Shown in pieces: positions 1-26,474 of a DNA stretch of 26,474 nt. The position numbers and the translations under genes were made by a program. Every line of letters starts with the position of its first letter. The first letter of the stretch is position 1. The stretch is taken from IMG/VR virus record IMGVR_UViG_3300032083_000243, positions 1 through 26,474 of that record, one strand, 5' to 3'. The notes beneath the pieces are model-generated. The model was not told the origin of the DNA. It saw only the letters and a list, made by a program, of their open reading frames with translations, and searched no databases. Source of the DNA: a virus.

Positions 1-72
1 GAACCTGAAGAAATTATATGTGATTATTTTGCTAATGATTATACTGAAAACTTAATCAATGAATTTATATAG
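1..72 (+). CDS. C-terminal end of a truncated upstream gene, function unknown
   Basis: Frame 1 is open from the first base of the window and stops at TAG (70-72), giving the last 23 residues (beginning EPEEIICDYF) of a protein that starts outside the window. The stretch is acidic. The downstream gene's ribosome binding site AGGAG begins directly at the stop codon, the spacing expected for consecutive phage genes. No function can be read from so short a tail, and chance openness of 72 bases cannot be excluded. Confidence 0.5.
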   Translation, partial: EPEEIICDYFANDYTENLINEFI

Positions 73-84
73 GAGTAATATAAA

Positions 85-825
85 ATGGATAAGTTCACAC
101 TAAAAGAAACTATTGAGAATAGCGGCAAGGTATCACTAGGTAATACCAAAATGCCAAGTACTACATTCGCTATTAGTGCAAAGCATTGCAAAGTAGGATC
201 TAAGCTTGCCAAAATAGAGGGTAGCACTTGTTCAAGGTGCTATGCCCTTAAGCTTCAAAAGCTAAGACCTAGTGTTGATACTGGATGGACAAACAACCTA
301 TTTAAAGCTGAAAAGCTAATTGCTACAAACCCTAAATTGTGGGCAAAACAAATGGCCTTTCAGATTAAAAGAGGTTGTAACAAGCTAGGCATATTTCATC
401 ATAGGTGGTTTGATAGTGGTGATTTACAAAGTGTAGAAATGCTACATGCTATCATTTTGTGTTGTCTAGAAACTCCAGACATAAAGCATTGGTTGCCTAC
501 TAGAGAAGCTAAACTTGTCCAGACATACCGCAAGAGGCATGGACTAGAGCCTGACAACCTAGTGATTAGAGTTAGTGCTACTATGATTAGCGACAAGCCA
601 ATAAAAGGCCACACTAACACTAGTACAGTCCACAAACACAAAGAAACTGTACATGGTAAAGAGTGCCTAGCTTATAGAACCAACAAAGATAATATTGTTG
701 TCGATCTAGAAACATTTAAAGCTATGAGTAGGCCAGATAAAAAAGAACAAGACTTTGGACATTGTGGTGATTGTCGAGCTTGTTGGTCTAAAGATGTAGC
801 TAATATCAGCTACCCACTACACTAA
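85..825 (+). CDS. GP88-like phage protein with cysteine clusters
   Basis: A 246-residue protein starting at ATG 85 after a clear AGGAG site (72-76). It carries C35, then C49-x2-C52 followed by Tyr-Ala, and near the C-terminus a C-x2-C-x2-C cluster (GHCGDCRACW). A central segment reads HRWFDSGDLQS and is followed by WLPTR. This arrangement resembles the 'gene product 88' family of phages, in which a CxxCYA motif, an SGD segment and a TR motif are conserved. The cysteines suggest a bound metal or iron-sulfur cluster. The biochemical role of the family is not known to me. It opens the early plus-strand block. The family call is from memory of motifs; the reading frame itself is certain. Confidence 0.8.
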   Translation: MDKFTLKETIENSGKVSLGNTKMPSTTFAISAKHCKVGSKLAKIEGSTCSRCYALKLQKLRPSVDTGWTNNLFKAEKLIATNPKLWAKQMAFQIKRGCNKLGIFHHRWFDSGDLQSVEMLHAIILCCLETPDIKHWLPTREAKLVQTYRKRHGLEPDNLVIRVSATMISDKPIKGHTNTSTVHKHKETVHGKECLAYRTNKDNIVVDLETFKAMSRPDKKEQDFGHCGDCRACWSKDVANISYPLH

Positions 826-840
826 TTGAGAGGTGATAAA

Positions 841-933
841 ATGCTTTTAACTTTAATCGTAGGAACGATAGCAATCACTGCTATTCTAGGCATACTAGCC
901 TACATAATAACCTATTTAATAATGGAGGTATAA
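841..933 (+). CDS. Tiny single-span membrane protein (30 residues)
   Basis: ATG 841 follows an AGAGGTGAT ribosome binding site (829-837), and the frame ends at TAA 931-933. The product MLLTLIVGTIAITAILGILA and onward is almost wholly hydrophobic (Leu, Ile, Val, Ala, Thr), one obvious membrane helix with hardly any soluble part. Its last codons contain the GGAGG binding site of the next gene, so the two are packed as neighbouring cistrons. Function is unknown. Tiny early membrane peptides of phages often act on the host membrane or membrane enzymes, but nothing here says which. Confidence 0.6.
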   Translation: MLLTLIVGTIAITAILGILAYIITYLIMEV

Positions 934-935
934 AA

Positions 936-1079
936 ATGTGGATTATTCTTGCTCTTAATGATGTAAATAAACCCTACATACACTCAAGTTATGCAGCTTA
1001 TCAAGACGCTGTAGACGCAGCTTATGACCTTCAACATGATCAAGACATACATGGGCAAATTGTAGAATTGGAATTATAA
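936..1079 (+). CDS. Small hypothetical protein (47 residues)
   Basis: ATG 936 lies two bases after the previous stop (TAAAAATG arrangement) with a GGAGG site at 924-928, and the frame ends TAA 1077-1079. The product begins MWIILALNDVNKPYIHSSYA and continues acidic, with a strand-helix-strand look (a hydrophobic start, an alanine-rich middle, then IVELEL). No family recognised. Spacing and ribosome binding site support translation. Confidence 0.6.
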   Translation: MWIILALNDVNKPYIHSSYAAYQDAVDAAYDLQHDQDIHGQIVELEL

Positions 1080-1126
1080 AAATGAGATATTCACAATAAA
1101 TAATTTTTTAGAAGGGATAATGAACG

Positions 1127-1342
1127 ATGATGATGAAAAATAATCTAATCAGAATAAATCATGCTACTGGTGCAGCATTGGAAGTGCTTGAAGAATTAAC
1201 AGAGCTAACAACTAAACTAGAGCATATTCAAGATTTAGCAATTGAAGTAAAAGGCTCTGGAGCTTTACCAGTAGAGGCAAGGGAAGAATTGGAAGACATA
1301 GCTAATGCTTGTGGAGTATTGATAGCAAGGGGAAAAGAATAA
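1127..1342 (+). CDS. Small helical hypothetical protein (71 residues)
   Basis: The start is a run of three ATG codons from 1127 after GAAGGGATAA (1111-1120), so the exact first Met is uncertain. The product is helical and leucine/glutamate rich (ALEVLEELTELTTKLEHIQD), probably a short coiled coil. The segment LPVEAREELEDIANACG suggests a second amphipathic helix. Its stop overlaps the next start in a TAATG arrangement (1340-1344), implying translational coupling. Function unknown. Confidence 0.65.
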   Translation: MMMKNNLIRINHATGAALEVLEELTELTTKLEHIQDLAIEVKGSGALPVEAREELEDIANACGVLIARGKE

Positions 1343-1542
1343 TGACTAGAAAAATATTAAAACACTGGGCGCTATTCTATAAACATGGTGAGCGACAATT
1401 CATTAGTGCACCTAGTAGGCAAGAGCTAGACAAGGCTATATTTGGAGGTGCTTATGCTCCTAGCTCTGACAGTGTGACCTACTATGTCGAGTATGAGAGT
1501 GACATAAAAGACACACGTTATAACCAAGTTCACGAGGTGTAA
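1342..1542 (+). CDS. Small hypothetical protein (66 residues)
   Basis: Start chosen at ATG 1342, which overlaps the upstream stop (TAATG). An in-frame ATG at 1309 would lie deep inside the upstream gene. AGGGG at 1329-1333 can serve as binding site. The product begins MTRKILKHWALFYKHGERQF, basic at first and acidic towards the end (YVEYESDIKD). No family recognised. A further ATG overlaps its stop codon at 1542, but that frame is short (see rejected items). Confidence 0.6.
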   Translation: MTRKILKHWALFYKHGERQFISAPSRQELDKAIFGGAYAPSSDSVTYYVEYESDIKDTRYNQVHEV

Positions 1543-1602
1543 TGACAGCAACAATTCTATCTGATATTCAAAGGATAGAACAAATAAAAAAGGTAAAACA
1601 AA

Positions 1603-1914
1603 ATGGAAACTGTAACTTTAAACTTACCAGATTTTTGGGCAACTGCTTTATTTTATGATGACGTTTCTGGGTTCGAGTATGAAGATGAAAAACAATTTCA
1701 AGAATTTTGTCAGTGGATGCAAAAACATTATGGCACAAGTGAGCCAGTAGATATGGATGAAGAGCCTAGCTTTTTAAAGTATCATGACGCAACACAATTT
1801 GGAGTGCTAGCCTGTAACGTTCACGAATACACGTTCATAGTTAATAATGGCAATCCTAACACTGCTTTTAGGCTTAATAGAAAACACTACAACAATACAA
1901 TAGAAGAAGAATAA
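1603..1914 (+). CDS. Acidic conserved-type phage hypothetical (103 residues)
   Basis: ATG 1603 is preceded by AAGGT (1590-1594). The protein begins METVTLNLPDFWATALFYDD and is acidic and aromatic rich, with a later segment KYHDATQFGVLACNVHEYTF. The pattern 'PDFW-ALFYDD-SG' followed by 'YHDA-GVLAC-EYTF' resembles small phage proteins I associate, with low certainty, with the DUF6926 group. Function unknown. It is followed after three bases by the next start. Confidence 0.7.
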   Translation: METVTLNLPDFWATALFYDDVSGFEYEDEKQFQEFCQWMQKHYGTSEPVDMDEEPSFLKYHDATQFGVLACNVHEYTFIVNNGNPNTAFRLNRKHYNNTIEEE

Positions 1915-1917
1915 AAA

Positions 1918-2100
1918 ATGACAATAACACTTAACCAATTACTAGCTATGGAAAACGTCCTAGCTACTCGCAAAATACCTAGTGACATAGAAGCAATGGC
2001 AAAGGCCAAGCGATACAGTAACAGCAAACAAAAAGAGATTACACTAGGTGAGCAACCACTACATTATGTACTAAGAATATTAGCAAAGGAAGGGATATAA
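1918..2100 (+). CDS. Small hypothetical protein (60 residues)
   Basis: ATG 1918 starts just after the previous TAA (1912-1914) in the compact stop-AAA-ATG pattern seen repeatedly here. The product begins MTITLNQLLAMENVLATRKI, a basic, helical protein with an Ala/Lys-rich middle. No family recognised. The AGAAGAA upstream is only a weak ribosome binding site, so coupling to the upstream gene is likely. Confidence 0.6.
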   Translation: MTITLNQLLAMENVLATRKIPSDIEAMAKAKRYSNSKQKEITLGEQPLHYVLRILAKEGI

Positions 2101-2102
2101 AA

Positions 2103-2309
2103 ATGAAATTTGATTGCATAATAAACATGGATAATGATGCCTTTGCAAACGGTGGAGGCCTTTGCCTAGAAGATCAGCACTCTGAGTTATCTAGAATTAT
2201 TAAAAAGATAGCAAGCGAAGTTAATGAGTTTGCGTATAGTGAACGCACAAAAACAATATGGGATATCAACGGTAATAAAATTGGAACTTGGGAAATTAAA
2301 GGAGAATAA
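2103..2309 (+). CDS. Conserved-type small phage protein (68 residues)
   Basis: ATG 2103 follows AAGGAAGGG (2087-2095). The product starts MKFDCIINMDNDAFANGG and ends DINGNKIGTWEIKGE. A pattern of strand, 'MDN-AF', an acidic helix, then 'D-NGN-IG-W-I' recurs in many small phage proteins of about 70 residues that I know only as hypotheticals. Its last codons carry the GGAG site for the next gene. Function unknown. Confidence 0.7.
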   Translation: MKFDCIINMDNDAFANGGGLCLEDQHSELSRIIKKIASEVNEFAYSERTKTIWDINGNKIGTWEIKGE

Positions 2310-2311
2310 AA

Positions 2312-2560
2312 ATGAGTAACTTTAGAAAAATCTGGAAGCTAGACCTTATGGACTGGGACAATTCAGAAAACAAATTTGTAGATCGTTATTCTACATATCA
2401 CACCAGTAAGAAGAAGGCTGTTGAACGTGCTAAGTCCTACATAGAATTGATTAAAGTAGACAAGTTAGGTTCTATAAATGGACGCACAAAAAACAGTGTA
2501 TCAGTACACTCAGCTAGTGGAGACACACTAGGCTACATATGCAGCGAAAGATTACTATAA
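2312..2560 (+). CDS. Small basic hypothetical protein (82 residues)
   Basis: ATG 2312 is preceded by GGAGAATAAAA, a good binding site and spacing. The protein starts MSNFRKIWKLDLMDWDNSEN and is lysine rich in the middle (HTSKKKAVERAKSY), looking like strand-helix-strand. No family recognised. The same GGAGAATAAAAATG leader recurs at the next gene. Confidence 0.65.
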   Translation: MSNFRKIWKLDLMDWDNSENKFVDRYSTYHTSKKKAVERAKSYIELIKVDKLGSINGRTKNSVSVHSASGDTLGYICSERLL

Positions 2561-2577
2561 TAAAAAGGAGAATAAAA

Positions 2578-2949
2578 ATGGAATACATCGACACACTAAA
2601 GACAATCAACACTACTGAGTTGAAAACTCAAATGAATGATGCGGCAGTAGAAGCAACAAACACTTTCATAAAGGACGTATTGAAAGGTGAGGATGCCTTC
2701 TCTTGTGGGTTCGCTTGGGTAAATATTGATCCTAGATTTAAGGGCAACACACTGTCAGGACGTATGGAAAGAAAAAGAATAAGGGAGCTAGGGTTCGAGC
2801 TAGACTACACTGGTAAAAGGTTCAGCCTATGGAATCCTAGCAAGTCATACTTTCAGAATATAGACTGTAAAGAGGCAGGTGCTAGAGCAGCAGCCAAAGT
2901 ATTAGAGGATGTAGGTTTTGATGCTTACGCTAACAGTAGGCTAGACTAG
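2578..2949 (+). CDS. Conserved phage hypothetical with C-terminal GARAAA helix (123 residues)
   Basis: Start chosen at ATG 2578 because GGAGAATAAAA sits directly upstream (2567-2577). An in-frame ATG at 2539 has no such site and lies inside the preceding gene. The protein has a helical acidic N-terminal third, then GFAWVNIDPRFKGNT, RKRIRELGFELDYTGKRFSL and WNPSKS, and a final CKEAGARAAAKVLEDVGFDA segment. This mosaic matches a conserved protein I recall from several marine phages, of unknown function. Basic residues flanking aromatic strands could bind nucleic acid, but that is a guess. Confidence 0.75.
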   Translation: MEYIDTLKTINTTELKTQMNDAAVEATNTFIKDVLKGEDAFSCGFAWVNIDPRFKGNTLSGRMERKRIRELGFELDYTGKRFSLWNPSKSYFQNIDCKEAGARAAAKVLEDVGFDAYANSRLD

Positions 2950-3098
2950 TGGAGTACGTCATACACATAAGTAAAAAGGGTGGTGAGTGTTTTGCTTACC
3001 ACTCCACAAAGGATACATCAGAATTGGATAGGCTTGTTGCCAAGTATTTAAAGATGAAGGGTATAACAATAGAAGTAAAGAAAAGGTTTTTATCATGA
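2949..3098 (+). CDS. Small basic protein with GTG start (49 residues)
   Basis: GTG 2949 overlaps the last base of the upstream TAG, and the frame ends TGA 3096-3098, overlapping the next ATG (ATGA). The product (EYVIHISKKGGECFAYHSTK onward) is lysine rich, about 20% Lys/Arg, with a strand-turn-strand-helix look. There is no ATG early in the frame, so a non-ATG start with stop-start coupling is the best model. No family recognised. Confidence 0.5.
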   Translation: MEYVIHISKKGGECFAYHSTKDTSELDRLVAKYLKMKGITIEVKKRFLS

Positions 3099-3271
3099 GG
3101 TTTAAAGAGATTGTAATATCAGCAGATGATTTTGAGTGTGACACAAACAACACAATAGCTGTCGCAATTAAAAATCATATCTTGGATGTTGGGATTGCAA
3201 CACCTAAAACATTAACAGGATTTAACTGGAGACTAGACGTAAGAATGAGGATGGATAACGATGACACCTAG
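3095..3271 (+). CDS. Small hypothetical protein (58 residues)
   Basis: ATG 3095 overlaps the upstream TGA (ATGA), and the frame closes at TAG 3269-3271, 11 bases inside the next gene. The product starts MRFKEIVISADDFECDTNNT and ends with a charged FNWRLDVRMRMDNDD segment. It contains strand-like and helical parts but matches nothing I recognise. The double overlap and the filled gap between two clear genes are the evidence for it. Confidence 0.5.
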   Translation: MRFKEIVISADDFECDTNNTIAVAIKNHILDVGIATPKTLTGFNWRLDVRMRMDNDDT

Positions 3272-3461
3272 AATAGAAAAGATATATAACTTGATCTATT
3301 ACTCAGACTTTGACGAGTACGAGATTAAACAATTGGCAATAGGTCTACTTGGTACAACACTCAATGACGCATCATGGCATGAGACAGCAGACACTGTAAG
3401 CAGCTACAAGTTATCTGATGAGATGGAACTAGACTTTGATGGAGGTGATAACCTGAGATGA
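3261..3461 (+). CDS. Small acidic hypothetical protein (66 residues)
   Basis: ATG 3261 follows GAGGATGG (3247-3254). The product begins MTPRIEKIYNLIYYSDFDEY, is Tyr/Asp/Glu rich, and ends DEMELDFDGGDNLR. Its stop overlaps the next start (ATGA at 3458). No family recognised. The GGAGG within its last codons (about 3441-3445) can serve the next gene. Confidence 0.65.
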   Translation: MTPRIEKIYNLIYYSDFDEYEIKQLAIGLLGTTLNDASWHETADTVSSYKLSDEMELDFDGGDNLR

Positions 3462-3640
3462 GATACAAAATAGTAGAAGTGCCATGGATTAACTATGAAG
3501 TCCATGATGAAGATGGAGAAGTAGCTTATGATGATAGAGGAAATAATCTCTTTGATACTAAAGAAGAAGCAGAAGATTTGATAAGCATGTTAAAGCTAGA
3601 CGAAAGAATAGAGGCTTTCAATAGGAAGCAGAAAAGTTAA
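3458..3640 (+). CDS. Small acidic hypothetical protein (60 residues)
   Basis: ATG 3458 overlaps the upstream TGA and is served by GGAGG in the previous gene. The product has a short strand start, an acidic middle (HDEDGEVAYDDRGNNLFDT) and a helix EEAEDLISMLKLDERIEAF with a basic tail. The strand-strand-helix layout with 'DDRGN-LFDTKEEAE' is common among small phage hypotheticals. Function unknown. Confidence 0.65.
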   Translation: MRYKIVEVPWINYEVHDEDGEVAYDDRGNNLFDTKEEAEDLISMLKLDERIEAFNRKQKS

Positions 3641-3655
3641 TAGAGGAGTTAATAG

Positions 3656-3991
3656 ATGATATTATACAGATCAAGTAAAGGACAGTGGGTAGGTACTCAG
3701 AGAGATGCTCAGAGATACTTCCCTAAAGACTGGGAGCAAGTAGATGTACCAGTATCTAAAGAGTATCTCATTGAGTTCCTTAACGTTCACAAGGTAGGGG
3801 CGTATTCACAGTCTCCACCACCACAACAGCCAGTGATGGCTACACCTGATCCAGAGTTGATAGATCCACAGGCTTACAGTTGGGTATCGTGGGCGTATGA
3901 GACACTCGCCAGAGGTGACAAGGCAGAAGCAATCAAGATGTTAGAGCAAGGGCTAAGTAAACAGAAGGAACTACAAAACATAGGAGAGTAA
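3656..3991 (+). CDS. Hypothetical protein with Pro/Gln linker and helix pair (111 residues)
   Basis: ATG 3656 follows AGAGGAGTT (3642-3650). The N-terminal half (about 1-50) begins MILYRSSKGQWVGTQRDAQR. A linker SPPPQQPVMATPDPELIDP (about 53-71) leads to a C-terminal helical hairpin containing WVSWAYETLARGDKAEAIKM, which looks like one TPR-type repeat. Such layouts suit an adaptor, but no function can be assigned. The following gene starts two bases after its stop. Confidence 0.7.
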   Translation: MILYRSSKGQWVGTQRDAQRYFPKDWEQVDVPVSKEYLIEFLNVHKVGAYSQSPPPQQPVMATPDPELIDPQAYSWVSWAYETLARGDKAEAIKMLEQGLSKQKELQNIGE

Positions 3992-3993
3992 CA

Positions 3994-4209
3994 ATGGAGG
4001 TGACGGTTCACGATATAGATGAGGTAAGCATATATTTTCAAGAAGAGTTATCACTTGATCACGAGCCTAGCCTAAATCATTGGGCTTGGATAATAGCAGA
4101 GGGTGAGATGGAGGATGGTGGTACTAACTGGGATTATGAATACGAACAAGCATGGCATTCATTAGATGCAGAATTTAATTACACATATGAATATAGGGAA
4201 GTAGTATAA
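3994..4209 (+). CDS. Extremely acidic small protein, DNA-mimic candidate (71 residues)
   Basis: ATG 3994 is preceded by GGAGAGTAAC. By my count the product (MEVTVHDIDEVSIYFQEELS onward) has 19 Asp/Glu against a single Arg and no Lys, with many Trp and Tyr residues and five His. Acidic side chains are spread along the whole length rather than in a tail. That composition is seen in DNA-mimic proteins such as T7 Ocr and several anti-restriction or anti-CRISPR proteins, which act by occupying DNA-binding enzymes. This is an inference from composition and early position only; no homologue is recognised. Its stop overlaps the next start. Confidence 0.65.
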   Translation: MEVTVHDIDEVSIYFQEELSLDHEPSLNHWAWIIAEGEMEDGGTNWDYEYEQAWHSLDAEFNYTYEYREVV

Positions 4210-4415
4210 TGAAAACTGAAAAAGAATTAGACATCGAAGTGCGAGAAGCTTTCGACAGGGCTGTAGACTCTATCATGTTTGACTACATGTACATGGGTAC
4301 TGAGAAGGGCAGAGATGACCTTGAGTACATGATGTTCAAACATATAGAGACTAGGGAATACATAAAGATACCCAAGTGTGGTGTAGCATTTAAGAAAAGA
4401 AAGGAGATAATATAA
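4209..4415 (+). CDS. Small hypothetical protein (68 residues)
   Basis: ATG 4209 overlaps the upstream TAA (TAATG), and the end overlaps the next gene the same way (4413-4417). The product begins with a charged helix (MKTEKELDIEVREAFDRAVD), then a Met/Tyr-rich stretch (FDYMYMGTEKGRDDLEYMMF) and a basic tail (FKKRKEII). No family recognised. GGAGATAATATA at its end serves the next gene. Confidence 0.65.
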   Translation: MKTEKELDIEVREAFDRAVDSIMFDYMYMGTEKGRDDLEYMMFKHIETREYIKIPKCGVAFKKRKEII

Positions 4416-4678
4416 TGAATACCAGAATGTTTAACTATAAAGATAAGTCAGTGATGTTTATTAACTGTAGTCTTGATCACTGTTACAACACTGTTGACTA
4501 CATGATAGAGAGAAACAAGAACAACGGATACTGGAAGCCTAGACTCTATGATGACTACGATCAGGATCATCCATCAGTTGAAAGTATCTATGACTGGATT
4601 GAAATAAAGGACAGTGTTACTGACCTACCACCTGTCACTACTGATGAAATAGAGAGAGCGTACAATGACTTGCGTTGA
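4415..4678 (+). CDS. Small hypothetical protein (87 residues)
   Basis: ATG 4415 is served by AAAGGAGATA (4400-4409). The product begins MNTRMFNYKDKSVMFINCSL and is rich in Tyr, Asp and Asn, ending in an acidic helix EIERAYNDLR. No family recognised. Its last 14 bases overlap the start of the HNH endonuclease gene, so that gene was inserted, or acquired its start, without breaking this one. Confidence 0.65.
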   Translation: MNTRMFNYKDKSVMFINCSLDHCYNTVDYMIERNKNNGYWKPRLYDDYDQDHPSVESIYDWIEIKDSVTDLPPVTTDEIERAYNDLR

Positions 4679-5228
4679 AGAATGGAAACCTATGCCAAGG
4701 CTAGATCATTTATCTGATGAGCAAAATGATGAGTGGGTAAAAAAATATCAAATATCTAATCATGGTAGGGTGTGGTCTAATGTTACAAACATGATACGTT
4801 CTTGTTCAAAGAATGATGGTTACGTTATAATTACTGCAGCCGTAGGCAGTAAGTCTAAAGGTAATTTAAAATCAATAAATCAAAGAGTGCATCGTATGGT
4901 TGGTATGCAGTTTATCGACAACCCAGAAAACAAACCACAGATCAATCATATTAATCTTATTAAAACAGATAACAGAGTTGAAAATCTTGAGTGGTGTACA
5001 CTAGAAGAAAATATAAAACACTATCGGGAGACATCTAACAATGAACATTTAAAGACTAAATGGGAAAGCCCTTACTCACGTTTTACGGAGGAGCAGTACA
5101 AATATATATGGGATAACTACAAGGAAAGACATGAAGAGTTTGGTGCTAGAGCTTTGGCTAGAAAGTTTAGAGTACATCACTGCACAATATTAAAAGTTTT
5201 AAAGGAGAAAGAGGATGAGATACAATAG
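4665..5228 (+). CDS. Free-standing HNH homing endonuclease with NUMOD4 and HTH parts
   Basis: A 187-residue protein predicted to make site-specific DNA breaks that promote spread of its own gene. Parts in order: an N-terminal NUMOD4-type segment (about 24-50, KYQISNHGRVWS); an HNH_3 core (about 75-112, RVHRMVGMQFIDNPENK, then NHINLIKTDN and RVENLEWCT) with H76, H95, N103 and E109 as likely active-site or metal residues; and a C-terminal helix-turn-helix (about 150-180, ARALARKFRVHHCTILKVLK) that probably reads the target. The gene overlaps its neighbours by 14 bases on both sides. It looks more AT rich than its surroundings, in line with recent transfer. Not needed for growth, if it behaves like its family. 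Confidence 0.9.
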   Translation: MTCVEEWKPMPRLDHLSDEQNDEWVKKYQISNHGRVWSNVTNMIRSCSKNDGYVIITAAVGSKSKGNLKSINQRVHRMVGMQFIDNPENKPQINHINLIKTDNRVENLEWCTLEENIKHYRETSNNEHLKTKWESPYSRFTEEQYKYIWDNYKERHEEFGARALARKFRVHHCTILKVLKEKEDEIQ

Positions 5229-5622
5229 TTGGACTGTAATTGATGGTGGATCTAAGAGTTTACAAAAGCACATCATTAGTATGGTCATGTTTGCAAAGAA
5301 GAAGTTTAAAATAGATCCTTACATAGAGATATACTTTCGAGGTGATAGCTATGGTCTAGGTGGGTGTGTTGAAATAGATGATGGTGAGTATCAGATAGAC
5401 CTGAGAAGATCTATGAGGCTCAAGGAAATGCTCATGACACTGGCACATGAACTGGTACACGTTAAACAGTACGAGTACGGAGAGCTAACGCAGAACAGTG
5501 AGATCAACATACCCTACTGGGATAAGCCCTCAGAGATCGAAGCCTATGGGCGTGAGCTAGGACTGTTCATTACTTGGGCAGAAGAAAATAACTTAGGCAA
5601 TAAAGCCTGGACACAAGATTAA
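5215..5622 (+). CDS. Putative zinc metalloprotease (HExxH, SprT/zincin-like)
   Basis: A 135-residue protein whose ATG at 5215 lies inside the HNH gene, behind AAAGGAG and GAGGATG. The active-site helix is LAHELVHVKQ (H78, E79, H82), with E107 or E109 in PSEIEAYG as the likely third zinc ligand. The spacing and the 'EIEAYG' ending match small zincin-like metalloproteases or SprT-like domains found in phages. No signal peptide is visible, so it should act in the cytoplasm. Substrate unknown; a host or phage protein processed early in infection is the natural guess. The fold call is solid; the enzymatic role is inferred. Confidence 0.85.
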   Translation: MRYNSWTVIDGGSKSLQKHIISMVMFAKKKFKIDPYIEIYFRGDSYGLGGCVEIDDGEYQIDLRRSMRLKEMLMTLAHELVHVKQYEYGELTQNSEINIPYWDKPSEIEAYGRELGLFITWAEENNLGNKAWTQD

Positions 5623-5638
5623 AAAAAGGAGAACTAAA

Positions 5639-5953
5639 ATGTTAGAAGATAAAACATATAAAATTAAAGTGGCTGACTACCATGACGCAGTGATATACGT
5701 GTACGAAAGACATCGTAAATGTTTGAACCCGAAGGATGAACCAGAGAAACACAAGTGGAAGCACTGGAAAGAAGTAGTGACAGTGATACCTGTTACTCAT
5801 GATGATTGCGATGACTACCAAGATAAATCAGGTAACTTTCACAACAACGTAAGGGTTGTAGTAGATTCCTTGACAGAGTTGTATGGCAGCAGCTCTGACT
5901 ACGAGATGGGTGTATGCTACACCATGAACACACACCAGTACATCAACGTATAG
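5639..5953 (+). CDS. Hypothetical protein (104 residues)
   Basis: ATG 5639 follows AAAAGGAGAACTAAA, one of the strongest binding sites in the window. The product begins MLEDKTYKIKVADYHDAVIY and is rich in His, Lys and Asp (WKHWKEVVTVIPVTHDDCDD), mostly strand-like. No family recognised. It is the last clear gene before the non-coding island at 6041-6176, apart from one tiny membrane frame. Confidence 0.75.
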   Translation: MLEDKTYKIKVADYHDAVIYVYERHRKCLNPKDEPEKHKWKHWKEVVTVIPVTHDDCDDYQDKSGNFHNNVRVVVDSLTELYGSSSDYEMGVCYTMNTHQYINV

Positions 5954-5962
5954 TGGGTGCTT

Positions 5963-6040
5963 ATGTTAGAGACACACGAAGTAGTAGCCATACTCATCAA
6001 CATAGCTTGGTTATGTTTTCTGTTTCTTCTGTGGTGGTGA
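5963..6040 (+). CDS. Possible tiny membrane peptide (25 residues)
   Basis: ATG 5963 to TGA 6038-6040 encodes a peptide beginning MLETHEVVAILINIAWLCFL and ending LLWW: a short acidic head followed by one hydrophobic helix. A GTG at 5957 in the same frame is an alternative start. There is no strong ribosome binding site (only GTGGGTG just upstream). Support is the clean membrane-segment composition and the similarity in style to other tiny membrane peptides in this block; a chance frame is possible. Confidence 0.4.
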   Translation: MLETHEVVAILINIAWLCFLFLLWW

Positions 6041-6176
6041 GACAACTTGCCCCACTTGAAATAAAAACAACAGTTGCCAACTAATAACTAAAGGTTATAC
6101 CTAAAGTATACTAATATTTATTATTACTTATAGATAATAATACTATAGGTATTACCTAAAGAAAGGAACTAACAGT
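6041..6176 (+). promoter_or_regulatory. Non-coding regulatory island with paired operator-like sites
   Basis: This 136-base AT-rich gap is the longest stretch without a gene in the plus-strand half. It holds two near-identical direct repeats, GGTTATACCTAAAG (6093-6106) and GGTATTACCTAAAG (6148-6161), matching at 12 of 14 bases and 55 bases apart. Each contains a GGT-N3-ACC palindrome. Between them is an inverted repeat TATTATTA (6119-6126) / TAATAATA (6135-6142), and near the left end AGTTG-C-CAACT (6073-6083). A weak sigma70-like pair TTGCCA (6074-6079) and TATACC (6096-6101), spacer 16, could be a promoter for the genes from 6177. Function is inferred from arrangement only. Confidence 0.5.
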
Positions 6177-6410
6177 ATGGAATATGATGAGGATGATGAT
6201 GAGGTGTTGTACCTTTCTTCAGATGAAATAGACAATCTGCTAGACAAACTAAAGAAAGAGGACAGGGATATTGTTGAAATAATTATGTCGCAAAACTCAA
6301 CGCTGTTGGATTGTATTGTAGATCTACAAGAGTTTATGAGGGATAAAGGATACAACTCTAAAGACTTTAAAGTTTGGGTAGATAAAAAAGAGACAAGGAC
6401 TTATCACTGA
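6177..6410 (+). CDS. Small acidic hypothetical protein (77 residues)
   Basis: First gene after the non-coding island; ATG 6177 follows AAAGGAAC (6160-6167). The N-terminus is very acidic (MEYDEDDDEVLYLSSDEIDN), followed by amphipathic helices (LLDKLKKEDRDIVEIIM) and a basic tail. It may be a helical regulator or an acidic binding protein. No family recognised. The stop overlaps the next ATG (TGATG). Confidence 0.65.
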   Translation: MEYDEDDDEVLYLSSDEIDNLLDKLKKEDRDIVEIIMSQNSTLLDCIVDLQEFMRDKGYNSKDFKVWVDKKETRTYH

Positions 6411-6595
6411 TGAGACATTTAAAATACGAGGATGAAAAGGTAGTAGCTGTTGAGTCTTATCTCAAAGATCTACAGAAAGACATTGACGATCTTGAGTGGG
6501 ATGGTGAGCAGTACAAAGCAGACAAGTTAAAGATCTTGTTGAACGAAGTTAAAGGATATAGAGATAGGGGTGAGTTATGGTATCCGATGTTTTGA
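6410..6595 (+). CDS. Small charged helical protein (61 residues)
   Basis: ATG 6410 overlaps the preceding TGA. The product (MRHLKYEDEKVVAVESYLKD onward) is dominated by charged amphipathic helices and ends WYPMF. No family recognised. Its last 19 bases overlap the next gene, whose start codes the repeated MVSDVL sequence. Confidence 0.6.
   Translation: MRHLKYEDEKVVAVESYLKDLQKDIDDLEWDGEQYKADKLKILLNEVKGYRDRGELWYPMF
6576..6593 (+). repeat. 18-bp direct repeat, copy 1 (gene start region)
   Basis: TATGGTATCCGATGTTTT, covering the start codon and first codons (MVSDVL) of the 64-residue gene. The identical sequence is found 198 bases downstream at 6774-6791. Exact 18-base identity is not expected by chance at this distance. 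Confidence 0.9.
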
Positions 6596-6771
6596 ATAAT
6601 AAAAATATTAAAAGTATAAGCAGAGATGATCTAGTAAAGAACTTATGTAAAAGATATTCTCATGAGGAACTGGCACAGGTAACTATTGCTATGATGATAA
6701 GGAGCAGCAGTATGTCTAAACAACTTGAAGCCTTGTTGGATAAACATAAAACAACAGAGGTAGAGGGATGA
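6577..6771 (+). CDS. Small helical protein, first copy of the MVSDVL start (64 residues)
   Basis: ATG 6577 lies inside the end of the upstream gene, behind GGGGTGAG (6567-6574). The product begins MVSDVLNNKNIKSISRDDLV, is helical, and carries a Met/Ser-rich middle (AMMIRSSSMSKQLEALLDKH). The 18 bases TATGGTATCCGATGTTTT at its start recur exactly at the start of the next gene (see repeat entries). No family recognised. GAGGTAGAGGGATG at its end serves the next gene. Confidence 0.6.
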   Translation: MVSDVLNNKNIKSISRDDLVKNLCKRYSHEELAQVTIAMMIRSSSMSKQLEALLDKHKTTEVEG

Positions 6772-6773
6772 AG

Positions 6774-6791
6774 TATGGTATCCGATGTTTT
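6774..6791 (+). repeat. 18-bp direct repeat, copy 2 (gene start region)
   Basis: Second exact copy of TATGGTATCCGATGTTTT, over the start codon of the 47-residue gene. The two genes diverge after the sixth codon, apart from scattered A/T-rich similarity (both continue AA, ATATTA). Confidence 0.9.
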
Positions 6792-6918
6792 AAAAAAATA
6801 TTATGAAGATAGAATAGAATACCTATATGACACAAAAGGAAAAATAGAATTAGCAAATAGAATTGTTCTTTTAGAAAAGAGATTAGAAAAAATAAAAGAA
6901 ATAACAGAAAAGATATAG
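6775..6918 (+). CDS. Small coiled-coil protein, second copy of the MVSDVL start (47 residues)
   Basis: ATG 6775, three bases past the upstream stop, with GAGGTAGAGGG upstream. The product begins MVSDVLKKYYEDRIEYLYDT and continues as a charged helix (LEKRLEKIKEITEKI) with leucine/isoleucine spacing typical of a coiled coil. Its first six residues and their DNA are identical to those of the gene at 6577, which points to duplication of a gene start or a shared leader. Function unknown. Confidence 0.6.
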   Translation: MVSDVLKKYYEDRIEYLYDTKGKIELANRIVLLEKRLEKIKEITEKI

Positions 6919-6928
6919 GAGAGAGTAA

Positions 6929-7102
6929 ATGATGTTTGTATTAGTGTGGATGCAATTGTTCAGCACACAAACAGTGGAGCACTACCAGTTAGGCAGCTAT
7001 GCCACACTGGAAGAGTGCCAGATACAACTGAGCAAAGCAGCCAAGATGGTAACGCACAAGTCAGAGACAGTGGCTTGTCTAGAGGTAGAGGTAAGTCAGT
7101 AA
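6929..7102 (+). CDS. Small exported or membrane-anchored protein (57 residues)
   Basis: ATG 6929 follows AGGAGAGAG (6917-6925), a strong site. The product starts with a hydrophobic segment, MMFVLVWMQLFSTQTVEHYQ, followed by LGSYATLEECQIQLSKAAKM and a second cysteine near the end (VACLEV). Two cysteines after a signal-like segment suggest a small periplasmic or membrane-anchored domain with a disulfide. I prefer this frame to the longer overlapping one from 6946, because its composition looks protein-like and the start is well placed. Its TAA overlaps the next ATG (TAATG). Confidence 0.6.
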   Translation: MMFVLVWMQLFSTQTVEHYQLGSYATLEECQIQLSKAAKMVTHKSETVACLEVEVSQ

Positions 7103-7317
7103 TGCAACCAAAAGAAGTACCTACTCATGTCCGTATCAGGTACGAGCCTACCTTTAAACAGAAGGGTAGGAAGTGTAGACTCTACGGTAAAGACTTCAGC
7201 AACATGGCAGAGGCAGCAAGGTATTGGAAGATTACCTATGCCTGGGCAACTGAGCAAGTAAACAAAGGATGGAACAGAGATGACTTTCCATCTAAAGCTA
7301 GGAAGGATTATGCATGA
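7102..7317 (+). CDS. Small basic protein, possible DNA-binding HTH (71 residues)
   Basis: Start chosen at ATG 7102, which overlaps the upstream stop and has AGAGGTAAG in front. In-frame ATG 6946 would add 52 residues of unlikely composition over the previous gene. The product is basic (RIRYEPTFKQKGRKCRLYGK) and contains NMAEAARYWKITYAWATEQV followed by NKGW. The 'MAEAAR-W-I-Y-A-V-KGW' pattern resembles NUMOD1-type helix-turn-helix modules that bind DNA. A regulator or DNA-associated protein is plausible. Confidence 0.6.
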   Translation: MQPKEVPTHVRIRYEPTFKQKGRKCRLYGKDFSNMAEAARYWKITYAWATEQVNKGWNRDDFPSKARKDYA

Positions 7318-7481
7318 ACTGTTGGCACTGTGATACTAAATTAATTTGGGGTGGTGATCACGACATTGACGAGGATCAAACTTCCATCTTTGGGGAGTAC
7401 AGCATGGTGACTAACCTTAGTTGTCCTGAGTGTGACTCATATGTTTTAGTTTACTTACCGAAGGACACAGAGGATGGATAA
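7314..7481 (+). CDS. Small zinc-ribbon protein (55 residues)
   Basis: ATG 7314 overlaps the previous TGA (ATGA), and the stop TAA 7479-7481 lies inside the next gene. Two CxxC knuckles are present: C3-W-H-C6 at the start and C37-P-E-C40 late, separated by an acidic stretch (GGDHDIDEDQ). This is the signature of a rubredoxin- or zinc-ribbon-like fold binding one metal. Small zinc ribbons in early phage regions often bind nucleic acid or polymerase, but its partner is unknown. Confidence 0.65.
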   Translation: MNCWHCDTKLIWGGDHDIDEDQTSIFGEYSMVTNLSCPECDSYVLVYLPKDTEDG

Positions 7482-7677
7482 TGCAGTACAAGTGGAAAGT
7501 GTAAAAGAACACGAGGATGGTAGTGCAACTTACAGTTTTGCTTTGACAGAAGGAGCAAGAACTAGCCTTTCAGAAGAAGGCTTGAAGCTAATCCTGTACT
7601 GTGCAGCAGCGAAGCTAGATATTAAGATAGTATACCAATTTATAGAAGATCACATGAGGTATGAGAATGACACATAA
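7474..7677 (+). CDS. Small hypothetical protein (67 residues)
   Basis: ATG 7474 follows CACAGAGG, overlapping the zinc-ribbon gene by 8 bases. The product begins MDNAVQVESVKEHEDGSATY and has strand, turn, then a helix rich in Leu and Ala (EGLKLILYCAAAKLDIKIVY). This strand-strand-helix shape recurs among small phage hypotheticals. Function unknown. The following small gene starts inside its end. Confidence 0.65.
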   Translation: MDNAVQVESVKEHEDGSATYSFALTEGARTSLSEEGLKLILYCAAAKLDIKIVYQFIEDHMRYENDT

Positions 7678-7822
7678 AGAACACTACTGCACAACAAAAG
7701 GATTGGGGTGGGCTTTTGTTACCTGTATGTTTCTCATACTGGGTGTGCCTGTACTGATGTGGATAGCCTTGGAAGGGGCTGACTGGTATGAAAGAATTGA
7801 CCTAATGAATCCGATGTGGTAA
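7667..7822 (+). CDS. Small single-span membrane protein (51 residues)
   Basis: ATG 7667 lies inside the end of the previous gene behind ATGAGGTATGAG. The product MTHKEHYCTTKGLGWAFVTC continues with FLILGVPVLMWIAL, one membrane helix, then a short acidic C-terminal part (EGADWYERIDLMNPMW). A basic head before the helix fits a cytoplasmic N-terminus. The same style of tiny membrane protein occurs at 841 and 6929. Function unknown. Confidence 0.6.
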   Translation: MTHKEHYCTTKGLGWAFVTCMFLILGVPVLMWIALEGADWYERIDLMNPMW

Positions 7823-7826
7823 AGAT

Positions 7827-7964
7827 ATGAACGAACCTAAAGAATGGTACATTGATAGGAGGAAGGGAATCTCGAAAGAGATCAGACCAATGACCAAGGA
7901 AGAACGACAGAGAGCGAAAGAAAAGGAACAACAAAATGACAGCAGCAGTGAACAGCAAGAGTGA
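7827..7964 (+). CDS. Small highly charged protein overlapping the primase start (45 residues)
   Basis: ATG 7827 lies four bases past the upstream stop, and TGA 7962-7964 is 29 bases inside the primase-helicase gene. The product (MNEPKEWYIDRRKGISKEIR onward) is nearly all Glu, Lys, Arg and Gln and probably one helix or disordered. Upstream TGGTAAAG is a weak binding site. It may exist partly to couple translation into the primase gene. No family recognised. Confidence 0.5.
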   Translation: MNEPKEWYIDRRKGISKEIRPMTKEERQRAKEKEQQNDSSSEQQE

Positions 7965-9531
7965 GATTACACATCAGCCATGTCCGTTTGAGGAGTGTGC
8001 AAGTTCAGATGCTTTTAGTTACAACCTAGTAACCAAGGTAGGTAAGTGCCACTCCTGTAACAGGGGCTACCCAAATTCAGCAAAGAAGTTTGAGTGGGCA
8101 GAGTCAACTTATCCACCACCTCCACCCAAGGTAGACTTACGTAACGTCAACGTAATCTCAGGTAGGTATGAAGATATCAGAGGACTAGATGAAGACGTAG
8201 CTAAACTATACAACATTCAATTACAAATAGGTGAAGGTGGTGATCCTGTACGTTACGCTTTCAAGTACAAAGATAACGTCAAGTATCGTGGCTACCACGA
8301 GAAGAAGTTCTGGACTAAAGATCGTGGGTCACTGACAGAACTATTCGGTCCTGAGTTTAACGCAGGATCTAGTAAGCGTATCTACATTACTGAGGGTGAG
8401 TTTGACGCAGCCAGTTTGTATCAAGTCTTAGGTAAATCCTATCCTGTGAAGTCACTTCCAAGTGCAGCCCTATCAGATAAGTTTATCAAGGATAACTTTG
8501 ACTACCTCAACGCTTTCGAGATGGTAGTCTACGCAGGTGAACTAGATCAGGCAGGTCAGGGTGCAGCACAGAAACTGTACAGCATTATGCCTGAGAAGTT
8601 TTACTACGTACCTATGTCCAAGCACAAGGATGCCAACGAGTTTCTCATGAAGGGTGACGAGTCAGACCTCAAGTGGGCAGCACTCAAGCCACAGAGATTT
8701 GCACCAGACAACTTCTTTGTTGGAGACTTGGAGGTAGAGAAAGCTATCACCACAGAGAACCCTTACGAGTACGTACCTACAGGACACACTGGTATTGATG
8801 ATAAGATCAGGGGTCTGGTTAAGGGTGGGCTTACTTTCATCAAAGCAATGAGGGGTCAGGGTAAGACTGAGCTAGTCAGATACTTTGAGGTTGGACTACT
8901 CAAGCAGAACACAAAGCTTGCCCTACTCCACATGGAGGAGATGAAGTCTACAACCTACAGATCTATGGCAACCTACGAACTTGGATGGAATGTCAGAACC
9001 AAAGAGGATGCAGTAGCAACTGGGTACACTGAGGATGAAGTTATCAAAGCAGCACAGAAGATGGCAGGTGGAGAGAACACAGTTATCTTTGAGATGCGTA
9101 GCCATGATGATCCTATGCAACTCCTGGACTACGTTAGGCTTGCAGCCACAGTCTATGGTGCAGAGTACATCTTTATAGATCACGTCCAACGTCTAGCCTA
9201 TCTATCAAACTCTGGCGTAGATGCAGCTACCAGTACCCTGACTACTCTTGGGGCTAGGATGGCACAGCTTGCTAAAGAATTAAATATAGGTGTTGTATTT
9301 ATATCACAGGTTAACGATGATGGACGCACAAAGTATGCAGCATCTCTTGAGGAAGAAGCTATCGTCTGTATAAAACTTAACAGAGATACTGAAGCAGAGG
9401 ATGATGTTGATAGAAATACGACACACTTTATTGTTGACAAAAACAGACCCTTTGCCAAGCTAGGTAAAGCAGGGTCAGTCTTCTACGATCCTGAAACAAC
9501 TATCCTTGAAGAGGTGGTGTTCAACGTATGA
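7936..9531 (+). CDS. T7 gp4-like primase-helicase
   Basis: A 531-residue replicative primase-helicase (T7 gp4 has 566). It unwinds the fork with dTTP or ATP and makes RNA primers for the polymerase encoded next door. Domains: zinc-binding domain (C16-x4-C21, C38-x2-C41), a proline linker (about 59-64), a Toprim domain (TEGEFDAAS at 152-160 with E153/E155; ELD at 202-204 where DxD is usual), and a RecA-like helicase with Walker A RGQGKT (306-311), the LLHMEE segment (330-335) and Walker B YIFIDH (411-416, D415). No Met follows the zinc domain in a position like T7 gp4B's start, so only the full-length form is expected. It overlaps the DNA polymerase by ATGA. GGAACAACAAA is its modest binding site. 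Confidence 0.95.
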   Translation: MTAAVNSKSEITHQPCPFEECASSDAFSYNLVTKVGKCHSCNRGYPNSAKKFEWAESTYPPPPPKVDLRNVNVISGRYEDIRGLDEDVAKLYNIQLQIGEGGDPVRYAFKYKDNVKYRGYHEKKFWTKDRGSLTELFGPEFNAGSSKRIYITEGEFDAASLYQVLGKSYPVKSLPSAALSDKFIKDNFDYLNAFEMVVYAGELDQAGQGAAQKLYSIMPEKFYYVPMSKHKDANEFLMKGDESDLKWAALKPQRFAPDNFFVGDLEVEKAITTENPYEYVPTGHTGIDDKIRGLVKGGLTFIKAMRGQGKTELVRYFEVGLLKQNTKLALLHMEEMKSTTYRSMATYELGWNVRTKEDAVATGYTEDEVIKAAQKMAGGENTVIFEMRSHDDPMQLLDYVRLAATVYGAEYIFIDHVQRLAYLSNSGVDAATSTLTTLGARMAQLAKELNIGVVFISQVNDDGRTKYAASLEEEAIVCIKLNRDTEAEDDVDRNTTHFIVDKNRPFAKLGKAGSVFYDPETTILEEVVFNV

Positions 9532-11489
9532 AGATTGTCATCAGCGACATAGAAACAAACGGTCTTAACAACAGCGACAAACTCTGGATCTGTGGTGGTA
9601 AAGATATTACTACTGGTGAGACAGTAAGGTTTGATAACTGTCACGAGGATGAGGTTGCTAGGCGTGAAGCTATCAAGTGGTACGAGTCAGCAGATTTAAT
9701 TATCGGTCACAACTTTGTACAGTTTGATGCACCCATGTTGAACAAACTACTTAAACCCAGACTGATAGATCCAAGAAAGATTGTAGATACTTTACTTATT
9801 AGTAGGTTAGTAAACTACGACATAGAAACACCAAAGGGTGCTAAGTTTCCTCACAGTCTACAGGCTTGGGGTATAAGACTCAACAAACATAAAGGAGATT
9901 TTCATGAGTTCGATAAATTCAGTATCGAAATGGTTGACTACTGGTATCAAGACATCGAGGTTACAGAATCTTTGTATGATCACTTCAACGATATTATTTG
10001 GAGTCCTGATTGGCGTAAGTCTTTAAGGACTGAGCACGATGTACAGATAGAGTTAGTTCGTACACAACACTACGGTTTCTTCTTTGATAAAACAAAGGCA
10101 GAGTTTCTTCTTAACTCAGTCAAGACAAAGATGAGTACACTAGAGGAGCAGTTCCAAGTAGACTTCCCACCTAAACTTACTGAGGTCAATCGTATCAAGT
10201 ATCGACTCAAGAAGGATGGCGGTGAGATGGCTACAGTTATCAGAGCTAAAGAGAAGTACGCTATTACAAACATAGAAGACGATGACTTAGTTTGTCTCGA
10301 CTGGATAGAGTTTAATCCAGGATCTTCAAAGGACAGGATAGATGTTCTTTGGGGTGCAGGGTGGAAGCCAGTAGACAAAACAAAGACTGCTATTAACTTT
10401 TCTCGAAAGAAGATAGGTGATCCATATGGCAAGTCAGTAGCCTCTATGGATGAGGATTTCTACAATCAAAAGAAGAAAGACTTAGACAGGTACGGTTTTA
10501 CTGTATCAGAGGCAAATCTTAGCACACTCCCTGAGACAGCACCTACAGGAGCTAAAGCTCTAGCCCAGTGGCTGACACTAGAAGGACGCAGAAGCTCACT
10601 GGTGGAGTGGATAGGGCAGTGTGGTGACGATTTAAGGATTCATGGTAGGATAAATAACATTGGAGCATGGACAGGACGGTGTGCTCACAAAGATCCTAAC
10701 ACTGCTAACATATCTTCTCCGTTTCATGGTCAACCTAAGTCAGCAGTTGATGAAGTAAAGAAACAATTTGATGTACATCTACGTGCCTGTTGGACAGTTC
10801 CTTCTGGCTCTTGGTTGGTTGGTACAGATGCTGACGGTATTCAGTTACGTGTGTTAGCTGACTATCTCTGGAGACACTTTGATGCTGATCAATATGCACA
10901 AGCTATCATGACAGGAAGAAAAGAAGATGAAACAGACATTCACAATGTAAACAAAAGAGCTTTGGGTGTTCCTGATGCTACTAGGGATATGGCAAAGACT
11001 TTTATTTATGCTTGGCTTCTTGGTGCAGGGATGGCAAAAACAGCACAGATACTTAAAATAAATTTTAACTACGCAAACATTGCTAGAGAACGTTTTGAGA
11101 AAAGTATTGATGGTTTGTATAGCCTCAAGAACCAACTCGTGCCTTACATTGCAGAGCAGGGATACTTTACTGGGTATGATGGACGTAGAGTTCCAGTACC
11201 CAACGCACACAAAACCTTGGCAGGGATACTACAGAATGGTGAAGCTTGTTTGATGAAGCACAGTCTACTCAAGTGGCACGACAGAGCTAGACAGCAAGGT
11301 ATAAAGTTTAAGATGGTTGGTTTCATCCACGATGAATACCAAGTAGAGGTAACAGGAACAGAGGAGGAAGCTAGAACACTAGGACAGATACAAGCAGACT
11401 GCATGTTAGAAACTGGTCAGGAGTTAGGATTTAAGATACCTACCCCAGGATCATACGACATAGGAAAAAACTGGGCTGAAACCCATTGA
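9528..11489 (+). CDS. Family A DNA polymerase with 3'-5' exonuclease (T7 gp5-like)
   Basis: A 653-residue replicative polymerase (T7 gp5 has 704). Exonuclease motifs: DIE at 7-9, HNFVQFD (61-67, D67), and YWYQD (138-142, D142). Polymerase motifs: A is DADGIQLR (434-441), B is RDMAKTFIYAWLLGAG (486-501), C is HDE (601-603; D602 and E603). The residue matching E. coli Pol I Phe762 is Tyr494, as in T7, which favours acceptance of dideoxy analogues and is typical of lytic phages. Unusually, the steric-gate Glu (Pol I E710) is Gln439, and its partner Tyr766 is Leu498. No thioredoxin-binding loop is obvious, so the processivity factor is unknown. Start overlaps the primase stop (ATGA). Confidence 0.97.
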   Translation: MKIVISDIETNGLNNSDKLWICGGKDITTGETVRFDNCHEDEVARREAIKWYESADLIIGHNFVQFDAPMLNKLLKPRLIDPRKIVDTLLISRLVNYDIETPKGAKFPHSLQAWGIRLNKHKGDFHEFDKFSIEMVDYWYQDIEVTESLYDHFNDIIWSPDWRKSLRTEHDVQIELVRTQHYGFFFDKTKAEFLLNSVKTKMSTLEEQFQVDFPPKLTEVNRIKYRLKKDGGEMATVIRAKEKYAITNIEDDDLVCLDWIEFNPGSSKDRIDVLWGAGWKPVDKTKTAINFSRKKIGDPYGKSVASMDEDFYNQKKKDLDRYGFTVSEANLSTLPETAPTGAKALAQWLTLEGRRSSLVEWIGQCGDDLRIHGRINNIGAWTGRCAHKDPNTANISSPFHGQPKSAVDEVKKQFDVHLRACWTVPSGSWLVGTDADGIQLRVLADYLWRHFDADQYAQAIMTGRKEDETDIHNVNKRALGVPDATRDMAKTFIYAWLLGAGMAKTAQILKINFNYANIARERFEKSIDGLYSLKNQLVPYIAEQGYFTGYDGRRVPVPNAHKTLAGILQNGEACLMKHSLLKWHDRARQQGIKFKMVGFIHDEYQVEVTGTEEEARTLGQIQADCMLETGQELGFKIPTPGSYDIGKNWAETH

Positions 11490-11514
11490 CAACTACAGTA
11501 AAAAATATTAGATG
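11486..11514 (+). promoter_or_regulatory. Possible sigma70-like promoter before the SSB gene
   Basis: A consensus -35 box TTGACA (11486-11491) overlaps the polymerase stop codon. With the best spacer of 17, the -10 would be TAGATG (11509-11514), only a partial match to TATAAT. Position is right for boosting the SSB-like gene at 11544, whose product is needed in large amounts. The -10 is poor, so this is a candidate only. Confidence 0.3.
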
Positions 11515-11543
11515 TAACAACAGTAAAAGAAAAGGAGGGCAAT

Positions 11544-12068
11544 ATGCCATCAACACAAATTGATATTAAAGGTACAATCGAATGGGCAAAAGTATTTGAG
11601 TCCAACAGAGATCAAGCCGAATGGAATATTGATACTAACGGTGAGTACAAAGTTACTGTAATCACTGACAAAAAAACAGCAGATGCTTTGAAGAAAGCAG
11701 GATGTCAAAAGAAAATAGAGGAAGTAGACGGTGGGCATCGGCTCACTGTGTCACGCCCTCACACTGGTACTGAAGACTGGATGGGCGGTGAGCCTGTCAT
11801 AGCTGACATTGCAGGTAAAGCCTGGAGTCTAGACGATAACGGTTTTATCGGTAACGGAAGCAAAGGTATTGTTAAAGTTGAGGTGTATCGTACAAAGAAA
11901 GGTCTTGTAGGTACACGTCTTATGGGTCTTCAAGTTCTTGATCATGTGGTTTATAACAGTGAGGGTGGCTCCTCCCAGTCAGCCTCTGAAATGTTTACAG
12001 ATCACAGTAAGAGTTCTAGTGGTAAGTCTTCCTCCCAAAAAGAACCACAGGACTCAATACCCTTCTAG
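11544..12068 (+). CDS. Single-stranded DNA-binding protein-like (OB-fold, DSIPF tail)
   Basis: A 174-residue protein starting at ATG 11544 after AAAAGGAGGGCAAT (AGGAGG core), the strongest ribosome binding site in this region, as expected for an abundant protein. A strand-rich body (about 1-135; GEYKVTVITDKK, KGIVKVEVYRTKKGLVGTRL) is followed by a serine-rich flexible linker and the C-terminal tip DSIPF. Bacterial SSB proteins end in an acidic DIPF tip that docks partner proteins. The position straight after the polymerase also matches a T7 gp2.5-type role: coating single strands and recruiting polymerase and helicase. The tip is less acidic than usual. Overall sequence similarity was not testable here. 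Confidence 0.8.
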   Translation: MPSTQIDIKGTIEWAKVFESNRDQAEWNIDTNGEYKVTVITDKKTADALKKAGCQKKIEEVDGGHRLTVSRPHTGTEDWMGGEPVIADIAGKAWSLDDNGFIGNGSKGIVKVEVYRTKKGLVGTRLMGLQVLDHVVYNSEGGSSQSASEMFTDHSKSSSGKSSSQKEPQDSIPF

Positions 12069-12094
12069 GTTTTAGTTCCTTTTTACCCTAGAAG
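12062..12094 (+). terminator. Hairpin overlapping the SSB stop codon
   Basis: Perfect 8-bp inverted repeat CTTCTAGG (12062-12069) / CCTAGAAG (12087-12094) with a 17-base T-rich loop. The left arm contains the TAG stop of the SSB gene. It has no T tract of its own and sits five bases before a second, stronger hairpin. It may protect the 3' end of the mRNA or assist the following terminator. Confidence 0.55.
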
Positions 12095-12098
12095 ACTA

Positions 12099-12140
12099 AG
12101 CCCCCATCTTTTTTGTTCATTTTTAGGTGGGGGCTATTTT
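12099..12140 (+). terminator. Intrinsic terminator after the replication genes
   Basis: GC-rich stem AGCCCCCATC (12099-12108) / GGTGGGGGCT (12126-12135), ten pairs with one G-T, a T-rich 17-base loop, then ATTTT. This is a good factor-independent terminator. It separates the SSB gene from the nuclease gene starting at 12157. Confidence 0.8.
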
Positions 12141-12156
12141 ATAATGAGAGAGAGAC

Positions 12157-12942
12157 ATGGAATATAAAAAAGAAATAATAACAGATATGTCTAATGAAGA
12201 GTATCACTCAACCAGTGGTGTTTCTTCAAGTGCTGTAAAGGCTGTATATAAAAAGACACTGGCACACTGGAAGGGTGAGAAGCGTAACTCTAACAACGCA
12301 GCCTTTGCAATGGGAAGTGCAGTACATGCTAACCTACTAGAGAAAGAACGTAACCTAGTAGTCAAAGGACCAAAGACTAAATCAAGTACAGCATTTAAAG
12401 AGATGCAAGCCAACCTTGATGAAGATCAAATCTTACTTACTGAGGTAGAGTTTAACGTAGCCAACTGTATAACCAGGGGTGCTCTAAACAATCCTGTGTG
12501 TGCATCATACTTAAATCACCCTGATAGATTAAACGAGATCAGTATCTTTGTAGAAGATCCTATCTCAGGATTAACTTTGAAAACTCGTCCAGACTTACTG
12601 ATAGAAAAAGAAGGTACAGTCTACGATGTAAAGACAACACAGGATGCTAGTCCAAGAGGTTTTTTAAAAGAGTGTCTGAAGTATGGCTACCTTTTACAGG
12701 GTGCTCACTACGTTTACGCATGTAAACTAGCAGGTTATGAAGTAGATAATTTTTCTTTTATTGCCTGTGAAAAGACTGCACCATTTCTTTCACACGTACA
12801 TGTGATGGGTCCAGAAGTTATGCACTGGGGTATGAAGCAACTGCATAAAACTTTAGCTATTATTGCAAAAGCAGAAAAGGATTCTGATTACAGTACAGGT
12901 TGGGGTGACTACACTGTTATTCAAAAACCTGAGTGGTTGTGA
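12157..12942 (+). CDS. RecE/exonuclease VIII-like PD-(D/E)XK nuclease (DUF3799 type)
   Basis: A 261-residue nuclease, first gene after the terminator, with GAGAGAGA as binding site. Motifs match the RecB-like nuclease series: H57 in GSAVHANLLE, E127 in LNEISIF, D146 in TRPDLL, D157-V-K159 in YDVKTT, and Q181-x3-Y185. The N-terminal segment (MSNEEYHSTSGVSSSAVKAV) is typical of the 'putative exodeoxyribonuclease 8' PDDEXK family (DUF3799). It probably degrades one strand of double-stranded ends, for recombination or host DNA breakdown, and should work with the SSB upstream and the resolvase downstream. No RecT-type annealing partner is visible in the window. It fills the slot held by gp6 in T7, though from a different family. 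Confidence 0.88.
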   Translation: MEYKKEIITDMSNEEYHSTSGVSSSAVKAVYKKTLAHWKGEKRNSNNAAFAMGSAVHANLLEKERNLVVKGPKTKSSTAFKEMQANLDEDQILLTEVEFNVANCITRGALNNPVCASYLNHPDRLNEISIFVEDPISGLTLKTRPDLLIEKEGTVYDVKTTQDASPRGFLKECLKYGYLLQGAHYVYACKLAGYEVDNFSFIACEKTAPFLSHVHVMGPEVMHWGMKQLHKTLAIIAKAEKDSDYSTGWGDYTVIQKPEWL

Positions 12943-12948
12943 TTAATT

Positions 12949-13335
12949 ATGAGTACTAGATCCAGAGCTATAAAAGCAGGGTATCGTTCTGGTTTTGAGG
13001 ATGACACAGCTAAGTACTTAAAGAAAAAAGGTATCAAGTTTACCTACGAGAAAGAACGTATAGAGTGGTTAGATGTTAGGACTCGACACTACACACCTGA
13101 TTTTATCTTAGAGAATGGTATTGTAATAGAAACCAAAGGACGTTTTGTATCTAACGACAGACGTAAGCACGTAGAGATAAAGAAACAATACCCTGAGTTA
13201 GACTTGAGGTTTGTGTTTCAGAATAGCAGAGCCAAGTTATATAAGGGTGCTAAGTCTTCCTACGGTGACTGGTGTAAACGTCATGGATTTAAATATGCTC
13301 AAAAGGTAATACCTGATGAGTGGCTTGAAGAATAA
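12949..13335 (+). CDS. T7 endonuclease I-like Holliday-junction resolvase
   Basis: A 128-residue protein (T7 gp3 has 149). It cuts branched DNA such as four-way junctions and helps degrade host DNA. All catalytic residues align with T7: E17 (SGFED), D51 (YTPDF), E61 and K63 (ETKGRF), equivalent to T7 E20, D55, E65, K67. The downstream run of DDRKKH-type residues, LDLRFVFQ and KLYKGAKSSYGDWC is also characteristic. It starts seven bases after the nuclease stop. Such enzymes work as domain-swapped dimers. A very clear assignment. Confidence 0.95.
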   Translation: MSTRSRAIKAGYRSGFEDDTAKYLKKKGIKFTYEKERIEWLDVRTRHYTPDFILENGIVIETKGRFVSNDRRKHVEIKKQYPELDLRFVFQNSRAKLYKGAKSSYGDWCKRHGFKYAQKVIPDEWLEE

Positions 13336-13337
13336 TC

Positions 13338-13365
13338 TTGACGTGTTTAATTTAATTCTTATAAC
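13338..13365 (+). promoter_or_regulatory. Candidate sigma70-like promoter
   Basis: TTGACG (13338-13343), spacer of 16, TATAAC (13360-13365), just after the endonuclease I stop. The predicted start point falls near 13372, on top of the GGAGG site of the next small gene, so transcripts from here would serve mainly MazG and the ribonucleotide reductase. Boxes match consensus at five of six positions each. Confidence 0.35.
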
Positions 13366-13377
13366 TTGGAGGTTCCT

Positions 13378-13539
13378 GTGTTGTTTGAAATAACAATGCT
13401 ACTTGACTTAGATTCTGACGCTAACTTTATAGCTGCAGATAAGGATGGTGCAAAGATAGGACTTGAACAAGCCGTATCTTACGCAGTGTACGATATTGAC
13501 GATGTTGAAATAATAGAGATAGATGTAAAGGAAAAATGA
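13378..13539 (+). CDS. Small acidic hypothetical protein with GTG or TTG start (53 residues)
   Basis: GTG 13378 (or TTG 13381) follows a perfect GGAGG (13368-13372); the frame ends TGA 13537-13539, overlapping the MazG ATG. The product begins LFEITMLLDLDSDANFIAAD (after the initiator), is strand-helix-strand, and ends acidic (DIDDVEIIEIDVKEK). The strong ribosome binding site and exact coupling to MazG support it. No family recognised. Confidence 0.65.
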   Translation: MLFEITMLLDLDSDANFIAADKDGAKIGLEQAVSYAVYDIDDVEIIEIDVKEK

Positions 13540-13925
13540 TGATTACAGGTAAAGACTTAGAAGACATGGGATACTTTGATCAATTTGATTTAAACAAACC
13601 AGAGAACAGCACAGTTCTTGCAGACTACACAGACTGGGTTGAAAAGAAAATTGTAACAACAGGTGATGACAGACTTATAGAGAACACACTTGGTCTTGTA
13701 GGAGAGGCAGGAGAAGTAGCAGAGAAGATAAAGAAAAAGATAAGAGATAGAAACAAAGTTTCCTCTGAGGAAATAGTTAAAGAACTGGGTGATGTTTTAT
13801 TTTATGTAACTGCACTAGCTAATCATTTTGGTGAGAACTTAGCTATTGTAATGGAGAAAAATGTAGCTAAGTTAGATGATAGGGAAAAAAGAGGAACACT
13901 ACAAGGATCGGGAGACAACAGATGA
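13536..13925 (+). CDS. mazG: MazG-like nucleotide pyrophosphohydrolase
   Basis: A 129-residue MazG-domain protein. It has the metal-binding EAGE at 57-60 (GLVGEAGEVAEK) and ExxD at 83-86 (VKELGDVLFY), the standard E-x2-E ... E-x2-D arrangement of all-alpha NTP pyrophosphatases. Such enzymes hydrolyse (d)NTPs to monophosphates. In marine phages they have been proposed to adjust alarmone or dNTP pools; substrate here is unknown. It begins ATGATG with overlap to the upstream stop and overlaps the ribonucleotide reductase by ATGA, so the two should be made together. Confidence 0.92.
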   Translation: MMITGKDLEDMGYFDQFDLNKPENSTVLADYTDWVEKKIVTTGDDRLIENTLGLVGEAGEVAEKIKKKIRDRNKVSSEEIVKELGDVLFYVTALANHFGENLAIVMEKNVAKLDDREKRGTLQGSGDNR

Positions 13926-15820
13926 ACAATTACTTACCAACAGATTACCAAGCATTTATTCACACATCAAGGTACGCTAAATACTTTGATGGCAAAGGCA
14001 GAGAAGCATGGCCTGAAACAGTAGATCGTTACATAGAGAATGTTATAGGCGACAAAGTAGACTCAGATACTAAAGATGAAATAATGTTTGCTATACTTAA
14101 CTTAGAGATCATGCCTAGCATGAGAGCTATGATGACAGCAGGTATAGCTTTAGACAGAGATAACACTGCAGGATATAACTGTAGTTACTTACCCGTAGAC
14201 GATCCTAAGTCCTTCGATGAGGCTATGTTTATTCTCCTCTGTGGTACTGGTGTTGGCTTCAGCGTTGAGAGACAGTTCATTAGCAAGCTTCCCGAAATCC
14301 CTAAACTCTTCGAGAGTGATACTACCATTGTGGTAAAGGACAGCAAGGAGGGATGGGCTAAAGCGTTCAGACAATTACTAGTACTCCTATGGGCAGGTGA
14401 GGTTCCACTATGGGATGTAAGCAGGGTAAGACCTGCAGGTGCAAGGTTAAAGACATTCGGTGGTAGAGCCTCTGGTCCTGCTCCTCTTGTAGATCTATTT
14501 AACTTTACGGTTAAAATGTTTAGAGAAGCAGAAGGACGTAAGCTATCCTCAATAGAGTGTCACGATCTAATGTGTAAGATAGGAGAGATAGTAGTTGTAG
14601 GTGGAGTACGTAGGTCTGCTATGATATCTTTATCTAATCTATCAGATGATCGTATGCGTCATGCTAAGTCTGGTAACTGGTGGGACAACGAACCCCAACG
14701 TGCCTTGGCTAATAACAGTGTAGCATACACAGAGAAACCAGATAGTCTGTCCTTCATGCGTGAGTGGATGGCACTAGTAGAATCAGGGAGTGGTGAACGT
14801 GGTATATTTAATCGTGAGGCGTCTAAGAGACAAGCTGCAAAGAACGGCAGACGTAATTCTGACTTTGACTTCGGAACTAATCCTTGTAGTGAGATTATTC
14901 TTAGACCGTATCAGTTCTGCAATCTTACGGAAGTTGTGGTACGAGCCACAGATACGGTTGATGACCTGGCTAGAAAAGTCAGACTCGCCACAATACTTGG
15001 GACGATCCAAAGCACGTACACAAAATTCCCATACCTCAGAAAAATCTGGACAACAAACACAGAAGAAGAAAGACTCTTAGGTGTAAGCTTAACTGGTATT
15101 ATGGATAACCCTGTAATGACTACAAAGAATAAAGGACTGGATAAAACCCTTGAGAACTTACGTAACGTTGCTGTTGTTACTAATGCTGAGTGGGCTGATC
15201 GTCTTGGTATTCCACAGTCGGCAGCTATTACTTGTGTCAAGCCATCAGGTACAGTCTCACAGTTGGTTGACTCTGCATCTGGAATCCATGCACGTCATTC
15301 ACCTTATTACGTTAGAACCGTTAGAGGAGATAACAAAGATCCTCTTACCACCTTCATGAAAGATCAGGGTATTCCTAGTGAGCCTGACGTATTCAAACCA
15401 GATCAAACAACAGTGTTCTCTTTTCCTGTTAAAGCTCCTAACAAGGCTGTAGTTACATCTGACTTGTCTGCTGTTGACCAACTTAAAATGTGGTTGATGT
15501 ATCAGAGGCACTGGTCAGAGCACAAACCTAGTGTGACAATCAACGTCAAGAAAGATGAATGGTTTGAGGTTGGAACATTTGTGTATGAACACTTTGATGA
15601 AATGAGTGGTGTATCTTTTCTACCCTACAACGAACACACTTATCAACAAGCTCCGTATCAGGAGATAGACAAAGAAGAATACAAAAATATTTTAGTTACT
15701 ATGCCAAAAACTATTGACTGGTCTAGACTCAGCGAGTATGAAAAAGAAGACACTACTACATCAAGTCAAACAATGGCTTGCACTGGTGATGTCTGTGAGG
15801 TGGTAGACATAGGAGCTTAA
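13922..15820 (+). CDS. Adenosylcobalamin-dependent (class II) ribonucleotide reductase
   Basis: A 632-residue monomeric class II reductase, like Lactobacillus leichmannii RTPR but shorter (about 739 there). It makes deoxynucleotides using coenzyme B12 and needs neither oxygen nor a separate small subunit. Key residues: C87 (GYNCSYL) and C334 (FCNLTE) as the redox pair; N321, C323 and E325 in NPCSEI as the active site, with C323 the likely thiyl-radical cysteine; and a C-terminal C620/C625 pair (ACTGDVC) that would be re-reduced by thioredoxin. It depends on host B12 supply, as in many marine phages. Start overlaps the MazG stop (ATGA). No intein or intron is seen. Confidence 0.95.
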   Translation: MNNYLPTDYQAFIHTSRYAKYFDGKGREAWPETVDRYIENVIGDKVDSDTKDEIMFAILNLEIMPSMRAMMTAGIALDRDNTAGYNCSYLPVDDPKSFDEAMFILLCGTGVGFSVERQFISKLPEIPKLFESDTTIVVKDSKEGWAKAFRQLLVLLWAGEVPLWDVSRVRPAGARLKTFGGRASGPAPLVDLFNFTVKMFREAEGRKLSSIECHDLMCKIGEIVVVGGVRRSAMISLSNLSDDRMRHAKSGNWWDNEPQRALANNSVAYTEKPDSLSFMREWMALVESGSGERGIFNREASKRQAAKNGRRNSDFDFGTNPCSEIILRPYQFCNLTEVVVRATDTVDDLARKVRLATILGTIQSTYTKFPYLRKIWTTNTEEERLLGVSLTGIMDNPVMTTKNKGLDKTLENLRNVAVVTNAEWADRLGIPQSAAITCVKPSGTVSQLVDSASGIHARHSPYYVRTVRGDNKDPLTTFMKDQGIPSEPDVFKPDQTTVFSFPVKAPNKAVVTSDLSAVDQLKMWLMYQRHWSEHKPSVTINVKKDEWFEVGTFVYEHFDEMSGVSFLPYNEHTYQQAPYQEIDKEEYKNILVTMPKTIDWSRLSEYEKEDTTTSSQTMACTGDVCEVVDIGA

Positions 15821-15823
15821 AGT

Positions 15824-16309
15824 ATGCCAAAGAAAAACGCTTCCTCTATTAGAGAGGGTACAGCAGCAGAAAAAGAGTTTATAAAATTACGTGGAGATAA
15901 CTTTGTTAGATCTGCTACAAGAGAAGAAGATATCTTTGAACACTGGGACGTTTTAGATAAAGACTTTGGTAAGGTTGACGTAAAAGCAGCCAAACGATTT
16001 GAAAGGAAAGGACCAGTAGACTACACAATCTGGTGGGAACTACGTACAGTTAAACGTCCTCCTGATTGGAAGCCTACAAAGGGATGGGGAGTACCTAACG
16101 GTATAGATAGGTTTGTTGCAGTAAGAGCAAAGGACTTCTTCTATCTGTTAGATCCATCTAATATTATACACGATCTTAGGAAGAGATGTACTGAATACTT
16201 CAAGGGTGAGTTTGGGTTACTGACCAGACCAGGTAGAGGTGATTTAATTACTATACTTCCTTTAGACTACGTGGTAGAACACAGTACACACTCTGTTGCT
16301 ATAAGCTAG
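15824..16309 (+). CDS. Putative PD-(D/E)XK-type endonuclease
   Basis: A 161-residue protein three bases downstream of the reductase. An early helix (GTAAEKEFIKLRG) with E16/E18, then HWDVL (D42) and KVDVKAAKRF (D52-x-K54), fit the E...D...DxK core of PD-(D/E)XK nucleases. Many phages carry such a protein near nucleotide genes. The later part (WWELRTVKRPPDW, GIDRFVAVRAKDFFYLLDPS) is strand rich, as that fold would require. The nuclease call rests on motif spacing only; a non-catalytic relative is possible. Confidence 0.65.
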   Translation: MPKKNASSIREGTAAEKEFIKLRGDNFVRSATREEDIFEHWDVLDKDFGKVDVKAAKRFERKGPVDYTIWWELRTVKRPPDWKPTKGWGVPNGIDRFVAVRAKDFFYLLDPSNIIHDLRKRCTEYFKGEFGLLTRPGRGDLITILPLDYVVEHSTHSVAIS

Positions 16310-16317
16310 GATAGAAT

Positions 16318-16665
16318 ATGAAATGCAAAGACTGCGGTTTTCTTCTTGATGATGATGGTCACTGTGGAGAGTGCAACAGGTATAGTGTTTCAGATATAAT
16401 AGACTTAGCAGGAAGGAAAGAAATGAGTTCTAAATTTAATCCAGTCGATAAACCTTTCCACTACAATCATGCAGACGGTGGGATAGAATGTATTGACTAC
16501 ATCAAACAAGTCCTTGGTCTTGATGGCTTTATAGATTACTGTCATGGTAACATGATAAAGTATCAACACCGTTACAGATATAAAACTAATCCTGTAGAAG
16601 ATATGGAAAAAGCACAGTGGTATCTTGCCAGGATGTTAGAGTCTCTAAAAGAAAAACATAAATGA
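16318..16665 (+). CDS. Zinc ribbon plus DUF3310 protein (T7 gp1.7-related nucleotide kinase family)
   Basis: A 115-residue protein. Residues 1-20 carry two CxxC knuckles (C3, C6, C16, C19). Residues 42-110 form a DUF3310 domain: KPFHYNH, GGIECIDYIKQVLG, HGNMIKYQHRYRYK and DMEKAQWYLARML. T7 gp1.7, a dTMP/dGMP kinase, has this domain, so a role in nucleotide supply is likely, matching the neighbouring reductase and MazG. An in-frame ATG at 16423 (Met36) is preceded by AGGAAGGAAAG, a better binding site than the one at the first ATG (TAGGAT). An 80-residue form without the zinc ribbon may therefore also be made. Stop overlaps the next start (ATGA). Confidence 0.85.
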   Translation: MKCKDCGFLLDDDGHCGECNRYSVSDIIDLAGRKEMSSKFNPVDKPFHYNHADGGIECIDYIKQVLGLDGFIDYCHGNMIKYQHRYRYKTNPVEDMEKAQWYLARMLESLKEKHK

Positions 16666-16889
16666 CTAGTAAAGATAATAAAAAAACCCTTGAGCAGGAA
16701 GCCCAAGAGTTTGTATCAAACAAAAATACTACTCAGATAAAGGTAGAGACTAACGATTTCTTTGCAGGTCATGCCTTGTCAGGACTCCTTGCTTCTGGTA
16801 AGTATTACACTAAGTCTGATCAGATAATTGAAGAAGCTTTCTCCTACTCAAATAAGATGATCGACTACAAAAATAATAAAAAGAAATAA
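16662..16889 (+). CDS. Small hypothetical protein, last gene of the plus-strand block (75 residues)
   Basis: ATG 16662 overlaps the upstream TGA. The protein has a charged N-terminus (MTSKDNKKTLEQEAQEFVSN), a central FFAGHALSGLLASGKYYTKS and a lysine tail. The 'AG-AL-GLLASG' helix followed by an acidic helix is a pattern I recall from other short phage proteins of unknown role. It ends nine bases before the convergent terminator. Confidence 0.7.
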   Translation: MTSKDNKKTLEQEAQEFVSNKNTTQIKVETNDFFAGHALSGLLASGKYYTKSDQIIEEAFSYSNKMIDYKNNKKK

Positions 16890-16897
16890 CAAACTAA

Positions 16898-16930
16898 AAA
16901 CCCCCAGGAATTAACTGGGGGTTTCTTTTT
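16898..16930. terminator. Bidirectional terminator between convergent blocks
   Basis: Perfect 10-bp stem AAACCCCCAG (16898-16907) / CTGGGGGTTT (16915-16924) with a 7-base loop. Plus-strand transcripts end in CTTTTT (16925-16930); read on the minus strand the stem is followed by TTAGTTTG, so it also has a U-rich side. The plus-side T tract overlaps the stop codon of the 1116-residue minus-strand gene. It insulates the replication block from the virion block. Confidence 0.9.
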
Positions 16931-19900
16931 AGTCGTATGGTTCGTTCTCTCGTATGTTTGGAACTATGGCTAGAAGTTTCATTCTTCTTGTTAATTCATC
17001 CGATATAGTCTCAGACTCAGCCAAGTACTCATCTGCTGTATTGAACCCAAGGGTTTGTGCAGCAGTGTTTAAGTTTTGCTTACCGCCTTTATCTTTAGAA
17101 TAAATTATATAATTATTTCTAATGTACCCTCTAGCTTTTATCTTACTCTCATTTTCTGATAAGAAAGAATCAAACAAAGCTTCGACTTGTTCTTTTTCTT
17201 TTCTTATTTTCTTTCTAATCCAACCCTCAAGAAGATTGGCTTTGTCTAGGTTTGAAATACTATCACTGGCTACAATCTCATCGTAAGTCATTTCCCCATA
17301 CTTCTTTGAAGCAGGAGCTTTAGACTTCCAGTTTTCAAAGTCTTTGTACATTGACTTAGCTAGTCTTTCTCTTAAAACAAGATCAACGTTAGCACTCTTT
17401 GTTGCAGTGCTTCCATATATCTGCCAGTTCTTTAAATTGTATCTAGACATTTCTTTTTGTAGTGTTGTCAACGGTGGCTCTGCTGTCCTACCAGTAATCT
17501 GTTTTAGAGCAGGGTTTACTTTACCTCTAGCTACAGGGTTGTCAAAGTCATAGTAAGCAATGTCTGTCTCATCATTAAAAGATTGTAGGTACTGTCTAGA
17601 TCTCACATCAGGCAACATCCTCAGTGCTCTGTTGGTCATCTCAGCACCACTGTAGTCTAGCTTTACATCATCTGTGATTGCTAGTTCTCTGGTGTAAGGA
17701 TTACCTGCTTGATCATAGTCTGCTTGTCCTATCAAGTCTCTTGCTATCGCACCTGGCATTGTAAAGGTAGATAAGAAATCTCCAAACTTTTTCTCTAAGT
17801 CTGGTGTTATTTTTTGTTTTGCTACGGCATCTAATATTGCAACAGGAATACCAAGGTCAAAAGAAAATTCTGGTATACCACCAAGAACATCTTGTAAGTC
17901 TCTCTTTAGCTGATCTGTGTTATCAAAAGAAGTAGGAAGACCATTCTCTTTTCTCCACGCTTGATCACCTAAATACATATGAAACATAGCAGCACCTAGT
18001 AAAGGTTTGAGATCCTCTTGTGCCCCTAGCTCATTCTTTATAGATCCGTAATCAACTTCGCCATCTCTATCTTTAGCTATCTGATACCCTGCAAACAACA
18101 TCATAGCTCCAGTGGTTTGACGTGCATATCTAGTGGCATCATCTCTAGCACCTTCAGTTAGACCTGATCTATGTAACATCTCTCCAAGGATAGGGGCGTA
18201 GTCAGATACCATCTGTAGGTGATTGCCTAAATATCTTGGGAAGGGAACACCTGCTGCTGCTGAAACCAGGAATGGTACTTTTCTATTTAAGTTTACTAAC
18301 CCTCTTGTTGTGCTTGCTAGTACGGAGTCAGCACCTCTAAAGTCTCTCTGCATGGTAAGTCTGTTTGCGTCATCGACAGCAAGGTTTAGATCTATTCCTT
18401 CTGGTAGGTCTTCTAACTTTGTGTTTGTCCTTAACCAGTCAGACATGGACATACCTTTATCTCTGAACTGTCTCTCTAGGTTTCCGTAGAATATACCCTC
18501 TTTAAAAACAGAGTCAGAGAGAGTGTTAGCCATGTTTACAAACCTACCTACTCTGGCTAAAACTCCACTGCTTTCCATACCAACCTCAAGTCTCATAGCT
18601 TGATTGTATAAACGCATGGATTGCTCTGGCATTTCCTCTAACATAATCTGACGTAGTAATTTAGCTTCTGTGTTGTTAAAAGAAAGACCTCTAACAACGG
18701 ATGTCATGTTAGGTATAAAAGTTTTTATTTGAGATGCGTCACCAGTAAGACCTTTGTAGATAGCCTTGTTAACTTGGTCTATCATATCTGTTCCAATAAG
18801 GATACCTACGTTGGTTAAGTTACGCATTGTAGTAGCAGGTTGAGAAGTCATAAAAGATATTCTCATGGTATCTAAGTCTTGTAAAAATCTAACACCAACA
18901 TTTCTAGAGTTTCTAACTGCTGCTGCAGATATTTCCTGTGCGTCTTGACTGCTGATAGATGAAGCACCCTTAGAAAATAAAACATCTATGTCAGGTGCTT
19001 CGTCTAAGTTTATCTTAGCACCACGTTTTATAGCACTCTGAAACCCTAGTGTTTGACCTGCTCTTGATACCTCAGATAAGTAGATCATAGAGAACTCATC
19101 TTTGGAAAGACCATACTTATCTTTTACATCCTTGAGTATTGTAAATACTTCTTGACCCTCTCCATCTCTCAGCTTGTTAGATATAGCCTCAGTAATTCTT
19201 ATATCACCACTCTTAGTATCTAACTTTAAATCTCTCATGAGATCTACACTAGCAGCAGCAATACCTCTCATTGTTTGTACTGAAAGACCAGAGCTAAACT
19301 CTGGGTTTGCTTTTGGATCTGACATTGCGTTAAGGATAGCTCTACCCTTGGCTACACGTTCAGGATCTAACCTACCTTTTATCTTAGCACCTCTTACTCC
19401 TGCACGAGCAGACAGTATATCCTCTACATCAGCTACGATATTCATAGCCTGTTTCTTCTCAGCGTCTGAAGCAGCCTTTATAGTTCCAAGAGATTTTTTA
19501 GCAGCCTCTTCTGCTTGCTTCTTAAATGTAGTGTTTCTTTCCAACATTACATCTTCTACTTTTTTAGCTCTACCTCTACCTATTCTCCCAGAGATGTATC
19601 CTGTAGCTGCACCAAAAGTTCCTTCAGTCACAGCACCCACAGTAGAGTCAAAGATTAAATCTTTTGTTGTGTACTCTGGACCTACCCCAAGCTCTTCCCT
19701 AGTTTCACCCTGCTGTTTACCCTGGAATCCAGAGACAGCAGCACCAGTTACTGCACCTGTACCTGCGTCTTTTACAGACTGTCTTGCAATAGAAGACTTA
19801 AGTACATTCTTCTTTAGAGTTTCTTTTAGACCTGCTCTGACAGCTAACTGAACACCTTTAGATGCTATTTTAGCCCCTACTTTTCCAAGACCAAAACTAG

Positions 19901-20279
19901 CAAACCCCAAGTAAGTAGACGGTGCTGTAATTGCTCCTTCTGCAAAGTCTCCAAGACCATCCAAGAAACCTGTACCTGCTTCTTTAGAATTATCCCACGC
20001 CTGAGTCAACCTACCAAAAGCTTGCTTACCTTTGTAGCTAAAGTCTTTGTTGCGAACATAATTTAAATCTTTTGTGGCAGTAACTTCGTTGACTGATTGT
20101 GCTCTCATGTGTTCTATAAAATCTTTAGTTAGATTTTCAAAACCCATTTCTCTCATTTCATCTTTGGTATACTTGTACCTACCACCACTAAAGAAACTAA
20201 CTAAGTCTCTTTTAAAATCATTGTCTTCAACAAGATTAATAAAACTAGAGTCAGGTGCTTTTTGTACGTAAGTGCTCAT
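16929..20279 (-). CDS. Giant internal virion (ejection) protein candidate (1116 residues)
   Basis: A 1116-residue protein, last in the minus-strand operon. After a charged N-terminal 100 residues come glycine/alanine-rich hydrophobic stretches (about 101-146, 172-185 and 211-237; for example ITAPSTYLGFASFGLGKVGA) that could insert in membranes, then a long mainly helical body with an uncharged segment near two thirds of its length (SAAAGVPFPRYLG). Size and position resemble T7 gp16, the largest ejected core protein, but I see no transglycosylase motif here; a lysozyme domain lies instead in the gene at 21747. Role as a DNA-ejection channel component is inference. The start overlaps the upstream stop by one base. 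Confidence 0.8.
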   Translation of the reverse strand: MSTYVQKAPDSSFINLVEDNDFKRDLVSFFSGGRYKYTKDEMREMGFENLTKDFIEHMRAQSVNEVTATKDLNYVRNKDFSYKGKQAFGRLTQAWDNSKEAGTGFLDGLGDFAEGAITAPSTYLGFASFGLGKVGAKIASKGVQLAVRAGLKETLKKNVLKSSIARQSVKDAGTGAVTGAAVSGFQGKQQGETREELGVGPEYTTKDLIFDSTVGAVTEGTFGAATGYISGRIGRGRAKKVEDVMLERNTTFKKQAEEAAKKSLGTIKAASDAEKKQAMNIVADVEDILSARAGVRGAKIKGRLDPERVAKGRAILNAMSDPKANPEFSSGLSVQTMRGIAAASVDLMRDLKLDTKSGDIRITEAISNKLRDGEGQEVFTILKDVKDKYGLSKDEFSMIYLSEVSRAGQTLGFQSAIKRGAKINLDEAPDIDVLFSKGASSISSQDAQEISAAAVRNSRNVGVRFLQDLDTMRISFMTSQPATTMRNLTNVGILIGTDMIDQVNKAIYKGLTGDASQIKTFIPNMTSVVRGLSFNNTEAKLLRQIMLEEMPEQSMRLYNQAMRLEVGMESSGVLARVGRFVNMANTLSDSVFKEGIFYGNLERQFRDKGMSMSDWLRTNTKLEDLPEGIDLNLAVDDANRLTMQRDFRGADSVLASTTRGLVNLNRKVPFLVSAAAGVPFPRYLGNHLQMVSDYAPILGEMLHRSGLTEGARDDATRYARQTTGAMMLFAGYQIAKDRDGEVDYGSIKNELGAQEDLKPLLGAAMFHMYLGDQAWRKENGLPTSFDNTDQLKRDLQDVLGGIPEFSFDLGIPVAILDAVAKQKITPDLEKKFGDFLSTFTMPGAIARDLIGQADYDQAGNPYTRELAITDDVKLDYSGAEMTNRALRMLPDVRSRQYLQSFNDETDIAYYDFDNPVARGKVNPALKQITGRTAEPPLTTLQKEMSRYNLKNWQIYGSTATKSANVDLVLRERLAKSMYKDFENWKSKAPASKKYGEMTYDEIVASDSISNLDKANLLEGWIRKKIRKEKEQVEALFDSFLSENESKIKARGYIRNNYIIYSKDKGGKQNLNTAAQTLGFNTADEYLAESETISDELTRRMKLLAIVPNIRENEPYD

Positions 20280-21208
20280 TATGGATTATACTCTTGGTTA
20301 ATAATTGTCTCTTCAACAGTATCAGGATCTTCAGGCATTGGTCCTTGGAAAGCAGGAGGAATTTCAAATGTTTTATAGCTCTCTGCAATATCTCTCAAGT
20401 CTATGCTTCGATCTTCAGTCAGAGCGTCTACTCTTTCAAAAATATCTTTAATAACTTCAGCCCCACTTCTTGACTTTAATGAATCAGACATTTCATTAAC
20501 GTAAAAATTTACTGCGTTGTTTAAAATTTCACCTGAAGCATCTGGGTTTGTATATTGTAATTGACCAGTGTTAGGATTTGTCGTTGTTTCAAGTTGTGTT
20601 TTTAAATTAGCATCTATCAATTCTCTAGCTGCTTTTATATCTGCAGGATCATAGTCTACCAAACCTCTTTTGTTAATGTCAAAAGGACTTATGTTTGGAG
20701 CAACACGAGTGGTAGGTGACGTGTTCATAAACGCAGAGATAGCTTCATCATAATCACTTAGTGATGTAGCATGTATAGCCTCTACTAGTTTGTCAGAACT
20801 TGGATCTTCTGCAGCCCCTAAATCAAAAGCGTACTTCATAGCAGCACCTACTTTTTCAGGAGGTACACTTGTGACAATAGCCTCACTAAATCTTTTTAGT
20901 CCTGCTTTGTTTATTTTCTTATCAGGATCTTCAGACTGCTCTATCTTTTTTAAATAACCTATGGTGCTCGACAGTTGACCAGTAGAGTACAAAACTGCAG
21001 CAGCCTCTTCATCAATATTAAATTTATCTGCTTCAGCTAATAGCTTTGCTCTTTCTGCTCTAGCTTTCTTTAAGTTAGCTCTCTCTTCAAAACCTGCTTT
21101 TAACATGTAATCTTGAAGCATACCCTGCTTTGCTTTCAGATACTCTCTGTTTTCTTTCATGGTATCTGCTATATTACCTAACGCAGCCCCTAAAACTATA
21201 CTAACCAT
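20279..21208 (-). CDS. Virion-block protein with N-terminal coiled coil (309 residues)
   Basis: ATG at 21208 (reading leftward) follows GAGGTAGC, inside the upstream gene's end. The protein begins with a small hydrophobic segment (MVSIVLGAALGNIADTMKEN), then a long charged helix rich in Ala, Lys and Glu (about 20-75, KKARAERAKLLAEADK), followed by acidic helical sequence and a proline-rich C-terminus (IPPAFQGPMPEDP). This suits an internal or neck virion protein of T7 gp14/gp15 type. No family is recognised. It sits between the 170- and 1116-residue genes with almost no spacing. Confidence 0.75.
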   Translation of the reverse strand: MVSIVLGAALGNIADTMKENREYLKAKQGMLQDYMLKAGFEERANLKKARAERAKLLAEADKFNIDEEAAAVLYSTGQLSSTIGYLKKIEQSEDPDKKINKAGLKRFSEAIVTSVPPEKVGAAMKYAFDLGAAEDPSSDKLVEAIHATSLSDYDEAISAFMNTSPTTRVAPNISPFDINKRGLVDYDPADIKAARELIDANLKTQLETTTNPNTGQLQYTNPDASGEILNNAVNFYVNEMSDSLKSRSGAEVIKDIFERVDALTEDRSIDLRDIAESYKTFEIPPAFQGPMPEDPDTVEETIINQEYNP

Positions 21209-21212
21209 TTTG

Positions 21213-21725
21213 CTACCTCGCCATTAAACCTTTAGGTTCTTCTTTTATTTCTTCTTCAACTGGTTCTTCTTTCATAGACTCAGCAGCTTCTTTAACTATT
21301 TCAAATCCTTTGTCTCTCTCACCTTTAGGTGTTGATGCAACAGCGTTATCAAAGATAGAAACACGTTCAGCCATAGTCATTTTATCAGGCTTAAATGTTT
21401 CTTTGTAATTTACCCCTGCCATGTCAGCAGCCTTCATCATAAAGTCTCTGACAATAGGTTCAACAATAAGACTTACATCTATACTGTGAATACCTGAACC
21501 CACTGCCGCTGTCATCATAGACTCAGCTAGTGTCTTAGCAGGTATTCCAAATTCAAGAAGATCTAGTACGTTATCTATAACATCCTCATCTGCTATCCTA
21601 TCAATATGAAACTTAATAGCGTCATTAGGGTCTGTCATTTCAGGTGGTCTTTCCCAGGGATAGTTCTTAGGATAGTCCGTAAGAGATTGTCCTGGCACTG
21701 CTGCCATAAGTGCTGCTTCTGTCAT
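21213..21725 (-). CDS. Conserved-type structural-block protein (170 residues)
   Basis: ATG at 21725 with GAGGAAAG upstream. The N-terminus MTEAALMAAVPGQSLTDYPK followed by YPWERPPEMTDPNDAI resembles a protein seen in several marine myo- and podoviruses next to virion genes, of unknown role. The middle is helical (IDNVLDLLEFGIPAKTLAES, then HSIDVSLIVEPIV), and the C-terminal 20 residues are a strongly acidic Glu/Pro tail (EEPVEEEIKEEPKG). It could be a chaperone or minor virion component; the resemblance is from memory. Confidence 0.75.
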   Translation of the reverse strand: MTEAALMAAVPGQSLTDYPKNYPWERPPEMTDPNDAIKFHIDRIADEDVIDNVLDLLEFGIPAKTLAESMMTAAVGSGIHSIDVSLIVEPIVRDFMMKAADMAGVNYKETFKPDKMTMAERVSIFDNAVASTPKGERDKGFEIVKEAAESMKEEPVEEEIKEEPKGLMAR

Positions 21726-21746
21726 GTTAACTTTCCTCAGATTTCA

Positions 21747-22580
21747 TTATTTAAGGCTCTTGTCTTCATTATATCTTTTATAAATATCTTCTGCAGCAGA
21801 GACTCTTTTATTTAATTGAGGTTTCCCAGGTCTTAAATAGTGGTCAGATGTAGCCTTTGCAGCTTCTACTAATGAATCAGTGTTTAAAATTTTATTTAAA
21901 GCACTTTTCTCTGTTGTATCAAACTCCTCTGAAATCATTGCCCAGTTACCTTCATAACTTTCTGGAGGTAAATCTCCAAGTTCTTTTAATAGACTTTCAA
22001 AATCATCTCTTCTATCTCCTGTCCATTGTGCAAAAGCTAGACCACCTTTAGATCCTTTAACGGTAGGTTTAAGTTCTTGCATAAATTTAAAACCACCTGT
22101 CTCATGCCAGAAATTACCGACAACTCCTGCAGCTTGTTCTGTAGTCATACCAAACTGTGACTTTAAATCTTCTATTAGTTTAAAAGAGGTATCGTATGCT
22201 TTGTCTAGGGTTACGCCAGAACTTTTAGAGAATGTAGATGTTTCCTCTAAATTACCAGTTACAGGGTCTTGTTCAATATCCATCTTTGCTTTAGATTCTT
22301 TAAACTCAGGAGATTCATTTTCACTAGCAAAAACTTCTCCTAGTATCTGCCCCCACCCACCTGCAAAAGCAAGCATAGTATTAGAATCATCCTTTGATTT
22401 ATTTTCAGAATCATTTTCTTTCTTCCTTGTAACAGGTTTTGCAATGTTTAAATCTACAGGAGGAGAGCCAAGAGCTTTTGATTGACGCTTTGTCCCAGGA
22501 TCACTTATACTTAACTCAGGATTACCCTGTTCAAGCATTATTCTTTTTCTTCTTCTATCTTGTGCTGTTGTTAAACTCAT
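21747..22580 (-). CDS. Virion-associated lysozyme (phage tail lysozyme domain)
   Basis: A 277-residue protein starting at 22580 behind AAGGAC. The first 120 residues are polar and probably disordered. Residues about 128-265 form a Phage_lysozyme2-type domain: FGMTTEQAAGVVGNFWHETGG (143-163) with E160 as likely catalytic acid, and GLAFAQWTGDRR (180-191), the family hallmark. It should cut peptidoglycan locally during DNA entry. Its place among the large proteins of the minus operon, rather than in a lysis cassette, fits an entry role. Lysis use cannot be excluded because no other endolysin lies in the window. Confidence 0.88.
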   Translation of the reverse strand: MSLTTAQDRRRKRIMLEQGNPELSISDPGTKRQSKALGSPPVDLNIAKPVTRKKENDSENKSKDDSNTMLAFAGGWGQILGEVFASENESPEFKESKAKMDIEQDPVTGNLEETSTFSKSSGVTLDKAYDTSFKLIEDLKSQFGMTTEQAAGVVGNFWHETGGFKFMQELKPTVKGSKGGLAFAQWTGDRRDDFESLLKELGDLPPESYEGNWAMISEEFDTTEKSALNKILNTDSLVEAAKATSDHYLRPGKPQLNKRVSAAEDIYKRYNEDKSLK

Positions 22581-22597
22581 ATTTAGTCCTTAATATA

Positions 22598-25456
22598 TTA
22601 AGTAAAAGGCAGAGCTTTTAAAAGTAACTCTCCGATAAAATTACCAGTTTGTTGTTTAGCCCCTATTTGAGCCTGTAACTCTGCAACATCTATCTCAGCA
22701 TCAGCAGCCATCTTTTGAAGTACAATACTGTTAGCCCTGTCAGCGTTACCCTCTGACACTTGGAAAGCCATAGACAATATATCTCTTTCTCTCTGCCATA
22801 TTGAGTCAAGGTTAGTAGATGTCAAAGCGTTTATAGTCTGAGCAAAAGCCATGTTACTTTCGTTCTGTGCAGAGGTGTTAAGTGTTGCTAAGTTCTGTCT
22901 CCACTGAGCGTTAGCCTGTGCTATCACCAAACCATTCTGTGCGTTAAACAAATCTCTTTGCTGTTGTATCTGTGAGTTAAACTCTCTCAGTGCGTTGACA
23001 CTGTTGACGTTAAACTGATCCATTGCATTTGTTTGGACAGCGTTAAACTGTGACGTTTGACCTGCTAGGTTAGCAAAGAACTGATCAGTTTGATTTTGGT
23101 TTGCTGCGTTGAATTGTTCAGCAGCGTTCTCTGCAGCCTGATCAGTAAACAAAGACTGTATGTTTTGTTGTGCTTTGAACACTTCTGTCTGTTGTCTGTT
23201 TGACAGGTTAGACATATCCATCTGTAAAAAGTTTTGAGCGTTCTGTACAGAAGCCTGTTGTCTGTTGGATAGGTTAGCCATATCTAGTTGAGATAGAGCA
23301 GCAGCTTCTGCCATAACCATAGACTGTCTATTAGACAGATTGTTTAACTCCATAGTGTTAGCTGCACGAGAATCCTCTAGAGCTATCTGTTGTTCAGCAG
23401 TAAAGTTCATGTTAGCTACGTCAGCAATTTTAGCTGCGTTCTGTACACGAGCCTGAAATGCTTGATCAAACTCTTGCCCTATAAACTGAGCACGTTGTTG
23501 TGCTGCAAGCATAGCACGTTGTTGTCTGTTAGACAAGTTCTGTGCTTCAAACTGAGCCTGTGTAGCAGCATCTATTTGTGCGATAGGTATTGCAGACTCC
23601 ATAGCAGCCTGAACAATAGCCTGTCCTGCTATAGAAGACGCACCAATACCTCTTGAGATCATAGCGTTGGTAGCTGCTCTCATAGCTCCTGAAGCCCAAG
23701 CAGGTGTGTTACCACCCTCGAACTGAGCCATCAATCCTTCTAGCTGACCCTGCACTGTAGCCTGTTTAGTAGGAGTAGCAGTCTCAGCTTCTACAGCTTC
23801 AGTAAAAGCCCTAGCAGTCTCAGCGTTAGCAGAACCAGAGATAATTTCACTCTCACCTGATACAGGATCTGTCTCTAGTTTTCTGGCTGTTGGTCCATCT
23901 ACTTTTATTTCTTTTCCTTGAGCCACTGGCCCACCAACAGATGTTTCAAGTTGCTGTTGTGCAGTTACTTCTTTTGTGAGTGTGTCTTGTTGAGCAGGTT
24001 GTAACGCACCAGTTACAGTTTGCACCTGTGGTGTTGCAAAGGCAGGATTCATAGCTGTTATGGGTGTAGCTAAAGGCATTGGTGCTTGCTGTGTTGTGCC
24101 TGTTGTAGCAGCTTCAGCAAACGGAGCTATAGGTACAGTCATACCTGCATCTACTGGTATAAACTCTGGAGCAGTAGGTTGTATTCCTGCTATTTGTGCT
24201 TGGATAGGCTGCATAGTCTGACCTACCAAGTTAGCACTCATTTGAGCTAGAGGATTAACAACAGCAGTAGTTTCACCAGTAACTTCTGTACCAACTGTAG
24301 GGTTATCTGTTGCAAGAGTACCTTGTTGAGCACCCATACGCATACCACCCATATTCATCATAGCTTGTCTGTACTTACCCATACGAGCAGCAGCAGCAGG
24401 GCTAGACTGTAAGAAGTTATCAAGCTGATCATCAGGTGCGTCTTCTGGAAAACCTAAAAACTTTTTAGCTAGTGTAACATCTCCACCTTCAAACATTGCT
24501 ATTGTAGAATAAGGGTAAGGAACGTTGTCAGGGTTTCTTGGTAATTTCACTTGTACGTTAGGATCACCTTGTGATTCAGGTGTAGGTGTTGTTTGTTGTG
24601 GGTTTGTACCCTCTTTAAAAAAACCAGGTGGCACGTTAGTAACAGGTTTACCGTTAAATTCAGTAATCATTATTGATTGATTTGTTTGTGGGTTTATGTA
24701 CCGAACTTGTTGATAACCTGAAGTAATCTGCTGACCTGATCCTGGAGCAGTAGTAACTAATGTTTGAGGAACTGCACCCTGAGTTCCTGCATAGTGGGTT
24801 TTATAAGATATCTGTTGAGGAACAGCAGACAATCCTGCAGTTTGTATAGGCGTAGAAAACGTTCCTGTTTTAGGTGCTTGTCCCATCACAAATGGTTGAG
24901 CTTGTGTAGTTTGTGTCACAGGAGTTTGATACGTAACAGGTGCTACTTGTTGTACAACAGTCTTAGGAGTATCTGGAATTATAGGAGCTACTTCGTCAGC
25001 TTGTAGTTCCAACACTTCTGTTGAAGGTGCAGTTGGTACAAAGCTACCACCTGCAACATCAGGATTAAAAGGATCTACAGGTACTACAGGTTCTACTACA
25101 GGCTCTACTACAGGCTCTACTACAGGCTCTACTACAGGCTCTACTACTTCTTCAGGTACTACAGGTTCTACTACAGGCTCTACTACAGGCTCTACTACAG
25201 GCTCTACTACAGGCTCTACTACTTCTTCAGGTTTTTCACCTTCTGCGTAAAAACCTTTTATATCCAAATAAGATCTAGCATCTTTTTCATCTTTAAAAAC
25301 GTATTGTCTTGAATTTTTTCTGCCAGTAGAACCAAGAACTGTTTTATTACTTAGTCTATCACCGTCAGCCGTTTCTAAATAAACCTTATTGCCGCTTTTA
25401 ACGATCTTGACCTCATCACCTTTGTCAACTTTAACTAAATCTTCGTTAATAGCCAT
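22598..25456 (-). CDS. Large virion protein with EPVV rod and 22-residue helical repeats (952 residues)
   Basis: Start at 25456 behind AAGGAGAAG. Parts: an N-terminal basic/acidic domain (1-75, containing QYVFKDEKDARSYLDIKGF); two blocks of five Glu-Pro-Val-Val tetrapeptides (81-100 and 106-125); a Pro/Gln/Thr-rich low-complexity region (about 130-500); and, from residue 640 to 925, thirteen consecutive 22-residue units, several opening with NLSNRQQ and others with an 11-residue QFN rhythm. The C-terminus (KALPFT) is short and hydrophobic. The repeats predict a long continuous helix or coiled coil. With the lysozyme, 170-, 309- and 1116-residue genes it forms what looks like an internal virion set. 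A tail or fibre protein is the alternative. Function inferred. Confidence 0.85.
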   Translation of the reverse strand: MAINEDLVKVDKGDEVKIVKSGNKVYLETADGDRLSNKTVLGSTGRKNSRQYVFKDEKDARSYLDIKGFYAEGEKPEEVVEPVVEPVVEPVVEPVVEPVVPEEVVEPVVEPVVEPVVEPVVEPVVPVDPFNPDVAGGSFVPTAPSTEVLELQADEVAPIIPDTPKTVVQQVAPVTYQTPVTQTTQAQPFVMGQAPKTGTFSTPIQTAGLSAVPQQISYKTHYAGTQGAVPQTLVTTAPGSGQQITSGYQQVRYINPQTNQSIMITEFNGKPVTNVPPGFFKEGTNPQQTTPTPESQGDPNVQVKLPRNPDNVPYPYSTIAMFEGGDVTLAKKFLGFPEDAPDDQLDNFLQSSPAAAARMGKYRQAMMNMGGMRMGAQQGTLATDNPTVGTEVTGETTAVVNPLAQMSANLVGQTMQPIQAQIAGIQPTAPEFIPVDAGMTVPIAPFAEAATTGTTQQAPMPLATPITAMNPAFATPQVQTVTGALQPAQQDTLTKEVTAQQQLETSVGGPVAQGKEIKVDGPTARKLETDPVSGESEIISGSANAETARAFTEAVEAETATPTKQATVQGQLEGLMAQFEGGNTPAWASGAMRAATNAMISRGIGASSIAGQAIVQAAMESAIPIAQIDAATQAQFEAQNLSNRQQRAMLAAQQRAQFIGQEFDQAFQARVQNAAKIADVANMNFTAEQQIALEDSRAANTMELNNLSNRQSMVMAEAAALSQLDMANLSNRQQASVQNAQNFLQMDMSNLSNRQQTEVFKAQQNIQSLFTDQAAENAAEQFNAANQNQTDQFFANLAGQTSQFNAVQTNAMDQFNVNSVNALREFNSQIQQQRDLFNAQNGLVIAQANAQWRQNLATLNTSAQNESNMAFAQTINALTSTNLDSIWQRERDILSMAFQVSEGNADRANSIVLQKMAADAEIDVAELQAQIGAKQQTGNFIGELLLKALPFT
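22682..23539 (-). repeat. Region coding thirteen 22-residue (2 x 11) repeats
   Basis: Residues 640-925 of the 952-residue protein divide without a single gap into thirteen units of exactly 22 residues. Units 1, 4, 5 and 6 start NLSNRQ; units 3 and 8-13 start N or F in the same phase. Within units 7-10 an 11-residue beat is plain (QFN, QFF, QFN, QFN, EFN, LFN). In DNA the strong copies share a TGTCTGTTAGACA-like core at 66-base spacing. Confidence 0.85.
25088..25228 (-). repeat. 12-bp tandem repeats in a duplicated 75-bp block (EPVV coding)
   Basis: Five copies of a 12-base unit (25088-25147; first unit AGGTTCTACTAC, then AGGCTCTACTAC) plus TTCTTC and AGGTACTAC are followed by a second identical set (25163-25222 plus TTCTTC 25223-25228), an offset of exactly 75 bases. 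Perfect identity of units indicates recent expansion. Confidence 0.95.
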
Positions 25457-25466
25457 TTACTTCTCC

Positions 25467-25721
25467 TTACTTACCCATTGTCATCCACACTGCACCTGCA
25501 ATAAACGTTAACAGTGCGACAGTGGCTAATTTAACTACAGTAGACCAGACAGATTTACGTGTGTCTCTCCAAGCCTCTAACAAACTTCTCATCTCTATAA
25601 TATCTCTGGCTGCAGCATCATCAAGTAACCCAATAGAACGTAGTGCTTCTTTAGCACCACGTCTAGCTGCGTTGTCTAGCATTTCCTCTAGATCGTCAGG
25701 GGTAAGTTTGATGTCACTCAT
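25467..25721 (-). CDS. DUF6127-like one-span membrane protein, holin candidate (84 residues)
   Basis: Start at 25721, overlapping the preceding gene by 8 bases. Residues 1-55 are an acidic, alanine- and arginine-rich helical head (TPDDLEEMLDNAARRGAKEA, then GLLDDAAARDIIEMRSLLEAW), and residues about 60-80 form one hydrophobic helix (VVKLATVALLTFIAGAVWMT) before a short tail. The head pattern matches the DUF6127 group of small phage proteins as I remember it. A single C-terminal span with a charged head is compatible with a holin or spanin-like role (compare T7 gp17.5), but neighbours are virion genes, so function is open. Confidence 0.75.
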   Translation of the reverse strand: MSDIKLTPDDLEEMLDNAARRGAKEALRSIGLLDDAAARDIIEMRSLLEAWRDTRKSVWSTVVKLATVALLTFIAGAVWMTMGK

Positions 25722-25923
25722 TTACAGTTTCTAGTGAGTTAGAAAGCATACTAATAAATGCTTCACGTCCTACGCTAAGTTGATTAACATTAAATTTAGC
25801 ACTTGTTAATTTACGGTCTAAATCTTGAATATGATTTAACATATTTTTCTGTTGATCCGTTAAGTCTTCTATAAAATATTCTTTATCGTTAATTGATATA
25901 GGGGTTTTTTTATTTTTTGCCAT
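25714..25923 (-). CDS. DUF6447-like small protein (69 residues)
   Basis: Start chosen at the second ATG (25923), which has AAGGAAGG at a normal 8-base spacing; the first ATG (25929) would leave only two bases. The product begins MAKNKKTPISINDKEYFIED and continues LTDQQKNMLNHIQDLDRKLT with a helical end. The pattern 'I-ING-EY-IEDLTD-QK-ML-HIQ-LD-KL' fits DUF6447 proteins, common in marine phages beside virion genes. A coiled-coil helper role is likely; the exact function is unknown. Confidence 0.8.
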   Translation of the reverse strand: MAKNKKTPISINDKEYFIEDLTDQQKNMLNHIQDLDRKLTSAKFNVNQLSVGREAFISMLSNSLETVNE

Positions 25924-25947
25924 TACCATTTCCTTCCTTGGTTAAAT

Positions 25948-26217
25948 TTATGCAGTAAATGAATTAGCCGCAGAAATAGCTGCATCTATCTCTGTGAAAC
26001 TTTCGTCACCCCAATCTTCTAGGGCTTTCATGTGAACGAGATAACCGTTGCTACGAGCTACACGAGCTTTCTTTTCGTCATGCGTCATGTCATGTCCGAA
26101 ATCTTCACTAGTTGCATCACTGCCTTTGTTATGTGTAGCAATAACACTAGTAATTACTGACACACTACCAAGCATTGCTGCGTGGTCTTGTGCTATTTGA
26201 TCAGCTTCTCTTGCCAT
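25948..26217 (-). CDS. Small structural-block hypothetical (89 residues)
   Basis: Start at 26217 behind AAGGATAAATAAA. The protein is helical with few prolines: MAREADQIAQDHAAMLGSVS, a mid-part rich in Asp and His (DATSEDFGHDMTHDEKKARV), then an Ala-rich end. Similar short proteins sit beside oxygenase genes in marine phages, in my recollection. Function unknown. Confidence 0.75.
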   Translation of the reverse strand: MAREADQIAQDHAAMLGSVSVITSVIATHNKGSDATSEDFGHDMTHDEKKARVARSNGYLVHMKALEDWGDESFTEIDAAISAANSFTA

Positions 26218-26222
26218 TTTAT

Positions 26223-26474
26223 TTATCCTTCTAATTTTGCAATGTTGATATTGCCTGAGATTGAAATACGTTCCCCATCATTGTCATAAAAGGGAAACAC
26301 CTGATGAAGCATGGTTGATGGAAACATAACCATGTAACCCTCTGCTTCTTTTTCCATGTTGTACGCAAAAGTTGATACCCTGCCCAACGTATTTGTGTAG
26401 CTAAATGCAAAGTTAGATATGTGGTTATCTGCATTTGAGTTGGCACAAATAGGAAGTTTCTTTTGCTCTGCATA
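26223..26474 (-). CDS. 2OG-Fe(II) oxygenase-like protein, C-terminal part only
   Basis: Open from the window edge to TAA 26225-26223, giving the last 83 residues. The end YMVMFPSTMLHQVFPFYDND followed by GERISISGNI is the hallmark of the 2OG-FeII_Oxy_5 family: a hydrophobic strand, FPS, the distal iron-binding His (H57 of the fragment), and R69 for 2-oxoglutarate. An upstream EKEAEGY segment precedes it. These phage proteins are usually encoded among virion genes, with unknown substrates. The N-terminal HxD part lies outside the window. A longer-looking frame with an ATG overlaps it but is only a shadow. Confidence 0.85.
   Translation of the reverse strand, partial: YAEQKKLPICANSNADNHISNFAFSYTNTLGRVSTFAYNMEKEAEGYMVMFPSTMLHQVFPFYDNDGERISISGNINIAKLEG

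Follow-up and report, generated by a model that had tools for sequence, protein, structure and literature searches.

A 952-residue protein encoded in the window, by which we mean the whole 26.5 kb virus record (IMGVR_UViG_3300032083_000243) with the gene layout of an HMO-2011-type podovirus, carries a long helix of 11-residue (hendecad) repeats. What is new here is that the length of this helix, taken between two conserved anchors, is quantised across its relatives: it equals 8 modulo 11 in 278 of 279 distinct relatives, over a range of 140-778 residues. Judged from sequence, the protein is best read as one carried inside the virions of HMO-2011-type podoviruses and ejected from them. These phages occur ocean-wide, and their DNA-delivery proteins are without annotation.

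Genomic setting and layout of the repeat protein

The early genes of the window lie on the plus strand and code for a primase-helicase, DNA polymerase A, phage endonuclease I, MazG and a B12-dependent ribonucleotide reductase; the late genes, which include the features collected in Table 1, are on the minus strand. A NUMOD4-motif HNH homing endonuclease gene (4665-5228) sits amid small early genes, and the 3' end of a 2OG-Fe(II) oxygenase gene, truncated by the end of the contig, is found in the late region (26223-26474). In HTVC033P two 2OG-Fe(II) oxygenase genes and a ferrochelatase-annotated gene lie just upstream of the repeat gene. In the window the repeat gene is immediately preceded by a gene for a DUF6127 protein with one membrane helix, and a DUF6447-like protein is encoded there as well (25467-25721 and 25714-25929); CRP-1 and CRP-2 also have an 84-aa gene immediately upstream. 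A weak PHROG match hints at a possible holin here.

Table 1. Features of the repeat protein and of the gene block that follows it in the window
Feature	Position	Strand	Basis
952-aa protein (P0001), carries the hendecad helix	22598..25456	-	homologs: 27 phage records, hundreds of IMG/VR contigs
PVVE-repeat linker with recent 75-bp tandem duplication (98%)	25074..25232	-	DNA repeat
Q/T/P/A-rich low-complexity region, residues 134-560	23777..25057	-	sequence
Conserved N-anchor, residues 584-623	23588..23707	-	alignments; helical in AF2
Unbroken hendecad (11-residue) helix, residues 624-931, 28 units	22664..23587	-	phase scan, lag statistics, AF2 all helix
Variable C-terminal tail, residues 932-952	22601..22663	-	comparison with relatives
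277-aa protein, Phage_lysozyme2 (phage tail lysozyme) domain	21747..22580	-	PF18013, E=2e-21
170-aa protein, family downstream of repeat gene	21213..21725	-	223/223 testable loci of relatives
309-aa protein, third block member (300-930 aa in relatives)	20279..21208	-	synteny
1116-aa protein, final block member, T7 gp16-sized	16929..20279	-	orthologs of 817-1671 aa

The N-terminal part of the protein contains a PVVE/PEEVV linker encoded by 12-bp repeats, in which the duplicated copies are nearly identical at the DNA level, while the DNA of the helix in the same protein is diverged. The low-complexity region that follows is probably disordered, to judge by its composition. The N-anchor has the motif TPAWAxGA..RGxGASSxAGQA..ESA, contains no classical membrane helix and immediately precedes the PIA at which the register starts. 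In relatives the C-terminal tail is frequently small-residue or amphipathic, and in some it is extended by S74 or CWVAREVYG-type domains.

The hendecad register is unbroken over 28 units

The sequence-only reading had described thirteen gapless 22-residue units at residues 640-925 (22682-23539), and both the repeat and its coordinates hold: NLSNRQ(Q/S) opens the units at 640, 706, 728 and 750, and the QFN beat is present as a QF/QFN pattern over about residues 782-837. The periodicity check that it called for is significant at lags 11 and 22. At lag 11 the self-identity reaches 0.185, where shuffles give 0.096 (z=5.2, 0/5000 shuffles), and at lag 22 it reaches 0.220 (z=7.1, 0/5000); lags 33, 44, 55, 66 and 77 are raised too, and at lag 7 there is no rise relative to shuffles. 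A family profile of the 11 positions was built from residues 635-844 and their counterparts, and the protein was scanned with it in 33-residue windows. One phase was best in all of these from residue 613 through 910-942, usually by 15-57 bits, and it extends to residues 855-931, outside the training set; upstream of residue 613 the expected phase does not win. As the same phase wins throughout, the register is unbroken over about residues 624-931, longer than first reported, with a natural start at P624 and a weakening of the pattern near 931. With the α-helical rise of 0.15 nm per residue, these 308 residues, or 28 hendecads, come to about 46 nm if wholly α-helical, which agrees with the earlier estimate that the helix would suffice to cross an envelope.

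AF2 modeling of residues 563-952 with 74 sequences returned only helix (pLDDT 70, pTM 0.26), as had been expected of the repeat. The model breaks near 660, 705 and 770, and its last helix, 776-951, is unbroken; the CHOED ortholog gave an unbroken 139-residue helix (pLDDT up to 94, pTM 0.28). These monomer predictions back the helix and cannot reveal a barrel or any oligomer, and a Foldseek search with the AF2 model was uninformative, as expected of a low-pTM helix. Pfam and PHROG scans of the 952-aa protein and eight relatives yielded nothing usable except the S74 and phrog_6121 matches of the CRP-3 protein. PDB profile searches with the 952-aa protein and three neighbors recovered no phage homolog, including the T7 or P22 ejection proteins, and neither profile nor single-sequence searches of the PDB matched phiX174 H (4JPP). 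Matches of the 170-aa family to designed pentatricopeptide proteins were dismissed as chance, with no stretch passing alone. No 19-residue window reaching 1.6 was found in the N-anchor, helix or C-tail of 265 proteins, i.e., no membrane segment.

Helix length is quantised across relatives

tblastn recovered 27 related phage records, among them Roseobacter CRP phages, Puniceispirillum phage HMO-2011 (gp25), Pelagibacter HTVC103P/104P/115P/033P, Vibrio CHOED, Pseudoalteromonas Slicky01, Aeromonas MQM1 and Rhizobium and Sinorhizobium phages. The relatives span phages of Roseobacter, SAR11, SAR116, Rhizobium, Vibrio, Aeromonas and Pseudoalteromonas, in line with the earlier remark that marine phages have NLSNRQQ-like sequences. 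Hundreds more were found in IMG/VR and a few in bacterial genome bins. HMO-2011 gp25 is 58% identical over residues 496-944 and shares its gene neighbors with the window protein, indicating both homology and synteny. Nearly all relatives are annotated 'hypothetical protein'; one (MW202701.1, L089:5366-7957) is named 'huntingtin', evidently a Q-rich false match.

Length was measured between a PIA motif ahead of the helix (P624) and an NxxW motif inside it (W852), both present in nearly all relatives and located by HMM and regular expressions with some hand correction. In the main set, whose members were gathered partly with NLSNxQQ-like patterns that favor repeat-rich proteins and are related rather than independent, 264 of 265 distinct relatives lie at 8 mod 11, with 14 length values from 151 to 778. 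The lone exception (L104; 317) has one additional residue near the C-anchor. All 14 held-out relatives, with an anchor spelling missed earlier, are in register (L312 after correction by eye) and add a class at 140. In bacterial genome bins seven relatives could be measured, at 228, 250, 426, 536, 426, 162 and 162, again all 8 mod 11, the 250 being a hand correction of a mis-anchored 241. The two halves of the anchor span are each quantised on their own, and the flanks follow no mod 11 rule (43 distinct W-to-stop C-tail lengths, p=0.97; 198 distinct N-part lengths, p=0.69). On a FastTree tree of the anchors there are at least 31 changes of length class, an approximate figure because many branches are weakly supported. 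No proline occurs within the helices of the 265 relatives.

Given that duplication of whole units yields multiples of 11 anyway, the telling point is not the probability of such multiples but the scarcity of off-register insertions and deletions: the helix segment has diverged to about 30-40% identity among relatives, and off-register indels are nearly absent from it. Ordinary coiled coils put up with stutters of 3 or 4 residues. Apparently the register is kept more strictly here, and stutters would not be tolerated. The lengths at 8 mod 11, the unregulated flanks, the absence of proline and a DNA too diverged for slippage together indicate that the helix must keep its register. A more than fivefold change of length with the register kept amounts to a natural experiment on the constraint in helix bundles, in which only whole hendecads appear to pass.

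The register is maintained at the protein level

A competing explanation would make the register a mere by-product of tandem duplication of DNA, with no structural meaning. In its favor, the length classes 228, 338, 448, 558, 668 and 778 rise in steps of 110 residues, and the 668 and 778 classes show exact 20-mers repeated at a spacing of 330 bp and an identity reaching 45-54% at a lag of 110 residues. The helices of 668-778 residues (L287, L288, L289, L293, L319 and L329) have been amplified as such 110-residue (330-bp) blocks, and from the 330-bp recurrence and the 110-residue identity it follows that recent growth occurred by DNA-level amplification. However, the window has no tandem repeat in its DNA corresponding to the 22-residue units, which places the repeat at the protein level; exact repeats in its helix-coding DNA do not exceed 13 bp, and DNA identity at a lag of 66 bp is 43% against 41 ± 1% in synonymous shuffles. 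With the helix DNA near shuffle level, the register itself must be maintained at the protein level. Moreover, off-register indels are frequent in the flanks. We therefore find the by-product explanation hardly credible.

Gene neighborhood resembles an ejection-protein block

In the annotated relatives inspected, the repeat gene is followed by genes of about 165-190, 300-930 and 817-1671 aa that reach the end of the late operon, the block being often interrupted by one or two small genes. The first of these is the family of the 170-aa protein, which occurs downstream of the repeat gene in every locus with room for it (Table 1). This small, medium and giant series in the late operon parallels the ejection-protein block of podoviruses: T7 gp14/15/16 are 196/747/1318 aa, and ejection proteins have been paired by size and synteny (PMC8954989). 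The sizes and order of the last three members hence support the proposal that the repeat gene adjoins a block of ejection-protein-sized genes, and two orthologs of the giant protein match PHROGs named virion structural protein. The likeness to T7 gp14/gp15/gp16, P22 gp7/gp20/gp16 and Sf6 gp11/gp12/gp13 lies in the position and sizes of the downstream genes, whereas HMM matches are absent and the window block has an additional first gene, the one with the hendecad helix. No description of a hendecad-quantised length in the T7, P22 or Sf6 ejection proteins was found in the literature searched, and a search for virion proteomics or mass spectrometry of the relatives found none.

The window has its tail-lysozyme domain protein between the repeat gene and the 170-aa gene, an arrangement that is not general; adjacency of a lysozyme gene to the repeat gene, seen in about 15/249 loci, was rejected as a conserved feature. 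In HTVC103P (gp58) and Slicky01 a basic, glycine-rich protein adjoins the repeat gene.

Faces of the helix and a possible DNA conduit

Simple amphipathicity, as a hydrophobic Fourier peak, is not significant; this argues against an ordinary two-stranded coiled coil and prompted an analysis of two faces, in which hydrophobicity has a small first harmonic (p=0.89) and a larger but non-significant second (p=0.13-0.20). On a helical wheel of 98.2 degrees per residue, position a (0 degrees) is 49% Gln with 1% bulky hydrophobics (N/Q/R 53%), and position h (327 degrees) is Gln, Ser, Ala or Asn, likewise with 1% bulky hydrophobics (N/Q/R 38%). Hydrophobic residues are found mainly on two flanks, one formed by d (295) and g (229), the other by e (33) and b (98); the most charged positions are c (196) and j (164), f (131 degrees) is 68% Asn, and the Gln direction is -34 degrees (p=0.04). 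With only eleven positions to go by, this layout is suggestive of a helix with two neighbors round an uncharged lumen.

As in the microvirus pilot protein H, the helix consists of hendecads. The H-tube of phiX174 (Microviridae; PDB 4JPP) shares the long helix of 11-residue repeats in the phase of the family profile, with Gln at a and h and hydrophobic residues at d and g; its repeats read QKELTKMQLDN, QKEIAEMQNET and QKEIAGIQSAT, and N/Q/R line its lumen (PMC7354561). These three hendecads score positively in the family phase only (8.8 bits; next -12.8), with a column-permutation p of 0.064. The differences are that phiX174 is an ssDNA phage whose H has no detectable sequence homology with the repeat protein, that its 121-residue helix has 3 hendecads followed by heptads while the repeat-protein lengths run from 140 to 778, and that its decamer is proven while the repeat protein is known from sequence alone. 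A ten-helix tube is also on record for gp12 of podovirus Sf6, whose ten-fold tube was fitted by the phiX174 H structure (PMC4755594).

In light of these features, we consider it an evenly poised proposal that the protein is ejected and forms, by parallel association of its helices, an amide-rich barrel conducting DNA through the envelope, resembling phiX174 H in its action and tape measures in its evolution by units. The packaged protein would leave via the portal as flexible monomer chains, which would assemble outside with the downstream proteins to form part of a DNA conduit across the envelope. Several copies might lie next to one another as parallel, in-register helices, with contacts to two neighbors made by the d/g and e/b flanks of each; a and h would then line an uncharged, amide-rich lumen and c/j would point outward. 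Such a conduit would work as the phiX174 H tube does, but be longer and adjustable in 11-residue steps. The p values of the two-face pattern and of the phiX174 permutation weigh against this proposal, as do the low pTM of both AF2 models and the breaks in that of the window helix, the lack of an HMM link to the T7 or P22 ejection proteins in the PDB and a chaperone domain familiar from trimers in three relatives (see below). So too do the longest helices, which at 778 residues or about 117 nm exceed any periplasm, and the twofold difference between phages of related SAR11 strains (162 in HTVC033P vs 316 in HTVC103P). The latter two lengths also make a fixed ruler of the envelope unlikely.

The helix lengths, which are unrelated to the host, would suit a protein of the internal core, or one for packing, that forms no conduit but remains in the capsid, or is disordered there, and organizes the other ejection proteins or the DNA. 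Podovirus internal cores are helical and can be disordered (PMC13320782), and the acidic, Q/N-rich composition, disordered N-part and lack of a membrane helix fit such a role. We nonetheless judge it quite improbable, since disorder or loose packing does not readily account for a register kept strictly across as many as 778 residues, and the capsid, about 70 nm in MQM1, is too small for straight helices of 100-117 nm.

The unit logic of the helix is shared with the tape measures of long-tailed phages, which are helical, gain or lose 11-residue units, undergo bigger block duplications and tolerate some off-period changes poorly. Their length differs by 11-residue units and at times by whole blocks of these (44 aa; PMC3271669), and TP901-1 was impaired by some of the off-period deletions (PMC5099701). 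The blocks of 110 in the repeat protein follow the same logic, and a tape measure setting tail length in 11-residue units would account for them. Yet these are short-tailed phages, with no long tail to set. The MQM1 tail measures 9.2 nm (PMC10410586) against at least 184 helical residues (27 nm), and the earlier suggestion that the protein 'forms the tail' is, in this sense, unlikely. The repeat protein also has a Gln/Asn-rich face where tape measures have W/F markers only, and it lacks hydrophobic membrane segments of the TP901-1 kind. A tape-measure function is accordingly very unlikely in our estimate.

Should the protein indeed form a conduit, it would furnish a new model of envelope crossing by short-tailed phages, along with ready-made tubes in graded lengths. 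We would go further only tentatively, and with more doubt than confidence, in suggesting that one family of dsDNA tailed phages evolved, independently of microviruses, an ejected multi-helix, in-register hendecad conduit for DNA, its length altered in 11-residue quanta and 110-residue blocks over about 20-117 nm; if true, this would combine a tube like that of pilot proteins with the unit-wise growth of tape measures.

C-terminal additions in relatives

A Peptidase_S74 (endosialidase chaperone) type C-terminal domain is present in 3/265 relatives, CRP-3 (L087:8224-10083) by a PF13884 match and L148 and L156 by reading, a fusion that is unexpected on an ejected protein; a Pfam scan found none in the window protein, which in this respect, like nearly all other relatives, differs from trimeric fibers and spikes. 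Because of these three proteins, the main rival to the DNA-conducting barrel is a long right-handed coiled coil of three (or two) chains, a rod with a polar core that would serve as an external fiber or tail appendage. Hendecads fit right-handed coiled coils, whose core positions a, d, e and h can accommodate Gln, the S74-type chaperone is typical of trimeric fibers and spikes, the CRP-3 protein matches phrog_6121 'virion structural protein', and a fiber would easily accommodate the observed lengths. On the other hand, most relatives finish with a short small-residue tail, and short ones (460 aa) have only the low-complexity N-part, with no obvious fiber-attachment domain. Positions b and g are hydrophobic or Ala besides d and e, beyond the needs of a trimer, distinct tail-fiber genes lie upstream, and conservation resides in the helix rather than the tip. 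We thus regard such a rod as unlikely; if it were one, it would still be unusually strict and extendable.

A second C-terminal add-on, CWVAREVYG...WLxxxAPKW, is seen in about ten relatives: HMO-2011 gp25 (L002), L219, L225, L230, L234, L236, L239, L244, L245 and L255.

Follow-up and report, generated by a model that had tools for sequence, protein, structure and literature searches.

We found that a ten-unit Glu-Pro-Val-Val (EPVV) tract in a 952-aa protein of a marine phage is probably a fast-changing minisatellite linker between an exchangeable N-terminal head and a conserved body, rather than a required stiff rod. The tract lies in the window, which is the whole stretch of DNA analysed here and itself a virus record of 26,474 bases. 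In the mechanism we propose, an in-frame minisatellite would encode an acidic, K/R-poor and probably disordered linker in a protein that is probably internal to the virion (an ejection protein), between its exchangeable head and its conserved body. Its units would arise, spread and be replaced via slippage or unequal recombination, so that the site remains repetitive as the unit changes, and the job of the linker would be to space the head from the body. The positions of the relevant features are given in Table 1.

Table 1. Features of the 952-aa protein gene and its neighbours, in window coordinates
Feature	Position	Strand	Description
Host ORF, 952 aa	22598..25456	(-)	Orthologues in HMO-2011-type morphogenesis modules; function unannotated
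N-terminal head, residues 1-75	25232..25456	(-)	Two predicted beta strands, then a helix; replaceable cassette
75-bp block 1	25157-25231	(-)	Residues 76-100, PEEVV + (EPVV)5
75-bp block 2	25082-25156	(-)	Residues 101-125; identical repeat of the block 1 sequence
Post-linker conserved segment, residues 134-215	24812..25057	(-)	Motif on which relatives were aligned
Second short-repeat site	24578..24592	(-)	TTPTP, two TP units; 19 TP units in L202
Hendecad-periodic long helices, residues ~609-905	22742..23632	(-)	From autocorrelation and a low-confidence model
Upstream neighbour, 84 aa, DUF6127	25467..25721	(-)	PF19622, E 5e-22; conserved flank of the head cassette
Downstream neighbour, tail-type lysozyme	21747..22580	(-)	PF18013 Phage_lysozyme2, E 2e-21

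The ten EPVV units are arranged as five plus five with a PEEVV in between, and together they span positions 25082-25216 (residues 81-125). The original prediction had described ten such tetrapeptides in a duplicated 75-bp block, and this is what the DNA contains; it had placed them at 25088-25228, where the array is indeed found but with ends that are off by 6 and 12 bases. It had also called the coding units perfectly repeated 12-mers, a description that fits 8 of the 10 units, coded by GAGCCTGTAGTA, but not the closing unit of either block, where the remaining 2 units read GAACCTGTAGTA with GAA instead of GAG. The two blocks are equal at 75 of 75 positions, and because of this identity the duplication looks recent, which bears out the proposed recent expansion. 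The longest exact self-match at a shift of 75 is 80 bp, and TRF reports a period of 75 with 2.1 copies, 98% match and a score of 311 for the region. Codon use from residue 75 to residue 128 is uniform, with GTA for all 25 valines and CCT for all 13 prolines, while it is mixed elsewhere in the gene. Across 2000 shuffles of the protein, the EPVV count never exceeded 2, compared with 10 observed, and a chance origin of the array is excluded.

We aligned relatives on the conserved motif that follows the array (residue 134 onward), with an alignment as the query in place of the post-linker segment as a single query, which found only 3 relatives. For the array count, 85 loci were collapsed to 56 distinct ones, the window among them. 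With the window excluded, 31 of 55 distinct relatives carry a tandem DNA array no more than 100 residues ahead of the motif (TRF score ≥ 50), and every period in these arrays is a multiple of 3; the other 24 of 55 have no array at a TRF score of 50. Across relatives the arrays are between 10 and 52 residues long, and the unit itself differs. Some units ahead of the motif bear proline (DPVV in L005, GDPV in L001, VDEVP in L006, EEPVLP in L047 and PEPPVPT in L003) or are of the TP type (TP in L202, PA/TP in L009 and L023), and others have no proline at all (NEGG in L002, DTTT in L070 and DTVE in L010). In a set of 18 genes that includes the window, 16 of 30 arrays with a TRF score ≥ 40 and 12 of 15 with a score ≥ 80 lie within 95 residues before the motif, a span that makes up 9.3% of gene length; the p-values for this set are only indicative, since the genes were picked by eye from the 46 with the segment (of 74), the 95-residue span was likewise chosen post hoc and the relatives are non-independent. 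Relatives thus retain a minisatellite at this site but with differing units, which warns against inferring function from a single repeat motif. The comparison also speaks against a required stiff rod, because the same site in relatives can be Gly/Asn-rich (NEGG), Thr/Asp-rich (DTTT, DTVE) or irregular.

The residues at this site have a characteristic composition. Among 53 genes (the 56 minus 3 with cut N-termini), the 50-residue stretch ahead of the motif is richer in acidic residues than the rest of the protein (median 0.24 vs 0.10) and holds less K/R (0.04 vs 0.07) and fewer aromatics (0.02 vs 0.06). Proline in the same 50 residues ranges from 0 to 54%. In the 18-gene set, the linker has at least 20% proline in 9 of the 11 relatives with a core identity ≥ 83%; the exceptions, L002 and L004, are both among the four closest relatives and have no proline-rich linker. 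In the more distant L008, L204, L079, L068, L070 and L010, linker proline is below 10% in 6 of 6. It is possible that a composition preference for extended proline-rich linkers exists within the close lineage.

The original prediction had compared the EPVV tract with the stiff part of TonB. If the protein were built in this way, EPVV would form a stretched-out, polyproline-like spacer, stiff enough for the head to bridge a distance such as the width of the periplasm while the genome is ejected. We consider this reading unlikely, and a required TonB-like rod is less likely than the fast-changing minisatellite linker. Part of the analogy is sound: the TonB linker is also an acidic proline-containing repeat that serves as an interdomain spacer, and its Glu-Pro and Lys-Pro stretches form polyproline II rods with some flexibility according to passages in PMC10771500. 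One real case of the same unit was found in Cocleimonas flava (L295:5778-6881), where a TonB-like protein with a TonB_C domain starts with a hydrophobic stretch, followed by (EPVV)20 and then by a region rich in Lys and Pro. The proline-rich linkers of most close relatives (9 of the 11 with the most similar cores), EEPVLP, PEPPVPT, TP and PA arrays among them, also favour a rod. However, the window protein has no TonB C-terminal domain (Pfam, E 0.1), and its linker corresponds to the acidic EPVV half only, with no Lys-Pro stretch following in the translation; EPVV itself is just 25% proline and 50% valine. Both unit and proline content differ among relatives of the window protein, unlike in the TonB linker, and a proline content below 10% in all 6 of the more distant relatives, as well as in the close L002 and L004, argues against a rod. 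So do the uneven array lengths and the split among the 31 array-bearing genes (window included), of which 12 have at least 20% linker proline and 12 have less than 10%. The AlphaFold2 model of the array region is coil, with a pLDDT of 33-42 for the blocks, values so low that they do not discriminate between disorder and a polyproline II rod.

EPVV arrays are also present outside this protein family. At least 119 viral stretches code for (EPVV)3, and 63 stretches from bacteria or archaea in the genome collection code for (EPVV)4, though these are mechanical ORFs, some of which are perhaps not genes. Ten (EPVV)4 proteins, hand-picked from the 63, were scanned; only one is a TonB, which further speaks against the rod, and the others comprise an SRP54-type GTPase, a DNA polymerase III gamma/tau, an ABC transporter, an IF-2, a PEP-CTERM protein and 4 proteins that matched no family. 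An EPVV-specific function was rejected on the basis of these counts and the different kinds of protein involved. EPVV is a recurrent linker unit and not a signature.

The repeat site can also differ between near-identical strains. L070 and L071 share 99.1% identity over 7,542 bases with 68 differing columns, and 35 of the 68 fall in the 200 nt before the motif, including 9 gap positions in the linker; of the remaining differences, 26 are downstream of the motif, 5 are elsewhere in the head and 2 are upstream of the gene. These two loci have 6 and 7 copies of DTTT, L005 and L061 have 1 and 2 copies of TPVPGDP, and the TP count at the second repeat site is 2 in the window and 19 in L202. L061 is itself unusual in that its gene is split over two frames, with stop-to-stop pieces of 721 aa and 334 aa, which is a frameshift or an assembly error. 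Variable repeat number had been expected from the identity of the DNA repeats, and this expectation holds for DTTT, TPVPGDP and TP; for EPVV itself, the comparison is limited to L084, which ends in block 2. Specifically, L084 differs from the window by 2 mismatches in 1344 bp, one of them within the repeat and 9 nt from the contig end. The contig end of L203 similarly falls in its TP repeat, and a search with the residues right after the array as the query found no other viral contig. As L084 and L203 both end inside arrays, where assemblies may stop, the exact number of ten is insecure.

These contig ends, together with the exact self-repeat of 80 bp at a shift of 75 and the mismatch close to the end of the otherwise near-identical L084, could point to an assembly artefact, in which the assembler created the second 75-bp block or created or collapsed the exact copy number. 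We regard such an artefact as very unlikely, given that the separately named contig L084 carries block 1 and the beginning of the second PEEVV unit, and that 31 of 55 distinct relatives also have an array at this site, so repeats at this position are real.

Next to the linker, the head is replaced between close relatives. Among 73 scanned loci, residues 1-75 of the window protein matched L202 (88%), L010 (72%) and, weakly, L079 (51% over 63 aa); a head-only search added L201, which is on the same contig as L084 (100%), and L203 (88%). L006, L002, L001 and L004 gave no head match, with a core that is 94-97% and an upstream gene that is 94-99% identical to those of the window. L006 and L002 specifically have an upstream gene of 98-99% identity and a core of 95-97% identity, and the window head is absent from both. 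For example, the window and L006 align at 96.2% identity over 1,011 bases up to a point 7 nt before the ATG, and the likeness restarts 54 nt before the motif in window coordinates. The window-type head is joined to other linkers elsewhere, namely (TP)n in L202, a DTVE-type linker in L010 and an irregular one in L079; in L079 the head is internal, with approximately 125 extra residues ahead of it.

The same pattern was observed across relatives. We selected 66 pairs from 1182 by requiring at least 85% upstream and at least 75% downstream identity, no read-through alignment and limits on length. In 62 of these 66 pairs, upstream similarity stops no more than 30 nt from the start codon, here the first in-frame ATG; by design, the script accepted only upstream matches whose end lay past a point 150 nt ahead of this codon. 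The downstream boundary in the 66 pairs is less well defined, with similarity returning a median of 8 nt ahead of the motif and an interquartile range of -56 to +167 nt, and 45 further pairs align uninterrupted across head and linker. At a core identity ≥ 80%, any N-terminal match was found in 198 of 467 pairs, or in 191 of 405 once the short versions and one fragment were left out, with matches to the post-linker segment counted in both figures. Judged by these alignments, N-terminal heads are swapped wholesale between relatives with flanks that are 94-99% conserved. The pair L237 and L244 differs in both heads and linkers, and its sequences match at 98.5% identity starting 28 nt ahead of the motif; this similarity resumes outside any shared repeat, and repeats therefore need not drive the exchange. 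A doubtful extension of the linker reading is that the heads would be interchangeable host- or defence-specific cargo delivered with the ejection protein and traded as start-codon-to-motif cassettes, with the linker as a tolerant joint through which any head could be fused to the conserved body, and perhaps as a recombination aid. With its conserved body and swappable head, the probable ejection protein would offer a defined place to seek host adaptation or injected effectors.

We then considered what the 952-aa protein may be. It has no PHROGs family and no Pfam family at E 0.1, and PDB sequence searches with the protein, as a single sequence or a profile, gave no match. Scanning a 40-sequence alignment (window included) returned DUF2680 in one member and phrog_10432 in one, and nothing else per library. 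The full AlphaFold2 model is weak (mean pLDDT 55), with long helices predicted in the body, and a fold search against the PDB with a model of this quality is a weak test that found nothing at E 0.001; against BFVD it yielded 3 hits of 46, 26 and 22% identity with uninformative names, which are probably relatives. The helix region (residues 609-905) shows autocorrelation above 0.13 solely at lags 11, 22, 33 and 44. The rod had been described as next to this hendecad helix, but the array stops at residue 125 and a gap of about 480 residues separates the two. The head model has a mean pLDDT of 71.8 and gave no Foldseek hit at E 0.001. Its best VIA-align rows are complex I subunit chains (Z 4.2, rmsd 2.4, 50 residues aligned), a predicted likeness that may be chance and is too weak for use.

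The body of the protein places the gene among known phages. Using tblastn, we found a relative in 27 phage records, the top nine being Roseobacter CRP phages and HMO-2011 (two records), and the CRP and HMO-2011 records annotate it as a hypothetical protein. Body identity to the 8 proteins compared from CRP phages and HMO-2011 is 55-77%. The neighbouring 84-aa gene, which is 79-99% identical in the 15 relatives with a core identity ≥ 80%, was found in 6 of these 8 phages, the exceptions being HMO-2011 and CRP-345. Beyond the lysozyme gene of the window lie ORFs of 170, 309 and 1116 aa; a very large downstream gene is present in 6 of the 8 fetched stretches and falls outside the view in those of CRP-207 and CRP-603. 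Gene order in CRP-2, CRP-9 and CRP-1 resembles that of the window. With an orthologous body and a similar gene order, the region is, by sequence comparison, an HMO-2011-type morphogenesis module. HMO-2011-type phages have a DNA polymerase with a partial DnaJ domain, as described in part of PMC9038755. The 653-aa polymerase of the window matches phage DNA polymerase PHROGs.

The gene cluster also resembles the ejection-protein cluster of T7-like phages as passages in PMC8954989 describe it. The gene shares with T7-like gp14/gp15/gp16 its location, which is at the end of the structural module and close to genes for a tail-type lysozyme and a very large protein, and its product shares long predicted helices; unlike these proteins, it is 952 aa long with a variable head. 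With hhalign, the body profile gave probabilities of at most 0.4 against 10 single T7/P-SSP7 sequences, a comparison of low sensitivity with single-sequence targets, from which T7 gp16 was left out and in which two P-SSP7 labels were assigned by position; three distant orthologues scored 99.9-100 against the same profile. From synteny, the 952-aa protein is probably an internal virion (ejection) protein. By analogy only, a probable internal protein that is diverse among close relatives recalls T4 Ip1-Ip3, which are injected and diverse among T-even phages according to passages in PMC12373910. Each of those is a small protein in its own right that carries an N-terminal packaging signal, whereas in the window protein the variation lies in an N-terminal head that belongs to the same polypeptide as a conserved body. 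The open-licence literature searched yielded no account of repeat variation in the 952-aa protein, and the gene is not treated in the relevant passages of PMC9038755, PMC8528129, PMC6918029, PMC8954989, PMC10771500, PMC10666116 and PMC12373910.

By body sequence and gene position, the hypothetical proteins HMO-2011 gp25 and CRP-2 gp49 are orthologues of the window protein. CRP-2 gp49 differs in having another head and no array at a TRF score of 40, and HMO-2011 gp25 differs in being short (706 aa). Short versions of 606-707 aa, that of HMO-2011 included, were also found in L028, L041, L050, L052, L074-L077, L205 and L208-L210, and they apparently have no long head.
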